NCBI GenBank assembly: GCA_003285105.1
Contig: CP030158.1
Location: 1,588,501 to 1,652,500 of the forward strand
Direction: 5' to 3'
Length of the DNA stretch: 64,000 nucleotides
Source of the DNA: Roseithermus sacchariphilus
Lineage (GTDB): Bacteria > Bacteroidota > Rhodothermia > Rhodothermales > MEBIC09517
Shown: positions 1-64,000 of the stretch, in pieces
How positions within the stretch are numbered: position 1 is the stretch's first letter
Layout of the letters: each line of letters begins with the position of its first letter
Notes under the pieces: generated by a model
The model's input: only the letters and a program-made list of their open reading frames with translations
What the model was told of the DNA's origin: nothing
Database searches by the model: none
Made by a program: the position numbers and the translations under genes

Positions 1-825
1 TTCGTGGACTTCGCCGCCTCGGCGCCGTACATCGACATCGACATGCACCCGCCCGATCCGATGGAGAAGCTGGACGCCATCTTCTTCTCCCCGCACAAGT
101 TCCTCGGCGGACCCGGCGCGTGCGGCGTGCTCGTCTTCGACCGGGCACTTTACCACAACCGCGTGCCGGACAACCCCGGCGGCGGCACGGTGATGTGGAC
201 CAACCCCTGGGGCGAGCACAGCTACATCCCGGACATCGAGCTGCGGGAAGACGGCGGCACGCCCGGCTTCCTCCAGGCCATCCGCGCCGCGCTGGCGATC
301 CAGGTCAAGGAGCAGATGGGCGTCGAGGCGATGCGGGCGCGGGAGGAAGAACTGCTGGCCGAGGCGTTCCCGCGCCTCCGGGCCATCCCCGGCGTGCACC
401 TCCTGGCCGACGCCATCGAGGACCGGCTCGGCATCCTCTCGTTCTACGTGGAGAACCTGCATTACAACCTCGTCGTGCGTCTGCTCAACGACCGCTACGG
501 CATCCAGGTGCGCGGCGGCTGCTCGTGCGCCGGCACTTACGGCCACTTCCTCCTGCACGTGGACCGCGCCATGTCGCACGCCATCACCGAACGCATCGAC
601 CGGGGCGACCTCTCGCTGAAGCCGGGCTGGGTCCGCCTCTCCCTGCACCCGACGATGACCGACGCCGAGCTCGACTTCGTGCTCACCGCCATCGCCGAGG
701 TCGTCGAGCACGGGGAGGTCTGGGGGCGGGACTACCGCTACGACCCGCATACCAACGAGTTCATCCATCGCACCGCCCCCGCCGAGCCGGACGTGCGGCG
801 GTGGTTCTTCTCGCCGGAGCCGTAG
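1..825 (+). CDS. Class V aminotransferase / cysteine desulfurase-like enzyme, 5' end missing
   Basis: This is the C-terminal 274 codons of a PLP enzyme of the class V aminotransferase fold; the reading frame is open to base 1, so the start lies outside the window. The PLP-binding lysine is in SPHKFLGGPG (K33 of the visible part), and a cysteine-rich loop RGGCSCAG (C174, C176) sits where SufS-type enzymes carry the catalytic cysteine. The small C-terminal domain is complete (RLSLHPTMTDAELDFVL). Fold and PLP use are clear. The substrate is not: these proteins can be cysteine desulfurases, selenocysteine lyases or other PLP enzymes, and no Fe-S assembly neighbour is visible. It converges on the next gene across a strong hairpin. 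Confidence 0.85.
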   Translation, partial: FVDFAASAPYIDIDMHPPDPMEKLDAIFFSPHKFLGGPGACGVLVFDRALYHNRVPDNPGGGTVMWTNPWGEHSYIPDIELREDGGTPGFLQAIRAALAIQVKEQMGVEAMRAREEELLAEAFPRLRAIPGVHLLADAIEDRLGILSFYVENLHYNLVVRLLNDRYGIQVRGGCSCAGTYGHFLLHVDRAMSHAITERIDRGDLSLKPGWVRLSLHPTMTDAELDFVLTAIAEVVEHGEVWGRDYRYDPHTNEFIHRTAPAEPDVRRWFFSPEP

Positions 826-858
826 CCGCCGGAAGCCGCGCCGCCGATGCCCCTCATG

Positions 859-896
859 AAACAGGGCCCCCCGACCGAAGCCGGGGAGCCCTGTTT
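859..896. terminator. Bidirectional intrinsic terminator between convergent genes
   Basis: AAACAGGGC at 859-867 pairs perfectly with GCCCTGTTT at 888-896, with four further C-G pairs inside. The stem ends in AAA/TTT on both strands, so it can stop transcription of the aminotransferase gene (+) and the FG-GAP gene (-). Confidence 0.8.
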
Positions 897-958
897 GCGG
901 GCCGGCGCCTGGGGCCGGGTCAACCCCGGCGTTCAGGTGGTCGCAGCGGGTGGCGGCG

Positions 959-2623
959 TCACTTCAGCAGCGTCATCACCCGCGTCTGGCGTCCGCTCGG
1001 CGTTTCGAGCGTGTAGAGGTACGTGCCGCTGCCGACGAGCGCCCCCGCGTCGTTGCGGCTGTCCCACTCGACGCGGTACAGGCCGGCCGGCTGGGTTTCG
1101 CCGTGGACGAGCGTGCGCACGAGCTGGCCCATCACGTTGTAGATCCTCAGCGTGACCGGCTCGGCGGTCGGCAGCGTGTACTCGATCGTCGTCGTCGGGT
1201 TGAACGGGTTGGGGTAGTTCTGCCGGAGGGCGAAGGCCTGCGGCGTCTCGTCGATCGGCTCGATGGGAGTGGCCATGCCGGTGTACTCGACGATCATGAT
1301 GAGGGCCTGGCCCTCGTCCGAGGCGTAGAGGTTCGTGAGCACGACTTCGTTGTAGCCGTCGCCGTCGAGGTCGTCCGTGATGCGCATCGGGTAGTAGCGT
1401 TCGACGCTGCCGCCCTCGCTGTTGACGAGGATGGACCAGGTGTAGCTGGTCGAGTCGGCCGGGTTGCCCGTGCCGTTGTATTCGATGCGGGAGACCTTCT
1501 CGCTCGTGCCGTGGCTGGCAACGATGTCCAGCAGCCCGTCGCCGTCGAGGTCGCCAATGTGGCCGCCCCGGGCCCGGGCCGTTTCGTCGAACGTGCCGAC
1601 GACGGCGAACGCCTCGCCGGTCAGCGTGGAGACGTCGTCCAGGTCGTCCAGGAAGTAGAGCTTGCCGTCGGTGAGCGGGTAGATCAGCTCGAGCCGTTCG
1701 TCCCCGTCGATGTCGTGGAACAGGAAGTCGTGGCTGTTGAAGGAGCCGGGGTCATCCGCTTCGATGTAGTTGTTGATCTCGGCCTGGAGGGCGTAGGTGT
1801 CCGGGCCGGTGGCCTCGAAAACGGCCAGGCTGAACTGGTCCCACGTGTTGACCCAGATCTCGTTGCGGCCGTCGTTGTCGAAGTCGGCCACGTCCACGTC
1901 ATAGACGCCGCCGCCGCCGAGGACGTCCTCGCCCGCCTCGAACTCGATGGTGAAGGTGGCGAAGGCATCGAGCCCGGCATCGGGGGCGATGACGACGAGC
2001 TCGCGGCGGCCGCCGGTGCGCGAAACGGTGAGGAGCTCCTGCTGCCCGTCGCCGTCGACGTCGGCGATCTGGAAGCCGGCCGGGCGGAAGTCGTCATCGG
2101 CGATGCGTTCATAGCCGTAGGTGATGGTCGGGGCTGCGGGGAAGGCGCCCGTCTCGTCCTGCTCGAAGATGAGCAGGTCCTGGTTGTCCCCGATGGTGGG
2201 GATGCCGAGGTAGATCTCCCAGAGGCCGTCTCCGTCGATGTCGCCGTAGGCCAGGGCCGGCAGGGAGTTGGAGCCGTCCGGGTGCGAATAGTGCCAGACG
2301 TGTTCGTAGGTGTCGTCCCCCGCCGCCTCGTAGAGGTAGACGTCGAGGAAGCCCGGGTCAGGGCCCTGGGGGGCGAGGGTTTCGTCGGTGGTGAAGAGGA
2401 ACTCCTTGTTGCCGTCCCCATCGAGGTCCATGCCGGCCAGGACGCTGCGGGCGCCGAAGGCCGGGCCGCGAGGGAACAGATCGGGGAAGGCCCGGGGATC
2501 GAGCGACCAGGCCAGCTTGAAGTCGTCGTCGACCGTGATGTCCTGCGCCTGCGCCAGGCGCAGCGGGGCGATCACGAGCAGGGCCAGGAGGAGGAACACA
2601 GGTACTGGTATCCGTCGGATCAT
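959..2623 (-). CDS. Secreted FG-GAP/VCBS-repeat protein with T9SS sorting domain
   Basis: A 554-residue secreted protein. Residues 1-26 form a signal peptide (FLLLALLVIAPL, then LAQAQ). The body holds about seven FG-GAP/VCBS calcium-binding repeats, seen as DLDGDGNKEF, DIDGDGLWEI, DVDGDGQQEL, DFDNDGRNEI, DIDGDERLEL, DLDGDGLLDI and DLDGDGYNEV, which together would build a beta-propeller. The last 85 residues are a type A T9SS sorting domain (RQNYPNPFNPTTTIEYTL, LRIYNVMGQLVRTL, GTYLYTLE). It should cross the outer membrane by T9SS and stay on the surface or be released. The ligand is unknown. It is a single gene with its own promoter. Confidence 0.88.
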   Translation of the reverse strand: MIRRIPVPVFLLLALLVIAPLRLAQAQDITVDDDFKLAWSLDPRAFPDLFPRGPAFGARSVLAGMDLDGDGNKEFLFTTDETLAPQGPDPGFLDVYLYEAAGDDTYEHVWHYSHPDGSNSLPALAYGDIDGDGLWEIYLGIPTIGDNQDLLIFEQDETGAFPAAPTITYGYERIADDDFRPAGFQIADVDGDGQQELLTVSRTGGRRELVVIAPDAGLDAFATFTIEFEAGEDVLGGGGVYDVDVADFDNDGRNEIWVNTWDQFSLAVFEATGPDTYALQAEINNYIEADDPGSFNSHDFLFHDIDGDERLELIYPLTDGKLYFLDDLDDVSTLTGEAFAVVGTFDETARARGGHIGDLDGDGLLDIVASHGTSEKVSRIEYNGTGNPADSTSYTWSILVNSEGGSVERYYPMRITDDLDGDGYNEVVLTNLYASDEGQALIMIVEYTGMATPIEPIDETPQAFALRQNYPNPFNPTTTIEYTLPTAEPVTLRIYNVMGQLVRTLVHGETQPAGLYRVEWDSRNDAGALVGSGTYLYTLETPSGRQTRVMTLLK

Positions 2624-2694
2624 GGGGCGATAGGGTTGGAGAGAATGAGGATGATGTGCCGTTCCGTCTGCCGAAGCGGAGGGAGACGAGCCGA

Positions 2695-2725
2695 CAACTT
2701 AAATTTTCGGTGAACGCAATGCAAA
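2695..2725 (-). promoter_or_regulatory. Bacteroidota-type promoter for the FG-GAP gene
   Basis: Read on the minus strand, TTTG (2725-2722) is followed after 20 nt by TAAGTTG (2701-2695), close to the Bacteroidota primary-sigma pattern TTTG / TAnnTTTG. It lies about 70 bp upstream of the start codon. Found by pattern only. Confidence 0.45.
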
Positions 2726-2835
2726 CGGCGCCCGTCCGCGGAGCAGGGTAAAAACGCGGGACACGCCGGGGCCGGGCTCACAGGAGTAGGTATTCACAGA
2801 ACGTGGCGGAGGAGACCCCTGGTGCCTGTGCAACC

Positions 2836-2934
2836 GTCATCCCCGACCCCGTCATCCCCGACCCCGTCATCCCCGACCCCGTCATCCCCGACCCCGTCAT
2901 CCCCGACCCCGTCATCCCCGACCCGATCGGGGAT
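2836..2934. repeat. Six 15-bp tandem repeats ending in a hairpin
   Basis: The unit GTCATCCCCGACCCC occurs six times head to tail from 2836 to 2925, the last copy with one changed base. ATCCCCGA of the last copy (2914-2921) pairs with TCGGGGAT (2927-2934), so any of the six copies could compete for one partner strand. The following 70 bp (GATCCAGGGAG, then TGGATTCCGGCTTTCACGG) look like a dispersed intergenic repeat family seen in many bacteria. The rest of the 2624-3216 gap holds the promoter above and nothing else I can support. Confidence 0.85.
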
Positions 2935-3216
2935 CCAGGGAGATCCAGCACCATGGAACGGTATGGACTGGATTCCGGCTTTCACGGAAATCGTAGATTC
3001 CCAAAGGAAACCGCGAGCTTTCCGACGGAAAGGCCCCTGGCGCTCGTCATAGCATCCTGTGTGCATAGCTGCCCGCACCAGCAGGGCCGGGGGAGGCCCG
3101 GAGGCGGCGTGCGGAATCACCGGAGGCGTCGGGGCGTAACGGTGACGGGGTGGGGGCGTTGCCGGCGAGCCCGCTTCCTCGTTCTCCGGGATGCTTCACG
3201 TTGCCGCCTTCCCGTC

Positions 3217-4236
3217 ATGCCTCGGCTGTCGTTCCACGTGCTCATCGGGTTGCTGCTGGTGGCCGCGCTCGGCCGGCCGGCCGGGGCGCAGGAGGCGCCG
3301 GAGGCCCGGCGGTACGCGCTGCTCATCGGCGGCCTGGGCGGGCAGCCGGCCTACACCGAGGCGTTCCGCACCTACCTTTTCGAGACGCGCCGGGCGTTGA
3401 TCGAGCGCTTCGGCCTGCCCGAGTCGCACGTCACGGTGCTGGCGGAGCCCCGCCTGCAGGACGAGCCGTTCGTGGAGGACGTCTCCTCCGCCGAGGTCAT
3501 CCGGGCACGCTTCGAGGCGCTGGCGGCCCGCGTGACGCCGGCCGACGAGGTCTTCGTCTGGCTCTTCGGCCACGGCAGCGCCGATGCCGGGGGCGCCCGC
3601 CTGAACATCCCCCGCCGCGACCTCGCCGACGCCGACTATGCCGCGCTCGTCGAGGCGCTGCCGGCCGAGCGCATCGTCTTCATCAACACGGCGCCGGCCA
3701 GCGCGCCGTTCATCGAGCACCTCAGCGCGCCGGGGCGCATCGTCATCACCGCGACGCGAACGCCCTCGCAGCGCAACGAGACGCGCTTCCCGCAGTACCT
3801 CGTCGAGGCGCTGACGACCCTCGGTGCCGACCTCGACCGCGACGGCGCCCTCTCGGTCCGGGAGGTCTTCGTCTATGCCGCCGAGGCGACGGGGCGCTCG
3901 TACCGTGAGGCGAACACGCTGCCCACCGAGGACGCGCTGCTGGATGACGATGGCGACGGCGTCGGACACCGTGTGGGGGAACTGGCCGAGAGCCCGGACG
4001 GCCATCTCGCCGCGGTGACCTACTTCGGCCGAAGGGAACCGGCGCTGGCCGCCGGCGGTCCGGCCGCCGGGGAAGCGGCCGCGCTGCTCCAGGAACGGGA
4101 CGCCCTGGAACGAGCTATTGCCGACCTCAAGAGCCGCAAGGCCCGGCTCGACGAGGACGACTACTACGCGCAGCTCGAAGCGCTCTTCGTCCGCCTGGCG
4201 CGGCTCAACGAACGGCTGGATCCGCAGACGCCCTGA
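3217..4236 (+). CDS. Secreted C13/caspase-fold protein, probably without catalytic cysteine
   Basis: A 339-residue protein; the ATG at 3217 gives a clean signal peptide (LLLVAALGRPAGAQ), while the upstream in-frame extension is repeat DNA. The fold looks like the legumain (C13)/caspase clan: YALLIGGLGG as the first strand, FGHGS with the candidate catalytic His119, then IVFINTAPASAPF, where active relatives have a D-x-C-H-S-G-like motif. Alanine 159 stands where cysteine is expected. An acidic EF-hand-like loop DLDRDGALSVREV and a C-terminal helical segment follow. It is therefore either a pseudoenzyme or a family with a different nucleophile. The next gene, 135 bp downstream past a weak terminator, is a membrane protein of unknown role. 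Confidence 0.7.
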   Translation: MPRLSFHVLIGLLLVAALGRPAGAQEAPEARRYALLIGGLGGQPAYTEAFRTYLFETRRALIERFGLPESHVTVLAEPRLQDEPFVEDVSSAEVIRARFEALAARVTPADEVFVWLFGHGSADAGGARLNIPRRDLADADYAALVEALPAERIVFINTAPASAPFIEHLSAPGRIVITATRTPSQRNETRFPQYLVEALTTLGADLDRDGALSVREVFVYAAEATGRSYREANTLPTEDALLDDDGDGVGHRVGELAESPDGHLAAVTYFGRREPALAAGGPAAGEAAALLQERDALERAIADLKSRKARLDEDDYYAQLEALFVRLARLNERLDPQTP

Positions 4237-4238
4237 TC

Positions 4239-4261
4239 CCCGGTGCTGCGGGAAGTTTTTT
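4239..4261 (+). terminator. Weak intrinsic terminator after the caspase-fold gene
   Basis: CCCG (4239-4242) and CGGG (4249-4252) form a short stem, followed by AAG and a run of six T. The stem is only 4 bp, so the call rests mainly on the T-run just past a stop codon. Confidence 0.4.
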
Positions 4262-4371
4262 CTCGACCGCCCGGCGGATTCGGCAGGGGCGGGCCGGGTC
4301 TGCACGGGAATCGAGGCCGTCCGGCCCGGCCGCGTGGGGCGGCATGAAAGTCGCAAGGCCCGGCTCCGGTA

Positions 4372-5907
4372 ATGGGTGTCGAGCAAGGGCGAATCGTCGT
4401 GAGTCGAGCGACCGTGGTGTTTCCCGGCCATCCGGCGCGGGCTTTCTTCCGTGCCTACGTCTACATGCTGCCCGGCGTGCTGGCCATGCTACTGGTGGCA
4501 CGGCACCTGCCGCTCGTGATCCAGGAAGTGGGCATGGCGGTGGTGTTGAGTGCCTTCGTGGTGACCGGGGCCGTCAAAGGCCTCGGCCTGCGTGCCGACG
4601 TGCCGTGGTTTCGCCTGGCGGTGGAGCGGTTCTTCGCGTATCTGACGGATCTGACCGTGCTGCTGGGTGGGTTCGTGCTCCTCGGCCTGATGGCGCTGGG
4701 TCTGGGGACGGCGGCCGCGCAGGTGCTGCCGCTGCCGCCGCGCGGCCTGGCAATCCCGACGTTCCTGGTGCTGGTCGGGCCGGTGCTCTACCGCTGCTGG
4801 CCGGTGCTGAGCCTGGCGTATCTGCTGCCGGAGCACCCGGCGGCAGAAGGCGGTTCTCTCTGGGCCCGGCTCTCCTTCGGAGCGGCCGCTCGCCTGACCC
4901 GCTTCCACGACCCGCAGGGGCTGACGTGGTTCGTCCTGGCCGCCTGCTACGCCTCGCTGCTGACGCTGGCCCTCGTGGCGATCATGCCGGCGGAAGCCGG
5001 GCTGCAGCCGCTGCTCATCGGGGCGTTCTACCTGATCTTCCTGCCCGTCACCGTCTTCGTCGTGGTAGCCTGCTGCGTGCACCTCTGGGCCGAGGCCCGG
5101 GGGGTGCCTCTGCCCGGGCTTCGGACGGCGGCGGCCGAGGCGTCGCTCGGGGCGGAGCCGGCACCGTGGCCCGGGACGTTGCCGGAGCCGGTGTGGGAAA
5201 CGCCGGTGTGGGAAGACACGCCCCCCGAGGCGTTGCCCGCGCCCGGGCCGGAGCCGCCGGCGCCCGGGCCGTTGCCAGAGCCCGACCCCGAGGCGCCGGG
5301 GGTGGACGGCGGCGAGCCCGCCGCACCGGACGACGAGGCGGTTCCCGAGGCGGGCGACGACGCGGTGCCCGAGACGGTGGCCGATGACGCCGCCGGCGAG
5401 GCCGCGCCCTCCCTGACGGAGCCGGTGCCGGAGGCCGAGCCGGTCGTGCGTCCCTACACCTATTTCCGGCTGTTTCCCCGCGACATCCGGCCCCCGCTCA
5501 CCCCGTTCGACGAAGGCGGCACCGGCGCCTTTTTCGTCTACCTCGCCCCGCGGAACATCTGCACCGGGCTGTTCCACCCCCGCACGGTCGACGCGGCGTT
5601 TCTGCGCGAGCTGTACCGGCATTTCACGCTCGGCAACGCCACGCTCTACATCGTCGAGAAGTGGTTCGTGGCGCGGCCGGGGGACGCCCTGGCCGACGAC
5701 GTGCCGCCCGTCCCACGGCTCGCAGCCGGCCGCGGCGTGCGCTACGGCGTGTTCCGCGACCCCGCGCGAACGCCCCGCGGCGCCGGCGCGTTCGTGACCG
5801 AGTACCAGAACCCCGCCAATGCCGCCCAGGCCGCGCTCGACCTCAGCCGCAGGCAGGACGTGGCCGTCCTCGCCGGGCGGCTCGTCGAGGTCTTCGACTG
5901 GGACTGA
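4372..5907 (+). CDS. Six-helix membrane protein with Pro/Glu-rich linker and C-terminal soluble domain, unknown function
   Basis: I do not recognise this 511-residue protein. About six hydrophobic helices span residues 27-45, 49-71, 89-118, 127-152, 184-205 and 211-239. A long linker rich in Pro, Glu and Ala (about 250-350) leads to a compact domain (about 360-511) that starts PYTYFRLFPRDIRPPLTPF and ends LAGRLVEVFDWD. That domain has no motif I can name. ATG 4372 is used as start; a GTG at 4399 (VSRATV) is an alternative. It lies between the caspase-fold gene and the convergent DUF58 gene, so a link to the MoxR system is possible but unproven. Confidence 0.6.
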   Translation: MGVEQGRIVVSRATVVFPGHPARAFFRAYVYMLPGVLAMLLVARHLPLVIQEVGMAVVLSAFVVTGAVKGLGLRADVPWFRLAVERFFAYLTDLTVLLGGFVLLGLMALGLGTAAAQVLPLPPRGLAIPTFLVLVGPVLYRCWPVLSLAYLLPEHPAAEGGSLWARLSFGAAARLTRFHDPQGLTWFVLAACYASLLTLALVAIMPAEAGLQPLLIGAFYLIFLPVTVFVVVACCVHLWAEARGVPLPGLRTAAAEASLGAEPAPWPGTLPEPVWETPVWEDTPPEALPAPGPEPPAPGPLPEPDPEAPGVDGGEPAAPDDEAVPEAGDDAVPETVADDAAGEAAPSLTEPVPEAEPVVRPYTYFRLFPRDIRPPLTPFDEGGTGAFFVYLAPRNICTGLFHPRTVDAAFLRELYRHFTLGNATLYIVEKWFVARPGDALADDVPPVPRLAAGRGVRYGVFRDPARTPRGAGAFVTEYQNPANAAQAALDLSRRQDVAVLAGRLVEVFDWD

Positions 5908-5948
5908 TCCCGGATCCGGCGGGGTGCTGCGTCCGGTGCGCGGCGCGG

Positions 5949-6845
5949 TCAGGCGCGGCGAGAACGGGCCGCCAGGTAGTGGAACAGCGCGTGATCGAGC
6001 GGCTGGTCGGTCGTGAGGAGGGTATAGTCGATGCCGAGCCGGCTGCACGCGCGTTTGAGCGTGTCGCAGAAGCGCGATACGTTGTCCCGGTACACGTCCC
6101 GCGCTTCCCGGGTCAGCACCAGCTTCGTCGCCCCGGTTTCCAGGTCCTCGAACTCGATGACCTCGTCCTCGAAGTCGAAGTGCACCTCCTGCGGGTCGAG
6201 CAGGTGGAAGACGATGACCTCATGCCCGTTGTAGCGGAAGTGCTTGAGGCCGTCGACGAGCGGGTCCACGTCATCGAGCAGGTCGCTGATGAGCACCACG
6301 AAGCCGCGCTGCGTGTAGAGGTCGGCCAGCAGGTGCAGCGGCTTGCCGAGGTTCGTCTGCGCCCCCGGAGGGGCGTCTTCCAGGTGCTTCAGGATCAGCG
6401 GCAGGTGCCCCGCAGCGCGGCGGGCCGGCAGGCGGTCCCGCACGTCGTGGTCGAACAGCGTCAGCCCCACGGCATCCTGCTGCCGGTCGATGAAGTAGGC
6501 CAGCGAAGCCGCCAGGTAGCTCGCATAGGTCTGCTTCGTCACCGTCCCGGAGCCGTAGTGCATCGAGCGGCTGATGTCCACCAGCAGGTGCATCCGCGTG
6601 TTGGTTTCGTCCTCGAACTCCTTCATGTACAGCCGGTCCGTGCGGGCGAACAGCTTCCAGTCGATGCGCAGCGGGTCGTCGCCCGGCATGTAGGGCCGGT
6701 ACTCCATGAACTCGACGCTGAAGCCCTTGTACGGGCTCTGGTGCAGGCCGGCCATGAAGCCTTCCACCACCGCCCGCGCCACCAGTTCGAGCGTGCCGAG
6801 GCGGGCCAGGACGTCGGGCCGGATGAAGCGGGTCGGAGCAGACAT
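5949..6845 (-). CDS. DUF58 domain protein (vWA-like), last gene of the MoxR minus arm
   Basis: A 298-residue DUF58 protein. The family signature is complete: YRPYMPGDDPLRIDWKLFAR at about 49-68, then DRLYMKEFEDE. A vWA-like strand HLLVDISRSM carries the D-x-S-x-S metal-site pattern at D90. There is no signal peptide or membrane helix, so it should be cytoplasmic. DUF58 proteins nearly always accompany MoxR ATPases, as here (66 bp downstream of moxR). ATG 6845 is chosen over a TTG four codons upstream. The biochemical role of DUF58 is not established. Confidence 0.88.
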   Translation of the reverse strand: MSAPTRFIRPDVLARLGTLELVARAVVEGFMAGLHQSPYKGFSVEFMEYRPYMPGDDPLRIDWKLFARTDRLYMKEFEDETNTRMHLLVDISRSMHYGSGTVTKQTYASYLAASLAYFIDRQQDAVGLTLFDHDVRDRLPARRAAGHLPLILKHLEDAPPGAQTNLGKPLHLLADLYTQRGFVVLISDLLDDVDPLVDGLKHFRYNGHEVIVFHLLDPQEVHFDFEDEVIEFEDLETGATKLVLTREARDVYRDNVSRFCDTLKRACSRLGIDYTLLTTDQPLDHALFHYLAARSRRA

Positions 6846-6911
6846 GGCGGCGGGCAAGGTCGAACGGACGAAGGGCGGAAGGCACGGGGCGGAGGGCTGT
6901 CCCCGTTGCCG

Positions 6912-7940
6912 TCAGGCCAGGCCAGAGACGGGTTCGCGGACGTGGCTGAGCAGGCGGTCGATGACCTGGTGGACGTCGATGCCTTCGGCGTCGGCGTAGA
7001 AGTTGGTGAGGATGCGGTGGCGCAGGACCGGGTGGGCGAGGGCCTGCACGTCTTCGATGGCCACGTTGTAGCGTCCCCGGAAGACGGCGCGCACCTTGCC
7101 GCCGAGCAGCAGGTACTGCGTGGCCCGCAGGCCGGCCCCCCAGCGCACCCACTCGTTCACGAAGTCCGGGGCTTCGGGCGTTCCCGGCCGCGAGGCCCGC
7201 ACCAGGTCCACCGCGAACCGGCCGACGTGGCGGGGCACGTAGACCTTCTTCACCAGGTCCTGGAAGGCCAGGATGTCCGCCCCGGTGAGGACGACCTCCA
7301 GCCGGGCCTGCCGCGTCGAGGTCGTCGCCAGGGCCACCTGCAACTCGTCCTCGGCGGAGAGGTAGTCGATGACGATGTTGAACATGAACCGGTCGAGCTG
7401 GGCTTCCGGCAGGGGGTAGGTGCCGGCCAGCTCGATGGGGTTCTGCGTGGCGAGCACGAAGAACGGCTCGGGGAGCGGGAGCAGCTCGCCGCCGGCGGTC
7501 ACCTGGTGTTCCTGCATGGCCTCCAGCAGCGCGGCCTGCGTCTTCGGCGGCGTGCGGTTGATCTCATCGGCCAGGATGATGTTGGCGAAGATGGGACCCC
7601 TGACGAACTGGAGGCGGCGCTGGCCCGTGGCGCGGTCTTCCTCGATCACGTCGATCCCGGTGATGTCGGCCGGCATCAGGTCCGGGGTGAACTGGATGCG
7701 TTTGTAGGAGAGGTCCAGGATCTCGCCGAGCGATTTGATGAGCAGCGTCTTGGCCAGGCCGGGGACGCCGGTGATCAGGCCGTGCCCGCCGGCGAAGAGC
7801 GCCATCAGCGTCAGCTCGATGACCTCGTCCTGCCCGACGATGCGCTGCCGGAGCTGGGTGAGGATGCGTTCCTTGCCCTCCTGCAGGCGCGCCAGGAGTT
7901 CTTCGTCGTTCGGGGTCGGAGGCGTTGCGGGCGTTTCCAC
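6912..7940 (-). CDS. moxR: MoxR-family AAA+ ATPase
   Basis: A 342-residue AAA+ ATPase of the MoxR family. Walker A is GVPGLAKT (58-65), Walker B IILADEINR (121-129), and the sensor region is VLATQNPIELAGTYPLPEAQLDRF. MoxR proteins act as chaperone-like ATPases that work with vWA-domain partners; here the candidates are the DUF58 protein just downstream and the two vWA membrane proteins of the divergent arm. It is cytoplasmic. Length and motifs are normal for the family and nothing looks damaged. Confidence 0.93.
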   Translation of the reverse strand: METPATPPTPNDEELLARLQEGKERILTQLRQRIVGQDEVIELTLMALFAGGHGLITGVPGLAKTLLIKSLGEILDLSYKRIQFTPDLMPADITGIDVIEEDRATGQRRLQFVRGPIFANIILADEINRTPPKTQAALLEAMQEHQVTAGGELLPLPEPFFVLATQNPIELAGTYPLPEAQLDRFMFNIVIDYLSAEDELQVALATTSTRQARLEVVLTGADILAFQDLVKKVYVPRHVGRFAVDLVRASRPGTPEAPDFVNEWVRWGAGLRATQYLLLGGKVRAVFRGRYNVAIEDVQALAHPVLRHRILTNFYADAEGIDVHQVIDRLLSHVREPVSGLA

Positions 7941-8041
7941 GGGCAGAGCAGGTCAGGTTGACGAAGGGCGAAGGGCGGGGCGGCGAATCGGTTTCGGAGG
8001 TCGTCCTCCGGGGGCGTCCTCCGGCCTCATCCCTTCGGTTT

Positions 8042-8743
8042 TCAGTGGGTGAGCGCGTAGATGATGAAGTTGAGGCCCATCTGGAAGCTGACGGTGGAGG
8101 CGTTTCCCACGTTGCGTTCGGGCCATTCCCAGCCGTCGCCGATGTCCTGGTTGAAACAGGCCAGGGCCATCATGCGGCCGTGGTCGTCGAAGTAGGCGAG
8201 GTAGCGGTCCTCGTACCGGCCGAAGCCGCCGCTCACGTTCGAGGGGGCCTCGACGGGGTCGATGGTGTAGTAGATGTCCCAGATGGGATGGTCGGGCGGG
8301 ATCTCGACGGGTTGCCGGTCCGGGAAGACGCGGGCCATCTCGTGTTCGAGCTGGAGCCATTCGCGGAGTCCGCGGAAGTCGTCGAAGAGGATGAAGCCAC
8401 CGCGCTCCAGGTAGGCCCGGAGCCGGCCGACCTCGGCCTCGGTCATCGACCAGTAGCCGGGTTCGCAGAGGTAGAGGATGGGGTAGTCGAAGATGCGCGG
8501 GTCGTCGAGGTCGAGGACGATGGGTGGGGGTTCGACGCGGATGGAGGTGGTGCGTTTGAGGGCTTCGTAGAGGTTGTGTTCGGCCGTCGGGTAGTCGTGT
8601 GCCCAGGCGTCGCCGCCCCATCGGCGGCTTCGCAGGTCCTCGAAGCGGACGCGCACGAAGCGGAAGCCGGTGTCGTCCTGGGCCCGGAGGTCCGGGGCGG
8701 CCAGGAGCAACGGGCTGAGGAGGAGGCAGAGGAGGGCGCGCAT
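8042..8743 (-). CDS. DUF4159 protein, exported (copy 1)
   Basis: A 233-residue DUF4159 protein with a signal peptide (LLCLLLSPLLLAAPDLRAQ). Visible family features are DDPRIFDYPILYLCEPGYW, a GGFILFDDFRG strand typical of class-I-glutamine-amidotransferase-like folds, DHPIWDIYY and the C-terminal NQDIGDGWEWPERN. No catalytic cysteine triad is apparent, so it is probably a binding or structural module. It sits 22 bp after the TPR-metallopeptidase gene and about 100 bp before moxR in one minus-strand operon. A clear paralogue opens the divergent arm at 14548. Confidence 0.85.
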   Translation of the reverse strand: MRALLCLLLSPLLLAAPDLRAQDDTGFRFVRVRFEDLRSRRWGGDAWAHDYPTAEHNLYEALKRTTSIRVEPPPIVLDLDDPRIFDYPILYLCEPGYWSMTEAEVGRLRAYLERGGFILFDDFRGLREWLQLEHEMARVFPDRQPVEIPPDHPIWDIYYTIDPVEAPSNVSGGFGRYEDRYLAYFDDHGRMMALACFNQDIGDGWEWPERNVGNASTVSFQMGLNFIIYALTH

Positions 8744-8765
8744 GGGGGCGGGAGGCCGGGGTGGA

Positions 8766-11387
8766 TCAGGGGCGCTGCTCGACGAGGTCCAGCAGGAGGC
8801 GCTGGGCCTCGCGGAAGCCCGGGGCGATCTCCAGCGCCTGCAACACGGCGCGGCGGGCGGCCTCCGGCTGGCGGTCCAGGCGGAGGCTGCGGGCCAGGTC
8901 GTAGTACGCCGCCGCGCGGTCGACCGGGTCGAGGGCGAGCACGGCCCGTCGTTCGCGGACGGCCCGGCGGGTGTCTCCCAGGGCTTCGTAGAGGTCGGCC
9001 AGCCGGCGGCGGGTATCCAGGTCGTAGGGGTCGGTGTGCAGCGAGCGCTCCAGGCAGGCGGCAGCCGCGTGCCGGTCGCCCCGGTCCTGGTAGAGGGTGG
9101 CCAGCTCACGGGCGGCCTCCGTGCCGAAGGGCGTGGCGTCCAGGAAGCGTGCGAGCACGTCGATCAGGCGGTCGGGCTGCCGGCGGGCGCGGTAGACCGC
9201 GGCCAGCCCCTCGTAGGCGTTGCCGGGCTCGACGTAGTCCGGGTAGAGTGTCAGCGCGGCTTCGAAGCGGGCTTCGGCGGTGGTGTAGTCCTGCTGCCGG
9301 AGCGCCCGGTGCCCCTCGCGCAGCGCGCGCAGCCAGGCATTGTCCACCGCCTCGTCGGCCTCCAGCGGGGAGGGCGGCTCGTCCCGGAAGGGATCGGGCA
9401 GGCCTTCGAGCACGGGGGCGAGCCGGGCCTGCTCCTGCCGCAGGGTGGCCCGGAAGGCCGCGTCGAGAGCCGACATGGCGTGCCCGGTGGCGGTGTGCAG
9501 CGCCCGGTCGATGGACTGCCCGGCCGCCAGCGCCTGCAACGTCCGCGTGATGGCTGCCCAGCCGTAGACGTCTACGAGGTGCTGGATCACGCGCGAGGCG
9601 TGGTAATAGGTGAGCAGCACCTGCCCGGGGAAGGCCGGGCGGGTGAACCCGCGGTCGATCTCGGCCAGCGGCAGCAGACGATCCTGCTCGAAGGCCTGCA
9701 GGAGCCGCAGGTCGAGGTGGCGGTCCCAGGCCGGGTGGGCGCGGCGCTCCTCGTAGACGGCCAGTCCCTCGGTGAACCAGCGGGGCACGTGGAAGGCGGA
9801 GGTGCCGATGGCCATGGTGTGCGCCAGTTCGTGCCAGAGCGTGCGGGCCCAGTTGTAGGTGCCCTCGCGACCCTGGGCGGCGGGCGTGTTGAGCGCCACG
9901 ACGTCCCCGAAGCTGACGCCCAGCAGCCCCAGGTGCGGCACCCCGGCGACGCGCACCCCGAAGTCGCCCGTATCGTCGTAGGCTTCGACGATGATGCGGC
10001 CGGGGGGGCGGTAGGGATAGCGGGCGACCAGGGAGTCGTAGGCCGCCTCGGCGACCTCCAGCATCAGCGGGCCCAGCACGTCGCGTTCGTCGGCGGGCAG
10101 GTAGAGCGTGACGTGTTCGCCGGTGAGGGTGGCGAAGGCGGCTCGTTCGTCCAGCAGGGTGAGCGAGTTGGCGGCGAACAGGTTGAAGGGATCGCGTTCG
10201 TAGGCGATCTCCAGGTGGCGCCGGGCCTCGTCGAGGTCGCCGAGGCGCAGGAGCGCCGTGCCGAGTTGCGTGTGGGCGCGGGCGCTGCTGCGGTCGACGA
10301 GCGTGGCCTGCCGGCTGAAGGTGAGGGCATCCGGGTAGCGAAACCGCCGCTCGGCGTTGGTCGCCAGCGTCAGGTAGAACGCGGCTTCCCGCCGGCCCTG
10401 TGCCAGCACGCGTTGCTCGACGTCCCGGAAGGCGGCGGAGTCGCCCCGGAGGTAATGGATCGAGGCGAGTTGCGCCAGGGCGTCGACGCTGTTGGGGTTG
10501 ACGGCGAGCGCCCGGGTCACGACGGCTTCGGCTTCGTCGTACAGGCCATCCAGGATGCGCAACTCGGCCAGGAGGCTCAGCGCGCCGACGTGGTGAGGGT
10601 TGTGGCGCAGCGCCTGCTGGGCCAGATCCTCCTGCGCTTCGAAGCGGCGGGCGGTGCGCGCCAGGCCCACGTAGGCATCGGCATAGGCGGGGTTGAGGGC
10701 GAGGGCTTCGCGGTAGCTCCGTTCGGCATCGGCCTCGTTGAACTTCTCGCGGAAGAGTTCGGCCCACCAGTAGAGCGTCAGCGGCTGGGTGGCGTCCATC
10801 CGGTGTGCCGTGCGGAAGGCTTCATTGGCGTCCCGGTATTCCTCCAGCGCGGCGGCGGCTCGGGCGGCGACGGCCAGCGCATCGGCGGTGCGGATCCGGC
10901 CTTCGCGGTAGGCGCGGTAGATCCCGGCCAGGTGGGCGAACGCTGCCCGGCGGTCCCCGCGGTCGAGGCCGAGCAGCCCGCGTTCGAGGTCGTTGCGCCA
11001 GAAGTCCGGGAGGCGGCCGGCCCGGTCGTAGGCGGCTTCGGCCTCCTCGTAGCGCCCGAGGGCGGCCAGCAGCCGTCCGCGGGCGTGGTGCAGGTACGGG
11101 TCTTCCGGGGCACGCCGCAGGTAGGCCTCGATGGCGGTCAGGCCGTCGGTATACGCCCCCACGGCCAGGAACGTGGCGGCATAGGGCAGGGCGTGGGCGG
11201 CTCCCTCGGGCGTTCCCACCGCGGCGTCGACCAGGGTTCGATAGGCCGCCTGTGCCTCGGCATACCGGCCGGTGCGCAGCGCGTCGGCGGCCTGCTGCGC
11301 CGCGTCCGGCGTCTGGGCGTTGGCCGCGCGCGGGCACAGGCCCGCCAGCAGCACGGCCAGGGACATCAGCACGCGTCTGGAGCGCAT
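8766..11387 (-). CDS. Exported TPR protein with embedded gluzincin metallopeptidase domain
   Basis: An 873-residue exported protein (signal peptide to about residue 24, LCPRAANAQ). Arrays of tetratricopeptide repeats fill about 25-420 and 650-870, with repeated A-x-x-Y and L-x-x-x-P-x-x patterns. Between them lies a zinc metallopeptidase domain: HELAH at 519-523 and the third ligand E540 in WFTEGLAVYEE, the gluzincin arrangement seen in Peptidase-MA-like domains. The active-site residues look intact. It is the first gene of the DUF4159-moxR-DUF58 operon, so it may process or scaffold envelope partners of that system. The substrate is unknown. Confidence 0.85.
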   Translation of the reverse strand: MRSRRVLMSLAVLLAGLCPRAANAQTPDAAQQAADALRTGRYAEAQAAYRTLVDAAVGTPEGAAHALPYAATFLAVGAYTDGLTAIEAYLRRAPEDPYLHHARGRLLAALGRYEEAEAAYDRAGRLPDFWRNDLERGLLGLDRGDRRAAFAHLAGIYRAYREGRIRTADALAVAARAAAALEEYRDANEAFRTAHRMDATQPLTLYWWAELFREKFNEADAERSYREALALNPAYADAYVGLARTARRFEAQEDLAQQALRHNPHHVGALSLLAELRILDGLYDEAEAVVTRALAVNPNSVDALAQLASIHYLRGDSAAFRDVEQRVLAQGRREAAFYLTLATNAERRFRYPDALTFSRQATLVDRSSARAHTQLGTALLRLGDLDEARRHLEIAYERDPFNLFAANSLTLLDERAAFATLTGEHVTLYLPADERDVLGPLMLEVAEAAYDSLVARYPYRPPGRIIVEAYDDTGDFGVRVAGVPHLGLLGVSFGDVVALNTPAAQGREGTYNWARTLWHELAHTMAIGTSAFHVPRWFTEGLAVYEERRAHPAWDRHLDLRLLQAFEQDRLLPLAEIDRGFTRPAFPGQVLLTYYHASRVIQHLVDVYGWAAITRTLQALAAGQSIDRALHTATGHAMSALDAAFRATLRQEQARLAPVLEGLPDPFRDEPPSPLEADEAVDNAWLRALREGHRALRQQDYTTAEARFEAALTLYPDYVEPGNAYEGLAAVYRARRQPDRLIDVLARFLDATPFGTEAARELATLYQDRGDRHAAAACLERSLHTDPYDLDTRRRLADLYEALGDTRRAVRERRAVLALDPVDRAAAYYDLARSLRLDRQPEAARRAVLQALEIAPGFREAQRLLLDLVEQRP

Positions 11388-11526
11388 GGCGGCAGGAGGG
11401 CAAAGCGGGCGGAGAGCGAGCCGCGGCCGTGTGAGGCGGCGACGCTTTCAGTACCCCTCCTGCCGGTCCTTTGTTCACCGCCCGGAGCGGGTGCCCGGCG
11501 GGTGTTGCCGGTCCTGCCGGCGCGGC

Positions 11527-13248
11527 CTACCCCTCCGGCGGGGCCGGCGCGTCCTCGCCGGCCTCGGGCGTGCCGGCGGTGTCCTCCCCATCGGCAGCCT
11601 GCGTGGAGGCGGTGATGTGCCCGTAGACGGTATGCTGAAACTCCTCCAGGGCCCATACCAGCTGCCGGACGCTGGCGCCGAGCCGCTCGGTGCTTCCGGC
11701 CTCACAGGCCTCCTCGACCTGTTCGACCAGCCCGACCAGCGTGTCGACGTCGAGGATCTGGCAGTTCGATTTCAGGGCGTGGATCGAGCTTTCCAGAACC
11801 CCCTGCGTCTCGTGGTCCAACTGCCCCTGCAGGTGCCGCAGCAGATCGCGCGCCGTGCGCAGGCAGTTTTCCATGATGTCCAGCATGAAATCGAACACGG
11901 GATCGTCCGGGAGCAGGGAAGTCCACTGCGACATCTCCTGGCCCAGGCGATCCGGGTGTCCCGGTGTCGGGTCAGGGGTCGCCCGGTCGACGTCGTCGTC
12001 GGTTCTGGCGGCTGGTTCGGGCGGTTCGCCGGCAGCGGGCGGTTCGCCGTCGGTGGCGTTCTTCGGCGCATGCCGCTCGTGCGTGACGCGCTCCAGCATC
12101 AGCCGGGCCTGCTTGCGTTCGGTGACGTCCAGCAGATAGAGGGCCAGCCCGTCGTCGTGCGGTACGATGCGCGTGGACAACCAGATCTCCAGCGGCCGGT
12201 GGTACAGTTCGAACGCGACGGAGGCGGCCTCGTCGCGGGCGCGTTCCAGCGCGTCCAGGAAGGCCGCGTCGGCCAGGTCCGGGAAGGCCTCGGCGAAGGG
12301 GTGCCCCACGGCGTCCGTCGGAGACGGCCGCAAGAGGGTGGCCGCCCGGTGGTTGAGCCAGTGGATGCGATCGTCGGCATCGAGGAGGACGACGGCATCG
12401 GAGGTGTGGTCCAGCATCAGCCGATAGCGGCGGTGGGCGGCCTCCAGCGCGAGTTCGGCATAGACCAGGTTGGTGAGGTCGCGCGCGATGGCGTGGATCC
12501 GGCCGTCCTCGGCCCGGCGGATCGTCCATTCGAACCAGCCGTAGGTGCCGTCACTCCGGCAGCCGCGGCTGCGGAAGGGGGCGACGGCCGCGCCGTCGGC
12601 GATGCGTTCGAGGGCCTGCCGGACCGTCTCCCGGTCGTCCGGGTGGATCCAGGTCGCCGGCGGTTCGTCCGTCTGCCCCGCCGGGTCTACCCCGAAGACG
12701 TCCACGAACCGATCGTTGGCCTCTTGCAGGTGCCCCTCGGCGTCGATCACGCAATGAATGTCCAGCGTAGACAGGGCGGCGTGATCTGGCGGGGCCGGTT
12801 CCTGACGGGGTTCCGGGGCGGCCGGCCGCACCCGTGCGGCGGCATAGAGCTCCATGCCCTGGACGGCCCCGCCCAGCACGCCCAGCTTCAGGTCGACCGG
12901 TACGGCGGTTTCGTTTGCCTCGGGAGCCTGCAGGTGGACGTGCAGCGCCATGTCTTCGCCCCCGGCGGCCCACCACAGGGCATCCTCGACGGCCGGGCGG
13001 TCTTCGGCGCGGGTGATCTCGGGAAGCCTTCGGCCCACGAGCTGCTCCGGGGGGCATCCGAGCACGTCCCGGGCGGCGGGGGAGACGTAGCCGAGCGTTC
13101 CGTCCGCTCGGAGGCGCATGAGCACGTCGGCGGCGTGCTCGACGAGCACGCGATACCCGCGTTCCTGCTGGAGCTCCTGGAGTTCTTCCTCGAGCGCGGT
13201 CAGCTGCCGACGGAATTGTTTGAGGATGGCGATGAGGGCCGTGTTCAC
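11527..13248 (-). CDS. PAS-PAS-PAS-Hpt signalling protein without kinase domain
   Basis: A GTG at 13248 gives 573 residues; the frame stays open upstream to 13557, but that extension is not protein-like. A short coiled coil (about 8-30) is followed by three PAS/PAC domains (about 32-140, 165-285 and 290-405, the last two ending IHAIARDLTN and ALYLLDVTERK). A disordered linker leads to a helical C-terminal domain with HALKSNCQILDV, in which H490 fits the Hpt phosphotransfer pattern H-x-L-K-S. There is no DHp/ATPase kinase region and no membrane helix, so it probably relays phosphate between partners encoded elsewhere. It lies between the two arms of the MoxR/vWA system. Confidence 0.75.
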   Translation of the reverse strand: MNTALIAILKQFRRQLTALEEELQELQQERGYRVLVEHAADVLMRLRADGTLGYVSPAARDVLGCPPEQLVGRRLPEITRAEDRPAVEDALWWAAGGEDMALHVHLQAPEANETAVPVDLKLGVLGGAVQGMELYAAARVRPAAPEPRQEPAPPDHAALSTLDIHCVIDAEGHLQEANDRFVDVFGVDPAGQTDEPPATWIHPDDRETVRQALERIADGAAVAPFRSRGCRSDGTYGWFEWTIRRAEDGRIHAIARDLTNLVYAELALEAAHRRYRLMLDHTSDAVVLLDADDRIHWLNHRAATLLRPSPTDAVGHPFAEAFPDLADAAFLDALERARDEAASVAFELYHRPLEIWLSTRIVPHDDGLALYLLDVTERKQARLMLERVTHERHAPKNATDGEPPAAGEPPEPAARTDDDVDRATPDPTPGHPDRLGQEMSQWTSLLPDDPVFDFMLDIMENCLRTARDLLRHLQGQLDHETQGVLESSIHALKSNCQILDVDTLVGLVEQVEEACEAGSTERLGASVRQLVWALEEFQHTVYGHITASTQAADGEDTAGTPEAGEDAPAPPEG

Positions 13249-13765
13249 GGGCGGCGGCGCGGCATGGCGGACTGGGACATCGGAAAAGTATGCCTCGTCG
13301 CGGTACCGAAAGACACGCGGCGACCGCGGAGAGGCGACGTGCAGACCTGATCGGCACCAGCAGCAAATCCGGTGCCAGTAAGGGTCAGGCATGCCGGGGC
13401 CGACCTGCCGGAAGGAGGGGCGGTGGATTGGGTGTCGTGCGGAAGCGAGGTGTACCCCACGTGTCGGCCGATGGCGGGACGTAGAGTAGCCGTCCGCCGG
13501 CAACGGTGGTGGGGTAATGAGGCCCGGCTTCGGGAGAGGCCGGGCCTCGTTCATCATGGCCGGGCGGGGCAGCGGCGGCGTCGCCCCGCGGCAGATGCCG
13601 GGGCGAACAGGATGCCGCCGGCGAGGAGCCCCGGCGGTACCGGCGCGCAGCCGGAACGCAGCCGGAACGCACGGCGGCAGCGGGCATGAATGGCGGACGT
13701 GGACCCGCCGAAACGCGTCCGGGGCCGTTGCGGGGGCAGGCCGGGCGAGAGCCGGTGCGGCAGCG
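13249..13765. other. Intergenic region between the PAS-Hpt gene and the 64-residue gene
   Basis: About 517 bp without a supported gene. It contains a possible minus-strand promoter for the PAS-Hpt gene (CTTTCG at 13312-13307, then TACTTTTC at 13290-13283) and the hairpin listed separately. Short open frames on both strands have no protein-like character. Confidence 0.5.
13519..13548. other. Perfect 10-bp inverted repeat
   Basis: GAGGCCCGGC (13519-13528) is complementary to GCCGGGCCTC (13539-13548) with a 10-nt loop. No T-run follows on either strand, so it may be a factor-assisted terminator or an intergenic hairpin of another kind. Confidence 0.5.
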
Positions 13766-13960
13766 TCAGGCCTTCCGGGCGTCGATGCCGTCCAGCATAC
13801 CTTTCCAGTAGGCGTGGAACGGTTGGTTGTGCAGGCGCCAGAAGGCGATCGCCGACTTGATGGCTTTCACGCGCGGGGGGCGTTTGCCCTTCAGCCCGTC
13901 CTCATAGCCGTTGTCGTAGGCGTCACTCAGGGCAGCTTCTTTGTTCCAACCGTCCATCAT
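13766..13960 (-). CDS. Small hypothetical protein, 64 residues
   Basis: A 64-residue basic, soluble protein beginning MMDGWNKEAALSDAYDNGYE and ending WKGMLDGIDARKA. I do not recognise a family. Support for it being real is a normal amino-acid mix (Tyr, Asn, Lys and Trp in a GC-rich genome, unlike the Arg/Ala/Pro-rich shadow frames), the paired motif DNGYEDGLKG, and AT-rich DNA just upstream (13985-14015, with TTTG and TAATAATC on the minus strand) that could be a promoter. There is no signal peptide and no clear Shine-Dalgarno. Confidence 0.6.
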   Translation of the reverse strand: MMDGWNKEAALSDAYDNGYEDGLKGKRPPRVKAIKSAIAFWRLHNQPFHAYWKGMLDGIDARKA

Positions 13961-14262
13961 CGGTAGCGGAGCTTGGGTGAGGTGAAAAGATTATTACACT
14001 CTATACAAACCGGGGCGTCCATCCGGGTTCCGGCGGTGCTTTCCGGGGAGGCGTCTGCAGAGGAGCCGATGCGTCCTTCGCTTCGTAACGGATGCCGTCT
14101 TTTGCCTCGTGCCGGATGGAGCCGCCCGGCAGCCGACGGGTATTCTTTTGTCCATCGGGCGCTGTTTCTCAGCGGTACCCTCACACCCACCCCGCCGCCA
14201 TCGGGTCGGGCATCTACCCCTCCGTCGCGGCGCGACACCTGCATGGGGGCTACTGGCTACTG

Positions 14263-14444
14263 GCTGAAGGCTGACCGCTGAAGGCTGACCGCTGAAGGCT
14301 GACCGCTGAAGGCTGACCGCTGAAGGCTGACCGCTGAAGGCTGACCGCTGAAGGCTGACCGCTGAAGGCTGACCGCTGAAGGCTGACCGCTGAAGGCTGA
14401 CCGCTGAAGGCTGACCGCTGAAGGCTGACCGCTGAAGGCTGACC
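14263..14444. repeat. Thirteen perfect 14-bp tandem repeats (heptamer pairs)
   Basis: GCTGAAGGCTGACC is repeated exactly 13 times without a mismatch. The unit is two related heptamers, GCTGAAG and GCTGACC. Direct tandem copies with no spacers rule out CRISPR. The array lies about 100 bp upstream of the DUF4159 copy 2 gene, in the 587-bp gap 13961-14547, which otherwise shows only the promoter-like AT-rich stretch at its left edge. Related heptamers recur at 62401-62477. Confidence 0.95.
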
Positions 14445-14547
14445 GCACAGGGGGAGCGATGTTCGGGTAACGCATCGAGCGGGTGGGTGCAACCGGGCCG
14501 GCGGTCCGGCCGTTACCTGTGCATTCGCCGATCCTCCGCGCCCTCCC

Positions 14548-15369
14548 ATGCACGCGCTCCCCTGGTGGTCCTGGTTGTTGTGGCTGCTGGCAGCCCCTCC
14601 CGGCGCCGCCCCGTCGGTGCCCAGTCCGGTAGCGCCCGGTCCGGTGCCGCCGGCCGCCCGGTCCCTGCCGCCGGCCCCGCAGGTCACGCCGCCGGCTCCC
14701 GGCGGACTGGGCTTCCAGTTCGTTCGCATCCGGTACCGCAGCGCACGCCGCACCTGGCGGGGCTACGGCACCTGGGCCTACGACTGGCCCACCGCGGAGG
14801 CGAACCTCGTCAGAGCCATCGAACGCACCACCGCGCTCCACCTCGACGGCGAGCCGATCGTCCTCGACCTCACCGACCCGCGCATCTTCGATTACCCCAT
14901 CCTCTACCTCTGTGAACCCGGCTACTGGATCACCGATGAGGAGGAGGTGGCCGCCCTGCGCGATTACCTCACCCGCGGCGGCTTTCTCATCATCGACGAC
15001 TTCCACGACTACGGCGACGGGCAGGTCGGGCCCGAGTGGGAAAACTTTTATGACAACCTCCGGCAGGTCTTCCCCGACCGGGAGCTGATCGAGCTGACGC
15101 CGGACCATCCGATCTGGCACATCTACTACGACATCGACCCGGTCCGAGCCGTCTCGACCAAGCGCGAATCCGGCGAGGTGCCCTGGCTGGACGAGGACGA
15201 CGACACGTACTACGGCCTGTTCGACGACGACGGGCGGCTGATGGTCGTCGTCTGTTACAACCAGGACATCGGCGACGGCTGGGAATGGCCCGAACGCAAC
15301 CTGTACGAGGCCTCCACGGTTAGCTTCCAGATGGCAATCAATTTCATCCTGTACGCCCTCACGCATTGA
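14548..15369 (+). CDS. DUF4159 protein (copy 2), first gene of the plus arm
   Basis: A 273-residue DUF4159 protein with an N-terminal hydrophobic segment (WWSWLLWLLAAPPGAAP) and a Pro/Ala-rich stretch before the domain, which starts FQFVRIRYRSARR. It shares long near-identical blocks with copy 1: DPRIFDYPILYLCEPGYW, TPDHPIWHIYYDIDPV, NQDIGDGWEWPERN and the C-terminus FILYALTH. Copy 2 has an acidic insert (WLDEDDDTYY) that copy 1 lacks. It is about 90 bp before the BatA gene and probably co-transcribed with it. Function unknown. Confidence 0.85.
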   Translation: MHALPWWSWLLWLLAAPPGAAPSVPSPVAPGPVPPAARSLPPAPQVTPPAPGGLGFQFVRIRYRSARRTWRGYGTWAYDWPTAEANLVRAIERTTALHLDGEPIVLDLTDPRIFDYPILYLCEPGYWITDEEEVAALRDYLTRGGFLIIDDFHDYGDGQVGPEWENFYDNLRQVFPDRELIELTPDHPIWHIYYDIDPVRAVSTKRESGEVPWLDEDDDTYYGLFDDDGRLMVVVCYNQDIGDGWEWPERNLYEASTVSFQMAINFILYALTH

Positions 15370-15461
15370 GGCCTGCCGTGGGGGTGCTCCGGGGAGACGG
15401 GCGGTGCCGGGTCGGTTCCGGCACGGTCGTCTCTGCCTTCCGACTCCTGCCCGCTCCTGCC

Positions 15462-17531
15462 GTGTCCTTTCTCAACCCCCTGTTCCTGCTCGCCCTCGGC
15501 GCGGCCGCGATTCCGGTGGTGCTGCACCTCGTGCGGAAGGTGCAGGCGCGGCGTGTGCCGTTCGGCTCGCTGCGGTTCCTGACGGTCGCGCCCCGGGAGC
15601 GGGTACGGCGTCGGCGGTTGAAGGACGTCGGGCTGATGGCGATGCGCATGGCGATTCTGGCGCTGCTGGCGCTGGCCTTTGCCCGGCCTTTCTTCCCGCC
15701 GGAGGCCCTGCCCTTCCTCCCGCAGCGGGCGGACCGGTCGGTCGTGTTGCTCGTGGATCGCTCCTACAGCATGCAGGCGGGGGAGGCGTTCGCGCAGGCG
15801 CAGGCCGAGGTGCAACGCCGCCTCGATGCCTTGCAGGGCGACGACGAGGCGGCGATCGTCGCCTTCGACGACGGGGCGGAGGTGCTCTCGGACCTGACCG
15901 ATGACCGGACGTTGCTGCGCAGCGTCGCCACCGGGGCGCTGGCCGCCGGCTACCGCCCGACGGATTTCTTCCCGGCATTCCAGCGTGCCGAGGCGCTGCT
16001 GCAGGACGCCCGCCACGCGGCCCGGGAGATCGTGCTGATCTCGGACCTGCAGCGCATCGGCTGGACGGGGGCCTTCGACAACTGGAAGCTCGCGCACGGC
16101 ATCACCCTCACCGTCGTGCCCGTCGGCGGCGGGATGGCGGGCAATGCCTTCGTCGAAGCCGTGCACGTCGAGCCGGAGCGGGTGGGGGCGCGGACCGTCG
16201 TGCGCTTCGATGCGCGGGTGCAGACGCGAGGCGAGGCCGTGCGGCCGCGGGACGTGACGCTGACCGTGGGCGAGGTGCCGGTGGGGACGCAGCGGCTGGC
16301 GCCGGTGGCAGCCGCCCGGGTGACCTTCCAGCAGGAGGCTGCGCGGACGGGTAGCTTCCTGGGCGTGCTGGCGCTGGACCCGGACCCGCTGGAGGTGGAC
16401 AACCGCTACTACGTGGCCTATCAGGTCGCCGAACGCCCGTCGTTGCTGGTGGTAGACGGCGAGGCGCAGAACCCCCGCCGCGATGCCTTTTTCCTGCAGA
16501 GCGCCTTCGACCTCGGCGAAACGGCCCGCTACCGGGTCGCGGTCGCTTCGCCGCGCCGCCTCACGCCGGGCGCGTTGCGCGACCACGACGTGGTGTTCGT
16601 GGCCAACGTGCCTGCGCTCGAAGGGGACCGCCTGGAGGCCTTGCGGGCATACCTGGACGGCGGCGGGCGCGTGATTCTCTCGTTCGGGGAAGCCGTGGAC
16701 GTGCAGGCCTACGACGCGGCGCTGCAGGCGCTCGGCGTCGGGCAGGTCGGCCCGGAGGTGGATGCCCGCCGGGTGCAGGGGCATCCGGCCATCATCGGGG
16801 AGGTGGAGCGTCGCCATCCCATCTTCGCCCCCTTCGACGGCTCCAGCGCCGGCGCCATCCTCCGCCCGCAGTTCCGGCGGTACGTGCGCCTCGTGCCGGA
16901 TTCGGCCGCCGTCGTCCTGGGCCGCTACGACACCGGAGATCCCTTCCTCCTGGAGCGGGACGTCGGGCAGGGCAGGCTGCTCGTCTACACCTCCACCTTC
17001 GGCACGGCCTGGACCGATTTCCCCGTGAACGAGTGGTACGTGCCCTTCGTCTACCAGCTGGTCCGGTACCTCCAGCGCGAGGGGACGGTGCGGCAGCAGT
17101 ACACCGTCGGCGAGATCGTCGGGCTCGGAGGGCGGCCCGGGGAGGTGTGGGAGATCCAGGCGCCCGGCAACCGCCTGTTCCGGGCGACGGTCGACGAGCA
17201 GGGCCGGGCGTTTTTCCGCGAGACGGACGTGCCCGGCCACTACGCCGCCCGCAAGGGGGCGGAGCGGTTCGTCTTTGCCGTCAACGTCGACCCCCGCGAG
17301 GCCGAGCCGGACGTGCGGGACGCCGAGGAAGCCTATGCCGCCGTGGTGCCGCCGTCGGACGAGGTGCCGCGCGTGCCGGACCGGGCCGCTCGGTCCGCCG
17401 AGGCGGAGGAGGCGCCGCGCCGGCGGCTCTGGATGGGGCTGCTGCTGGCCGCCCTGGCGCTGTTTGCCGCCGAATCGTTCTGGGCCAACCGCCCGGCGAG
17501 AACGAAGCGCCGCCTCGACGGTATCGCATAA
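15462..17531 (+). CDS. BatA-type vWA membrane protein
   Basis: A 689-residue inner-membrane protein. The GTG at 15462 is chosen because the protein then begins VSFLNPLFLLALGAAAIP, the usual BatA N-terminus; an in-frame TTG at 15366 would overlap the previous stop codon. Two N-terminal helices (5-25 and about 60-78) frame a basic loop. A vWA domain follows with D-x-S-x-S at D99 (LLVDRSYSM), then a glutamine-amidotransferase-like region and a C-terminal anchor (LWMGLLLAALALFAAE). It is a likely partner of the MoxR ATPase of the divergent operon. In Bacteroidota, Bat proteins have been linked to aerotolerance and envelope stress, but the mechanism is unsettled. Confidence 0.87.
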   Translation: MSFLNPLFLLALGAAAIPVVLHLVRKVQARRVPFGSLRFLTVAPRERVRRRRLKDVGLMAMRMAILALLALAFARPFFPPEALPFLPQRADRSVVLLVDRSYSMQAGEAFAQAQAEVQRRLDALQGDDEAAIVAFDDGAEVLSDLTDDRTLLRSVATGALAAGYRPTDFFPAFQRAEALLQDARHAAREIVLISDLQRIGWTGAFDNWKLAHGITLTVVPVGGGMAGNAFVEAVHVEPERVGARTVVRFDARVQTRGEAVRPRDVTLTVGEVPVGTQRLAPVAAARVTFQQEAARTGSFLGVLALDPDPLEVDNRYYVAYQVAERPSLLVVDGEAQNPRRDAFFLQSAFDLGETARYRVAVASPRRLTPGALRDHDVVFVANVPALEGDRLEALRAYLDGGGRVILSFGEAVDVQAYDAALQALGVGQVGPEVDARRVQGHPAIIGEVERRHPIFAPFDGSSAGAILRPQFRRYVRLVPDSAAVVLGRYDTGDPFLLERDVGQGRLLVYTSTFGTAWTDFPVNEWYVPFVYQLVRYLQREGTVRQQYTVGEIVGLGGRPGEVWEIQAPGNRLFRATVDEQGRAFFRETDVPGHYAARKGAERFVFAVNVDPREAEPDVRDAEEAYAAVVPPSDEVPRVPDRAARSAEAEEAPRRRLWMGLLLAALALFAAESFWANRPARTKRRLDGIA

Positions 17532-17640
17532 ACACGGTGTCGCATCCTCCGCCCGATCGGCAACCGATCGGTGCCCGACCGGGCGGGCGCGGTCGTCCGC
17601 CGGTTCCGCCGAACCCTCCATCGCACACCCCCGCACCGCC

Positions 17641-20600
17641 ATGCGCTCCAGCCGACTCCGAGGGTCCCGTTCGCCGCGCCAGGCTCGCTACACGGCGCAG
17701 CAGGTCATCGACGAAGTGCGCCGCCGGTGGAAGCGCCGGGCGCTGCTCCAGGGTGCGGCGCTGACGTTGCTGGCGCTGCTCTTCGGCACGGCGGTGCTGC
17801 TCGTGCTCTACGGCGCCTTCGGCGTGCGGGCGGAGGTCGTCCTGCTCGGGGCGATTCCGGTGGCGCTGCTGGTGCTGGGGGTGCTGGTCGCCTTCGTGAT
17901 CCGCCCGGCCCTCCGCCGGATCGACGACCGGCAGGTGGCGCTCTTCATCGAGGAACGCCTGCCGGACCTGGAGGACCGGCTCAACAGCGTGGTCGAACTG
18001 GCGGAGCCCGGGGCCGTGCCGGCCGCGCAGAACGCGCTGCTGGAACGGCTCTTCGACGACGCCGCGCAGCGCGCCCGGGCGATCCCGGTGGCGACCCTCG
18101 TGGATCGCCGCCGGGCGCACCTCCTCGCCTACGCCGCGGCCGCCGGGCTTTTCCTGCTCGTGCTCTTCGGTGCCTCCACCCTGGGCGACCTCCGCCTGGC
18201 GCTGTCGGGCAGCGGCTTCGGGCTGCCGGCCGCCGACGTGCCGCGCATGACCGTCCGGCCGGGCGACGTGGAGGTGGAGAAGGGCCAGGCGCAGGAGGTC
18301 GTCGTGACCCTGCGCGAGAGCACGGACCGGGAGGTCCTGCTGAACTACCGGGAAGGCGACGGCCCCTGGCGCAAGGTGCCCATGCGCCCGGCCCTCGGAC
18401 GGCCCGAGTACATCCACGAGTTTCCCGGCGTGCAGGCCCCCACGCAGTACTTCGTCGAGTACGACCGGCAGGCGTCGGACACCTACACCATCTCCGTCTA
18501 CGACTACCCGCAGGTGACCCGCCTCGACCTGCGCTACGTCTATCCCGCCTACACCGGCCTCCCGCCCCGCGACGAGCCGGACCGCGGCGACATCCGCGGC
18601 CTGCAGGGCGCTACGGTCACCGTCACCGTCACCACCAGCGGCACCGCCGAGACGGGCGCGCTCGTGCTCGACGCCGGCGGCCGCATCCCCCTCACGCCCC
18701 TCGGCGACGGCCGCTTCCAGGGCCAGATCACGCTGCGCGAGCGGGATCGCTATACCGTCGAACTCGTCGATGCCCGCGCCCGGCAGAACCCGTTTCCCGA
18801 AACCTACCTGATCACCCCGGAGCCCGACGAGCCGCCTCGCCTCGTCGTCACCGACCCGCAGCGGGACGTGCGCGTCAACGCCATCGAGGAGGTGCGCGTG
18901 GCCGCCCGGGCACAGGACGACTACGGCCTCAAGGCGCTCCGCCTCCGCTATGCGATCAACGGCGGGGCCGAGGAAGCGCTCGACCTGGCCGCCGTTCGGG
19001 GCCGCCCGGCCGAGGTCGAAGGCGATCACCTCTTCTTCCTGGAGGATTTCGCGCTGGAGCCGGGCGACGTGATTGCGTACTACGTCGAGGCCGAGGACCA
19101 CTTCCACCCGGAGCCGGTGCTGTCGGATCTGTATTTCATCGAAGTCGTGCCGTTCGACCTCGAGTACGAGCAGGTGGCCAACCAGGGGATGCCGGGGGGC
19201 GGCCAGGCGGGCGGCACGGTCCTCAGCCAGCAGCAGATCATCGCCGCCACCTGGAACCTGCTCCGCCGTCGCGCCGAGCTGCCCGAGGCCGAGTTCCGGT
19301 CGTTGCAGCGCGGCCTCGTGCAGGCGCAGGCCAACCTGAAGCGCAACATCGAGGAGCGTATCGGTTCGACGGCGTTTTCGCTGGAGCTGCGGGCCGGGGA
19401 GGAGACGCGGCAGATCGTCGAGCACCTGCGCGCGGCGACGGTCGAGATGGAGGCGGCCCTCGGGGAGCTGGAGCCGGGGCGGTTGCGCGAGGCGCTGGCG
19501 CCCGAGCGGCGGGCGCTGAACCAGCTCCTCCGGGCCGATGCGCTCAACAAGGAGCGGCAGGTGGCCCTGAACCGCCAGCAGGGCGGCGGCGGGGGCGGCG
19601 CTGCCGAGGAGCGTATGACCGAGCTGATGGACCTGGAACTGGACATCGCGAAGGACAAGTACGAGATCCAGCAGCCCGCCGCCGGCCCGCAGGCCCGGCA
19701 GCAGATGGATGAGGCGCTGGAGCAGATACGCGACCTCGCCCGCCGCCAGCAGCGCCTGGCCAACCAGAGCCGGCGGGCCTTGCAGGACGAGGACCCCCGC
19801 CGGCAGGTCGAGCGCTTGCAGCGGGACCAGGAGGACCTGCGCCAGCAGACGGAGGCCCTCCGCCAGGCGATGCAGTCGATGGCACGGGACGGCCGCCTCT
19901 CCCGGCAGAGCCAGGAGAGCCTCCAGCGCGCCATCGACCAGATGCGCCAGGCCGAACGGGCGCTGCGTCGCGGCCAGGAGCAGGAGGCCATGGCCCGCCA
20001 GCAGCAGGCGATGAATGAACTCGATCGTCTCCAGCAGGACCTCCAGGTGGCCGGGGCCGAGACGACCCGCGAGATGCTGGATCGCTTCGCCCGCGACTTC
20101 GAGCAGCTCCGCGCACAGGAGCAGCAACTCGGCCGCTCCATCGAGGAAGCCTACGACCAGGCCCGGCAGCGGAACGGGCGCGTCGACCGCGAGGCCGTAC
20201 AGGCGTTGCTGCGCCGGCGCGAGGCCCTGCGCGACGAACTCGACCTGCTGCGCCGCCAGGCCGAGGGGCTGGAGGCCCGCACCCGCATGACCCCCGAGGA
20301 GGACGAGCAGGTGGTCGCCAACGCCATGCGCAACCTGCTCCAGCGGATGAACCGCGACGATCTGGCGCAGAAGGTGGCCGACTCCGAGCGGGCGCTCCAG
20401 CGCGGCTGGCTCGACTACGCCGACCGGCTGCAGGACGAGATCGAAGGGGCGATGGAAGGCCTGGCGTCGCAGGTGCGCGACCTCGAAGGCCAACTGCCCC
20501 GCACCGACGAGGAGCAGCTCCGCCGCACCCTGGCCGACGTCCGGCAGCTGATGGAACGCGTCGAGGCCTGGCAACGCCGCGCCGACGAGCGCGCCCGCGA

Positions 20601-21120
20601 CGGCGACCCGAGCCCGACCGCTCAGCCCGGCCGCCAGGGGCCGCCCGGTCCGCCCAACCCGCCCGGTCCGCCGAACCCGCAAGGCCAACCGGGGCCGCAG
20701 AGCCAGCCAGGGCAGCAGGGCGGCCGGCCCGGTGCCGGCGCACAGGATGCAGACCGCGCCGCCCGCGCCGACGCCGCCCGGATGCGCCGCGAGGCCGAGC
20801 AGGCGCTGGAGACGCTGGAGCGCCTGGAACAGCAGCTCGGCGGGGCCGCCGGGTCGTCGCTCGGTCCGGTGCGCGAGGCCCTCCGCCGGGCCGCCCGCGC
20901 CGACCACACCGGCACGCTGCTCGACCCCGAGGCCGCAAAGGCGTACTTCAACGAGAACGTGTACCGCCCGCTGTCGCAGCTCGAAGCCGCCCTCGCCGAG
21001 CGGCTCGACCTGATCGAGATGGAGAAGAAGCTCTTCGGCGCCCGCCGGGCCGACGTCCCCCCCGAGTATCGCGAGCTGGTCGACCGCTACTACGAACGGC
21101 TATCCCGAGGCCGGGAATAA
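17641..21120 (+). CDS. DUF4175-like membrane protein with long coiled coil
   Basis: A 1159-residue protein resembling DUF4175 proteins of MoxR/vWA clusters. Helices at 37-60, 64-87 and about 160-178 anchor it. The next part, to about residue 510, is beta-rich and extracytoplasmic (QVTRLDLRYVYPAYTGLPP). The second half is a very Gln/Arg/Glu-rich coiled coil (about 540-990) suited to a long rod or scaffold. A low-complexity Gly/Pro/Gln linker (about 999-1029) precedes a last helical segment. ATG 17641 is preferred; upstream codons are in the BatA gene. No enzymatic motif is visible. Confidence 0.8.
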   Translation: MRSSRLRGSRSPRQARYTAQQVIDEVRRRWKRRALLQGAALTLLALLFGTAVLLVLYGAFGVRAEVVLLGAIPVALLVLGVLVAFVIRPALRRIDDRQVALFIEERLPDLEDRLNSVVELAEPGAVPAAQNALLERLFDDAAQRARAIPVATLVDRRRAHLLAYAAAAGLFLLVLFGASTLGDLRLALSGSGFGLPAADVPRMTVRPGDVEVEKGQAQEVVVTLRESTDREVLLNYREGDGPWRKVPMRPALGRPEYIHEFPGVQAPTQYFVEYDRQASDTYTISVYDYPQVTRLDLRYVYPAYTGLPPRDEPDRGDIRGLQGATVTVTVTTSGTAETGALVLDAGGRIPLTPLGDGRFQGQITLRERDRYTVELVDARARQNPFPETYLITPEPDEPPRLVVTDPQRDVRVNAIEEVRVAARAQDDYGLKALRLRYAINGGAEEALDLAAVRGRPAEVEGDHLFFLEDFALEPGDVIAYYVEAEDHFHPEPVLSDLYFIEVVPFDLEYEQVANQGMPGGGQAGGTVLSQQQIIAATWNLLRRRAELPEAEFRSLQRGLVQAQANLKRNIEERIGSTAFSLELRAGEETRQIVEHLRAATVEMEAALGELEPGRLREALAPERRALNQLLRADALNKERQVALNRQQGGGGGGAAEERMTELMDLELDIAKDKYEIQQPAAGPQARQQMDEALEQIRDLARRQQRLANQSRRALQDEDPRRQVERLQRDQEDLRQQTEALRQAMQSMARDGRLSRQSQESLQRAIDQMRQAERALRRGQEQEAMARQQQAMNELDRLQQDLQVAGAETTREMLDRFARDFEQLRAQEQQLGRSIEEAYDQARQRNGRVDREAVQALLRRREALRDELDLLRRQAEGLEARTRMTPEEDEQVVANAMRNLLQRMNRDDLAQKVADSERALQRGWLDYADRLQDEIEGAMEGLASQVRDLEGQLPRTDEEQLRRTLADVRQLMERVEAWQRRADERARDGDPSPTAQPGRQGPPGPPNPPGPPNPQGQPGPQSQPGQQGGRPGAGAQDADRAARADAARMRREAEQALETLERLEQQLGGAAGSSLGPVREALRRAARADHTGTLLDPEAAKAYFNENVYRPLSQLEAALAERLDLIEMEKKLFGARRADVPPEYRELVDRYYERLSRGRE

Positions 21121-21182
21121 GGGGCGGATCGCAGGGTATCGCTTTCCTGGACCCGCCACGCTGCTCAACGTCCCATGCGCTC

Positions 21183-23522
21183 ATGTTCGAAGCGTTGTTC
21201 AAATTCAGCCGGCTGAACTACGCGGAGGGCCAGATCGGCTTTCAGGTCGGCGGTGGCTGGGCGTGGGTGGCCGTGCTCGCGGTGGGGTTGCTGGCCGGGC
21301 TGGTGGTGGTCTACACGCTGACGGACCGCTACGCCACGGCCCGGCAGAAGGCCGTCTCGCTCGGGCTGCGGATCCCCATCGTGCTGCTGCTGTGCCTGCC
21401 GCTGCTGCAGCCGGTGCTGATCATGCCGGACGTGGTGCCGGACGAGAACTTCGTCGCCGTGCTGGTCGACGCCTCGGAGAGCATGACCATCCCGGACGGA
21501 CCCGGAGCGGCGACGCGCCGCGAGGAGGCGCTGCGTGTGCTCCTGGGCGACGGCGGCGACGGCGGCATCCTCCCGGCCCTGCGGGAGCCCTTCAAGGTGC
21601 GGCTCTACGCCTTCGGGGAGCAGGCCCGGCGCGTGGACAGCCTCCAGACCCTCCCCGCCGATCAGGAGGCGACCCACCTCTCGGCCGCCCTCGCCCGCGT
21701 GCTGGCGGACTTCCGGGGCACGCCGCTCTCCGGCATCGTGCTGCTCACCGACGGCGGCGACACCAGCCCGGACGTCCCCCTCAACCAGGCCGAGCAGCTC
21801 CGCGCACAGAACATCCCGCTGCACATCGTCGGCCTCGGGCAGGAAGCCTTCGAGCAGGAGCGCGAGATCCTCGACGTGACCGTGGCGAAAGGGGTCGAGG
21901 AGACGACGGGGGCCGAGATCGACGTGAAGGTGCGGAGCTGGGGGACGGAGCCTGCCCCGGTGCGGTTCACGCTGCTCGACGGCGACGAGCCGGTGTTTTC
22001 GGAGACGCGGCGGCTCAAAGGCAGCGGCAAGATCGACCAGTTCACGTTCTTCTACGAACCGGCCGAGCGCGGCGCGCAGGAGTTGACGCTGCGCCTGGAG
22101 GAGGCCCCCGCCGAGCGCAACACCGCCAACAACCTCGCCCACCTCCTCGTCGATACCCGCCCGGACACGATCCGGGTGCTGCACTTCGAAGGGTATCCGC
22201 GGCCCGAGTTCAAGTTTGTCAGGCGCGCGCTGGAGGACGATCAGGTCGTCCGGTTCGTCTCCGTTACCCGCACCGGCACGGGCACGTACTACCGGCAGGG
22301 CATCGCCTCGCCGGACGAACTGGTCGGGGGCTTCCCGCGCGATCAGGCCGAGCTGTACCGCTTCAAAGCCGTCATCCTGGGCGACATCGAGGCGTCGGCG
22401 TTCTCGCTGGAGCAGCTCCGGCTGCTGGAGCGGTTCGTCCGCGAGCGGGGAGGGGGGCTGCTGATGCTCGGTGGCCGCAGCAGCTTTGCCGAGGGCGACT
22501 ACTGGAATACGCCCGTCGCCGATCTGCTGCCCGTCGAGATCGACCCGGGACGGCGCCGGGTGCTACCGCCGTCGTTCACCGTGGAAGGCCGCCCGCCGGC
22601 CGAGCAGGGCTTCCGCTTCCAGCCCACCGCGGCGGGGCTGGAGAGCCCGATCCTCAAGCTCGCCACCGACCCGGAGGCCAACGCGCGGCTCTGGAGCGAG
22701 ATGCCGGGGCTGACGAGCCTGAACTACCTGGGCGCGCCCCGGCCCGGCGCCGTGGTCCTGGCCGAGAAGCCGGCCGACGACTTCGGCGGCAGCGAGCCGC
22801 TGCTGGTGGTGCAGCGCTACGGCCGGGGGCGCAGCGCGGCGCTGGCCACCGCGAGCACCTTCCGCTGGCAGATGCACCTCGACGCCGAAGACCGGCGGCA
22901 CGAGCGGTTCTGGCGGCAGCTCGCCCGCTGGCTCGTCGCCGACGCCCCGGATCGCGTCAACCTCGACCTCGCGCAGGACCGCGTGGCCCCAGGTGATGAC
23001 GTCGCGGCTACGGTGACGATCTTCGACCCGGACTACGCGCCGCTCGATGCCGTCGAGCTGGCCGGGTTCGTCACCAACCCACAGGGCACGCGGGAGGAGG
23101 TCACGTTCCAGCCCGATCTGACGCGCCCTGGCACGTTCACGGCGACGTTCGTGCCGCAGGCGCAGGGGATGTACGAGATGACGGTCGATGCCGACGGCGT
23201 CAATGTCGATGGCGTCGATGTCGATGGCGAGGTGGGGCGGATGGGCCGTGCGGCGCAGCGGTTTCTCGTGCGCCCGTCCCGGCGGGAGTTCTACGACGCC
23301 ACCCTGCGGCGCGCGCTGCTGGAGCGGCTCGCCACCACGTCCGGCGGTCGCTACTACGCCCCGGCCGAGGCCGCCGCGATCCCGGAGGAGCTGCGCAGCC
23401 GCCGCACCAGCACCTCCGTCTACCGCGCCGAGCCGCTGTGGGACCTGCCGATTCTGTTCGGGTTGTTGGTGCTGATGCTGCTGGGGGAGTGGGCCTACCG
23501 CCGCCGCCGGGGGCTGCCGTGA
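21183..23522 (+). CDS. Second vWA membrane protein of the system, with GATase-like region
   Basis: A 779-residue membrane protein. Helices at about 26-46 and 65-82 lead into a vWA domain with an intact D-x-S-x-S site (LVDASESM, D96) and LLTDGGD. A glutamine-amidotransferase-like region follows (RGGGLLMLGGRSSFAEGDYW), then a beta-sandwich and a C-terminal helix (ILFGLLVLMLLGEWAYRR). Near 23188-23232 a short internal repeat codes for Asp/Gly/Val triplets (DADGVNVDGVDVDGE). It closes the plus arm. Having both a BatA-like and this larger vWA protein resembles Bat/MoxR clusters in Bacteroidota and Planctomycetes, whose function is not settled. Confidence 0.85.
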   Translation: MFEALFKFSRLNYAEGQIGFQVGGGWAWVAVLAVGLLAGLVVVYTLTDRYATARQKAVSLGLRIPIVLLLCLPLLQPVLIMPDVVPDENFVAVLVDASESMTIPDGPGAATRREEALRVLLGDGGDGGILPALREPFKVRLYAFGEQARRVDSLQTLPADQEATHLSAALARVLADFRGTPLSGIVLLTDGGDTSPDVPLNQAEQLRAQNIPLHIVGLGQEAFEQEREILDVTVAKGVEETTGAEIDVKVRSWGTEPAPVRFTLLDGDEPVFSETRRLKGSGKIDQFTFFYEPAERGAQELTLRLEEAPAERNTANNLAHLLVDTRPDTIRVLHFEGYPRPEFKFVRRALEDDQVVRFVSVTRTGTGTYYRQGIASPDELVGGFPRDQAELYRFKAVILGDIEASAFSLEQLRLLERFVRERGGGLLMLGGRSSFAEGDYWNTPVADLLPVEIDPGRRRVLPPSFTVEGRPPAEQGFRFQPTAAGLESPILKLATDPEANARLWSEMPGLTSLNYLGAPRPGAVVLAEKPADDFGGSEPLLVVQRYGRGRSAALATASTFRWQMHLDAEDRRHERFWRQLARWLVADAPDRVNLDLAQDRVAPGDDVAATVTIFDPDYAPLDAVELAGFVTNPQGTREEVTFQPDLTRPGTFTATFVPQAQGMYEMTVDADGVNVDGVDVDGEVGRMGRAAQRFLVRPSRREFYDATLRRALLERLATTSGGRYYAPAEAAAIPEELRSRRTSTSVYRAEPLWDLPILFGLLVLMLLGEWAYRRRRGLP

Positions 23523-23652
23523 GGAGCGATCGGCGAGCAGGACGGGTTCCGGGTGGGTTCCGGGTGGATCCCACGGGGGATGCCCATTCTTCCCGAGAGA
23601 AAGCGCCCCGCCGGACGCCGCCGGACGCGACGCTTCGTGGGAGGTGGTTCAT

Positions 23653-23691
23653 TGCTTTCGACGGGTGCACGTCGTAGCTTAACCGATAAAG
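23653..23691 (+). promoter_or_regulatory. lacI promoter with overlapping operator
   Basis: TTG (23653-23655), 19 nt, then TAGCTTAA (23675-23682) forms a Bacteroidota-type promoter. The operator-like CTTAACCGATAAAG (23678-23691) overlaps the -7 element and matches the perfect palindrome before uxaB at 12 of 14 positions. This suggests that the LacI protein represses its own gene. Confidence 0.6.
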
Positions 23692-23729
23692 TAAACTCCG
23701 AGGCCATTACGACGCCGTCGAAGAGCACC

Positions 23730-24794
23730 ATGGCCAAGCGCGTGCGCCTGATCGACATTGCCGAACGGTTGAACCTGACCAAGGTTAGCGTCTCGAAGGC
23801 CCTGCGCGACCACCCGGACATCTCGAAGGAGACACGGGAGCTGGTCAAGAAGACGGCGGCGGAGATGGGCTACACGCCCAACCTGCTGGCGCGCTCGCTC
23901 TCGTCGCGCCGGTCCAACACGCTCGGGCTGGTCGTGCCCAAGATCGCCCACACCTTTTTCTCGACCGTCATCGACGCGGTGCAGGAGGAGGCGACGAAGG
24001 CCGGTTACGGGATCGTGCTGGCCGTCTCGAGCGAGCGCGCGGAGCTCGAACGCCAGCACATCGAGCGCCTGCTGGCCATGCGGGTGGACGGGCTGCTCGT
24101 CTCGGTGTCGAAAGAGCAACCCGATCGGGCCATCTACGAGCACGTTCGTCAGATGAACGTCCCTCTGGTCTTTTTCGACCGGCGGATCGAGGACATGGGC
24201 TTCAGCAGCGTGACGGTGGCCGACCGTGACGGGGCCCGGCTGGCCGTTGACTATCTGATCGAGCAGGGCTACCGGCGCATCGCGCATATCGCCGGGTCGA
24301 GCGAGGTCGAGATCGGCCGGGAGCGGCGGGCCGGGTACGAGGAGGCGCTGCGCCGGCACGGCCTTCCGGTTCCGGCGCACTGGGTCATCGAAGGCGGCTT
24401 CGACGAACAGCACGGCTACGACGCCTTCCGCCGGATCCTCCAGACGGGCGACCTGCCCGAGGCGGTCTTCGCGGCGACGTTCCCGATCGGCCTGGGCGTC
24501 TACCGGGCCATCTGTGAACACAGCGTGGCCCTGTGCCGGTCGATCCAGATCGTCACCTTCGGCGAAGGGGGGCTGAACGAGTTCTATACGTACCCACACC
24601 TGTGTGTGCGCCAGCCCACGCGCGAGATGGGGCGCCGGGCCGTGGAGGTGTTGCTGGCCGAGATCGAAGCGCTCGACGCGGGCCGGGAGGCGGAGGCGCC
24701 CCGGCACGTCGTGCTGGAGACGGAGCTCGTCCTGCCGCCCGACTACCCGCTGGCGCCGCTGGACGGCACGCCGGCACACACCCCGGCCGGGTGA
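23730..24794 (+). CDS. LacI-family regulator of the pectin/uronate locus
   Basis: A 354-residue LacI/GalR regulator. The N-terminal helix-turn-helix is complete (RLIDIAERLNLTKVSVSKAL, about 5-25), with the hinge helix near LLARSLSSRRSNT, followed by a periplasmic-binding-protein-like effector domain (LGLVVPKIAHTFFS to the C-terminus). ATG 23730 places the HTH at the usual distance from the start. The gene is followed after 35 bp by tagaturonate reductase, and its candidate operator recurs before uxaB and before the TonB receptor gene. The effector is probably a pectin breakdown intermediate such as KDG or a uronate; that is inference from neighbours only. Confidence 0.9.
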   Translation: MAKRVRLIDIAERLNLTKVSVSKALRDHPDISKETRELVKKTAAEMGYTPNLLARSLSSRRSNTLGLVVPKIAHTFFSTVIDAVQEEATKAGYGIVLAVSSERAELERQHIERLLAMRVDGLLVSVSKEQPDRAIYEHVRQMNVPLVFFDRRIEDMGFSSVTVADRDGARLAVDYLIEQGYRRIAHIAGSSEVEIGRERRAGYEEALRRHGLPVPAHWVIEGGFDEQHGYDAFRRILQTGDLPEAVFAATFPIGLGVYRAICEHSVALCRSIQIVTFGEGGLNEFYTYPHLCVRQPTREMGRRAVEVLLAEIEALDAGREAEAPRHVVLETELVLPPDYPLAPLDGTPAHTPAG

Positions 24795-24813
24795 TTTTTG
24801 TTTTGCCTGATCG

Positions 24814-24827
24814 CTTAACCGGTTAAG
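24814..24827. promoter_or_regulatory. Perfect LacI-type operator before uxaB
   Basis: CTTAACCGGTTAAG is a perfect 14-bp palindrome ending two bases before the uxaB start codon. LacI-family operators are typically even palindromes with a central CG, which this has. At this position bound repressor would block transcription into, or initiation at, uxaB. Imperfect versions lie at 23678 and 32863. Confidence 0.75.
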
Positions 24828-24829
24828 AA

Positions 24830-26323
24830 ATGGCTTTACCCGACCTCAACCGGCATACGGCCCGGCAACGCGGGCAGGAGCCGCCGGCGGCGCTGCCGGA
24901 GCGGGTGCTCCAGTTCGGCACCGGCGCCTTCCTGCGGGGCTTCGCCAGCTACTTCGTCGACCGCGCCAACGAGGCCGGCCGGCTCAACGGCCGGATCGTC
25001 ATGGTGGGCTCGACCGGCAGCGGGCGCGTGCAGCGCCTGGCCGCTCAGGACGGCCTCTACACGCTGCTGGTGCGCGGGCGCGAGCACGGGGAGGTCGTCG
25101 ACCGGGCGCGGCTCATCACGGCCGTCGGCCGGGTGCTCTCGGCCCGCGACCGGTGGGCCGAGGTGCTCGACGTGGCCCGCCAGCCCGACCTCGCCCTGGT
25201 CGTCTCGAATACGACCGAGGTGGGCATCACGCTGGACGAGGACGACCGCATCGACCGGAACCCGCCGCGTTCGTTTCCGGGCAAGCTCACCGCCGTGCTC
25301 TACGAACGAGCCCGGGCCTTCGACTTCGACCCGGCGCGCGGGCTCCTCATCCTGCCCTGTGAACTCGTCGACGACAACGGGGATCGGCTCCGGGAGATCG
25401 TGCAGGCGCTGGCTGCCCGCTGGAAGCTCCCGCCCGCCTTCCTGGCGTGGCTCGACGCCTCCTGCCGCTTTTGCAACACCCTGGTCGACCGGATCGTGCC
25501 GGGGACGCCGCCGGAGGAGGAGGCCGCGGCCTTCTATGAGCGGCTGGGGTACCGGGACGAACTGCTGACCGTGGCCGAGCCGTATCGCCTCTGGGCCATC
25601 GAAGGCGACGACGAGGTGCGGGAGCGCCTGCCGCTCGCCGGCACCGACGCGGGGATCGTGGTCGCCGGCGACATCACGCCGTACCGGCTGCTCAAGGTGC
25701 GCATCCTCAACGGCGCGCACACGATCTCGGTGCCGGTCGCGCTGCTCTGCGGCCTGGAGACGGTCTGCGAGGCCGTGGAACACCCGCTGGTGGGGCGCTT
25801 CATCCGGCGCCTCGTCCGGGACGAGATCGCGCCGGGGCTGGACCTGCCGGAGGATCTGGTCACCCCCTTTGCCGAGGCGGTCCTGGAGCGCTTCGCCAAT
25901 CCGTTCATCCGGCATGCCCTGCGCGACATCACGTTTCAGCAGACCATGAAGATGCGGGTGCGTGTGGTGCCCTCGATCGAGGCGTATGCGGTCCGGTTTG
26001 GCGAGGCGCCGCCGTCGCTGGCCTTCGGCTTTGCCTGCTTCCTGCTGTTCCAGCACCCGCGCGTTCGCCCGGACGGCCCCTGGCCCGAGGACGAGGCCGC
26101 GCCGTACTGGCAGGCCCGCTGGCAGGGGGTGGCGCCGGACGACGCAGAGGCGCTGGTGCAACGGGCCGCCGACGTGCTCGCCGACGCGGACCGGTGGGGC
26201 CTGCCGCTCCAGGCCGTCCCGGGTTTCGAACGGCACGTCGCCGTACATTTGCGGCGGGCTCTCCGGGAGGGTGTCCCGGCGGCACTGGCCGCGCACCTCG
26301 ACGAGGTGGGCAGCCGGTCCTGA
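24830..26323 (+). CDS. uxaB: Tagaturonate reductase (mannitol dehydrogenase family)
   Basis: A 497-residue polyol dehydrogenase of the long-chain mannitol dehydrogenase family, here most likely tagaturonate reductase, which reduces tagaturonate to altronate with NADH. The dinucleotide site is VLQFGTGAFLRGF (about 26-38). The catalytic-lysine region is LLKVRILNGAHT, characteristic of UxaB/UxuB. VSNTTEVGI and CRFCNTLVDRIVPG are also typical. Length and motifs are normal. Fructuronate reductase is the main alternative; the galacturonan-degrading neighbours and the UxaC gene favour UxaB. It is cytoplasmic and first in the catabolic gene run after lacI. Confidence 0.85.
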   Translation: MALPDLNRHTARQRGQEPPAALPERVLQFGTGAFLRGFASYFVDRANEAGRLNGRIVMVGSTGSGRVQRLAAQDGLYTLLVRGREHGEVVDRARLITAVGRVLSARDRWAEVLDVARQPDLALVVSNTTEVGITLDEDDRIDRNPPRSFPGKLTAVLYERARAFDFDPARGLLILPCELVDDNGDRLREIVQALAARWKLPPAFLAWLDASCRFCNTLVDRIVPGTPPEEEAAAFYERLGYRDELLTVAEPYRLWAIEGDDEVRERLPLAGTDAGIVVAGDITPYRLLKVRILNGAHTISVPVALLCGLETVCEAVEHPLVGRFIRRLVRDEIAPGLDLPEDLVTPFAEAVLERFANPFIRHALRDITFQQTMKMRVRVVPSIEAYAVRFGEAPPSLAFGFACFLLFQHPRVRPDGPWPEDEAAPYWQARWQGVAPDDAEALVQRAADVLADADRWGLPLQAVPGFERHVAVHLRRALREGVPAALAAHLDEVGSRS

Positions 26324-26345
26324 AGGGCCCGTGCAGGCCCTTTTT
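26324..26345 (+). terminator. Intrinsic terminator between uxaB and the KDPG aldolase gene
   Basis: AGGGCC (26324-26329) pairs with GGCCCT (26336-26341) around a six-base loop and runs into TTTTT. It starts one base after the uxaB stop codon. It may reduce read-through, so uxaB could be expressed more than the downstream genes. Confidence 0.65.
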
Positions 26346-26367
26346 CACGCAACCTGTGTGTGCAACC

Positions 26368-27021
26368 ATGCGAGCGACGATTCTTCAGCACATCATCGAC
26401 AGCGGCGTCGTGGCCGTGATCCGGATGCGGGACGCGCAGAAGCTGCTGCGGGTGGTCGAAGCGATCCGGGAGGGCGGCATCACGGCGGTCGAGGTGACGA
26501 TGACGGTGCCCGGCGCGCTGGCCGTCATCGAGGCGGTGGCCCGCCACCTGGGCGACGACGTGCAACTGGGCGTGGGGTCGGTGCTGTCGGCCGAGGTGGC
26601 CCGCCAGGCCATCGACGCCGGCGCCCGCTACGTCGTCAGCCCCGTCTTCAAGCCCGAGATCGTGGCCGAGGCGCACCGGCACGACGCGCCCGCCATGCCG
26701 GGCTGCTTCACGCCCACGGAGATCCTGGCCGCCACCGAGGCCGGCGCCGACCTCATCAAGGTGTTCCCGGCCGATGTGGTGGGGATGCCGTTCTTCAAGG
26801 CGGTGCTGGCCCCGATGCCGCACCTGAAGCTGATGCCCACCGGCGGCGTCACGCTCGAGAACGCGGGCGACTGGATCCGCGCCGGCGCCGTGGCCGTCGG
26901 CGTCGGCAGCGCCCTGCTGGACAGGGCCGCCATCGCCGCGGGCGACTATGCCGTCCTCACCGAGAACGCCCGGACGCTGCGCCGGAGCGTCGAGGCCGGG
27001 CGGGTCGCCGTGGCCTCCTGA
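26368..27021 (+). CDS. eda: KDPG/KHG aldolase
   Basis: A 217-residue class I aldolase that splits 2-keto-3-deoxy-6-phosphogluconate into pyruvate and glyceraldehyde 3-phosphate. The general acid/base glutamate is in VEVTMTVPGA (E42), the binding strand is SPVFKPEIV, and the Schiff-base lysine is K131 in DLIKVFPAD. The phosphate-binding loop is MPTGGV. ATG 26368 gives the standard length; earlier in-frame codons lie inside uxaB. It acts after the KDG kinase encoded immediately downstream and joins uronate breakdown to central metabolism. Confidence 0.93.
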   Translation: MRATILQHIIDSGVVAVIRMRDAQKLLRVVEAIREGGITAVEVTMTVPGALAVIEAVARHLGDDVQLGVGSVLSAEVARQAIDAGARYVVSPVFKPEIVAEAHRHDAPAMPGCFTPTEILAATEAGADLIKVFPADVVGMPFFKAVLAPMPHLKLMPTGGVTLENAGDWIRAGAVAVGVGSALLDRAAIAAGDYAVLTENARTLRRSVEAGRVAVAS

Positions 27022-27074
27022 GCGGCTCCAGGCCGGCGGCGGGTTTCATCCAACGCAAAACAGGAACAGCGATC

Positions 27075-28103
27075 ATGAAAGTCATCACCCTCGGCGAGAT
27101 CATGCTCCGGCTCTCGACGCCGGGCTTCCAGCGGTTCGTGCAGGCCTCGTCGTTCGACGTCACCTTCGGAGGCGGCGAGGCCAACGTGGCCGTGTCGCTG
27201 GCGAACTACGGCTTCGAGAGCTACTTCGTCACGAAGCTGCCCCGCCACGAGATCGGGCAGGCGGCCGTCAACCACCTGCGCCGCTTCGGCGTGTCGGATC
27301 GCTTCATCGTCCGCGGCGGCGAGCGGGTCGGCATCTATTTCCTGGAGACGGGCGCCAGCCAGCGGGCCTCGAAGGTCGTCTACGACCGGGCCGGCGCCGC
27401 CGTCACCACGCTCACGCCGGAGGAACTGGACTTCGAGGCGCTCTTCGACGGGGCGCGGTGGTTCCACTTCACCGGCATCACCCCGGCCCTCGGCGAGATA
27501 CCCCGGCGGACGGTGACGGCCGCGGCCCGCGCGGCCAAGGCGGCCGGCGTGACGGTTTCGTGCGATCTCAACTACCGCAAGAAGCTCTGGACGGTCGAGG
27601 AAGCACAGGCCACGATGCGTCCGCTGATGGAGTACGTGGACGTGTGCATCGCCAACGAGGAGGATGCCGAGAAGAGCCTGGGCATGAAGGCGGGCGGGAC
27701 CGACGTGGAGGCGGCGCACCTGGAGGAGGAAGCCTACGTGGAGCTGGCGCGCCGGCTCAAGACGACGTACGGGTTCGAGGCCGTCGCCATCACGCTGCGC
27801 GAGAGCTTCTCGGCGTCGGTCAACGGCTGGAGCGCGCTGCTGCACGACGACCGGGACTGCCGGGAGCCGTACCGCTCGCGCCGGTACGAGATCCAGCTGG
27901 TCGACCGCGTCGGCGGGGGCGATGCCTTCGCCGGCGGGCTGATCGCGGGGCTGTTGCAGAAGGACGACACCCGCCAGGCCCTCGAGTTCGCCGTGGCCGC
28001 CTCGTGCCTGAAGCAGACGATCCCGGGCGACTTCAACCTGGTCAGCCGCGAGGAGGTCGAGAAGCTCGCCGCCGGCGGCGGTTCGGGGCGCGTCGAGCGT
28101 TGA
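27075..28103 (+). CDS. kdgK: 2-keto-3-deoxygluconate kinase (PfkB family)
   Basis: A 342-residue sugar kinase of the PfkB/ribokinase family that phosphorylates KDG to KDPG. The N-terminal signature FGGGEANVAVSLANYG and the C-terminal signature VDRVGGGDAFAGGLIAGLL, with the catalytic Asp in GGGDAF, are both intact. Location 53 bp after the aldolase gene and among pectin genes supports KDG as substrate over other PfkB sugars. It is cytoplasmic. Confidence 0.9.
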   Translation: MKVITLGEIMLRLSTPGFQRFVQASSFDVTFGGGEANVAVSLANYGFESYFVTKLPRHEIGQAAVNHLRRFGVSDRFIVRGGERVGIYFLETGASQRASKVVYDRAGAAVTTLTPEELDFEALFDGARWFHFTGITPALGEIPRRTVTAAARAAKAAGVTVSCDLNYRKKLWTVEEAQATMRPLMEYVDVCIANEEDAEKSLGMKAGGTDVEAAHLEEEAYVELARRLKTTYGFEAVAITLRESFSASVNGWSALLHDDRDCREPYRSRRYEIQLVDRVGGGDAFAGGLIAGLLQKDDTRQALEFAVAASCLKQTIPGDFNLVSREEVEKLAAGGGSGRVER

Positions 28104-28139
28104 ACCGGCCCGGCTCCGTTTCACCAGCCATCCATCCCC

Positions 28140-29588
28140 ATGTCGTCACTCGTTTCCCGTCGTGAATTCCTCCGGTGCCTGGCGGCCGGGGCCGGAGGCC
28201 TGATCGTGCTGCCCCTGGCCGGCAGCGGTTGCCGGGGGGGCGCAGGCCTCCGCGATGCGCCCGCGTGGGCGGAGGTGCCCGGCATCCTCGAGCGCATCCG
28301 GCCACCCCGGTTCCCCGACCGTGATGTGCTCGTCACCGACTTCGGCGCCGTGCCGGGCGGGACGGAACCGGCCACCGACGCGTTCCGCCGGGCCGTGGCC
28401 GCCTGCCATGACGCCGGCGGTGGGCGCGTCGTGGTGCCGCCCGGCGACTTCCTCACCGGCCCGGTCCATCTGCGCTCGAAGGTCAACCTGCACCTCGCCG
28501 AAGGCGCGACGCTGCGTTTCTCCACCAACCCGGAGGACTACCTGCCGCCCGTCTACACCCGGTGGGAGGGGGTCGAGTTGATGAACTATTCGCCGCTCAT
28601 CTATGCGCGGGGGCAGGAAAACGTGGCCGTCACCGGGGCGGGCACGCTCGATGGACAGGCCGACGAGCAGCATTGGTGGCCGTGGAAAGGGCAGGCCCGG
28701 TATGGATGGACGGAGGGCAGCCCGGAGCAGGGACCGGCCCGCGATCGCCTCTTCCGCATGGCCGAGGACGGCGTGCCCGTCGCCGAGCGCGTCTTCGGCA
28801 CGGGCGACTACCTCCGGCCCAGTTTCATCGAGTTCTACGACTGCCGGAACGTGCTCATCGAAGGGGTGACGATCGTGCGCTCGCCGATGTGGCTCGTGCA
28901 TCCGACGCTGTGCACCAACGTCACCGTGCGCGGGATCACCGCCCGTTCCCACGGGCCGAACAACGACGGCTGTGACCCCGAGAGCTGCACCGACGTGCTC
29001 ATCGAAGACTGCTTCTTCGACACGGGCGACGACTGCATCGCCCTGAAGTCGGGGCGCAACGCCGACGGGCGGCGCGTGGGCCGGCCCATCGAGAACGTCG
29101 TCATCCGGCGGTGCACGATGCGCGACGGGCACGGCGGCATCGTCATCGGGAGCGAGATGTCCGGCGGCGCCCGCCGCATCTTCGCCGAGGCCTGCCATCT
29201 GGACAGCCCCAACCTGGACCGCGTCCTGCGGATCAAGACCAACTCGGTGCGGGGCGGCTTCGTCGAGGGCGTCTACCTGCGCGACATCACGGCCGGGCAG
29301 GTGGCCGACGCCGTCGTCCGGATCAACTTCCTGTATGAGGAAGGAGATGCCGGTCCCCACGATCCCGTCGTGCGCAACATCGACGTGCGGCGGCTCACGA
29401 GCAGTCAGAGCACGTACGCGCTCTACCTCATCGGCTATCCGGACGCCCCCATCCGCGACGTGTACCTGGCGGACTGCCGCTTCGACGGCGTCGCGCGGGA
29501 CAGCGTCGTCGAGCACGTCGAAGGTCTGGTGCTCGACGAGGTGTTCATCAACGGGGAGCGGGTCGAACGGCTCACCTCCACAACCTGA
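28140..29588 (+). CDS. GH28 polygalacturonase-type glycosidase, Tat signal and possible lipobox
   Basis: A 482-residue right-handed beta-helix glycosidase of family GH28, which hydrolyses galacturonan bonds by inversion. The active-site motifs are present: NNDGCD (D276), TGDDC (D297, D298), GHGG (H331) and RIK (364-366). The N-terminus is a twin-arginine signal (SRREFLRCLAAGAGG) followed by LAGSGC, which can serve as a lipobox, so it is probably an exported, folded lipoprotein. It carries no T9SS domain, unlike the neighbouring PL9. It might be an exo-acting periplasmic enzyme working on imported oligomers. Operon position is 36 bp after kdgK. Confidence 0.9.
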   Translation: MSSLVSRREFLRCLAAGAGGLIVLPLAGSGCRGGAGLRDAPAWAEVPGILERIRPPRFPDRDVLVTDFGAVPGGTEPATDAFRRAVAACHDAGGGRVVVPPGDFLTGPVHLRSKVNLHLAEGATLRFSTNPEDYLPPVYTRWEGVELMNYSPLIYARGQENVAVTGAGTLDGQADEQHWWPWKGQARYGWTEGSPEQGPARDRLFRMAEDGVPVAERVFGTGDYLRPSFIEFYDCRNVLIEGVTIVRSPMWLVHPTLCTNVTVRGITARSHGPNNDGCDPESCTDVLIEDCFFDTGDDCIALKSGRNADGRRVGRPIENVVIRRCTMRDGHGGIVIGSEMSGGARRIFAEACHLDSPNLDRVLRIKTNSVRGGFVEGVYLRDITAGQVADAVVRINFLYEEGDAGPHDPVVRNIDVRRLTSSQSTYALYLIGYPDAPIRDVYLADCRFDGVARDSVVEHVEGLVLDEVFINGERVERLTSTT

Positions 29589-29594
29589 TCATCT

Positions 29595-31100
29595 ATGCGA
29601 GGCTGGTTTCTTTTTCTGCTGATGATGCTGGTGCCAGCGACGGCCGCGGCCCAGCAAACATACTATGTGGCGCCGGGCGGACGTGCCACGGCGGCAGGCA
29701 CCCTGGCCGATCCGTTCGACGGCATCCCGGCCGCCCTGGCCCACGTGTCACCGGGCGACACGATCTACGTGCGCGGCGGCACCTACGTCTCGCCGGTTCC
29801 CATCCGCATCGACCGCACCGGCCTCGAAGGGCAGGTTCTCCACATCTGGGCCTATCCCGGCGAGACGCCCGTCTTCGACTTCACCGGCGCCTCGCGCGGG
29901 TTCGACGTGCGCGGGTTCTACCTGCACCTGAAAGGCCTCGTGGCCGAGCACGCCGAGGATAACGGCATTTACCTGAAGGGGGCCTCGTACAATATCCTCG
30001 AACAGATGGTGGCGCGCTACAACGGCGACTCGGGCGTGCAGCTCGAAGACGGCGCCTCGTACAACCTGCTGCTCAACGTGGACTCCTACGGCAACTACGA
30101 CCCCGGCAACCACGGCGAGAACGCCGACGGCTTCGCCGTCAAGTTTGGCGTGGGGCCGGGCAACGTGCTGCGGGGGTGCCGGGCCTGGGGCAACTCGGAC
30201 GACGGGTACGACTTCTGGTCGCGGGACGACCCCGGGCAGCAGGGCGTCACGGTGGAGGACAGCTGGGCCTTCAAGAATGGCATCAACGTGTGGGACGACC
30301 CGGGCTTTCAGGGGGATTCGAACGGCTTCAAGCTCGGGCACGGGCCGGGCCCGCACGTCCTCGCCGGCAACGTGGCCTGGGGCCACCGGGCCCACGGCTT
30401 CGACGTCAACGGCAACCTCAGCGGGGTGACGCTCTACAACAACACGGCCTACCTCAACGGCGGCTACGACTTCTATTTCGACGACGATCCGAACGTGGCC
30501 GACGGCGGGCACGTGCTGCGCAACAACCTCGCCTACGGCCGGGTGCGGATGGATGCCACGGTGGTCGATGATGCCGGTAACGCGTGGAATGCCGGCCTGC
30601 CGGCCCCGCAGCCGTCCTTCTTCGTGAGCCTCGACGACACCGGCGCCGACGGGCCGCGCGGTCCGGACGGCAGCCTGCCCGTGTTGCCCTTCCTCCGCCT
30701 GGCTGCCGGCAGCCCCTACATCGACGCCGGCGTGGACGTGGGGCGTCCCTACGAAGGCGCGGCGCCGGACCTGGGCGCCTTCGAGTCGCCCGATGCGACG
30801 GGGGCGCCGGTGGAGGTGAGCGACGAGGTGCCGGGGCGCCTGCGGCTCGAGGCCCCCTACCCGAACCCCTTCGTCGACCGGGTCCACCTCACGTTCGAAG
30901 CCGCCCCGGCGGAGGGGTACCGCCTGCGCATCTTCGACGTGCTCGGGCGGGCCGTCGCCACGCTCGTCGATGGCACCGTGGCGCCCGGGCGGCATACGGT
31001 CACGTGGGCGGCCGGCGCGCACCTGCCGCCCGGCCTCTACTTCGCCCGGCTGGAGGCCGGCGAGTCGGTACAGGTGGTCCGGCTCGTCAAAGCACGATGA
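29595..31100 (+). CDS. PL9 pectate lyase with T9SS sorting domain
   Basis: A 501-residue secreted polysaccharide lyase of family PL9, which cleaves polygalacturonate by beta-elimination. After the signal peptide (to about residue 20) a parallel beta-helix carries the calcium site: D178 in ENADGF and D202, D203, D206 in SDDGYDFW, with the same spacing as I recall for the four calcium aspartates of Pel9A. The likely base is K246 in SNGFKLG. The last 80 residues are a T9SS type A domain (APYPNPFVDRVHL, LRIFDVLGRAVATL). It should be surface-anchored or released. It begins 6 bp after the GH28 stop codon. Confidence 0.9.
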   Translation: MRGWFLFLLMMLVPATAAAQQTYYVAPGGRATAAGTLADPFDGIPAALAHVSPGDTIYVRGGTYVSPVPIRIDRTGLEGQVLHIWAYPGETPVFDFTGASRGFDVRGFYLHLKGLVAEHAEDNGIYLKGASYNILEQMVARYNGDSGVQLEDGASYNLLLNVDSYGNYDPGNHGENADGFAVKFGVGPGNVLRGCRAWGNSDDGYDFWSRDDPGQQGVTVEDSWAFKNGINVWDDPGFQGDSNGFKLGHGPGPHVLAGNVAWGHRAHGFDVNGNLSGVTLYNNTAYLNGGYDFYFDDDPNVADGGHVLRNNLAYGRVRMDATVVDDAGNAWNAGLPAPQPSFFVSLDDTGADGPRGPDGSLPVLPFLRLAAGSPYIDAGVDVGRPYEGAAPDLGAFESPDATGAPVEVSDEVPGRLRLEAPYPNPFVDRVHLTFEAAPAEGYRLRIFDVLGRAVATLVDGTVAPGRHTVTWAAGAHLPPGLYFARLEAGESVQVVRLVKAR

Positions 31101-31134
31101 GGCGATCGTTCAAACCAGACCGGAGCAACGACCG

Positions 31135-31893
31135 ATGAAGCTGTTTTCGCTCGACGGCAGGAAGGCGCTGGTCACGGGGGCCAGCCGGGGGCTGGGGCGG
31201 GCGATGGCGCTCGCGCTGGCCCGTGCCGGGGCGGACGTCGTCTGTGCCGGCACCACCCGCCGCGGAACCGACGAGACAGCCGCCGCCATCCGGGCCCTGG
31301 GCCGCCGCGCCTGGCAGGTGGCGGCCGACCTTTCCGACCGCGCGGCCCTGCACGCCCTGGTCGAGGAGGTGCAACGGGCCGCCGGCGACATCGACATCCT
31401 GGTCAACAATGCCGGCACGATCCGCCGGCACCCGGCCGTCGACTTCCCCGCCGAAGACTGGGACCTGGTGCTGCGCACCAACCTGGACGCCACGTTCTTC
31501 CTGTGCCAGGCCTTCGGTCGCGCGATGATGGCACGGGGTGGCGGCAAGATCATCAACGTGGCCTCGCTGCTTTCCTTCACCGGAGGGATCACCGTGCCGG
31601 CTTACACCGCCAGCAAGCACGCCGTGGCCGGCCTCACCAGGGCCCTGGCCAACGAATGGGCCCGGCACAACGTGCAGGTCAACGCCATCGCACCCGGCTA
31701 CTTCCGCACCGACAACACGAAGGCGCTGCAGGAGGACCCGGTTCGTTCCCGCGAGATCAGCAGTCGGATACCCGCCGGGCGGTGGGGAGAGCCGGACGAC
31801 CTCGCCGGCGCCGTCGTCTTTCTGGCCGCCCCGGCCAGTGATTACGTGAACGGCCACATCCTCGTCGTCGATGGCGGCTGGATGGCCCGGTGA
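31135..31893 (+). CDS. kduD: 2-dehydro-3-deoxy-D-gluconate 5-dehydrogenase (SDR)
   Basis: A 252-residue short-chain dehydrogenase. The cofactor motif is TGASRGLG (14-21), with NNAG (91-94) and the catalytic S144, Y157 and K161 (YTASK). Directly followed by kduI, it fits KduD, which reduces 2,5-diketo-3-deoxygluconate to KDG in breakdown of unsaturated uronates. ATG 31135 follows a GGAG ribosome site and gives the standard length. SDRs are diverse, so the specific substrate rests on the kduI neighbour and the KduD-like fold. Confidence 0.87.
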   Translation: MKLFSLDGRKALVTGASRGLGRAMALALARAGADVVCAGTTRRGTDETAAAIRALGRRAWQVAADLSDRAALHALVEEVQRAAGDIDILVNNAGTIRRHPAVDFPAEDWDLVLRTNLDATFFLCQAFGRAMMARGGGKIINVASLLSFTGGITVPAYTASKHAVAGLTRALANEWARHNVQVNAIAPGYFRTDNTKALQEDPVRSREISSRIPAGRWGEPDDLAGAVVFLAAPASDYVNGHILVVDGGWMAR

Positions 31894-31950
31894 CGGCAAG
31901 GGGCGGTGTGGTCCCTTCTCCTGCAATGACTCTGAACGAATACCGGAACC

Positions 31951-32778
31951 ATGATGCATGACCTGCCTGATCTCGAACGCTTCCGCCGCATGAACACCGA
32001 GGAATTGCGCGCCCATTTTCTCGTGTCCGGCCTGTTTCGGCCCGGGCACGTGACGCTGCGCTACATCGACCTGGACCGGGTGGTGCTTGGCGGGGCGGTT
32101 CCGCTGGAGGAGGCGCTCCCGCTGGAGGCCGTCGACGCGCTGGCGGCGGCCTATTTCGCCGAGCGGCGCGAGGTGGGCATCCTCAACGTCGGCGGCAGCG
32201 GTCGCATCACGGTGGACGGCACGCGGTATGCGATGGCGCCCCGCGACGGGTTGTACGTGGGCCGCGGCAGCCGGGAGGTGCGTTTCGAAAGCGATGACCC
32301 GTCCCACCCGGCGCGGTTCTACCTGGTCAGCTATCCGGCCCATGCGGCCTACCCGACGACTCCCATCCGCCAGCAGGACGTGGAGCGGGTGGAGCTGGGA
32401 ACGGACGAGAAAGCCAACCGGCGTCACCTGTACAAGTACATCCATCCGGACGGGGTGCGGAGTGCCCAGCTCGTCATGGGCATCACCGCGTTGCAGCCCG
32501 GCAACGTCTGGAACACGATGCCGGCCCATACGCACGCCCGGCGGACGGAGGTGTACCTGTACTTCGACCTGGCCCCCGACGACGTCGTCTTCCACTTCAT
32601 GGGCGCGCCGCAGGAGACGCGCAGCCTCGTCGTGCGCAACGAGGAAGCGGCGCTCTCGCCCGGGTGGTCCATCCACGCCGGAGCCGGCACTGGCGCCTAC
32701 ACGTTCTGCTGGGCCATGGGCGGCGAAAACCAGGACTTCGCCGACATGCAGTTCGTCGACATGAAGGACCTGCGGTGA
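31951..32778 (+). CDS. kduI: 5-keto-4-deoxyuronate isomerase
   Basis: A 275-residue cupin enzyme that isomerises 5-keto-4-deoxyuronate to 2,5-diketo-3-deoxygluconate. All four zinc ligands are present: H193, H195 and E200 in PAHTHARRTEVYLYF, and H242 in GWSIHAGAGTGAYTF. These match the E. coli enzyme with a three-residue offset. It takes the product that PL9, PL1 and GH105 activity would create and passes its product to KduD. It is cytoplasmic and last in the operon before a new promoter. Confidence 0.95.
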   Translation: MMHDLPDLERFRRMNTEELRAHFLVSGLFRPGHVTLRYIDLDRVVLGGAVPLEEALPLEAVDALAAAYFAERREVGILNVGGSGRITVDGTRYAMAPRDGLYVGRGSREVRFESDDPSHPARFYLVSYPAHAAYPTTPIRQQDVERVELGTDEKANRRHLYKYIHPDGVRSAQLVMGITALQPGNVWNTMPAHTHARRTEVYLYFDLAPDDVVFHFMGAPQETRSLVVRNEEAALSPGWSIHAGAGTGAYTFCWAMGGENQDFADMQFVDMKDLR

Positions 32779-32836
32779 CGGGAAGCGGACCCGGTTCCGG
32801 GGCAGAGACTTTTTTGAAGAGGCCCGGGAGATTGTC

Positions 32837-32888
32837 TTGACTTTGTTTGAAGGTCAGGATAGCTTAACCGGAGAAGTTACCGGTTAAG
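32837..32888 (+). promoter_or_regulatory. Promoter of the TonB receptor operon with double LacI-type operator
   Basis: TTGA (32837-32840), 19 nt, then TAGCTTAA (32860-32867) repeats the lacI promoter geometry. Two operator-like sequences follow: CTTAACCGGAGAAG (32863-32876, 12 of 14 positions) and AGTTACCGGTTAAG (32875-32888, 11 of 14). The first overlaps the -7 element. This indicates repression by the LacI protein encoded at 23730. Confidence 0.65.
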
Positions 32889-32964
32889 TTTCGAAAGGAG
32901 GCAGGAAAGGCCTTGCGGGTGCCCGGGTCTTTCGCGGCCTTCGGTTTACCGGGACGTAGATGGA

Positions 32965-35940
32965 ATGAATGGCATGGCACGCGCATTCGAACAACGCCTG
33001 CACGCGCCGGCACGGCAGCCGGAAGCGCTTTTGATTTCGACGCGCTGGCGCATCGGAGTCCGGGGGCCGGGTCTGGTCCGAGGGCTAGCTCTGGCCTTGC
33101 TTCTGGCTTTGCTTCCCGTGGCGACGGTTCTGTCGCAGAACGTCGGCCGTATTGCCGGGACGGTGACGGATGGGCCCGGCGGCGAGCCGCTGCCCGGCGC
33201 CAACGTGGTCGTGGTGGGCACGACCCGGGGCGCCGCCACAGGCGTCGACGGCACCTACTACATCCTGAACGTGCCGCCCGGGCGCTACGAACTCCGAGCC
33301 AGCATGGTCGGGTACGAGGCGGTCGTGGTGACGGACGTGATCGTCCACGCGAACCGGACCACCACGGTCGACTTCGTGCTGACCGATGCGGCCATCGGGG
33401 CCGGGGAGGTGGTCATCACCGCCGAGCGCCCGGACGTGGAGCGAGACAAGACGTCCACCAGCTATGTGGTGCGTCCCGAAGAGATCCAGGCCCTGCCCGG
33501 CATCCGCGACATCGGCGACGTGCTCCAGCTGAGCTCCGACGTCGTCGACGGGCACTTCCGCGGCGGGCGGCTGGGCGAGGAGTTCTATTCGGTGCAGGGC
33601 ATGGGGATCATGAACCCGCTGGACAACTCGGCGGCGTTCATGCCCATCATGAGCGCCGTCGAGGAGGTCGAGGTCATCACGAGCGGGTTCGGGGCGCAGT
33701 ACGGCAATGCGCAGTCCGGGGTGGTGCGGATCGCGATGAAGGAGGGGGATCGGACGGCCTGGCGCACCCAGTTCGAGGCCCGGGTACGGCCGCCCGGACG
33801 CAAGCACTTCGGCCCCAGCGTCTTCGATCCGGACGACCAGCCGTACCTCCGCCTGTTGCTGGTCGAAGGGGACGTCTGGCTGCGGGGGGATCCCAGTTCC
33901 GACGATCCGCAGCCGTTCTACGGGGCCATGGCCTCCGGGCTGACGAGCTACTTCGCCAGTGACACCCTGGCGCAACTCGCCATGGCCCGCGCGCTCTACG
34001 AGCAGACGCGACGGGATGCCGGCCGGGCCTACGGGCAGAACCTCGACCATTCGGTCGAGCTGGCTACGGGTGGCCCCGTCAACGACCGGATGCGCATGTT
34101 CGTCGCCCTGCGCACGCTCGACCGGTATCCCTTCCTGCCGACGGAACGGCCCGACACCGAGCAGCAGGTGATGGGCAACCTCGTCATGGACCTGTGGGAC
34201 GGCGCGGCGCTCCGGGTGAGCGGGGGCCTGCTGCACGACCGGGAAAGTGTCTTCCCGAGCCGGAACAGCGTCGGGGGGTACCAGCAATGGCTGTGGGACC
34301 GCGTCGTCGGCCTGCGCTACCGCAAGCGCACCAACGTGCAACTGGGTGCGCGCCTGACGCACGCGCTGAGTCCGAGCACCTACTACGAGGTGCAGCTCAG
34401 CACGCTGCAGACCAGCGACGAGGTGGGCTCGACGCCCGTGCCGGCCACCCTCCCGGATACGGTGAACATCAACTGGTTCGTGGGGACGCTCGCCTTCCCG
34501 AACAACAATTCGCCGGACGGGCTCGACTATCAGATCGGCAACCACACGTTTTCCAACGAGAAGAGCCGGACCATCTCGTTCGACGGCTCCATCACGAGCC
34601 AGGTCACGGAGGCGCATCTGGTCAACGGGGGCGTGCAGGTCAACGCCTATTCGATCGACGTCGCCAACATGCTCAACGTGCGCACGAGCCGTCTTGCGGA
34701 GGACTATACGGCCCGGCCGTTCGAAGCCGCCGTCTACCTGCAGGACAAGATGGAGTTCGAAGGAATGATTGCCAACGTGGGCCTGCGCTTCGATCTGTGG
34801 CACTCCGGGATGGAGTACTACACGGACCTGTATACGCCGTTCGGCACGCCCGACTCGACCGGCGTGTTCGACCCCGGGGCCGGTGCCCGCAGCAAGGCGC
34901 CCGTGCACGTGCGCGTGCAGCCCCGGGTGGGCATCTCGTTCCCCGTCACGGCGAGCACCGTCTTCCACCTGAACTACGGGTCGTTCATGCAGCGGCCCTC
35001 GTTCCAGTACATCGTTTCCCGGCGGATCGGGCAGGTGGACCGCCGCCCGGACATCCTGGGCAACCCGGCGCTGAAGCCCGAGACGACCAACAGCTACGAC
35101 ATCGGGGTGTTGCAGGGCCTCGGGGCCGGCTTCACGCTGGACGTGAGCGGGTACTACAAGGACGTCAAAAACCTGGTCGAGCAGGCCCAGTTCACCGATG
35201 AGCGGGCCGGCTATCAGGTGGCCTCCTTCTTCAACCTGGATTATGCCGACATCCGGGGCTTCCGCATCGCCCTGAACAAGCGGCGGGGGGCCCTGCAGGG
35301 GTCGCTGAACTACCAGTACAGCTATGCCACCGGCAAGAGCCCGAACGCCACGGCGGCCTCGCCGCTCTTCAGCCGGGACACCCTGGGCGTCGTCACGAGC
35401 GACCTGACGAACGTGCCGACGCGCGACATCATCCTGGACTTCGACCGCACGCACAACCTCATCGTGTCGCTGACCTACCTGACGGGGGACCAGGGCGGGC
35501 TGAAGATCGGACGCATCCGCCCCTTCGCCAACATGTCCTTCTCCGTCTTTTCGACGGCCCAGAGCGGCCGCCCGTACACGTCGCCGACGGACATCCGGCT
35601 GATCAACACGAAGCGGACGCCGGCCGAGTACAACACCGACGTGAGCATCTCGAAGCACGTCCCCCGCTTCTTCGGGGCGTCGGCCACGGTCTACTTCGAG
35701 ATCTTCAACCTCTTCAACAACGCCATCCTCAACTACAACTACCTGTTCCGCCGGCCGACGGCGACGAATCCGAACCTGGCGTTGCAGTATTATGAAACGT
35801 ACGGCATCGAGGACCCGGACAACGGGGTGCGCTACTGGTGGGACAAGGGGCGGCAGGGGCCCTTTGCGGTGGATCAGTCTTTCCTCATCTACAGCAACGA
35901 GCCCCGCTCCTACAGTCTGGGCGTGCGGGTGACGTTTTAG
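32965..35940 (+). CDS. TonB-dependent outer-membrane receptor with N-terminal carboxypeptidase-like domain
   Basis: A 991-residue TonB-dependent receptor. A long N-terminus precedes a signal-type helix (LALALLLALLPVATVLSQ). Then come a carboxypeptidase-regulatory-like domain (GRIAGTVTDGPGGEPLPGAN), a plug domain (about 160-260) and a 22-strand-type barrel that ends with aromatic residue F (SLGVRVTF). It probably imports oligogalacturonides. The true start may be a downstream TTG near 33032, which would shorten the signal region. No SusD follows; instead three envelope genes come next. Confidence 0.85.
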   Translation: MNGMARAFEQRLHAPARQPEALLISTRWRIGVRGPGLVRGLALALLLALLPVATVLSQNVGRIAGTVTDGPGGEPLPGANVVVVGTTRGAATGVDGTYYILNVPPGRYELRASMVGYEAVVVTDVIVHANRTTTVDFVLTDAAIGAGEVVITAERPDVERDKTSTSYVVRPEEIQALPGIRDIGDVLQLSSDVVDGHFRGGRLGEEFYSVQGMGIMNPLDNSAAFMPIMSAVEEVEVITSGFGAQYGNAQSGVVRIAMKEGDRTAWRTQFEARVRPPGRKHFGPSVFDPDDQPYLRLLLVEGDVWLRGDPSSDDPQPFYGAMASGLTSYFASDTLAQLAMARALYEQTRRDAGRAYGQNLDHSVELATGGPVNDRMRMFVALRTLDRYPFLPTERPDTEQQVMGNLVMDLWDGAALRVSGGLLHDRESVFPSRNSVGGYQQWLWDRVVGLRYRKRTNVQLGARLTHALSPSTYYEVQLSTLQTSDEVGSTPVPATLPDTVNINWFVGTLAFPNNNSPDGLDYQIGNHTFSNEKSRTISFDGSITSQVTEAHLVNGGVQVNAYSIDVANMLNVRTSRLAEDYTARPFEAAVYLQDKMEFEGMIANVGLRFDLWHSGMEYYTDLYTPFGTPDSTGVFDPGAGARSKAPVHVRVQPRVGISFPVTASTVFHLNYGSFMQRPSFQYIVSRRIGQVDRRPDILGNPALKPETTNSYDIGVLQGLGAGFTLDVSGYYKDVKNLVEQAQFTDERAGYQVASFFNLDYADIRGFRIALNKRRGALQGSLNYQYSYATGKSPNATAASPLFSRDTLGVVTSDLTNVPTRDIILDFDRTHNLIVSLTYLTGDQGGLKIGRIRPFANMSFSVFSTAQSGRPYTSPTDIRLINTKRTPAEYNTDVSISKHVPRFFGASATVYFEIFNLFNNAILNYNYLFRRPTATNPNLALQYYETYGIEDPDNGVRYWWDKGRQGPFAVDQSFLIYSNEPRSYSLGVRVTF

Positions 35941-35952
35941 CTCGGGCAATCC

Positions 35953-38181
35953 GTGAGAGTACGCATGAGAAGGTTCGTTTTGATGCTGGGGATGCTGGTC
36001 GTGCTGGCCGGCCCGGCCCGTGCGCAGCAGCGCGCGTGGCAGGTGCATACCCGGGGACTGCTGCATCAGACCGTCTTCAACACCGGCGAGCTGGGCCGTC
36101 CCTACAGCGCCGGCGGGACGGTGCCGGAGGGGCGCCCGTCGATGGAGTGGCCGCCCCACTCCCGGCTGATCCTGGACCGCCGCAACTACCCGGGGCAGCA
36201 CAACTCGTTCGGCAGCGGCGTCTGGCTGGCGGCCACGAGGCCGGACGGGACGCGCCAGTACGCGTTCTGCGGGGCGGTCTCGAACACGGACGGCGAGCCG
36301 GTGCCCGTCGTCGGGGTCTACAGCACGCCCGTCGAGATACGGCGCATCGAGAACTTCCCGGTGCTCGAGGACGGCTCGCTGAACCCCGCCTTCGACCCGG
36401 ACGAAGCGGAGGAGATCATCATCGCCGTCTGGGACACGCCGCTGGGCATCCGCGTCACGCGGACGAGCCGGGCCTGGAGCTATCCGGGCTATGACAGCTT
36501 CATCATCTACGAGTATGCCTTCGAGAACCGGTCCGGGCAGGTGCTCGAAGACGTGTTCATCACGTTTGCCAACACGTTCGCCCCGTCGATGTTCGGGTAC
36601 CAGCGGATCCACGGGGACTGGACGGAGGCGTCGTTTCGGGGGCAGCCGCCGGCGGGGCTCGGGGATCACTTCGCCCGGTTCGATCTAAAGCGCTGGATGA
36701 CCTACAACCACGAGCGCAACGGCCTGCCCGACCCCGACTTCTTCGATGCCTGGTCCGTGCCGGGCGGGCAGGGCGGCCTGAACGCGCCGCAGGCGGTGGG
36801 GCTGATGGTGCTCCGTTACGACTACGAGCACCTCGCCACCCGGGACCAGACCCGCCAGGTCTTCCTCGTCCCGGCCGACAGTGCGGGCATGTGGGATCGC
36901 AACGGCAAGGCCCGGCAGCCTTTCCTGCTGCGCTACGAGAACGGCAACCTCTACGAGGGCAAGATCGCCACGTGGATGGAGCCCCGGCTGCGCCGCAAGA
37001 CGGGCATCTGGCAGAGCCCCCAAGACTCGATGCGGTTCAGCGAGCAGTTCGACCCCGACCTCTGGTCGTACTGGAAGGGGCGCACGAGCACGTCGAACAA
37101 CCTGTCGTGGTGGCAGCCCGTGGCGCGGGCCTACGGGTTCTTCCCCTACTACATGGAGCCGGGTAGCACGGCCCGGTTTGCCGTGGCGGAGGTGGTGGGC
37201 TACGGCCCCGGCGGGCCGGGCGACCACGTCTATACCGACCTCGGGGGCACCGTGCGCGCCGGCGCCGATGCGGGGGCGCTCTTCAGCCCGGTCCCCAGCT
37301 GGTACGACGTCCTCGAATACCCGCACCTGGGCACCGACGGCACCATCGGGAGCACGTACCTGCAGGATCATCCGCTGCCGTGGTACGTGACGCCCCCGGT
37401 CGTGTCGATCCGGGATGTGGCGGACCGGGCCATCGAGATGTACACGGGGCGGCCCCTCGTCAAGCACGACACGGTGCAGTATGAGCCGCTCGACGCGCCG
37501 CCCACGGGGCGGTACAACACCGTGCCCATCCCCGTCCCCGCCCCGGCCATCCGGATCGAGAACACGAGCGCGGCGGCCAACCGGATCGTGTGGGGGCCTC
37601 AGGTCGAATCCTTCTCGACGCCCCGCCTGCGGGCCCCGCTGGATCATTACGAGGTGCTCCGGGCGCCGCATCCGCTGGGGCCCTGGACCGTCATCGCGCA
37701 GGTGACGCCGGGCGACCCGCAGTACTTCCAGAACGGCGAGTACCGCGTGCTCGACCCCGAGAGCAACCTGGGGGACGAGGTGGCCTATGCCGTGCGCTCG
37801 GTGGACGTGGACGGGGGCAAGAGCGGCTGGACCAACCTGACCGTGCACGAGACGCAGGCCCCGCCGGCCGAGCGCCTGGGCAAGGTCTACGTGGTGCCGA
37901 ACCCGCTGGTCGTCACGAGCGGCCTCTCCGGCGCGGACCGCGGCGGCGACATCGCGGACCGGATCCAGTTCATGGGCCTCACGAGCCGGTGCACGATCCG
38001 CATCTTCTCCTATACCGGCCAGCTCATCCAGACGATCGAGCACGACCGGGCCTCCTTCGGCAATCCCTGGTACCAGCTTTCCTTCAACAACCAGGTCATC
38101 GCCTCGGGCATCTACTACTTCGTCGTGGAGGATCACGCGACGGGGGACAGGGCCACCGGCAAGTTCGTCGTCATTCACTGA
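35953..38181 (+). CDS. Secreted T9SS-type protein next to the TonB receptor
   Basis: A 742-residue exported protein (signal peptide LMLGMLVVLAGPARAQ). The body has no domain I recognise; it is rich in aromatic residues and beta-type segments, with a fibronectin-like part near 545-640. The C-terminus resembles a T9SS domain (VVPNPLVVTSG, CTIRIFSYTGQLIQTI, SGIYYFVVED). Only 12 bp separates it from the receptor, so it may be the surface partner that substitutes for SusD. That role is inference from position. Confidence 0.7.
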   Translation: MRVRMRRFVLMLGMLVVLAGPARAQQRAWQVHTRGLLHQTVFNTGELGRPYSAGGTVPEGRPSMEWPPHSRLILDRRNYPGQHNSFGSGVWLAATRPDGTRQYAFCGAVSNTDGEPVPVVGVYSTPVEIRRIENFPVLEDGSLNPAFDPDEAEEIIIAVWDTPLGIRVTRTSRAWSYPGYDSFIIYEYAFENRSGQVLEDVFITFANTFAPSMFGYQRIHGDWTEASFRGQPPAGLGDHFARFDLKRWMTYNHERNGLPDPDFFDAWSVPGGQGGLNAPQAVGLMVLRYDYEHLATRDQTRQVFLVPADSAGMWDRNGKARQPFLLRYENGNLYEGKIATWMEPRLRRKTGIWQSPQDSMRFSEQFDPDLWSYWKGRTSTSNNLSWWQPVARAYGFFPYYMEPGSTARFAVAEVVGYGPGGPGDHVYTDLGGTVRAGADAGALFSPVPSWYDVLEYPHLGTDGTIGSTYLQDHPLPWYVTPPVVSIRDVADRAIEMYTGRPLVKHDTVQYEPLDAPPTGRYNTVPIPVPAPAIRIENTSAAANRIVWGPQVESFSTPRLRAPLDHYEVLRAPHPLGPWTVIAQVTPGDPQYFQNGEYRVLDPESNLGDEVAYAVRSVDVDGGKSGWTNLTVHETQAPPAERLGKVYVVPNPLVVTSGLSGADRGGDIADRIQFMGLTSRCTIRIFSYTGQLIQTIEHDRASFGNPWYQLSFNNQVIASGIYYFVVEDHATGDRATGKFVVIH

Positions 38182-38185
38182 AGCT

Positions 38186-39235
38186 ATGGGCAGAACGGCG
38201 ATGTGCACGAAACTGAAAGCCCTTCTGGGACTCGTCGCGCTCCTCGTGCCGTGTGCGGGGACGGCGATGGCCCAGAAGGTGGGCAGCACCTCGATGCAGT
38301 TCCTGAAGGTTCTGCCTTCGGCCCGAGCGGCCGCCCTGGGCGAGGCCTACAGCGTCTGGGCCGCCGGGGCGGAGGCGGTCTTCTGGAACCCGGCCGGCCT
38401 GGCCCGCGCGCAGCGGCATGAGGTTTCGCTGACCTATACGGACTGGCTGTTCGACGCCCGGCAGGGGGCCTTCTCCTACGCACACCACCTCGGCACGCTG
38501 GGGGCCATCGGGTTCCAGGTGCAGTACGTGGACTTCGGGGTGTTCGAGGAGACGACGAACGACCGGCCCTACATCAGCAACCCCGATCAGCCCGGCGTGA
38601 CGGGGCGGACGTTCCGGCCTTTCAGCTACGTGGTCGGCCTCACCTATGCCCGCCACCTCACCGACCGCTTCGCCCTCGGCTTCGGGGCGAAATACGCCCA
38701 CGAGTCGCTCTTCGACGGGGGAGCCGTGCGGGCTCAGATCCGGCAGAACGTGTTCGACGAAGTGGATACCCGGGCCTCGGCGGTCCTGTTTGACTTCGGC
38801 ATCCGGTATGAGACGGGCTTCCGGTCGGTGCAGATCGCTTCGGCTGTGCAGAACTTCGGCCCCGACGTGCGCTATGCGGTGGAGTCGTATCCCGTTCCGC
38901 TGCTGTTCCGGGTGGGGATCGCGGCCGACCTGGTCGGGCCGGACGGGCTGCTGGCCGGGGGACGGGAGGACAGCCAGATCCGGGCCGCATTCGACCTTTT
39001 CCATCCCAACGACTATGCGCAGCAGATGCATTTCGGGATGGAATACGAGTTCATGCACCTGCTCTCCCTGCGGGCGGGATACAAGTTTTTCTACGACGCG
39101 GACGGGCTGACGCTCGGGGCCGGGTTGCGGTACGCGCTGGGCGGCGCCGGCGTGGCGATCGACTACAGCTACGGCTCGATGGGGGATTACCTGAGCGGGG
39201 TTCAACGTTTCAGCTTGATGATCGTGATTCCATGA
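38186..39235 (+). CDS. PorV/PorQ-family outer-membrane protein
   Basis: A 349-residue beta-barrel protein of the PorV/PorQ family. After the signal peptide (ending GTAMAQ), the signature STSMQFLKVLPSARAAALG and AVFWNPAGLA mark the N-terminal strands. PorV shuttles T9SS cargo to the attachment complex, while relatives near TonB receptors may serve a local cargo. Here the preceding gene encodes a likely T9SS cargo, which suits a dedicated shuttle. It overlaps the next gene by 4 bp (ATGA). Confidence 0.85.
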   Translation: MGRTAMCTKLKALLGLVALLVPCAGTAMAQKVGSTSMQFLKVLPSARAAALGEAYSVWAAGAEAVFWNPAGLARAQRHEVSLTYTDWLFDARQGAFSYAHHLGTLGAIGFQVQYVDFGVFEETTNDRPYISNPDQPGVTGRTFRPFSYVVGLTYARHLTDRFALGFGAKYAHESLFDGGAVRAQIRQNVFDEVDTRASAVLFDFGIRYETGFRSVQIASAVQNFGPDVRYAVESYPVPLLFRVGIAADLVGPDGLLAGGREDSQIRAAFDLFHPNDYAQQMHFGMEYEFMHLLSLRAGYKFFYDADGLTLGAGLRYALGGAGVAIDYSYGSMGDYLSGVQRFSLMIVIP

Positions 39236-40722
39236 ACCGAGACCGGCATTACTGGATTCTGACGGCGGTGGCCTGTCTGGCGTGCCTGGCCTGGCCGGCC
39301 GCGACGGTGCGGGCGCAGGGGTACGGAGGGCCGCTGACGATGCAGGGATTGCACCAGCAGCACAACCTGCCGGCGGCCTCCCGTGCGTTCGGCGGGGTGA
39401 CGATCGGGGCCGGAGGCGATCCGGGCCTGATGTTCGCCCACCCGGCGGTGCTGCACAGGGTGCCGGGGGTGCAGGTCTCGGTGGCCGGGTACCACCGTAC
39501 CCGGGATCTGCGCCAGGAGCAGCACTATGCCCCCGTGCGCTACTATCCCAACCTGAGCCTGCTGCTCGAAAACCGGACGGATGCGATCCCCGACCCGGAC
39601 CCGGAGCTGGTCGGTTTCACGCCGGCGGACACCGTGCAGCGGCCTTACGACGACCTCTCCCCGAACTGGTCCCGGGATCGCACGGAGCGCCGCCCGCTGC
39701 ACGTGACGCTGGCCGTGCCCTTCTCGCTGGGCGGTCTGCGGCTGGCCGCGGGGCTCGGTACGATCCAGTATGCGAACCTGGATCACTACTACCAGAACAA
39801 CAACGTCCTGGACCCGGCCGTGCTCGCACAGCGGCCCCTGCCCACCCTGCGCCCCACGGACGACAACCCGGTGACGGTCGACTGGTACCAGGCGATCCGA
39901 TCCCGCCAGGGGACGATCGACGGCTACGGCGGGGCGCTGGCCGCGCACCTGCCACGCCTCAACCTCTCCCTCGGCGCCGGCGTGCTGCGCCTGCGCGGCG
40001 AGAGCGACGACTTCGAGCAGCGCCGTGAACGGGGGCGGCTCACGTTCCTGGCCAACGAGTTCCGGGCCGATTCGAGCGGGGGGCAGGTCACCCGCGTGGG
40101 GACGTCCCGCTTCTCGGCCACCGAGTGGAGCTTCAGCGCGGAGCTCTCCGGCCGGTATGCCAGCCTGGGAACAACCCTGCATCCCCCCACGACCTTCACG
40201 CGGGACTACACGCTGGCCGTCGAGGCCGACACCGCCGGGAGCGTCCATGCCTGGACCGTCGACGGGGAGGATCGCTTCCGGTTGCCCTGGCGGGGCACGG
40301 TGGGCCTGTCACTCCGGCCGCGCGAGCAGTTGCGCGTCGGCTTCGAGTACGTGTTCCGCCCGTACGCCCGGGCGACGTACACCCCGGCGGTGGGCGAGGC
40401 GACGTCGCCCTGGCTCTCGGCCCGCCTGTTCCGTTTCGGTATCGCGTATGAGCCGGCGGACTGGCTGGCCTTCCGAGGGGGGATGCGGAGCGAGGCCGAC
40501 GTGTTCGAACCCGAAGGCAGCGCGCTCGTCGGGGAGCCCGTCACCTACCGGGTTTTCTCCGTCGGCTTCGGGCTCTCCTTCCGGGGCATCCGGTGGGACG
40601 TCACGTACGAGGGCGGCCGCATGAAATACGAAGACATCTGGGGCAGCGCCCTCAGCAAGAACACCGACGTGCGGCACGTCCTCGCGACGAACCTCTCGTT
40701 GACGCTTCCGGTCCTTCGATAG
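39232..40722 (+). CDS. Outer-membrane beta-barrel protein, FadL/PorV-like
   Basis: A 496-residue exported protein (signal ends TVRAQG) with alternating strands typical of a barrel and a start that resembles the PorV pattern (AASRAFGGVTIGAGGDPGLM, then FAHPAVLHRVPG). The exact family is uncertain. Translation is coupled to the previous gene by a 4-bp overlap, so the receptor, T9SS protein, PorV-like protein and this barrel are probably one operon. Confidence 0.7.
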   Translation: MNRDRHYWILTAVACLACLAWPAATVRAQGYGGPLTMQGLHQQHNLPAASRAFGGVTIGAGGDPGLMFAHPAVLHRVPGVQVSVAGYHRTRDLRQEQHYAPVRYYPNLSLLLENRTDAIPDPDPELVGFTPADTVQRPYDDLSPNWSRDRTERRPLHVTLAVPFSLGGLRLAAGLGTIQYANLDHYYQNNNVLDPAVLAQRPLPTLRPTDDNPVTVDWYQAIRSRQGTIDGYGGALAAHLPRLNLSLGAGVLRLRGESDDFEQRRERGRLTFLANEFRADSSGGQVTRVGTSRFSATEWSFSAELSGRYASLGTTLHPPTTFTRDYTLAVEADTAGSVHAWTVDGEDRFRLPWRGTVGLSLRPREQLRVGFEYVFRPYARATYTPAVGEATSPWLSARLFRFGIAYEPADWLAFRGGMRSEADVFEPEGSALVGEPVTYRVFSVGFGLSFRGIRWDVTYEGGRMKYEDIWGSALSKNTDVRHVLATNLSLTLPVLR

Positions 40723-40793
40723 CCGCGTCCTGTGCGGCCCGTTGCCGGAGCAACCCACTCGCACACCACAAACGATAACGCAGGAGGTACGAC

Positions 40794-42368
40794 ATGAGAA
40801 AGACGGTTACGATGCGGTCGGTAGGGACGGCCTTGCTCGGCCTGTTCCTGGGAATCTTGCTCGCGGCGCCGGTCCGGGCGCAGTCCGAAGGGGACTATCG
40901 CACGCGGGACAGCGGCGACTGGAGCAACGCGCAGATCTGGGAGCGCTTCAACGGGTCCGCCTGGGTGGCCGTTGCGACGCCGCCCTCCGGGAGCGAGGTG
41001 ATCACCGTGCGGGAGGCGGACTCGGTCTACGTGGACGTCGAGACCACGCTCACCGGGCATCTCGTCAACCAGGGCATCGTGGACACGGACAGCCTGCTGA
41101 CCGTCGGCGACGGCGGGGTCTACGAGCATGCCCGTGACGAGGGCAAGATCCCCCGGGTGATCTGGGACGAAGGCTCCACACTGCTCATGACCGGGGTCGT
41201 CGCCACGGCGCCGGAGGATCGGAACCAGAACTACTACCACGTCACCTTCAACACGCCGGGCCTGCTCTCCAACCTCAACATGGCCCTCGACGACGCCACC
41301 ATCGGGGGCGACATTCGCGTGCTCGACACCGGCCTGGCCCGGTGGTACCTGACCACCGCCTCCTCCAACGACACCTCCATCGTGACGATCATGGGCAACG
41401 TCTACGTGGAGAACGGGGCCTTCTCGGTGCATGGGACCAGCAATGCCGGGACCACCTTCATTGTGCATCACTACGGCAACATCGAGGTGACGGGCGGCAA
41501 CTTCTCCATCAGCCGCGGCTCGCAGGGCCTCGGCACGACGACGTGGTACCTTTACGAGGGCGACTTCCACATGGCGAACGCCACGACGCAGAGCTCCACG
41601 ATCACCCCGGGCGGGGCGAAGTTCGTCTTTGCCCGGCAGGGTCGCCAGACACTCACGCTCGAGAACGTGGAGTTCTCGGCCCTGCCCATCGAGGTCGGCA
41701 GTGGCACGACCCTGGACATGGGCCTGAGCAAGCTGGGCGGAAGCGGCAACTTCACCCTGAAGGAAGGCGCCGGGCTCGCCACGGCCCTGCCGGGCGGCGT
41801 CGCTGAGATCTTCGCGGACGTCGTCGGGGTGGTCACGCTCGAGGACAACGCCCGTTTCGAGTTCAACGGCACGGAGGCGCAGGTGACGAGCACGGCGATG
41901 CCGGCGGTCGTGCAGGACCTGGTGATCGACAACGCGGCGGGGGTGACGCTCTCGCAGGAGACGACGATCAACGGGATGCTGGTGCTGCGGGCCGGGATCT
42001 TCGACAACACGATTCCCTTCACGCTCGGAGCCGGGGCCTCGATCTCGATCGAGGGAGGCAGCCTGCTGGTCCCGGTCGCCAACGAGGCGGTGGCGGAGCT
42101 GCCCCGGGTGTTCTTCGTGGAGCAGAACTACCCCAACCCTTTCAGCACCTCGACGGTGATTCGCTATGGCCTGCCCGCAGCCTCGGAGGTGACGGTGCGG
42201 GTGTATGACCTGCTGGGCCAGGAGGTGCGCACGGTGCATGTTGGTAGCAAGCCGGCCGGTATGCACGAGCTGGTTCTGGAGGCCGGCGAGCTCGGCTCCG
42301 GCCTGTATCTCTACCGGGTCGAGTCGGCCAGCCGTTCCGTTTCGCGGCAGATGGTCGTGATCCGATGA
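40794..42368 (+). CDS. Repeat-rich secreted T9SS protein A
   Basis: A 524-residue exported protein with signal peptide (LGLFLGILLAAPVRAQ) and a clear type A sorting domain (EQNYPNPFSTSTVIRYGL, VRVYDLLGQEVRT, GLYLYRVE). The middle part is beta-strand-rich (GDIRVLDTG, FIVHHYGNIEVTGG), like a beta-helix or adhesin stalk, without a catalytic motif. AGGAGGT at 40782-40788 is a strong ribosome site. It resembles the next gene along its length and shares 235 identical bases with it. A carbohydrate-binding or surface role is possible but not shown. Confidence 0.8.
   Translation: MRKTVTMRSVGTALLGLFLGILLAAPVRAQSEGDYRTRDSGDWSNAQIWERFNGSAWVAVATPPSGSEVITVREADSVYVDVETTLTGHLVNQGIVDTDSLLTVGDGGVYEHARDEGKIPRVIWDEGSTLLMTGVVATAPEDRNQNYYHVTFNTPGLLSNLNMALDDATIGGDIRVLDTGLARWYLTTASSNDTSIVTIMGNVYVENGAFSVHGTSNAGTTFIVHHYGNIEVTGGNFSISRGSQGLGTTTWYLYEGDFHMANATTQSSTITPGGAKFVFARQGRQTLTLENVEFSALPIEVGSGTTLDMGLSKLGGSGNFTLKEGAGLATALPGGVAEIFADVVGVVTLEDNARFEFNGTEAQVTSTAMPAVVQDLVIDNAAGVTLSQETTINGMLVLRAGIFDNTIPFTLGAGASISIEGGSLLVPVANEAVAELPRVFFVEQNYPNPFSTSTVIRYGLPAASEVTVRVYDLLGQEVRTVHVGSKPAGMHELVLEAGELGSGLYLYRVESASRSVSRQMVVIR
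41856..42090 (+). repeat. 235-bp identical segment, copy 1
   Basis: Base for base identical to 44168-44402 (offset 2312). It encodes the segment just before the T9SS domain, starting FEFNGTEAQVTSTAMPAVVQ. The sequence on both sides diverges. Confidence 0.95.
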
Positions 42369-42418
42369 AGAACCACCGCCTACGCAAGAACCGGATGGAT
42401 ACACACAGGGAGGACGTC

Positions 42419-44680
42419 ATGAGAATCGTATTGACCATTGCTACCGTTCTATGGCTGCTGAGCCCCGGTCTGGCCGGCCGGGCCCAGGCCCAGCAAGCCG
42501 GGGAGTATCGCGCCGTGGCAAACGGCACCTGGAGCGCCGCCGCCACCTGGGAAACCTTCGACGGGACGAACTGGGTGGCCGCCGCCACGGCGCCAACCGG
42601 CTCGGAGACGATCACCATCGCCGGGGACGACACCGTCCGCGTCGACGCGGACGTGACCGTCTCCGGCTACGTCCGCGTGGCTGAGGAAGGCGTGCTGCTC
42701 GTCGACGGAGGCTCGTTGCAGTTCGCCGACGGAAGCACCTATGAACACGCCCGAGACGGCGGGGATCTGCCGTCGGCCGAATGGGCGGCCGGCTCCACCT
42801 ACCTGCTGACGGGCACCGAGCAGGACGCACCGGGGAACCGCAACCAGAGCTTCCACCACCTCACCATCAACACGCCCGCGCTGGGGCGCAACCGGGACCT
42901 CGGCCTCAACGGTGTCACCATCGGCGGCGATATCCGGGTCATCAGCACGGGCAGCAACCGGTGGCAGTTGACCTCGGCGTCCGCCGGCGACTCGTCGGTC
43001 GTGACGATCCTCGGCGACGTCTACGTCGAGGACGGCCAGTTCGCCGTGCAGGGGACCGGCAACGCCCTCACCACCTTCATCGTGCATCACTACGGCAACA
43101 TCGTCGTCACCGGGGGCAACTTCTCCGCCGCACGGGGCTCGCAGGGCAGCGGCTCCGGCACGACCACCTGGTACCTCTACGGCGGTAACTTCACCCTGGC
43201 GAACGCCGCCGTACAGAACTCGAACCCCACTCCGGGCAATGCCCGCTTCGTCTTCGCCGGGGGCGGGACGCAGCAGCTGGCTTTCGAGAACGTCGACTAT
43301 GCCGGCGGGCAGGTTCATTTCGAGGTGGCGGACTCCACCATGCTGGAGATCGGAGACGGCTTTGCCCTGAACGGCTGGCTCATCAACCGCGGAGAGGTGA
43401 CCCCGCTCGGGACGCTGACGGTCATGGATGGCGCCGTCTACGAGCACGCCCGCAACGGAGGCACCGTCCCGTCGGCGACGTGGATGGAGGGCTCGACGGT
43501 CCTGTTCACCGGCATCACGACGGACGCCCCCGAAAACCGCGGGCAGGATTACCATCACCTCACGCTCGACACGCCGGACCTGGCCTCGAACCGGGACCTG
43601 GGCCTCGACGGGCACACGATCGGCGGCAACCTGTCGGTCCTCAATTCCGGCAGCGCCCGCTGGCGCCTGGTGGGGGGAAGCTCCGGCACGGTGGTGATCA
43701 AAGGCGACCTGATCGTGCGCGATGCGAGCTTCGAGACGCAGGGTACCAGCAGCCCCACCGACGTGGTGATCGAGCACTACGGAAACGTGGACGTCAACGG
43801 CGGTGAGTTCTCCATCAGCCGGGGCTCGCAGGGCAGCGGGACCGGCACGACCATCTGGTACCTCTACGGCGGGGACTTCATGATGGCGAACGCCCGGACC
43901 CGGAACTCGAACCCCACCCCGGGCAATGCCCGCTTCGTCTTCGCGGGGGGCGGGACGCAGCACCTGACCCTGGGCGCAGACAACCAGGTCGACGACCTGT
44001 CGGTGGAGGTGTCGGACTCGACGGCCCTCGACGTGGGTACGAGCGAGATCGGAGGGGACGGCGTGTTCATCCTGCAATCCGGCGCCACGCTGGCCACGGC
44101 CCACCCGGACGGCGTCGCCGGCTCCATCCAGACGACGGGCCCCGTGACGCTGCCCGACGATGCCCGCTTCGAGTTCAACGGCACGGAGGCGCAGGTGACG
44201 AGCACGGCGATGCCGGCGGTCGTGCAGGACCTGGTGATCGACAACGCGGCGGGGGTGACGCTCTCGCAGGAGACGACGATCAACGGGATGCTGGTGCTGC
44301 GGGCCGGGATCTTCGACAACACGATTCCCTTCACGCTCGGAGCCGGGGCCTCGATCTCGATCGAGGGAGGCAGCCTGCTGGTCCCGGTCGCCAACGAGGC
44401 GGAGGCGGACCTCCCGACGGAGCTTGCCCTGTATCCGAACTACCCCAACCCCTTCAGCACGTCGACCCTGATTCGCTTCGACCTGAAGGAAGCGACGCAC
44501 GTGACCCTCACGGTCTATGACGTCACGGGGCGGGAGGTGGCCAGGCTGTTGACCGAGCAACGGGCGCCGGGGCGCTATCAGATCGAATGGGACGCGTCTA
44601 ACCTGTCCAGCGGCGTCTATTTTTACCGGCTCCAGGCCGGCTCGTGGCAGGAGACGCGGCGCCTGCTGCTGGTCCGATAG
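42419..44680 (+). CDS. Repeat-rich secreted T9SS protein B
   Basis: A 753-residue paralogue of protein A. ATG 42419 follows GGGAGG (42408-42413) and starts a signal peptide (MRIVLTIATVLWLLSP). It holds two copies of a beta-rich module, each running from a YEHAR motif through GGDIRV or GGNLSV, HHYGN or EHYGN, and NSNPTPGNARFVFAGGGTQ. The T9SS domain is PNYPNPFSTSTLIRFDL, then LTVYDVTGREVARL. The 235-bp block at 44168 is identical to that in protein A. No enzyme motif is seen; surface display is likely. Confidence 0.8.
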   Translation: MRIVLTIATVLWLLSPGLAGRAQAQQAGEYRAVANGTWSAAATWETFDGTNWVAAATAPTGSETITIAGDDTVRVDADVTVSGYVRVAEEGVLLVDGGSLQFADGSTYEHARDGGDLPSAEWAAGSTYLLTGTEQDAPGNRNQSFHHLTINTPALGRNRDLGLNGVTIGGDIRVISTGSNRWQLTSASAGDSSVVTILGDVYVEDGQFAVQGTGNALTTFIVHHYGNIVVTGGNFSAARGSQGSGSGTTTWYLYGGNFTLANAAVQNSNPTPGNARFVFAGGGTQQLAFENVDYAGGQVHFEVADSTMLEIGDGFALNGWLINRGEVTPLGTLTVMDGAVYEHARNGGTVPSATWMEGSTVLFTGITTDAPENRGQDYHHLTLDTPDLASNRDLGLDGHTIGGNLSVLNSGSARWRLVGGSSGTVVIKGDLIVRDASFETQGTSSPTDVVIEHYGNVDVNGGEFSISRGSQGSGTGTTIWYLYGGDFMMANARTRNSNPTPGNARFVFAGGGTQHLTLGADNQVDDLSVEVSDSTALDVGTSEIGGDGVFILQSGATLATAHPDGVAGSIQTTGPVTLPDDARFEFNGTEAQVTSTAMPAVVQDLVIDNAAGVTLSQETTINGMLVLRAGIFDNTIPFTLGAGASISIEGGSLLVPVANEAEADLPTELALYPNYPNPFSTSTLIRFDLKEATHVTLTVYDVTGREVARLLTEQRAPGRYQIEWDASNLSSGVYFYRLQAGSWQETRRLLLVR
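44168..44402 (+). repeat. 235-bp identical segment, copy 2
   Basis: Second copy of the segment at 41856-42090. Perfect identity, including synonymous positions, between otherwise diverged genes points to recent gene conversion or duplication. Confidence 0.95.
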
Positions 44681-44716
44681 GTCACTGCCCGCTTCCGGCA
44701 CCATGCCGGCCAGGGT

Positions 44717-44756
44717 GCCTGCTGCGATCGTACGGGTTGTTGCGGTCGCAGCAGGC
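44717..44756. terminator. Strong inverted repeat after protein B, possible terminator
   Basis: GCCTGCTGCGA (44717-44727) is fully complementary to TCGCAGCAGGC (44746-44756) with an 18-nt loop. There is no immediate T-run. Its place 36 bp after a stop codon suits transcription termination before the uxaC operon. Confidence 0.5.
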
Positions 44757-44845
44757 GCCGCCGGCTTTCCCCGGCCCTTTACACGTCCCGTAAGGTGCCG
44801 GAAAGGGGCGTTCTGTCCGTTCTTTTTCCTCTGAAGATCTGACCC

Positions 44846-46318
44846 GTGGACCCCCTGGACCTGCACCCCGACCGTTTCTTCGACCCGGACCCGTCGATCC
44901 GCCGGATCGCCCGCACGCTCTACGAGGAGGTGCGCGACCTGCCGCTCGTCTGCCCGCACGGGCACGTCCCGCCCGAACTGCTCGACCGCAACGAGCCCTT
45001 CCCCGAGCCGACCTCGCTGCTGATCATCCCGGACCACTACATCTTCCGGATGCTCTACGCGCAGGGGGTGCCGCTCGAAGACCTGGGCATCCCCACCCGT
45101 GACGGCACGCCGGTCGAGACCGACCCGCGGGCCATCTGGCAGCGGTTTGCCGCACGCTACCACCTCTTTCTCGGCACGCCGACGCGGGCCTGGCTCGACC
45201 ACGTCTTCTACGAGGTCTTCGGGCTGCGCGTCAAGCTGTCGGCCGAGACGGCGATGCACGTCTATGACCGCATCCTGGAGCAGCTGCAGGATCCGTCGTT
45301 TCGGCCGCGGGCGCTCTTCGAACGGTTCAACATCGAGGTGCTCACGACGACCGACGGGGCGGCCGACGCGCTCGTGCACCACCGCAACCTGCGGGCGTCG
45401 GGGTTGGGCGGGCGGGTGATCCCGTGTTTCCGGCCGGACGCGGTCTTTCGCCTGGCCGCGCCCTCGTGGCGGGCGGAGGTGGCGCGCCTGGCCGAGGCGG
45501 CGGGGATGGACATCGCCGGGTACGCGGACTTCATCCGCGCGCTGGAGGTGCGGCGGGCCTTTTTCAAGGAGATGGGGGCGACGTCGACGGATCACGCGGT
45601 GCTGGAGCCGTACACGGAGCGGCTGTCCGAGGCGGAGGCGTCGCGGCTGTTCGAGCGGGGGCTCCGGGGGCGTGCCACGGCGGAGGACCAGCGCCGGTTC
45701 GAGGCGCACCTGCTCATGGAGATGGCGCGCATGAGCGTCGAGGACGGGCTGGTGATGCAGTTGCACGCGGGAGCGTTTCGGGACCACAACGAGGCGGTGT
45801 ATCGCCGGTTCGGGCCGGACAAGGGCGGAGACATCCCGGTGGCGACGGAGTACACGCGCAACCTCCGGGCGCTGCTGAACGCCTACGGGACGGACCCGCG
45901 CTTCACGCTGGTGGTGTTCACGCTGGACGAGAGCACGTATGCGCGGGAGCTGGCGCCGATGGCGGGCCATTACCCGGCGATGCGGCTCGGACCGGCGTGG
46001 TGGTTTTTCGACAGCATCGAGGGGATCCGGCGCTACCGGGAGTGGACGACGGAGACGGCGGGGGTGTACAACACGGCCGGGTTCAACGACGACACGCGGG
46101 CGTTCCTGTCGATACCGGCGCGCCATGATCTGTGCCGTCGGGTGGATGCGAACTACGTGGCGGGCCTGGTGGCGCGTCATCAGGTGGACCTGTCGGATGC
46201 CCGCCGGATGGTTCGTGCGATGGCGTACGATCTGGCGCGGGAGACGTACCGGCTGGGCGATGCCGCGCCGGCGACGGCTCCGTCGCAGGACGGCGCGGCC
46301 GGCGCGCACGATGACTGA
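44846..46318 (+). CDS. uxaC: Uronate isomerase
   Basis: A 490-residue amidohydrolase-fold enzyme that converts galacturonate to tagaturonate (and glucuronate to fructuronate). The start is GTG at 44846. The metal-binding H38-x-H40 is in LVCPHGHVPPELL. Further family landmarks are NIEVLTTTDGAAD, VMQLHAGAFRDHN and LGPAWWFFDS. It supplies the substrate of UxaB encoded 20 kb upstream. It heads an operon in which the following genes overlap or nearly touch. Confidence 0.95.
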   Translation: MDPLDLHPDRFFDPDPSIRRIARTLYEEVRDLPLVCPHGHVPPELLDRNEPFPEPTSLLIIPDHYIFRMLYAQGVPLEDLGIPTRDGTPVETDPRAIWQRFAARYHLFLGTPTRAWLDHVFYEVFGLRVKLSAETAMHVYDRILEQLQDPSFRPRALFERFNIEVLTTTDGAADALVHHRNLRASGLGGRVIPCFRPDAVFRLAAPSWRAEVARLAEAAGMDIAGYADFIRALEVRRAFFKEMGATSTDHAVLEPYTERLSEAEASRLFERGLRGRATAEDQRRFEAHLLMEMARMSVEDGLVMQLHAGAFRDHNEAVYRRFGPDKGGDIPVATEYTRNLRALLNAYGTDPRFTLVVFTLDESTYARELAPMAGHYPAMRLGPAWWFFDSIEGIRRYREWTTETAGVYNTAGFNDDTRAFLSIPARHDLCRRVDANYVAGLVARHQVDLSDARRMVRAMAYDLARETYRLGDAAPATAPSQDGAAGAHDD

Positions 46319-48389
46319 ACGGGGATGCCGGGCGATGCGATGGCAAGGCACCATACGGCTCCTGGCGGCGGCGTGGCTGCTGGCCGGGTGGGCCCTGCCG
46401 GGGGCGGCTCAGGAGGGGCCGCGCCGGCTCCCGGCCTTTCCCGGCGCCGAGGGCTTCGGGGCCTTCACCGCCGGCGGGCGGGGCGGTGCCGTCTACCGGG
46501 TGACGACGCTGGCCGACTACGACGAGGACGAGCCGCCGGTGCCGGGCAGCCTGCGGGCCGCCGTCGAGGCCGAAGGGCCGCGCACCATCGTCTTCCACGT
46601 CGCCGGGTACATCGCCCTGAAACGCCCCCTCGAGATCCATCACCCGCACCTGACCCTGGCCGCCCAGACGGCGCCCGGAGAGGGCGTCACGCTGAAGAAC
46701 TACGGCGTGGAGGTCTATGCCTCCGACGTCATCCTGCGCTACCTGCGCGTACGCCCCGGCGACACGGCCCACCGCGAGCAGGACGCCATCAACGTCCGGG
46801 GGCGCAACGTCATCATCGACCATTGCTCGGTGAGTTGGTCCACCGACGAGGCGCTGAGCGTCATCGGCGCGGCCGACGACGTCACCATCCAGTGGTGCCT
46901 GATCGCCGAGAGCCTCAACCGCTCCGTTCACCACAAGGGGGCGCACGGCTACGGCAGCCTCCTGACGGCCACCGGGGACGTCTCCATCCATCACACCGTC
47001 TATGCCCTGCACGAGAGCCGCAACCCGCGCCCGAAGGACGTGCGGCTCGACTTCCGCCACAACCTGATCTACGGCTACGGCAACGAGGCCGGCTACAACG
47101 GCGAGGACTTCACGCGGATGAACTACGTGGGGAACGTCGTGTGGCCGCTGGCGCATAGCGATGACCCCGCCTGCGGCTTCCGCATCGGCGGGCGGCAGAC
47201 CCGCGTGTTCGTGGACGGCAACCGGCTGGGCTACGGGCCGTCGGTGCGGCGCGATGAGGCCCTGCTGTGCACGACGCGGGACCTGCGCGGGGAGGACGTG
47301 CTGGCGGCGGTGACGGTGGACGTGCCGTTCCCCGCCCCCTCGGTGACGCCGGACCCCGCCGCGACGCTGCCGGCGCGGTTGCTCGCCGGGGCCGGGGCCG
47401 TCCTGCCCGCCCGCGACGCCGTCGACCGGCGTGTGATGGCGCTGATCCGGGACGGCCGGGGGCGCATCATCGACACGCAGGACGAGGTGGGGGGATGGCC
47501 CCCGCTCGCGACGGCCGCGCCGCCGCCGGACGAGGACGCCGACGGCATGCCCGACCCCTGGGAACGGCTCCACGGCCTCGACCCCCGCGACGGCACCGAC
47601 CACGCCGCCGACGCCGACGCCGACGGCTACACCAACCTCGAAGAATACCTCAACGCGACCGACCCGCGCGATCCGTTCCCCTGGGTGCCACCGCCGGTGC
47701 TCGACCCGCCGCCCGGCACCGCCTTCACCGACTCCGCCCTGACGGTCGTCGTGCGCCCGCCGGAGCCGGGGTGGCCCGTGCACGTCACCCTCGACGGGCG
47801 CGAGCCGACCGCCGCCGATCCCCGCTACGAGGCGCCGCTCCGCCTCACCGGCAGCGCGCACGTGCGGGCGAAGGTCGTCCGGGACGGCCTCGTCACGACG
47901 GCGGCCTACGGGGCGTACGAGCGCCTGCCCTGGCTGCCGGCGGTGCCGCCGCCGCCGGCCACCGCACCCGGCCTGCGTTACGCCTATTACGAGACCGACG
48001 ACTGGGACGACGGGCCGCCGCCCGAGGCCCTGACGCCCCGCGACACCGGCCGCGTGGACACCCCGGACCTGTCCGTCGCCCGGCGCTCTCACCACTTCGG
48101 CCTGCTCTTCGACGGCTACCTCCGCGTGCCGGAGGACGGTGTCTACACGTTCTTCCTCGAAGACGATTACCACAGCCGCCTCTTCATCGACGGGCGCCTC
48201 GTCACGCCCGGCACGGCGCCGGGGCAGCCGGGCGGGCAGGTGGCGCTCCGGGCCGGCCTGCACCGTTTCCACCTGCGCATCCTCCAGGAAGGCGGCCATC
48301 CGGTGTCTCGTCTCCGCTGGGCCGGCCCCGGCTTCGGCCCCGGCCCGATCCCGGCCGGCGCCTTCGTCCATGAACCCGAACGCCCATGA
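46311..48389 (+). CDS. PL1-type pectate lyase with thrombospondin-3-like, PA14-like domains
   Basis: A 692-residue exported protein; ATG 46311 overlaps the uxaC stop, and ATG 46335 (MRWQGTIRLLAAAWLL) is an equally good signal-peptide start. The catalytic beta-helix (about 40-360) is PL1-like: FPGAEGFGAFTAGGRGG, NVIIDHCSVSWSTDEALS and HESRNPRPKDVRLDFRHN. A calcium-binding segment of the TSP3 type (DEDADGMPDPWERLHG) follows, then a chitobiase-C-like piece and a PA14-like domain (VPEDGVYTFFLEDDYHSRLF). No T9SS domain is seen, so it may be periplasmic or released by another route. Confidence 0.87.
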   Translation: MTERGCRAMRWQGTIRLLAAAWLLAGWALPGAAQEGPRRLPAFPGAEGFGAFTAGGRGGAVYRVTTLADYDEDEPPVPGSLRAAVEAEGPRTIVFHVAGYIALKRPLEIHHPHLTLAAQTAPGEGVTLKNYGVEVYASDVILRYLRVRPGDTAHREQDAINVRGRNVIIDHCSVSWSTDEALSVIGAADDVTIQWCLIAESLNRSVHHKGAHGYGSLLTATGDVSIHHTVYALHESRNPRPKDVRLDFRHNLIYGYGNEAGYNGEDFTRMNYVGNVVWPLAHSDDPACGFRIGGRQTRVFVDGNRLGYGPSVRRDEALLCTTRDLRGEDVLAAVTVDVPFPAPSVTPDPAATLPARLLAGAGAVLPARDAVDRRVMALIRDGRGRIIDTQDEVGGWPPLATAAPPPDEDADGMPDPWERLHGLDPRDGTDHAADADADGYTNLEEYLNATDPRDPFPWVPPPVLDPPPGTAFTDSALTVVVRPPEPGWPVHVTLDGREPTAADPRYEAPLRLTGSAHVRAKVVRDGLVTTAAYGAYERLPWLPAVPPPPATAPGLRYAYYETDDWDDGPPPEALTPRDTGRVDTPDLSVARRSHHFGLLFDGYLRVPEDGVYTFFLEDDYHSRLFIDGRLVTPGTAPGQPGGQVALRAGLHRFHLRILQEGGHPVSRLRWAGPGFGPGPIPAGAFVHEPERP

Positions 48390-49603
48390 TCCCGCCTGCC
48401 ATGAACCGTTTCATCCTGCTCCTGATCGGCGTCCTCGTCCTCCCGGCCCGTGCCCAGGACGCCCCGGACCCCTCGCCCGTCGAGGAGGCGGGCCGCTGGG
48501 CCGTGCGCATGGCCGAATCCATCATGGCCCGGCGCCCCCTCGTCCGCGAGCGCTGGGACTATGAGACCGGCACCGTCCTGCGCGGCATCGAAGAGCTGTG
48601 GAAAAAGACGGGCGATGCCCGCTATGTCGACTACATCAAGCAGAACGTGGACGCCTACGTCCGGCCCGACGGCTCCATCGAGACGTACCGGTTCGAAGAC
48701 TTCAACCTGGACAACATCAACACGGGCAAGCTGCTCTTCCTGCTGCACGAGCGCACCGGCGACCCGCGCTACCGGAAGGCGGCCGACACCCTGTTCGCCC
48801 AGCTCCGCCACCAGCCGACCACGAGCGAGGGCGGCTACTGGCACAAGAAACGGTATCCCTACCAGATGTGGCTCGACGGCCTGTACATGGCCGAGCCGTT
48901 CGCCGCGCGCTACCTGCTCACCTGGGGCGACCCCGCCACGGTGGACGAAGGCCTGCGGCACGTGGCCCTGCAATACGCCCTGGCGGCCCGCTACCTGCGC
49001 GACCCGGCTACCGGCCTGTTCTACCACGGCTGGGACGAAAAGCGGGTGCAGATCTGGGCCGATTCGCTCACCGGGCGCTCCCCCCACTTCTGGGGCCGCG
49101 CCGTCGGGTGGTATGCCATGGCCCTCGTCGACGTGCTCGACGTCTTCCCGAAGGACCACCCGGACTACGGCACGATCCTCGGCATCTTCCGCGACCTGGC
49201 CGAAGCCGTGCGCCGGGTGCAGGATCCCGTCACGGGCGTGTGGTACCAGATCCTGGATCAGCCCGCGCGGCAAGGCAACTACCGGGAAGCCTCGGCCAGC
49301 AGCATGTTCGTGTATGCGCTGGCCAAAGGCGTGCGCATGGGGTACCTGGATGCTTCCTACCTGGCGGCGGCCCGCCGCGGCTTCCGGGGGCTGGTCGAGG
49401 AGTTCGTCTCCGTCGAGGACGGCCACGTCAACCTGAACGGGATCGTCAAGGTCGGCGGCCTGGGCGGAGACAAACGCCGCGACGGCTCCTTCGAATACTA
49501 CATGAGCGAGCCGGTGGTGGCGAACGATCCCAAGGGCGTCGGGCCCTTCATCCTGGCCGGGGTGGAGATCGAGGCCACGGCCGGTCTGTCTTTAACACCT
49601 TGA
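48386..49603 (+). CDS. GH105 unsaturated rhamnogalacturonyl/galacturonyl hydrolase
   Basis: A 405-residue (alpha/alpha)6-barrel enzyme of family GH105, which removes the unsaturated uronate that pectate and rhamnogalacturonan lyases leave at the non-reducing end. The catalytic aspartate is D164 in QMWLDGLYMAEPF. SPHFWGRAVGWYAMALVDVL and REASASSMFVYALAKG are also diagnostic. It has a signal peptide (start at M1 or at M6, MNRFILLLIGVLVLPARAQ), so it should be periplasmic. The product feeds KduI. It overlaps the PL1 gene by 4 bp. Confidence 0.93.
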   Translation: MIPPAMNRFILLLIGVLVLPARAQDAPDPSPVEEAGRWAVRMAESIMARRPLVRERWDYETGTVLRGIEELWKKTGDARYVDYIKQNVDAYVRPDGSIETYRFEDFNLDNINTGKLLFLLHERTGDPRYRKAADTLFAQLRHQPTTSEGGYWHKKRYPYQMWLDGLYMAEPFAARYLLTWGDPATVDEGLRHVALQYALAARYLRDPATGLFYHGWDEKRVQIWADSLTGRSPHFWGRAVGWYAMALVDVLDVFPKDHPDYGTILGIFRDLAEAVRRVQDPVTGVWYQILDQPARQGNYREASASSMFVYALAKGVRMGYLDASYLAAARRGFRGLVEEFVSVEDGHVNLNGIVKVGGLGGDKRRDGSFEYYMSEPVVANDPKGVGPFILAGVEIEATAGLSLTP

Positions 49604-49618
49604 TGGGAGGATGGTACG

Positions 49619-50815
49619 ATGCGATGTATGTTGACGCCGGGGTGGGTCGGTTCGTGGCTGCTGGCGCTGGGGATGGCATGTAGTGCGGTGGCGCAGCCCG
49701 CGGCCGTCACGGTGCGGGTCGAGAACCCGCTGGCCGAGGCCCGGCCGGACGAGGTCGTCGCGGTGTCGTGGGCGGCGCTGCGGGAGCGCCTGCCGGGGCT
49801 GGCGGCCGGGCAGGTGCGCGTGCGAGAAGCCGCCACCGGCCGGGAGATGACGGCGCAGGTCGTCGATGAGGACGGCGACGGGGCGCCCGATGCGCTGCTC
49901 TGGCTGGTGCACCTGTGGCCGGAGGAGGTGCGGCACTACGCGGTGGAAGCCGCGGCCCCGGAGCAGACGCCGGTGGCCCGGGCCTACGCCCGCCACGACG
50001 AGGAGCGCGACGACGTGGCCTGGGAGAGCGACCGCATCGCCTTCCGGGCCTACGGACAGGGGCTTTGGCAGGCCTCCGCCTACGAGCCGCTCGTCAGCAA
50101 CGGCATCGACGTCTGGCCCAAGCGCGTCCGCGATCTCGTCCTCGAACGGTGGTACGCCCTGGGCCATGACGCCTACCACGTCGACCGGGGGGAAGGGGCC
50201 GACTTCTTTTCCGTGGGGCCCTCGCTCGGTGGCGGCGGGACGGCCGTCTGGCACGCGGGGCGCATGTACCCGGCCCGCAACTTCGCCGCCTACCGGATCC
50301 TGGCCCGGGGACCGATCCGCGCCATCGTCGAACTGGTGTACGAACCCTGGGACGCCGGCGGGATGACCGTCTCGGAGGTGAAGCGCATCACCATCGACGC
50401 CGGGCAGCACCTGTTCCGTGCCGAGAGCGTGTATGCGGCCGAAGGGGCCGACTCGCTGTCGTTCGTCGTCGGGTTCGTCAAGCGACCGGAAGGGGTCGTC
50501 GGGGCCATGCGCCGGGAAGGGGACTGGGCCTGGCTGAGCACCTGGGGCCCGGTCGAGCGCAAGAACGGCGGGCATGGCCACCTCGGCACCGCCGTCCTGA
50601 TGCCGGCGGCGCGGCTGGCGGGCGTGCACGAGACGGAGGATCACTACCTGGCGCAGGCCCGCGCCCGGTCCGGCGAGCCCGCCGTCCATTACGTCGGCGC
50701 CGGGTGGACGGCCTCCGGCGACTTCGACCGGGTGGAGGACTGGTGGGCCTACCTCGACGCCTTCGGCCTCCGGCTGGCCGCCCCGCTTCGTATCACCCTG
50801 CTGCCTTCGGAATGA
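49619..50815 (+). CDS. DUF4861 protein, exported
   Basis: A 398-residue exported protein with signal peptide (WLLALGMACSAVAQ). It matches the DUF4861 pattern seen beside GH105 genes in pectin loci of Bacteroidota: VTVRVENPLAEARPDEVV at the start, YDVWPKR-like VSNGIDVWPKRVRD in the middle and GGMTVSEVKRITIDAGQ later. A strong ribosome site GGGAGG (49605-49610) is 8 bp before ATG. Its catalytic role is unknown; a sugar-binding or lyase-like role is possible. Confidence 0.8.
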   Translation: MRCMLTPGWVGSWLLALGMACSAVAQPAAVTVRVENPLAEARPDEVVAVSWAALRERLPGLAAGQVRVREAATGREMTAQVVDEDGDGAPDALLWLVHLWPEEVRHYAVEAAAPEQTPVARAYARHDEERDDVAWESDRIAFRAYGQGLWQASAYEPLVSNGIDVWPKRVRDLVLERWYALGHDAYHVDRGEGADFFSVGPSLGGGGTAVWHAGRMYPARNFAAYRILARGPIRAIVELVYEPWDAGGMTVSEVKRITIDAGQHLFRAESVYAAEGADSLSFVVGFVKRPEGVVGAMRREGDWAWLSTWGPVERKNGGHGHLGTAVLMPAARLAGVHETEDHYLAQARARSGEPAVHYVGAGWTASGDFDRVEDWWAYLDAFGLRLAAPLRITLLPSE

Positions 50816-52617
50816 TGAATGCACTGCGTGGATGGCCCCTCCTGCTGCGCTGGGGCCTGCTCGCCGGGCTTCTGCTCGGGCTCGGAGGCCCGCCGCGGCC
50901 CATCACCGTCTTTCTGGCCGGCGACTCGACGATGGCCGAGAAGCGGGCGGATCGCCGCCCGGAAACCGGCTGGGGAGAGGCCCTGCCGGCCTTCTTCGAC
51001 ACGACACAGGTGCGGGTGGAGAACCATGCCCGGAACGGGCGCAGCACCCGGACCTTCATCGAGGAAGGGCGGTGGCAGGCTCTGATCGAGCGGGTGCAGC
51101 CCGGCGACTACGTCTTCATCCAGTTCGGCCACAACGACCAGTCCGAGGCCAAGCCGGACCGCTACACCCCGCCGGAGGCGTTTCGGGGTAACCTGATCCG
51201 GTTCGTCCGGGACGTGCGGGCGCGGGGTGGCGAGCCGGTGCTCGTGACGCCGGTCGTGCGCCGTCGTTTCGATGCGGAAGGGCGGTTCTACGACGTGCAC
51301 GGCGTCTACCCGGACCTGGTGCGGAGTGTGGCCGTGACCTACGGCGTGCCGCTGGTGGACCTGCACCGGGCCAGCGCCGGCCTGCTGCGGGAGCTGGGGC
51401 CGGAAGGGTCGAAGCGCCTGTTCCTGCACCTGAAGCCGGGGGCGCATCCGAACTACCCGGACGGGCTGGAAGACGACACCCACTTTTCCCCGGCCGGGGC
51501 GCGGGCCATGGCGGAGCGGGTCGTGCAGGAGGTCCGGGCGCTCGGCCTGCCCCTGGCGGCGCACCTGCGCACGCCGCCGCCCTCGCCGCCCCTGCACGAC
51601 GCCGTCGTGGATGCGCGGCACGCCGGCCCGCCCGGCGCCTTCGTCGACGGCGTGCCGGTCTATGCCACGCTCGGTGACGCCCTGGCGGCGGTGCCGGTCG
51701 ACAACGACCGGCCCTTCGTGATCTTCATCCGGACCGGGCAGTACCGCGAGAAGCTCACCATAGACCGCCCCCACGTCCACCTCGTCGGCGCGCAGCGGGA
51801 CGCGACGGTCCTCACCTTCGACGCCTCGGCGGACACGCCGGCCCCCGGCGGCGGCACGTATGGCACCGAGGGCAGCTTCACCCTCCGCGTGACGGCCCCC
51901 GGCTTCCGCGCCGCGAACCTCACCATCGAGAACGCCTTCGACTATCCCGCCAACGCGGCCCTGCCCGACGACGACCCCGCTCGCGTGCGGAACCCGCAGG
52001 CCGTCGCCCTCATGACCGCCGGCGACAGCGACCGGGCCGTCTTCGAAGACTGCGTCATCACCGGCTACCAGGACACCCTCTTCCACGACGCCGGCCGTGC
52101 CTACTTCCACCGGTGCCGCATCGAAGGCCACGTCGACTTCATCTTCGGCGCGGGGCAGGCCGTTTTCGAGGACTGCGACATCGTCTCGCGCAACCGCCCC
52201 GGGAAGGACCCGACGGGGTACGTCACGGCGCCGAGCACGCCGGTGGCCTATCCCTACGGCTTCCTGTTCCTGCGAAGCCGCTTCCTCAAGGCGTCGCCGG
52301 ACGTGCCGCCGGCCTCCGTGCGGCTGGGGCGTCCCTGGCACCCGTCCGCCGACCCGCACGTCAACGGCAGCGCCGTCTTCATCGGCTGCTTCATGGACGA
52401 CCACCTGGGGCCGGACGGCTATGCCCCCATCTCCAGCCGGAACGCCGAAGGCGAGCGGATCTGGTTCGATCTGGAGCCCGGATCGCGGTTCTTCGAGTAC
52501 GGGAGCTACGGCCCGGGTGCCGTCACCGGCCCGCGCCGCCCGGCGTTGACCGGGGCCGCGGCGGCCTGGTACACGCCGCGTCAGGTGCTCGGCGGGTGGG
52601 ACCCGGCAGGCGATTGA
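50812..52617 (+). CDS. CE12 acetylesterase - CE8 pectin methylesterase fusion
   Basis: A 601-residue two-enzyme fusion. The first part (about 30-245) is an SGNH hydrolase of the rhamnogalacturonan acetylesterase type: GDST with nucleophile S39, FGHNDQ (N108), and D221-x-x-H224 in EDDTHFSP. The second part (about 265-595) is a pectin methylesterase beta-helix: Q420 and D421 in GYQDTLFHD, nucleophile D442 in HVDFIFGAGQ and R507 in RLGRPW. Thus acetyl and methyl ester removal are joined in one exported chain. It overlaps the DUF4861 gene by 4 bp (ATGA) and ends the operon. Confidence 0.93.
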   Translation: MMNALRGWPLLLRWGLLAGLLLGLGGPPRPITVFLAGDSTMAEKRADRRPETGWGEALPAFFDTTQVRVENHARNGRSTRTFIEEGRWQALIERVQPGDYVFIQFGHNDQSEAKPDRYTPPEAFRGNLIRFVRDVRARGGEPVLVTPVVRRRFDAEGRFYDVHGVYPDLVRSVAVTYGVPLVDLHRASAGLLRELGPEGSKRLFLHLKPGAHPNYPDGLEDDTHFSPAGARAMAERVVQEVRALGLPLAAHLRTPPPSPPLHDAVVDARHAGPPGAFVDGVPVYATLGDALAAVPVDNDRPFVIFIRTGQYREKLTIDRPHVHLVGAQRDATVLTFDASADTPAPGGGTYGTEGSFTLRVTAPGFRAANLTIENAFDYPANAALPDDDPARVRNPQAVALMTAGDSDRAVFEDCVITGYQDTLFHDAGRAYFHRCRIEGHVDFIFGAGQAVFEDCDIVSRNRPGKDPTGYVTAPSTPVAYPYGFLFLRSRFLKASPDVPPASVRLGRPWHPSADPHVNGSAVFIGCFMDDHLGPDGYAPISSRNAEGERIWFDLEPGSRFFEYGSYGPGAVTGPRRPALTGAAAAWYTPRQVLGGWDPAGD

Positions 52618-52668
52618 CGGAGCCGCGAAGACACGGAGCGGCGAAGACCGCGCCTTGACGGCCGGATC

Positions 52669-55600
52669 CTACGGGGCCGGGGGTGGGCTGAAGACGAGGG
52701 CGTCGACGATGCAGACCGGCGCGCCGCCGGCCGGGCCGTCGAAGGTCAGGTAGACGTCGTGCAGGCCGTCGGTCGGTGTCAGCGGGGCCGTCTCCGGGCC
52801 GAAGCGCGGCGCCGGACCGTCCGGAGCCGGCACCTCGATCGTGCCGACGACCGGGCCGTCCGGGGCGTCCAGCCGCACCTGGATGGTGCCGCCGGTGGTG
52901 TTGCCCTGCGAGACGCCCACGACGGCCGTCAGCGCGGCGATGCCGCTCAGGTCGATCTGTTCGAAGGCGATGTAGCTGCCGGCCATGCCGACGACGACCT
53001 CCATCTCCGGGCCGCCGGTCATCTCCGCCGTGAGCGTGAAGCGCGAGGCGCCCTCGGTGACGTCGAAGTCCTCCGCTTCGACCTGCGGGTGGCGCAGGAT
53101 CAGCATTTCACGGGCCGTCAGCGGCCCGACGCCCTCGCCGCCCCGGTCGGTGTAGCTGGCGGTGAGGATGTAGCGCCCGTCGGTGCCGTTGCCGCGGTGC
53201 TCGGTCAGCGTCACGGTGCCGCTCGGCGGGAGGGCCGTGCCCGGCGCCTCGCCCTCCTGTTCGGCCAGCGACAGGATGTAGCGCACCATCTGCGCGGCCT
53301 GCTCGGGCGGCAGCTCCGGGTGCGCGGCCATGGCGCGGTCGCCCCAGACGCCGCTGCCGCCCTGGATGATCTTCTGCACGAGGTAGTCCTCGGCCCCTTC
53401 CTGCCCGGCATAGCGCTCGGCCACCTGCACGTACGACGGCCCGAGCGAGACGCTGTTCTCCTGGTGACAGGCCTGGCAATCCGCCTGCGCGATCAGGTCC
53501 TTGCCCAGGGCCGTCGTGGCAGCCGTCATGAGTTCCTGGTGCCCCTGTGCGGGGATCGTCAGGTCACGGCCTTCGGGGACGAACTGGAGCGAGACGACCA
53601 CCTGCTCCGGGGGGATACTGCCGTCGGCCAGCGCGCCGTCCTCGGGGTCGGTCACGGACACCTCATAGACCAGCGGCCGGTCGTCGAAATAGAACGTCCG
53701 GTTGGGCCGGACCGCGAGGCTCAGCGTCGGCATGGCGTTGCCCGCCAGGATCTCCACCGACGCCCGGCTCTCGGCGCCGGAGGGGTCGGAGACGGTCAGC
53801 ACGGCGGTGTAGACGCCCGGCTCGCGGTAGGTGTGGGTGAACGCCGGTTCGCGCGCGTCCACCGTTCCGTCGTTGTCCACGTCCCAGGCGAAGCGCAGGT
53901 CGTCGTAGTCGTTGTCGTACGAGGCCGCGCCGGAGAAGGCCACCGTCAGCGGCGTCGCCCCGACGGTGTGGTCGGCGGCGATCTGCGCCTGCGGCGGCCG
54001 GTTGCCGGCGTTGTAGGTGATCTTCGAGAGGCGGGCGTCCAGGTTCTGCGTGAACCAGCCCTTGCCGTATTCGAGGATGTACATGGCTCCGTCCGGGCCG
54101 AAGAGCATGTCCATCGTGTTGCTGACGTCGAGCGTCGTCGGCAGGAAGGGTTCCATCCAGGCGTAGTCGCCCTCCTCGTCCATCGTCACCACGGCGATCC
54201 AGTCGCGGACCCAGTCGTAGATGAACAGCTTGCCGTCGTAGTAGCGGGGGAATTTGACGTCGGAGGCGGGGTAATCGTCGTAGTAGTAGACAGGCCCGGC
54301 CATGGCGTTGCGGCCGCCGCTGCCGACGAGCGGAAACTCGGGCGAGGCGCCGTAGGGATACCAGATGAACGCCGGCTGGGCGGGCGGCAGCACGCGGGCG
54401 CCGGTGTTGTTGGGCGAGTCGTTGACGGGCCGCATCGGGTCGAAGGGCGGGCCGCTCTGGCCCGTGGCGAAGTCGTAGTCGCGGTAGGGCTTGTTGTCGC
54501 CGACGAAGTAGGGCCAGCCGAAGAAGCCGGCCGCGCGCGCCTGGTTGACCTCGTCGTGGCCTTTCGGTCCGCGCAGCGGGTTGTCATCCCGGGCATCCGG
54601 CCCGACCTCCCCCCAGTAGAGGTAGCCCGTGTGCCGGTCCACGGCGAGGCGGAAGGGGTTGCGGTTGCCCATCACGTAGATCTCCGGGCGCCCCTCGGCC
54701 GGGTCGCTGAAGAGGTTGCCCTCCGGGATGGTGTAGGTGCCGTCCGGTTGCGGCGTGATGCGCAGGATCTTGCCGCGCAGGTCCTGCGTGTTGGCGCTGG
54801 ACTTCTGCGCGTCCCACGGGCTGCGGTTGCAGTTGCGCGTGTCGTCGTTGTCCCGGCACAGGCGCGGCCCCTGGCGCTCGTCGATGGGCGCGTAGCCGTC
54901 CGAGGCGAAGGGGTTGGTGTTGTCACCGATGGAGAAGAACAGGTTGCCCTGCCCGTCGAACTCCACCGAGCCGCCCACGTGGCAGCACTGGTGGCGCTGC
55001 ACCGGCACGCTCAGCAGCACCTTCTCCGAGGCCCGGTCCAGCACGTTGCCCTCCAGCACGAAGCGAGACAGGTTGATCAGGGAGTCGACCGGGTGGGAGT
55101 AGGAGAGGTAGATCCAGTGGTTTTCCGCATAGTTCGGGTCGACGGCGACGCCGAGCAGCCCTTCCTCCTCGCCGGTGAAGACGTCGAGCGTGGCGATGGT
55201 CTCGGTCCGGCCGGCCTGCAGATCGTGGATCTTGATGGCGCCCTTGCGCTCGACGAAGATAATGCGGTCGGGGTCCAGGAAGTCGAGCTCCATCGGCTCG
55301 TTCAGGTTCTGGTCCATCACCGTCTTGGTGAAGCGGTTCTCCTCCGGCATCACCGTCGCCGCGCCGAAGTCGACCGGCTTGCCGTCGCCGATGGCCCACT
55401 CGATGCCGCCGAGGAGGTGCTTGAGGAAGAGCGGTTCGGCGAAGCTCTCGGAGGTGTGGCCGAGGGCCGTGTACCAGGCGCGTCCGCCGTCGAACTCGTG
55501 GTACCAGGCGATCGGGCGCGGCGCCGGCGCGGGGTGCTCGTCGGCCCGCTTGTACGTCGTCTCGTCGATGTTCAGCAGCACGTGCACGTCCGGGTTGCGG

Positions 55601-56130
55601 TCGCGGAAGTCGTACCACTCATCGGTGCGGACCCACGGGTCGGGCAGCATCTCGGTGGACGGGTGCGAGGCGTCGGCGACGTGCAGCGTGCCTTCGCGGA
55701 CGTTGGGGTTGCCCGGGTGGCTGGTGAAGTAGCCGCCGACGAGCCGCCCGTACCAGGGCCATCCGTACTCGGTGTCGGAGGCGGCGTGGATGCCGACGAA
55801 CCCGCCGCCGGCCTGGATGAAGCGGGCGAAGGCGATCTGCTGCGCGTCGTCGAGGATGTCGCCCGTGGTGCTCAGGAAGACGACCACGTTGAAGCGGGCC
55901 AGGTCGCGCTGGTTGAAGAGGGCGGCGTCCTCGGTGGCCTCCACCTCGAAGCCGTGCTCCGCGCCGAGCCGCCGGATGGCTTCGATGCCGGGCTCGATGG
56001 AAGCGTGACGGTAGCCTTCCGTCTTCGAGAACACCAGCACCCGCGGCGTCGGGGTATGGAAGAAGAGGAAGTAGGCGCCCACGAGGAGCAGCGGTACGAG
56101 GCTGGAGAGGAGCAGCGTCTTCTTGTTCAT
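52669..56130 (-). CDS. ThuA - sugar dehydrogenase - PKD - cytochrome c - CBM multidomain protein
   Basis: A 1153-residue exported or membrane-anchored protein (N-terminal helix LLLSSLVPLLLVGAYFLFF). In order: a ThuA domain (about 29-265, GGGFVGIHAASDTEY), a PQQ-dependent soluble glucose dehydrogenase-like propeller (about 280-690, EEGLLGVAVDPNY, GKILRITPQPDG), a PKD domain (about 700-790), a class I cytochrome c with CQACH haem site (C885, C888, H889) and a C-terminal CBM6-like domain. An electron path from sugar to haem in one chain is plausible. It is convergent with the pectin operon and not obviously part of it. Confidence 0.87.
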   Translation of the reverse strand: MNKKTLLLSSLVPLLLVGAYFLFFHTPTPRVLVFSKTEGYRHASIEPGIEAIRRLGAEHGFEVEATEDAALFNQRDLARFNVVVFLSTTGDILDDAQQIAFARFIQAGGGFVGIHAASDTEYGWPWYGRLVGGYFTSHPGNPNVREGTLHVADASHPSTEMLPDPWVRTDEWYDFRDRNPDVHVLLNIDETTYKRADEHPAPAPRPIAWYHEFDGGRAWYTALGHTSESFAEPLFLKHLLGGIEWAIGDGKPVDFGAATVMPEENRFTKTVMDQNLNEPMELDFLDPDRIIFVERKGAIKIHDLQAGRTETIATLDVFTGEEEGLLGVAVDPNYAENHWIYLSYSHPVDSLINLSRFVLEGNVLDRASEKVLLSVPVQRHQCCHVGGSVEFDGQGNLFFSIGDNTNPFASDGYAPIDERQGPRLCRDNDDTRNCNRSPWDAQKSSANTQDLRGKILRITPQPDGTYTIPEGNLFSDPAEGRPEIYVMGNRNPFRLAVDRHTGYLYWGEVGPDARDDNPLRGPKGHDEVNQARAAGFFGWPYFVGDNKPYRDYDFATGQSGPPFDPMRPVNDSPNNTGARVLPPAQPAFIWYPYGASPEFPLVGSGGRNAMAGPVYYYDDYPASDVKFPRYYDGKLFIYDWVRDWIAVVTMDEEGDYAWMEPFLPTTLDVSNTMDMLFGPDGAMYILEYGKGWFTQNLDARLSKITYNAGNRPPQAQIAADHTVGATPLTVAFSGAASYDNDYDDLRFAWDVDNDGTVDAREPAFTHTYREPGVYTAVLTVSDPSGAESRASVEILAGNAMPTLSLAVRPNRTFYFDDRPLVYEVSVTDPEDGALADGSIPPEQVVVSLQFVPEGRDLTIPAQGHQELMTAATTALGKDLIAQADCQACHQENSVSLGPSYVQVAERYAGQEGAEDYLVQKIIQGGSGVWGDRAMAAHPELPPEQAAQMVRYILSLAEQEGEAPGTALPPSGTVTLTEHRGNGTDGRYILTASYTDRGGEGVGPLTAREMLILRHPQVEAEDFDVTEGASRFTLTAEMTGGPEMEVVVGMAGSYIAFEQIDLSGIAALTAVVGVSQGNTTGGTIQVRLDAPDGPVVGTIEVPAPDGPAPRFGPETAPLTPTDGLHDVYLTFDGPAGGAPVCIVDALVFSPPPAP

Positions 56131-56191
56131 GGCGCGACGTCAGGCGGGGGGATACAACGTAACGGCCCCGTAACGCCGAAGCGCTTCCGTT

Positions 56192-56215
56192 GTGCCCGCC
56201 CGCCGCGGAGCCCGC
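56192..56215. repeat. 24-bp direct repeat, left copy
   Basis: Starts GTGCCCGCCCGCCGCGGAG and is identical over 24 bases to 57002-57025. The two copies flank the VapBC module. Confidence 0.8.
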
Positions 56216-56323
56216 CATGCGGAGCGAGCCCCCGGGACGACATTCCCAGCGGAAAACCCAATGCCGCGGCGCGCCGGACGGGTCTGGCGCGGGTGAGACG
56301 ATGGCTCCCGATCCGTCAGGGTG

Positions 56324-56715
56324 TCACCAGGCTACTACTGGGAGATCGTCGAGGTCTGAAAAATGACGATCCCGGGTGATCAGGGTGAGCTTGTGCTGCC
56401 GGGTGAGTGCCGCAATCCAGAGGTCGTTTTCCGGAATGGGCCGTCCTCTGGCTCGTAAGCGTTGCTTGATCTGGCCGTACCAGCGTGCTGTGTCGGCATC
56501 GCAGGGCAGGATCTGGCTGGCTGCAGCAAAGCGCGTGATGCGATCGAGGTTCTCCGACACCCGTGTCGACCGGTGGGCGCCATAATAGAGCTCTCCCAGA
56601 ACGATGCTCGGGATAAAGACCTCACGAGCAGCCATCAGTGGCTCCACCACGGCGGCCTCGCCTGCGAAGAGAGCGATCACGATGTTCGCGTGTCGAGGAG
56701 GAGCCTACCATTCAT
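56324..56715 (-). pseudogene. vapC: VapC-type PIN toxin gene, frameshifted near its start
   Basis: A PIN-domain ribonuclease toxin. From ATG 56715 the product reads MNGRLLLDTR and then stops. An extra CG (within 56687-56690) separates LLLDT from NIVIALFAGE in another frame. Removing it restores the PIN start LLLDTNIVIALF. The remaining frame (56324-56680, GTG start, 118 codons) contains the later acidic residues in LGELYYGA, PENDLWIAA and TRDRHF but lacks the first catalytic aspartate. The toxin should be inactive unless the CG is a sequencing error. The intended start overlaps the end of the antitoxin gene, as is usual for vapBC. Confidence 0.8.
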
Positions 56716-56932
56716 TGGCATCAACGCGCTCGCACCCTTCCTCGATGGCTTGCGCGATCCGGGCGGCCTCATCGGCGGGAATTTGTCCCACAAAGGGTCG
56801 GAACGCGGCGCCCGGTGTGCCCCGGGGAGGGGAAGCAAGGGCACGTGCGAACGCTACGAGGCGTTCTTGTTGCTCCGGTGCGAGGTGGTCTAACACACGC
56901 AGGAGTTGATCTTTGAGCGCAGGGTCTGGCAT
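56705..56932 (-). CDS. vapB: VapB-type antitoxin
   Basis: A 75-residue antitoxin partner of the PIN toxin. The C-terminal half (PADEAARIAQAIEEGCERVDANEW) is typical of VapB proteins that wrap around PIN toxins; the N-terminal half is helical and would bind DNA or dimerise. The stop codon overlaps the toxin start region. It should neutralise VapC and autorepress, but the toxin copy here is frameshifted, so the antitoxin may be an orphan. Confidence 0.75.
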   Translation of the reverse strand: MPDPALKDQLLRVLDHLAPEQQERLVAFARALASPPRGTPGAAFRPFVGQIPADEAARIAQAIEEGCERVDANEW

Positions 56933-57001
56933 ACCGAGCAGCCGTTCGTTCGCATCCTAAACGCGGGCTATCCGATACAGGTTGCCTGTACGGTCAGAGC
57001 C

Positions 57002-57025
57002 GTGCCCGCCCGCCGCGGAGCCCGC
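57002..57025. repeat. 24-bp direct repeat, right copy
   Basis: Identical to 56192-56215 and ends two bases before the stop codon of the next minus-strand gene. Confidence 0.8.
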
Positions 57026-57026
57026 G

Positions 57027-58391
57027 CTACGGCACCCGTACCAGGCGCTGCACCCGGACGCGGCCGTCGACCTCCAGACGAGCCAGGTAGACGCCGGCGG
57101 GCTGGTCGGCGGCGTCCCAGCGGATCCGGTGCGTCCCGGCCGGCAGGGCGCCGTCCACGAGCGTGGCGACGGTCTGGCCGAGCAGGTTGACGACGGTCAG
57201 GCGGACGGTCCCCGGGCGGGTCAGCTCGAGGGGCAGCGTCGTCCGGGGGGTGAAGGGGTTCGGGTAGGCGGGGTGGAGGGTCGCCCGCACGGGCCGCGTG
57301 CCGGCGACGGGCGTGGTGGCGGTGGCCGTCCGCTCGTAGCGGAAGGCGATGTGCGCCGGGGCGATGCCGGCGTCGAAGCGGGACAGCTCGGTGCCGGCGC
57401 GGTCGTGGATCGTGACGTAGCCCGCCGTCGTGAAGCCCGTCACGCGGCCCACGTAGAGGCGGGCGGCGACCGCGTCGTAGGCGACGGCCCCGATCCCGTC
57501 GGCGCCGCCGAGGCGCAGCGTGTCGACGAGGGCGTTCACGGCGGTGTCGAAGCGGAGGATCTGCCGCTCGTCGTCGATGACCACGTAGGCCTCCTCGGCC
57601 GCGGCAGCGTAGAAGACGTTCTGCCCGGGACCGGCCGAGCCGTGCTGGGTCGTCAGCGCGATGCGCCCGATTTCTTCATGGTCGGCGTCGAAGGTGACGA
57701 TGGCGCCGTTCGTCTGCTCGATGATCTGCGTGAAGTCGTCGTTGTAGACGGTCTTGCCCGTGCAGAACACGTGCAGTTCGGCCTGCTCGTCCACGACCAG
57801 CGAGCGCGCGCCGTCACAGCCGGCCTCGAGCGTCTCGATGACGGTGTCGGTCGCCACGTCGATCACGGCGACCTGACCGCTGGCGCCGAAGCCGCCGAGG
57901 GCCACGTAGGCGGTACCGCCGCGCACGGCGATCTCCTCGGGGGTGCCGCCGACGGCGATGGTGCCGGTCGCGGTGTTCGTGGCGAGGTCGAGGACCGTCA
58001 CCGTGGACGTCGCGCCGAAGAGCTGGTTGGTGACGTAAGCCTTGTCCTCGTCCACGACGGCGAGGTAGCGGGGGCCGGGCACGTCGGGAATCTGGGCGAT
58101 CCGGGCGAGGGTGACGGCGTCGAGCACGTCGATGCGGCCGCCGGTGTTGGAGGCGAGGTACACGCGGCCGTCGTGGACGAGCAGGCTCTGGAGGATCGTG
58201 CCGAAGTCGGCCAGCGCCGTCGCGGCCTGCGCGGTGGCCGGGTCGTAGAAGGTGACGGAGGCGTTGCCGTCCGAGAAATTGCCCTGGTTGCCGACGAAGA
58301 CGCCGGTGACGGTCTGTGCGTCGAGTCCACGGGCCGTCGGCAGGAGCAGCAGAAGCAGGGCGAGGAGGCGGGTAACGGGCAGATGGTGCAT
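57027..58391 (-). CDS. Beta-propeller surface protein with T9SS domain, possible BtuG counterpart
   Basis: A 454-residue secreted protein (signal LLALLLLLLPTARGLDAQ) with YVTN/YncE-like beta-propeller repeats over about 26-360 (DGRVYLASNTGGRIDVLDA, GGTPEEIAVRGG) and a C-terminal T9SS domain (HPAYPNPFTPRTTLPLEL, LTVVNLLGQTVATL). It lies 39 bp after the BtuB-like receptor gene, within the same riboswitch-controlled transcript. In gut Bacteroidota, BtuG is a surface beta-propeller that binds cobalamin and caps BtuB. The same arrangement here, with T9SS sorting instead of a lipid anchor, suggests a similar job. This is inference. Confidence 0.75.
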   Translation of the reverse strand: MHHLPVTRLLALLLLLLPTARGLDAQTVTGVFVGNQGNFSDGNASVTFYDPATAQAATALADFGTILQSLLVHDGRVYLASNTGGRIDVLDAVTLARIAQIPDVPGPRYLAVVDEDKAYVTNQLFGATSTVTVLDLATNTATGTIAVGGTPEEIAVRGGTAYVALGGFGASGQVAVIDVATDTVIETLEAGCDGARSLVVDEQAELHVFCTGKTVYNDDFTQIIEQTNGAIVTFDADHEEIGRIALTTQHGSAGPGQNVFYAAAAEEAYVVIDDERQILRFDTAVNALVDTLRLGGADGIGAVAYDAVAARLYVGRVTGFTTAGYVTIHDRAGTELSRFDAGIAPAHIAFRYERTATATTPVAGTRPVRATLHPAYPNPFTPRTTLPLELTRPGTVRLTVVNLLGQTVATLVDGALPAGTHRIRWDAADQPAGVYLARLEVDGRVRVQRLVRVP

Positions 58392-58430
58392 GGATACGTT
58401 CGGGGTTTGAACGGAGGGGAGGGGGCGTCC

Positions 58431-60341
58431 TCACCGCCCGCCGGCGTCGAGGGTGAGTTGCAGCCGAGCGTGACAGGGCGGCAGCGGATAGCCTTTGATG
58501 ATTTCCAGGTGTTGGTCGGTGAGGTTGTAGACCGAGAGGGCCAGCGTGGCCGTCGCCGGGCCCATGGGGAGCCGCAGGCGCAGGCGGCCGTCGAGGGCCC
58601 GGAGGGGGTCGAGCGCCTGGCGGCCGTCGGTGGTGAGGTAGCGCCGGCCGATGTAGCGCGCCAGCAGGTCCAGCCACAGCGGACCGAGGCGGAGGCCGGC
58701 CCCGGCCTTGAGCTGATGGCGGGGGACGTAGCGCAGCGGCTGGTCGTAGGCGGGGTCGTCCGGCGCGGAGCGATCGCGTGCGTCGGTGAGGGTGTAGAAG
58801 GCGTGGCCGCCGAGCGCCAGCCAGGGCGCCAGCGGCCGGTCGGCCCGGAGGGACGCTTCCAGCCCCCGCGTGCGGACGCGCTGCACGTTGGCGGGCGACC
58901 AGAAGCCCTGCCGGGTGGGTTCCCAGACGATCTGGTCCGTGATGCGTGCGGTGAAGGCCGTCACCTCGGCCTGCACGGCCGGCGTCCCAGCCATCAGGCC
59001 GGCGTCGACGGTCCAGCCGTGCTCGGGGCGCAGGTCCGGGTTGCCGCCCGGCTGCCAGAAGCGATCGTTGAAGGTGGGTATGCGGTAGGCGCGGCCGGCG
59101 CCCACCTTGAGGTGGATCGGCAACGAGCGGACCGGCTGCAGGTTGAGGCCCAGGCGGGGGCTCACGGCCCACCGGAGCGGACCCTGCGCGGCGGCATAGG
59201 CGTCGAGCCGGAGGGCGGGGTAGAGCAGCAGCCGGCCGTAGTGGCCGGTGCCGTGGACGAACGCGCCGGCGTGGCCGTCGCGGGCCTGCTCGGCCAGGTT
59301 CGGGTGGGCCGCCTGCCCGAAGCCCCCGGCCAGCCCCCCGGCCAGCAGCCAGCGCCGCCCGGCGAGGGCCTGGACCTCGGCTTCGGCAGAGGCGAGCAGC
59401 GTGCGGCCCGTGTCGTCGACCTGGAGCCCGGGGTGGACGTAGCGCAGGCGGCTGTGCTGCACGAGCCCGCCCAGGCGCAGCGTCCTCCCGCGCCGGCGCC
59501 GCTCATGGTCGGCCCAGAGGCGCAGGTTCGTGTCCCATTGCCGTTCGCCCCGGGGCGAGGCCGAGGCCAGGCCGGGCAGGCCCTGCTCGGCGTCGTTGAT
59601 CCAGGCGGCGAGGTGCGTGCGGTGGGTATCCCCCCGGTGGCCCAGCGCGGCGTAGAGCGCCCGGCGGGTGCGGTCGGCGTTGCGGCGGCGCACCTCGCGG
59701 GGAGGGAAGAGCGCCTCGTTCACGTAGGGGAAGTCGCCGTCGGCGGCGCTGTATTCCGCGGCGGCCGTGGCCGAGAAGCGGCCCCGGGAGCCACTCAGCA
59801 GCAGGCTGCCCTGACGCTCGCCGTAGGCGCCGAGCCCGCCGGCGAGCCGCGCCCGCGGCGTCGGGCCGGGCCGCACCGTGCGGAGGTTCACCACGCCCCC
59901 CAGGCCGTCGGTGCCGTAGAGCGCCGAGCCGGCGCCGTGCATCACCTCCACCCCGTCGAGCAGGATCGTCGGCAGCAGGTTCAGGTCGAGCTGCCCCAGT
60001 TGCGGGTCGGCGATGCGGTGGCCGTCGAGCAGCACGAGCGTCTGGGCCGCCCCGGTGCCGCGCAGCGAGAGCGTCGCCAGCCCGCCGTCGCCGTAGCGCT
60101 TGACGAACAGCCCGGCCCGGGCTTCCAGCAGATCGGCGACGGAGCGGGCGCCGGTGGCGGCGATGGCCTCGGGGCCGAGGACGGTGACCCGCACGGGGGC
60201 CGTGGTGGTCGGCGTCTGCGAGCGGGCCGCCGTCACCGTCACGTCCGGCAGGACGACGGTCGTGTCGAGGGGCGTCTGGGCTGCCACCGGCCACATCGCC
60301 GGCAGCAGGACGAACAGCAGAGCGGAGAAACGTGCGCGCAT
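58431..60341 (-). CDS. btuB: BtuB-like TonB-dependent cobalamin receptor
   Basis: A 636-residue TonB-dependent receptor with signal peptide (LLFVLLPAMWPVAAQ), a TonB-box-like segment (DTTVVLPDVTVTAAR), plug domain (GARSVADLLEARAGLFVKRY, GAGSALYGTDGLGGVVNLRT) and a short 22-strand-type barrel. Size and plug resemble BtuB. The leader carries a cobalamin riboswitch, which is strong evidence for B12 or corrinoid transport. The ATG at 60341 directly follows the T-run of the leader terminator. Confidence 0.9.
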   Translation of the reverse strand: MRARFSALLFVLLPAMWPVAAQTPLDTTVVLPDVTVTAARSQTPTTTAPVRVTVLGPEAIAATGARSVADLLEARAGLFVKRYGDGGLATLSLRGTGAAQTLVLLDGHRIADPQLGQLDLNLLPTILLDGVEVMHGAGSALYGTDGLGGVVNLRTVRPGPTPRARLAGGLGAYGERQGSLLLSGSRGRFSATAAAEYSAADGDFPYVNEALFPPREVRRRNADRTRRALYAALGHRGDTHRTHLAAWINDAEQGLPGLASASPRGERQWDTNLRLWADHERRRRGRTLRLGGLVQHSRLRYVHPGLQVDDTGRTLLASAEAEVQALAGRRWLLAGGLAGGFGQAAHPNLAEQARDGHAGAFVHGTGHYGRLLLYPALRLDAYAAAQGPLRWAVSPRLGLNLQPVRSLPIHLKVGAGRAYRIPTFNDRFWQPGGNPDLRPEHGWTVDAGLMAGTPAVQAEVTAFTARITDQIVWEPTRQGFWSPANVQRVRTRGLEASLRADRPLAPWLALGGHAFYTLTDARDRSAPDDPAYDQPLRYVPRHQLKAGAGLRLGPLWLDLLARYIGRRYLTTDGRQALDPLRALDGRLRLRLPMGPATATLALSVYNLTDQHLEIIKGYPLPPCHARLQLTLDAGGR

Positions 60342-60374
60342 AAAAAAGCCCGAACCTCATATCAGAGGCCCGGG
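60342..60374 (-). terminator. Riboswitch-controlled intrinsic terminator abutting the btuB start
   Basis: On the minus strand CCCGGGCCTC (60374-60365) pairs with GAGGTTCGGG (60358-60349), including two G-U pairs, around a six-base loop, followed by GC and six T (60347-60342). The ATG begins at the next base. Confidence 0.85.
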
Positions 60375-60469
60375 TCGCACGTCGATGCGGATCGGGGGCC
60401 GGCCGGAGCCGCGTGCCGCCGTCACGCAGGAGTACGCCGCAGGCCTCAGGTCCCGGAGGCAGTCGGCAT

Positions 60470-60716
60470 AGACGCACGCTGGCAGGTCTCCTGGCTTGCT
60501 GCGCGCTCCCGGCAGGGGAGCACAACGGATCGGCTCGACCACCGGCCTTCCCGGATCCCGGAGGATCCAGTGACCGGCAGCCTCATCGTCGCCCGTACGG
60601 CACGCAGCCTACAGTTGCGGGTACAGCTCCGGACTCGGAAGGGCACGAGGGCGTGGTCTCGCTTCGTCGTCGAAACACAGCCTTCGGCTCTTTCCTCACC
60701 GGATTCCCTTTTAATC
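60470..60716 (-). ncRNA. Cobalamin riboswitch
   Basis: The conserved parts appear in order on the minus strand: AAAAGGGAATCCGGTGAGG near 60714-60694, CCCGCAACTGTAG (60621-60609), GGTCACTGG (60575-60567) and the B12 box AAGCCAGGAGACCTGCCAGC (about 60497-60478). With the downstream terminator it should shut off btuB and the beta-propeller gene when adenosylcobalamin or a related corrinoid is plentiful. Confidence 0.93.
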
Positions 60717-60767
60717 CGCCCTTGTCGAAAGGGGTCGGAACCAGCGGCGTATGCGAAAGAACACGGG

Positions 60768-60797
60768 CAGACTATCGCCGGCGGCGCAGAGTTGCAA
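60768..60797 (-). promoter_or_regulatory. Candidate promoter of the btuB riboswitch transcript
   Basis: Minus-strand TTG (60797-60795), 20 nt, then TAGTCTG (60774-60768). It is about 50 bp before the riboswitch core, a suitable distance. Pattern evidence only. Confidence 0.4.
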
Positions 60798-60866
60798 GGC
60801 TTCAATGGAATTCCTTGAACCCCGCTCGTCCACCGCCCCGGGCAGGGCGCGAGGCACCGGCCTCGT

Positions 60867-62264
60867 TCAGAGGCGCACCGTCTCGCCGTGCTCGGGGATG
60901 GTCACGCGGGGGTAGCCCGCGCCTTCGAGCGCGGCCTTCATCGCCTCCTGACGCTCGGGGGCGCCGTGGACGAGGAAGACCTGCCGGAGGTCGCGGCGGT
61001 CCATCTGGTTGAGGAAGTGCAGCATGCCCGGCTCGTCGGCATGGGCCGAGTAGCTGTTCATCACCACCACCTCGGCCCGCAGCGGATGCGGCTGGCCGAA
61101 GATGCGCACCTCCGGCCGCCGCTCGACGATGCGCTTGCCCAGGGTGTGATCCGCACAGTAGCCGACGATCATCACGGTGTTGCGCGGGTCCTCGATGTTG
61201 TTGCGCAGGTGATGCAGGATGCGCCCGGCCTCGCACATGCCGGAGGCCGAGATGATGACCATCGGCACACGCATGCCGTTGAGCTGCTTGGACTTCTCCG
61301 CGTCGCGGATGTAGGTGAGCCGGTCGAAGCCGAACGGGGTGTCGTCCTGCATCAGGACGTGGCGCAGTTCCCGGTCGTAGCACTCGGGATGGGCGATGTA
61401 GACGCTGGTGGCGTTGACGGCCAGGGGGCTGTCGACGTACACGGGGATGTCCGGCAGCCGGTCCTCGTTCCAGAGCCGGTCCAGCGCGTAAACGATCTCC
61501 TGCGTGCGGCCGACGGCGAAGGCCGGGATGATGACCTTGCCGCCGCGTTTGCTGGTGCGGGTGATGACCTCGGCCAGCGCCTCGCGGGCGCGGTCCGGCG
61601 GGTCGTGCGTCTTGCCGCCGTAGGTGGATTCGGCGATGAGCACGTCGCAGGCATCCATCGGCTGCGGGTCGCGCAGGATGGGGCGGCCGGGGTTGCCCAC
61701 GTCGCCGGTGAAGCCGAGGCGGAGCGTGCGGCTTCCCTCGCGGATGGTCAGGACCATCGAGGCCGAGCCGAGGATGTGCCCGGCGTCGCGATAGACGACC
61801 TCCACCCCGGGCACGGGCGAGAACGGCTGCCGGTACGAAACCCCGACGAAGTGCTCCAGCACGCCTTCGGCATCGTCGACGGTGTAGAGCGGCCGCACGG
61901 GCGGTTCGCCCCGCTTCCGCCGGAGCTTGTTGACGAAGTGGATGTCCTTCTCCTGGATGTAGGCGCTGTCGAGCAGCATCAGGCTGCACAGGTCGTAGGT
62001 GGCGTGCGTGGCATAGATGCGACCGCGGAAGCCGTCCTGCCACAGCTTCGGCAGCAGCCCGGAATGGTCGATGTGTGCGTGCGAGAGCAGCACCGCGTCG
62101 ATGGAGGCCGGGTCGAAGCCGAAGTGGCGGTTGAGATGGTCGGCCTCGGCCCGCCGGCCCTGGAACAGCCCGCAGTCCAGCAGCAGCCGGTGGCCGCTGT
62201 CGAGTTCGAGGAGGTGCTTGGAGCCGGTGACGGTGCGGGCGGCGCCCCAGAAGGTGAGTTGCAT
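60867..62264 (-). CDS. MBL-fold beta-CASP nuclease
   Basis: A 465-residue metallo-beta-lactamase nuclease of the beta-CASP/CPSF type, likely an RNA-processing enzyme. Zinc motifs are SHAHIDHSG (H62, H64, D66, H67), DAGHILGSA and FTGDVGN; the beta-CASP region shows IAESTYGGKTH and SASGMCEAGRILHHL, with HADEPG near the C-terminus. There is no signal peptide. It resembles the bacterial family annotated as MBL-fold RNA-specificity exonucleases, distinct from RNase J by its length. Single gene. Confidence 0.92.
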   Translation of the reverse strand: MQLTFWGAARTVTGSKHLLELDSGHRLLLDCGLFQGRRAEADHLNRHFGFDPASIDAVLLSHAHIDHSGLLPKLWQDGFRGRIYATHATYDLCSLMLLDSAYIQEKDIHFVNKLRRKRGEPPVRPLYTVDDAEGVLEHFVGVSYRQPFSPVPGVEVVYRDAGHILGSASMVLTIREGSRTLRLGFTGDVGNPGRPILRDPQPMDACDVLIAESTYGGKTHDPPDRAREALAEVITRTSKRGGKVIIPAFAVGRTQEIVYALDRLWNEDRLPDIPVYVDSPLAVNATSVYIAHPECYDRELRHVLMQDDTPFGFDRLTYIRDAEKSKQLNGMRVPMVIISASGMCEAGRILHHLRNNIEDPRNTVMIVGYCADHTLGKRIVERRPEVRIFGQPHPLRAEVVVMNSYSAHADEPGMLHFLNQMDRRDLRQVFLVHGAPERQEAMKAALEGAGYPRVTIPEHGETVRL

Positions 62265-62300
62265 GGGCCGGTCGGGTAGCGCGTGACGAGGGTCGAGGAC

Positions 62301-62349
62301 CGAGTGTCGAGTGTCGAATGTCGAGTGTCGAGTGTCGAGTGTCGAAGGT
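62301..62349. repeat. Seven tandem heptamers of the CGAGTGT type
   Basis: CGAGTGT in seven consecutive units, with CGAATGT and CGAAGGT variants. First of three heptamer tracts in the 369-bp gap 62265-62633. Confidence 0.9.
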
Positions 62350-62400
62350 CAGCGGAAGCGGCGAGGGTTGCCACCGCCGGGTCAAGCCCACCTCCTGAAA

Positions 62401-62477
62401 GCTGATGGCCGATGGCCGATGGCTGATGGCCGATGGCTGATGGCCGAAAGCTGATGGCTGAAAGCCGAGTGTCGAAT
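62401..62477. repeat. Eleven tandem heptamers of the GCTGATG/GCCGATG type
   Basis: Units GCTGATG, GCCGATG, GCTGAAA, GCCGAAA and related forms follow one another in register over 77 bp. They are close to the GCTGAAG/GCTGACC heptamers at 14263-14444, and the last units (GCCGAGT, GTCGAAT) merge into the CGAGTGT type. Confidence 0.9.
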
Positions 62478-62479
62478 GT

Positions 62480-62519
62480 ACAAAGGGCGAAGGACAAAGG
62501 GCGAAGGACAAAGGGCGAC
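62480..62519. repeat. Nearly three tandem 14-mers of the ACAAAGGGCGAAGG type
   Basis: ACAAAGGGCGAAGG repeats twice and then partially. Each 14-mer is twice seven bases. Similar CGAAGGG motifs occur at 7958-7978 upstream of moxR. Confidence 0.85.
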
Positions 62520-62572
62520 AGGCGGATGGGACGCGTGATGCAGCCCCGACCGTCCGCCCGGCGTCCTCGACC

Positions 62573-62602
62573 TTGTGCGGGGCCGGTCGGGGTGCTACCT
62601 TG
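62573..62602 (+). promoter_or_regulatory. Promoter of the NIPSNAP gene
   Basis: TTGTG (62573-62577), 18 nt, TACCTTG (62596-62602); a fair Bacteroidota-type promoter, about 30 bp before the start codon. The transcript leader would be short. Confidence 0.5.
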
Positions 62603-62633
62603 CCCGCGCCCGGCCCCCGTTTCCCTTCAGCCC

Positions 62634-63440
62634 ATGCCGCTCATGAACCGTCGCTCCTTCCTGGCCGCCTCCGGCGCGCTCGGTGCCCTCCCCTTCGCGC
62701 CCGGCCTCGCCGGGGCCTCCGTCCCGCCCCGCCCCGACCGCGAATACCTCGAATGGATCCACTACGTCCTGCCGGTCGGCGCGAAGCGGAACCGCGTCGC
62801 CGCGTTCTACCGCGACGTCGCGATCCCGGCGCTCAACCGCCTCGGGCTGGACCGCATCGGGGTGTTCACCGTCGCCTACGGCCCCAACAGCCCCTCGCTC
62901 TACGTGCTGATCCCGCACCCGTCGCTCGACTCCGTGCTGAACACCCCCGCGCGGCTGCTCGACGATGACGCGTTCCGGCAGGCCGGTGCCGAGGTCATCG
63001 ACCCGCCGCTGGACGATCCGGCCTTCGTCCGCATGGAATCCTCGCTGATGGCGGCCTTCACCGAGATGCCGCGGGTGGAGAGGCCGCCGGAGCCGCTGAT
63101 GCAGACCGACTCGCGCATCTACGAGCTGCGCATCTACGAGAGCCACAGCCTCGTGGCGGCCAGAAAGAAGGTGCAGATGTTCAACGAGGGCGGGGAGATC
63201 CCCATCTTTCGCCGGACCGGCCTCACCCCCGTCTTCTTCGGCGAGACGCTCGTCGGCCCGGCCCTGCCGAACCTGACCTACCTGCTCGTCTTCGAGGACA
63301 TGGCCGCACGGGACCGGAGCTGGGAGGCGTTCCGCAACGACCCGGACTGGAAGACGCTCAGCGCCGATCCGTACTACAAGGACACCGTCTCGAACATCAC
63401 CGACATCATTCTCCGCCCGGCTCCGTTCTCCCAGATCTGA
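62634..63440 (+). CDS. Tat-exported NIPSNAP-family protein
   Basis: A 268-residue protein with a twin-arginine signal (NRRSFLAASGALGALPFAPG) and two NIPSNAP-like alpha-beta-barrel halves; the second shows IYELRIYESHSLVAARKKVQ and ends in YKDTVSNITDIILRPAPFSQI. ATG 62634 or 62643 can start it. Such exported NIPSNAP proteins are common in Bacteroidota and Planctomycetes; their role is unknown. It stands alone after the heptamer repeats. Confidence 0.85.
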   Translation: MPLMNRRSFLAASGALGALPFAPGLAGASVPPRPDREYLEWIHYVLPVGAKRNRVAAFYRDVAIPALNRLGLDRIGVFTVAYGPNSPSLYVLIPHPSLDSVLNTPARLLDDDAFRQAGAEVIDPPLDDPAFVRMESSLMAAFTEMPRVERPPEPLMQTDSRIYELRIYESHSLVAARKKVQMFNEGGEIPIFRRTGLTPVFFGETLVGPALPNLTYLLVFEDMAARDRSWEAFRNDPDWKTLSADPYYKDTVSNITDIILRPAPFSQI

Positions 63441-63587
63441 GGCGTTCGGCGATCCGCCATGGGCTTTCAGCGATCAGCGGGGTTGGATGCCGATGGTTCG
63501 TCGCTCGGAGGCGGTGGGTCGAGCGGTGCGCGGCGAGGGCGAGGGGGGGCCGGCGGAATGCGTTCGGCCTCGTACGTCCCGGTCCGC

Positions 63588-64000
63588 TCACCCTTCCATG
63601 CGCTCCTGCATCCGCGTGTGCAGGGCCCGAGAGGTCAGCACGAGGCCGCCGAGGGCGAAGGTCAGCAGCAGCGCGATGAAGGCGAGCCAGCCCGCCCGCT
63701 CGTAGAGCAGGCCCGGCAGGTAGGAGCCCAGCGTGCCGCCGGTGTAGTAGAAGGCGACGTACAGGCTGTTCACCGAGGCGGCTTCGGTGCCGGCGAGCGC
63801 GTTGAGGTCGCCCACGAGCACCGTGTGGGCGAGGAACAGCCCGGCCGTGACGGCGAAGACCGAGGTCATGACGAAGGCGACGGTGGGGACGGCGGCGATG
63901 CCGATGCCGGCGGCCAGCAGGAGGCTGCCCAGGGCCACCGCCCGCAGGGGATGGCCGAGCCGGCGGGCGAGCGCCACCGCACGCAGCGAGGCCACCATGC
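63588..64000 (-). CDS. MFS transporter, C-terminal part only
   Basis: The last 137 or so residues of a major-facilitator transporter; four hydrophobic helices are visible (AVALGSLLLAAGIGIAAVP, VMTSVFAVTAGLFLAHTVLVG, SLYVAFYYTGGTLGSYLPGLL, LAFIALLLTFALGGLVLTS). The frame is open to the window edge, so the N-terminal two-thirds lie beyond it. The substrate cannot be told. The FYYTGGTLGS pattern suits drug/proton-antiporter-like MFS members. Confidence 0.8.
   Translation of the reverse strand, partial: MVASLRAVALARRLGHPLRAVALGSLLLAAGIGIAAVPTVAFVMTSVFAVTAGLFLAHTVLVGDLNALAGTEAASVNSLYVAFYYTGGTLGSYLPGLLYERAGWLAFIALLLTFALGGLVLTSRALHTRMQERMEG

What the first reader, a model, noticed from the sequence alone, without database searches (positions are those of the whole stretch)
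14263..14444. Perfect 13 x 14 bp array built from heptamers
Thirteen error-free copies of GCTGAAGGCTGACC suggest recent expansion. Each unit is two heptamers. Short tandemly repeated heptamers (STRR) are known from heterocystous cyanobacteria; here a comparable class appears in a likely Bacteroidota genome, just upstream of the plus arm.
Basis: partly seen in the sequence, partly recalled or inferred. Interest (0 to 1): 0.55.

Follow-up and report, generated by a model that had tools for sequence, protein, structure and literature searches.

The report
Heptamer arrays riding a hairpin element
A run of perfectly repeated seven-letter DNA words turns out to be one of roughly a hundred such runs scattered between the genes of this bacterium, many joined in a fixed direction to a dispersed hairpin-forming DNA element, with no sign so far that they control the neighbouring genes.

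Summary
The array is real: 13.1 perfect copies of GCTGAAGGCTGACC at 14263-14446, with the heptamer register extending upstream to 14248 as GGCTACT units. This 14-mer occurs at one place in the 4.81 Mb genome, but the class is common: GGCTNNN x5 gives 497 hits and no reversed-control hits, the most of 394 phylum genomes. The exact 28-mer also lies in Anaerolineae, Verrucomicrobiales and cyanobacterial records.

Of 32 E loci in this genome, 29 carry a heptamer chain in the same orientation. E copies fetched from four other genomes carry none (0 of 45). Arrays are directional, GCTGA units following other GCT units in 53 of 62, and variation avoids the GCT core.

Best reading: an intergenic minisatellite amplified mostly in 14-bp steps and spread together with E. 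No preference for promoter gaps was seen. No RVT_1 reverse transcriptase or Y1 transposase was detected in the genome. How arrays are written and how E moves remain inferred.

The parts
14263..14446 (+). Perfect array of GCTGAAGGCTGACC, 13.1 copies
   Evidence: Tandem Repeats Finder; letters; only place in the genome with this unit
14248..14265 (+). GGCTACT heptamers in the same register, upstream end of the array
   Evidence: Tandem Repeats Finder, 2.6 copies, 100%; unit list
14214..14243 (+). Truncated 5' half of the dispersed hairpin element E, same orientation as the array
   Evidence: G000:C1:1602714-1602743 matches the E pattern with 3 mismatches; the heptamers begin inside what would be the 3' hairpin
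14193..14213 (+). Remnant of the linker that precedes E in tandem copies (GCCGCCATCG type)
   Evidence: BLAST matches starting near query position 714, i.e. window 14193; comparison with copies
14548..15369 (+). DUF4159 gene downstream of the array (neighbour, not part of it)
   Evidence: ORF; PF13709, E 4.2e-48
13766..13960 (-). 64-aa ORF upstream, divergent neighbour; may or may not be a gene
   Evidence: ORF; no Pfam match
62283..62518 (.). Cluster of three other heptamer arrays in the window (GTGTCGA; GATGGCC/GATGGCT; ACAAAGGGCGAAGG), same class, different units
   Evidence: Tandem Repeats Finder; letters

Best explanation
An intergenic, apparently non-coding heptamer minisatellite: one member of a large family of NGCTNNN heptamer arrays in this genome, joined to a decayed copy of a dispersed multi-hairpin element (E). 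Shown: the arrays, their abundance, their fixed orientation next to E, E-array junctions shared between distant loci, the unit order, the predominance of 14-bp amplicons, the conserved GCT core, and the lack of preference for promoter-bearing gaps. Inferred: copies are added and lost by slipped-strand replication or unequal exchange, mostly two heptamers at a time; E, whose hairpins could stall replication forks, carried or nucleated arrays in its spacer and spread with them as a composite; the 13 identical copies here are a recent burst from a GGCTGAA-GGCTGAC type seed. It most likely has no dedicated role at the DUF4159 operon.
For: 35 of 44 E copies have a same-orientation heptamer chain within 170 bp, 4 an opposite one; 0.7% of random 170-bp windows have any chain; 0 of 45 E copies in G010, G022, G019 and G051. 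As loci: 29 of 32 same, 4 of 32 opposite. Junction CAAGCGGCTGGCTNCTGGCT shared by four distant loci and GGGGAGGAGCTTCTGGCT by three. Native spacers have TCGTG in 8 of 16 distinct G010 spacers, and 15 of 24 array-E junctions keep GGC[ATG]TCGT[GA]. Of 95 arrays, 48 have an exact run of three or more copies, 30 of them with a 14-bp unit. 85 of 95 arrays lie between predicted ORFs, in all gap types. A GGCTTGA array beside a conserved flank has 6, 6 plus part, and 7 plus part units in three species of one genus.
Against: Plain slippage should spread variation over all seven columns, but GCT is nearly fixed while columns 1 and 7 differ in over 40% of neighbouring units (motif-free check). It does not predict the unit order either. 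Heptamer arrays occur in other genomes without E: 24 of the 25 array-bearing genomes have no E by the pattern. About half the chains here are not near E (45 of 95). Spacer lengths of native + 7n hold for two short spacers but not for two longer ones. No array-strand bias with replication direction was seen. The array folds worse than shuffles.
Confidence: 0.6

Rival explanations
1. Landing-pad model: heptamer arrays came first and E inserts preferentially into them, so arrays end up on both sides of E in one orientation.
For: Many E copies have arrays on both sides in the same orientation. 45 of 95 chains lie away from E. Literature: some REP families sit inside particular target palindromes (PMC3733652 section 7).
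Against: Right junctions fall at variable positions inside E, some shared between loci, not at fixed E ends. In G010 single copies start at CTACCCC, a different permutation from copies here that are flanked by heptamers. Insertion alone does not explain why orientation is fixed.
Confidence: 0.2
2. The arrays are protein-binding platforms with a conserved GCT core at 7-bp spacing, with a regulatory or chromosome-structure role.
For: GCT is the most conserved trinucleotide in 52 of 97 informative arrays without using a motif, CTG in 21, GGC in 13; interior mismatch 1-4% at GCT against 21-46% elsewhere.
Against: No preference for divergent gaps or for one side of genes; no promoter-like site around the window array; copy number and unit sequence differ widely between arrays. 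No binding protein was looked for.
Confidence: 0.1
3. The arrays are written by an enzyme that makes templated tandem-repeat DNA, as reported for the DRT10 reverse transcriptase system.
For: DRT10 makes tandem-repeat DNA on an RNA template (PMC12632851, abstract only). Directional unit order and fixed core would suit a template.
Against: No RVT_1 match in this complete genome, while the control rings in 3 of 14 known genomes. A divergent reverse transcriptase outside PF00078, or one since lost, is not excluded.
Confidence: 0.04
4. Assembly artefact, or part of a gene read from the minus strand.
For: Two minus-strand ORFs (167 and 369 aa) run through the array. No reads were available.
Against: Many diverse, imperfect arrays of the class exist, so the class is no artefact. 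The longer minus-strand ORF lies antisense to the DUF4159 gene, which has a clear Pfam match, and 85 of 95 arrays lie outside predicted ORFs.
Confidence: 0.03

Closest known systems
STRR heptanucleotide repeats of heterocystous cyanobacteria (recalled; three heptanucleotides of Calothrix are mentioned in PMC4692102 section 3)
   Same: Short tandem heptamers in non-coding DNA, many loci per genome; the exact 28-mer of this array occurs in two cyanobacterial records
   Different: Here joined to a dispersed hairpin element in fixed orientation, with a directional unit order; published STRR unit sequences were not compared
TAACTGA heptamer repeats of Beggiatoaceae, cyanobacteria and five Bacteroidetes (PMC4679880)
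   Same: Intergenic heptamer arrays, in part long, mixed with other heptamers, patchy across phyla
   Different: Other unit (GCT core); most Beggiatoaceae sets lie just upstream of start codons, whereas this array ends 101 bp before the DUF4159 start and the class shows no gap preference
GGGNATC quadruplex heptamers of Xanthomonas and Nostoc (PMC4692102, abstract and section 3 read)
   Same: Genome-wide intergenic heptamer class
   Different: This unit has no run of three G, so the G-tract rule is not met
Heptanucleotide long simple sequence repeats of Mrazek 2007 (as told in PMC4679880 section 3)
   Same: Heptanucleotides as the most abundant class; polymerase slippage proposed as cause
   Different: Slippage alone does not explain the core and flank asymmetry or the unit order seen here
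REP / GTAG- and CGTC-tagged palindromes and MITEs (PMC3733652)
   Same: E is a dispersed, hairpin-rich, intergenic repeat, often in clusters, with CTAC (GTAG on the other strand) and CGTC within it
   Different: E is about 130-165 bp with several hairpins rather than one 20-40 bp palindrome, and no Y1 (RAYT-type) transposase was found

Membership tests
Heptameric long simple sequence repeats / STRR-like class | Head-to-tail units of 7 bp | tested here: met
Heptameric long simple sequence repeats / STRR-like class | Many loci in one genome, over chance | tested here: met
   497 hits against 0 control; shuffles
Heptameric long simple sequence repeats / STRR-like class | Non-coding location | tested here: met
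   85 of 95 arrays outside predicted ORFs, 9 overlapping, 1 at an edge; crude ORF call
STRR of heterocystous cyanobacteria in the strict sense | Published STRR unit sequence in a heterocystous cyanobacterium | not tested
   Genome unnamed; published units not compared
TAACTGA repeats (MacGregor 2015) | Unit TAACTGA | tested here: not met
   Unit is GCTGAAG/GCTGACC
GGGNATC G-quadruplex heptamers | Runs of three or more G in each unit | tested here: not met
   Longest G run in the unit is two
REP / RAYT system (for element E) | Single short palindrome of 20-40 bp with an unpaired tag | tested here: not met
   E has several hairpins over about 130-165 bp
REP / RAYT system (for element E) | Y1 tyrosine transposase in the genome | tested here: not met
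   PF01797: no match in the own genome; control rings in 5 of 14
DRT10-like templated repeat synthesis | Reverse transcriptase gene in the genome | tested here: not met
   PF00078: no match in the own genome; control rings in 3 of 14
Phase-variation repeats | Copy number alters expression of a neighbouring gene | not testable with these tools
   Needs isolates and expression data

The most novel reading that the evidence does not exclude
Heptamer arrays across bacterial phyla are products of a directional, core-anchored array-writing process: each added unit keeps a short core (here GCT or GCTGA) while the next bases are free to vary, and the order of units along an array records the order of addition. 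In this lineage the process starts or lands at the hairpins of a dispersed element.
Probability: 0.12. Interest if true: 0.85.

Novelty: new variant of a known kind. Interest (0 to 1): 0.5.

Why it matters
Why seven-base repeats recur in unrelated bacteria is an old, little-studied question. This genome gives four handles in one complete chromosome: fixed orientation to a hairpin element, shared junctions, a reproducible unit order, and a core that hardly varies while its flanks do. Plain replication slippage does not predict the last two, so they can separate slippage, co-dispersal with an element, selection for binding, and an active writing process.

Tried and rejected
Reverse-transcriptase writing: no RVT_1 match in the genome. 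RAYT-driven spread of E: no Y1 transposase. Rfam on four E loci gave one sub-threshold match, to P35 sRNA at E 0.94, taken as chance. Bias of array strand with replication direction: counted by 400 kb bins against the GC-skew sign of the sampled stretches, none seen. Spacer length = native + 7n: two 39-bp spacers fit the 32-bp native length, but two longer ones (62 and 104 bp as that script counts) do not, and the script's second pattern missed the TTCTTCC subtype; inconclusive. DNA folding: 114 nt of the array fold worse than all of 200 shuffles, z +3.7; the window E remnant z -0.5; E stretch L065:1900-2000 z -1.6. A strict self-similarity scan undercounted degenerate arrays, so it was loosened. 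The first form of the unit-order test, with edge units kept, was weaker: 53 against 15 overall and 10 against 4 in the sample alone, p 0.19. It was repeated with one edge unit stripped from each end and the four chains dominated by AGCTTTC, which are opposite-strand doubles, dropped (99 to 95 arrays).

Full report
Observation. The sequence at 14263-14446 is a perfect tandem of GCTGAAGGCTGACC (13.1 copies). The heptamer register is longer than reported: it begins at 14248 with GGCTACT units and holds 28 GCT-anchored units. The exact unit exists nowhere else in this genome (12 overlapping hits, one array).

Not unique as a class. GGCTNNN x3 with one mismatch gives 775+820 matches against 29+60 for the reversed control. 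GGCTNNN x5 gives 282+215 against 0, the highest of 394 genomes drawn from the phylum, 25 of which have any; in several other genomes the control pattern also rings, since heptamer arrays of other sequence match it. A systematic sample of 40 stretches of 20 kb (800 kb) has 14 arrays at period 7 by a self-similarity rule, and 19 GCT chains of six or more units by a motif rule, which extrapolates to about 85-115 in the genome. In that sample periods 7, 14 and 21 lead in covered bases; the period 12 and 15 arrays listed there look mostly codon-phased, though ORF overlap was not tested for them.

An attached element. A BLAST search of window 13480-15369 against the genome gave 81 matches, several covering window 14193-14240 as well as the array. 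This led to a dispersed element, E: CTACCCCTCCGTCGCTNCGCGACACC-TCCCCTTCGCAAGGGGAGG, a spacer of about 32 bp, CTTCCCCCTGGCC..CAGGGGGAAGTCCCC..GGGGGAAGGGGGTC, and a linker, often in tandem. With up to three mismatches its core pattern has 44 copies here, 28 in G010, 14 in G022, 2 in G019, 1 in G051 and none in the other 55 of 60 genomes searched, which include the own one. A related pattern is found in 2 of 394 phylum genomes, G000 and G010. The window carries a truncated copy at 14214-14243, and the heptamers take over where its 3' hairpin would be.

Orientation. Of the 44 copies, 35 have a same-orientation heptamer chain of four or more units within 170 bp and 4 an opposite one; 0.7% of random 170-bp windows in the sample have any chain. 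Tandem copies are not independent; counted as 32 loci, 29 have a same-orientation chain, 4 an opposite one, and 3 have no same-orientation chain. Among E copies fetched from G010, G022, G019 and G051, 0 of 45 have a chain. The association is therefore special to this lineage among those examined.

Junctions. After the E 5' half the heptamers start at several positions, but some junctions are shared by loci far apart: CAAGCGGCTGGCTNCTGGCT at four, GGGGAGGAGCTTCTGGCT at three. Shared junctions suggest that E and array moved together. On the other side 15 of 24 copies keep GGC[ATG]TCGT[GA], and TCGTG is native to E spacers without heptamers: 8 of 16 distinct G010 spacers have it. Two 39-bp spacers are one heptamer longer than the native 32 bp, but two longer spacers do not fit native + 7n.

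Unit order. In arrays with both kinds of unit, GCTGA units lie after the other GCT units in 53 of 62 untied arrays (64 mixed, 2 ties; sign test 1.1e-8), in the systematic sample alone in 11 of 13 (p 0.022), and also away from E (21 of 23). The uncorrected first version of this test was weaker (53 against 15; sample 10 against 4). Arrays that share descent are not independent, and shared descent is one explanation of the order.

Core. In arrays found only by self-similarity, then put in register by GCT, successive units differ in the array interior in 46% of cases at column 1, 4%, 1% and 4% at GCT, then 21%, 24% and 42%. Without any motif, GCT is the most conserved trinucleotide in 52 of 97 informative arrays, CTG in 21 and GGC in 13; in the sample alone 7, 4 and 5 of 19. 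The ratio of deviation in the conserved block to the rest is 0.20, against 0.52 in a random null whose minimum over 300 runs was 0.47. That null ignores amplification of variants, so the contrast is somewhat overstated; the identity of the conserved block is not affected by this.

Growth steps. Of 95 arrays, 48 have an exact run of three or more copies: 30 with a 14-bp, 14 with a 7-bp and 4 with a 21-bp unit. The window array has the fifth longest exact 14-bp run of that list. In three species of another genus a GGCTTGA array beside a conserved flank has 6, 6 plus part, and 7 plus part units.

Context. By a crude ORF call, 85 of 95 arrays lie between ORFs: 49 in tandem, 19 in divergent and 17 in convergent gaps, against 234, 71 and 66 such gaps in the long stretches. 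This argues against a promoter role. The window array sits between a minus-strand 64-aa ORF and a DUF4159 gene, which is followed by a BatA/VWA gene. No sigma-70-like site was found, and two weak terminator-like sites lie upstream at 14124 and 14149.

Other phyla. The exact 28-mer (two units) is in four records of other organisms: an Anaerolineae MAG, a Verrucomicrobiales MAG, Oscillatoria sp. SIO1A7 and Stenomitos rutilans (the tool may leave out the own genome). In the first three the variable columns are only, or mainly, the two bases between GCTGA cores; the Stenomitos array is more irregular.

Mechanisms tested. No RVT_1 and no Y1 transposase match in the genome, no Rfam family on E, no replication-strand bias.

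Literature. Heptamer repeats in Bacteroidetes and across phyla are in print (PMC4679880: abstract and sections 3 and 10 read; PMC4692102: abstract and section 3 read). REP palindromes: PMC3733652, abstract, passages and section 7 read; in what I read it names palindromes, not heptamers, as neighbours of REPs. DRT10: PMC12632851, abstract only. PMC4060949: one passage. I found no paper on heptamer arrays joined to a hairpin element in the listings of searches, none of which named such a pairing directly; the library lacks most subscription journals. STRR in heterocystous cyanobacteria is otherwise recalled.

Verdict. Real, a new variant of a known kind. It works like a minisatellite carried by, or grown on, a REP- or MITE-like element. 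Unexplained: why the core is nearly fixed and the order directional.

Noticed in passing
window 62283-62518: Three further heptamer arrays of different units side by side: GTGTCGA, GATGGCC/GATGGCT and ACAAAGGGCGAAGG.
   Followed up: partly
window 2834-2924: Perfect array of the 15-mer CCGTCATCCCCGACC, 6.1 copies; no heptamer register.
   Followed up: no
G000:C1:3012892-3014069 (L081) and 2489812-2490348 (L080): Much larger arrays of GCTGA heptamers, about 1177 and 536 bp, in which BLAST hits step by 98 bp, i.e. 14 heptamers.
   Followed up: partly
G000:C1:252640, 1346664, 2567925 (L109, L107, L104): The only three E loci without a same-orientation heptamer chain; the upstream flanks of the last two resemble those of heptamer-free G010 copies.
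   Followed up: partly
L118, L121, L127, L128 (genome G010): E copies in G010 break off after CCCCTTCGCAT or CCCCTTGGCAA into the same CTTACCTTTACCC sequence; in L118 and L128 an ORF with a Tnp_DNA_bind domain follows, so an insertion sequence seems to enter E at its hairpin loop.
   Followed up: partly
window 8042-8621 (-) and 14548-15369 (+): A DUF4159 gene and a 72% similar stretch lie in opposite directions about 6 kb apart, suggesting an inverted duplication of part of the operon.
   Followed up: no
L227, L228, L229 (genomes G028, G017, G003): Orthologous-looking GGCTTGA array with slightly different copy number in three species of one genus.
   Followed up: partly

Follow-up and report, generated by a model that had tools for sequence, protein, structure and literature searches.

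The closest described systems are BtuB2G2 and BtuB3G3 of Bacteroides thetaiotaomicron (pdb entries 8bmx and 8p97; PMC10404256, PMC6143338), in which a TonB-dependent receptor and an adjacent seven-bladed propeller are placed under riboswitch control. Among 114 gut homologues of BtuG, nearly all are reported to be lipoproteins (PMC6143338). A 'pedal-bin' mechanism has been proposed in which BtuG is the lid on BtuB and its lipid-bearing N-terminal linker the hinge (PMC10404256). Escherichia coli BtuB is likewise an outer-membrane corrinoid receptor but works without a BtuG.

The window analyzed here, a stretch of 64 kb from Roseithermus sacchariphilus, contains the same two components under the same type of control (Table 1). 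The operon consists of btuB followed by btuG and is devoid of btuFCD and of the accessory binders of the gut loci. An N-x-G-N-F loop in the propeller and an EL8-type motif in the receptor are common to the window's pair and to BtuB2G2 and BtuB3G3. Known BtuG proteins are N-terminally lipidated with a linker along EL2/EL11, whereas the window's propeller lacks a lipobox, has hardly any linker and ends in a tail for the type IX secretion system (T9SS). Like BtuG1/BtuGH (8blw), the window's protein combines a BtuG propeller with an extra C-terminal domain; this domain is the B12-binding BtuH in BtuGH and a T9SS sorting domain here.

As read from sequence, the operon most likely encodes a BtuBG uptake unit (probability roughly 0.8), the propeller being a putative B12-capturing lid of BtuB that is displayed by the T9SS instead of a lipid. 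The observations underlying this reading are the gene order, the riboswitch and hairpin, the family and fold of the propeller, its loop, the EL8-type motif, the tail with its machinery and a recurrent, mutually exclusive exchange of anchors. BtuG is known as a surface lipoprotein; new is a BtuG homologue in which a T9SS tail replaces the lipid anchor and which recurs in several Bacteroidota lineages. No mention of T9SS was found in the BtuG-related full texts searched, but an earlier report is possible as subscription journals were mostly outside the search. Searches for BtuG together with type IX secretion gave a single paper in which the two are co-mentioned incidentally, and for BtuG together with Rhodothermus nothing. 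No nutrient transporter whose lid is displayed by the T9SS turned up in the literature searched.

Table 1. Features of the btuB-btuG locus, with coordinates in the 64 kb window.
Feature	Coordinates	Strand	Details and basis
Cobalamin riboswitch aptamer (RF00174)	60463..60760	-	94.3 bits, E 3.6e-22, model positions 1-189
Terminator-like hairpin	60349..60374	-	10 bp stem, 6-nt loop, then CUUUUUU into btuB AUG
BtuB-like TonB-dependent receptor, 636 aa	58431..60341	-	Plug and TonB_dep_Rec domains; NCBIfam; PDB matches
EL8-type motif of the receptor, residues 473-485, WEPTRQGFWSPAN	58887..58925	-	Alignment to B. thetaiotaomicron BtuBs
btuG homologue, 454 aa: signal peptide, seven-bladed propeller and T9SS tail	57027..58391	-	Domain models, AF2, fold searches
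Export signal, residues 1-26, no cysteine, ...LDAQ	58314..58391	-	SPase I type by eye
Predicted corrinoid-gripping loop, residues 35-45, NQGNFSDGNAS	58257..58289	-	Aligns with BtuG2 Asn54-Thr64
Seven-bladed beta-propeller, residues 27-353	57333..58313	-	AF2 pLDDT mostly >90; Z 37.3 to 3dsm
T9SS type A C-terminal sorting domain, residues about 368-454, YPNPF motif	57030..57290	-	TIGR04183

Riboswitch and leader region

On the minus strand the order from 5' to 3' is cobalamin riboswitch, terminator-like hairpin, btuB-like gene, a gap of 39 bp and the propeller gene. A riboswitch had been proposed in an earlier note on this DNA, and the match to RF00174 bears this out: it covers the full length of the model and scores 94.3 bits (gathering threshold 31.5 bits). 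The match reaches to 60760, past the limit of 60716 given in the earlier note. No other RNA family matches anywhere in the 64 kb window, and a riboswitch is found at the same place in relatives, which speaks against a chance match.

The 55-nt sequence of the hairpin region folds with -24.4 kcal/mol (z -3.6). The hairpin is probably the expression platform of the riboswitch. A GAGG in its 3' arm, 13 nt 5' of the btuB AUG, is a possible ribosome site. With this sequence inside the hairpin, control may be transcriptional, translational or both. A sigma-70 promoter scan found no promoter, and PADLOC gave no match.

The BtuB-like receptor

The best NCBIfam model for the receptor is TonB-B12 (TIGR01779) with 145.5 bits, which does not reach the curated cut-off of 599.7. 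Among PDB entries, those of B. thetaiotaomicron BtuB (8bmx, 8blw, 8p97 and 8p98) match best. The identification as a BtuB-like receptor, made earlier from the letters of the DNA, is upheld by these two results. Alignment with three B. thetaiotaomicron BtuBs matches in the plug and then again in the region that holds EL8. Here the B. thetaiotaomicron BtuBs read IIWLPTTKGFFSPRN or IIWLPTSKGFYSPVN and the window's receptor reads IVWEPTRQGFWSPAN. Trp481 aligns with Tyr538 of BtuB3, which contacts the corrinoid (PMC10404256), so that an aromatic residue is kept at this position.

The motif is strongly conserved among the 34 receptors that are paired with T9SS forms of the propeller. Trp473, Pro475, Pro483 and Asn485 are each present in 33–34 of the 34, with Trp473 and Asn485 invariant and Pro475 nearly so. 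Position 481 is aromatic in 29 of these 34 receptors and in 108 of the 118 receptors of lipoprotein forms. The asparagine is also present in E. coli BtuB, but the W-x-P...W-S-P part is absent there. Judged by the alignment, the EL8 motif seen in Bacteroides-type BtuB with a BtuG partner is also present in the receptor.

Import of another ligand such as heme or a siderophore, with only indirect control by corrinoid status, is very improbable. Siderophore and hemin models also score on the receptor and the genome holds further receptor and permease loci, yet these models score below the B12 model, and the Bacteroides BtuBs that match best align through the EL8 region.

Fold and predicted corrinoid site of the propeller

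Both domain models for the propeller score well above their cut-offs: the YVTN repeats with 47.1 bits (cut-off 27.85) and PF16819/DUF5074 with 70.4 bits (cut-off 27.2). Together with the tail described below, also over its cut-off, and the gap of 39 bp, this agrees with what had been noticed at first reading, namely a YVTN-like propeller with a T9SS domain that starts 39 bp after the receptor gene. The AF2 model of the whole protein has a pLDDT of 88.9. In a VIA-align comparison of this model with the PDB, the 11 best matches are all BtuG entries (Z 33.7–37.3), led by 3dsm with a Z of 37.3 and an rmsd of 2.6 over 311 residues. BtuG structures are the best PDB matches in Foldseek as well. An archaeal YVTN propeller, the surface-layer protein 1l0q, comes next in VIA-align (Z 33.2), and it is the top match of a single-sequence phmmer search. 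A profile built from 34 relatives matches BtuG structures across the whole propeller at 1e-51 (8.1e-52 to 8baz); identity to BtuG2 is only about 21%. By sequence and fold, the propeller and Bacteroides BtuG are homologous. The comparison with BtuG made in the earlier note is thus supported, while its term 'analogue' is replaced by homologue in view of the fold (Z 37), the profile (1e-51) and the loop.

In BtuG2, Asn54-Thr64 is one of two loops that grip the corrinoid 'like a pair of pliers' (PMC10404256). The loop residues Asn54, Gly56, Phe58 and Asn62 are conserved in 77–100% of alignment rows, and the corresponding N35-x-G37-x-F39-x3-N43 of the window's protein is among the most conserved stretches of the family. 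Five aromatic residues of the BtuG2 pocket are named in the same report, Trp194, Tyr239, Trp272, Tyr316 and Tyr335 (PMC10404256). The counterparts of Trp194 and Tyr335 are Phe168 and Phe320, aromatic in 29 of 30 and in 30 of 30 T9SS forms, respectively. The counterpart of Trp272 is not aromatic in the window's propeller. Tyr316 is replaced by Gly301, and an aromatic residue occurs at this position in only about half of the T9SS forms. The loop of Tyr239 aligns ambiguously, with Tyr216 in the profile alignment (by eye) and with Thr214 in MAFFT. Since the loop and the positions of Trp194 and Tyr335 are kept but those of Trp272 and Tyr316 are not, the predicted site is recognizably related to that of BtuG2 without being identical.

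Linkage with btuB and the riboswitch

In 114 Rhodothermales genomes there are 87 clear propeller loci. Nearly all of the loci fetched have a BtuB open reading frame 5' of the propeller, and 75 of the 87 have a cobalamin riboswitch 1.9–2.9 kb upstream on the same strand. Several of the 12 loci without a riboswitch in register are located near contig ends. At the level of genomes, 83 have propeller and riboswitch, three the propeller only, 13 the riboswitch only and 15 neither (Fisher p 1e-8, a guide only as the genomes are related). A BtuB open reading frame is directly upstream of 33 of the 34 T9SS-type and of 115 of the 125 lipoprotein-type homologues. Co-occurrence with btuB had been set beforehand as a test of the proposal and its outcome is favorable; conservation of the pair in Rhodothermales, also raised at that time, holds with the riboswitch in register at 75 of 87 loci and the receptor gene upstream.

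These data bear on whether the propeller could be a generic YVTN surface protein, an adhesin or enzyme, that is co-transcribed by chance while the receptor alone imports the corrinoid. YVTN propellers are common, and the two matches to 1l0q would fit such a protein. The recurring order of riboswitch, btuB and propeller, the conservation of the predicted gripping loop and the preference of the full-length profile for BtuG argue against it, and this explanation is unlikely. Capture of B12 with the aid of BtuG, known from gut Bacteroides, would extend to Rhodothermales and Balneolales from the environment.

Export signal and sorting domain

Typical T9SS type A cargo comprises proteases, glycosidases and adhesins. 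Type A tails direct secretion, and such cargo can be released as well. In species with PorU, type A cargo is usually joined to A-LPS, as known from Porphyromonas.

The tail of the propeller protein scores 33.8/37.1 bits on TIGR04183 (cut-off 23). About 104 type A tails are present in the genome, and that of the propeller is in the middle of this list. The tails of relatives align at 32–45% identity; this and its mid-list rank speak against a chance match. The tail alone folds with a pLDDT of 95.5. The best PDB match of this model is the C-terminal domain (CTD) of the T9SS protein mirolase (8qb1); the CTD of NucA (8glk) and PorU/PorZ rank lower, among general Ig-like folds. PorU is present in the genome (998 bits, cut-off 420), as is SprA. 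With a tail over the cut-off and both PorU and SprA encoded, the propeller protein belongs to type A cargo, with which (TIGR04183; 8qb1, 8glk) it shares tail sequence and fold, a cleavable Sec signal and the two machinery components. There is no lipobox; residues 1–26 are free of cysteine and the T9SS tail is in place. Thus, the protein is not a BtuG in the sense defined by lipidation but a homologous, T9SS-exported counterpart.

Lipoprotein and T9SS forms in Bacteroidota

The anchor was classified for 160 propeller proteins, which come from Rhodothermales, from other members of the class and from other Bacteroidota. A lipobox cysteine without a tail is found in 125 and a tail without a lipobox in 34, while one protein is truncated at the end of its contig. 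In no case are both anchors clearly present. Three of the 34 T9SS forms have an early cysteine in the hydrophobic stretch, which by eye is not part of a lipobox. A lipobox was rejected by eye in L039, L033, L035 and L037, where the cysteines are within the hydrophobic stretch of the signal. The tails of the 34 T9SS forms are about 100 residues long. Between the anchor or cleavage site and the propeller there is a median of 14 residues in lipoproteins and about four in T9SS forms. A BtuG-type propeller with a T9SS tail, as envisaged in the earlier note, is one form of this family; it also occurs outside Rhodothermales, and the family as a whole is split into lipoproteins and T9SS forms that exclude each other.

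A tree was calculated from 136 propeller cores, leaving out tail and signal; it is unrooted and does not give the direction of changes. It requires at least five anchor changes, and for three of these, branches with strong support leave no other option. The AU test rejects a topology with all T9SS forms in one clade (p about 1e-59). The T9SS clades are that of the window (families f1, f3, f4 and f8), f9/f11, f17 with a Balneolales MAG, part of f18 and part of f44. Three genera (g22, g27 and g28) hold both forms, and their T9SS copies form a deep clade of their own. Old paralogy or gene transfer may account for these copies.

SprA is present in 110 of the 114 Rhodothermales genomes, including nearly all of those with a lipoprotein BtuG, so that the type of anchor is not dictated by the presence of a T9SS. 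For the same reason, loss of the T9SS as the cause of the lipoprotein forms is rejected. SprA gave no match in G046, a draft genome (91% complete, many contigs) that carries a T9SS form. The pattern suggests that lipoprotein export and T9SS, the two routes of surface display in Bacteroidota, are exchangeable on one protein family while the receptor partner is kept.

Proposed mode of action

Cobalamin would repress the operon. When corrinoids are scarce, the riboswitch would let transcription pass the terminator, and BtuB and the propeller would be made. The propeller would leave the cytoplasm by the Sec pathway with its cleavable signal and cross the outer membrane via the type IX system by means of its C-terminal tail. 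PorU would probably cut the tail and link the new C-terminus to A-LPS, which would keep the propeller at the surface. There it would bind the corrinoid in its mouth and act as a lid on BtuB, and EL8 would assist in passing the ligand to BtuB, as it does in Bacteroides. Whether the hinge is needed can be asked directly with these naturally occurring BtuG homologues, which lack the lipid, have nearly no linker and carry their predicted tether at the opposite end.

A much less probable alternative is that the T9SS form leaves the cell, either shed or on vesicles, and acts as a high-affinity, diffusible corrinoid scavenger (cobalophore), which would later dock on the BtuB of its own operon and would not be a tethered lid. 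The secretion directed by type A tails and the lack of an N-terminal linker that could serve as hinge are in line with release, and lipoprotein BtuG is found on vesicles, too (PMC12751083). On the other hand, the strict pairing with BtuB and the conservation of the EL8-type motif fit a resident lid, and the usual joining of type A cargo to A-LPS would hold the protein in place. If the cobalophore were real, the repeated switch of anchors would separate private from releasable corrinoid capture. The tethered lid is preferred here.

B12-dependent proteins and further loci

The genome encodes proteins that use B12, namely IcmF (1515.7 bits, cut-off 1500) and a MeaB-type protein, the latter containing a B12-binding domain. 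A second cobalamin riboswitch precedes the genes of a B12-independent ribonucleotide reductase, nrdB-nrdA (names read from the sequence). BtuC-type permeases are encoded elsewhere in the genome, as are other receptor and permease loci.

A cysteine pair in the propeller

Cys192 and Cys210 of the propeller are invariant in the alignment of Rhodothermales forms (16 of 16) and are common to the lipoprotein and T9SS forms, whereas BtuG2 has no cysteines at the matching positions. The two residues possibly form a disulfide.

BtuG relatives with either anchor

Both anchor types occur within one genus. Genome G033 carries two divergent T9SS-type BtuG copies (loci L079 and L085), each accompanied by a BtuB, and a lipoprotein-type BtuG is present in the congeneric genome G032 (L062). 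The lipoprotein-type BtuG of locus L240 has an extra C-terminal extension of ~316 residues, which perhaps resembles the BtuG-BtuH fusion BtuG1. Another lipoprotein-type BtuG (L130) lies on a contig of a MAG labelled Caldisericaceae (non-Bacteroidota), owing to either mis-binning or transfer.

Neighboring genes and second riboswitch

Features of the window and of the genome (G000)
Feature	Position	Strand	Remark
Propeller	window 57027-58391	-	
PIN-domain protein	window 56324-56680	-	just 3' of operon
Multidomain protein, 1153 aa	window 52669-56130	-	
Second cobalamin riboswitch	L112:5142-5381 = G000:C1:3649141-3649380	+	

The PIN-domain protein may belong to a toxin-antitoxin pair, as its VapC-type toxin. 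The multidomain protein comprises ThuA, glucose/sorbosone dehydrogenase, PKD, cytochrome c and CBM6 domains. Directly 3' of the second riboswitch are nrdB and nrdA, encoding a B12-independent ribonucleotide reductase; this is isozyme control of an expected kind.
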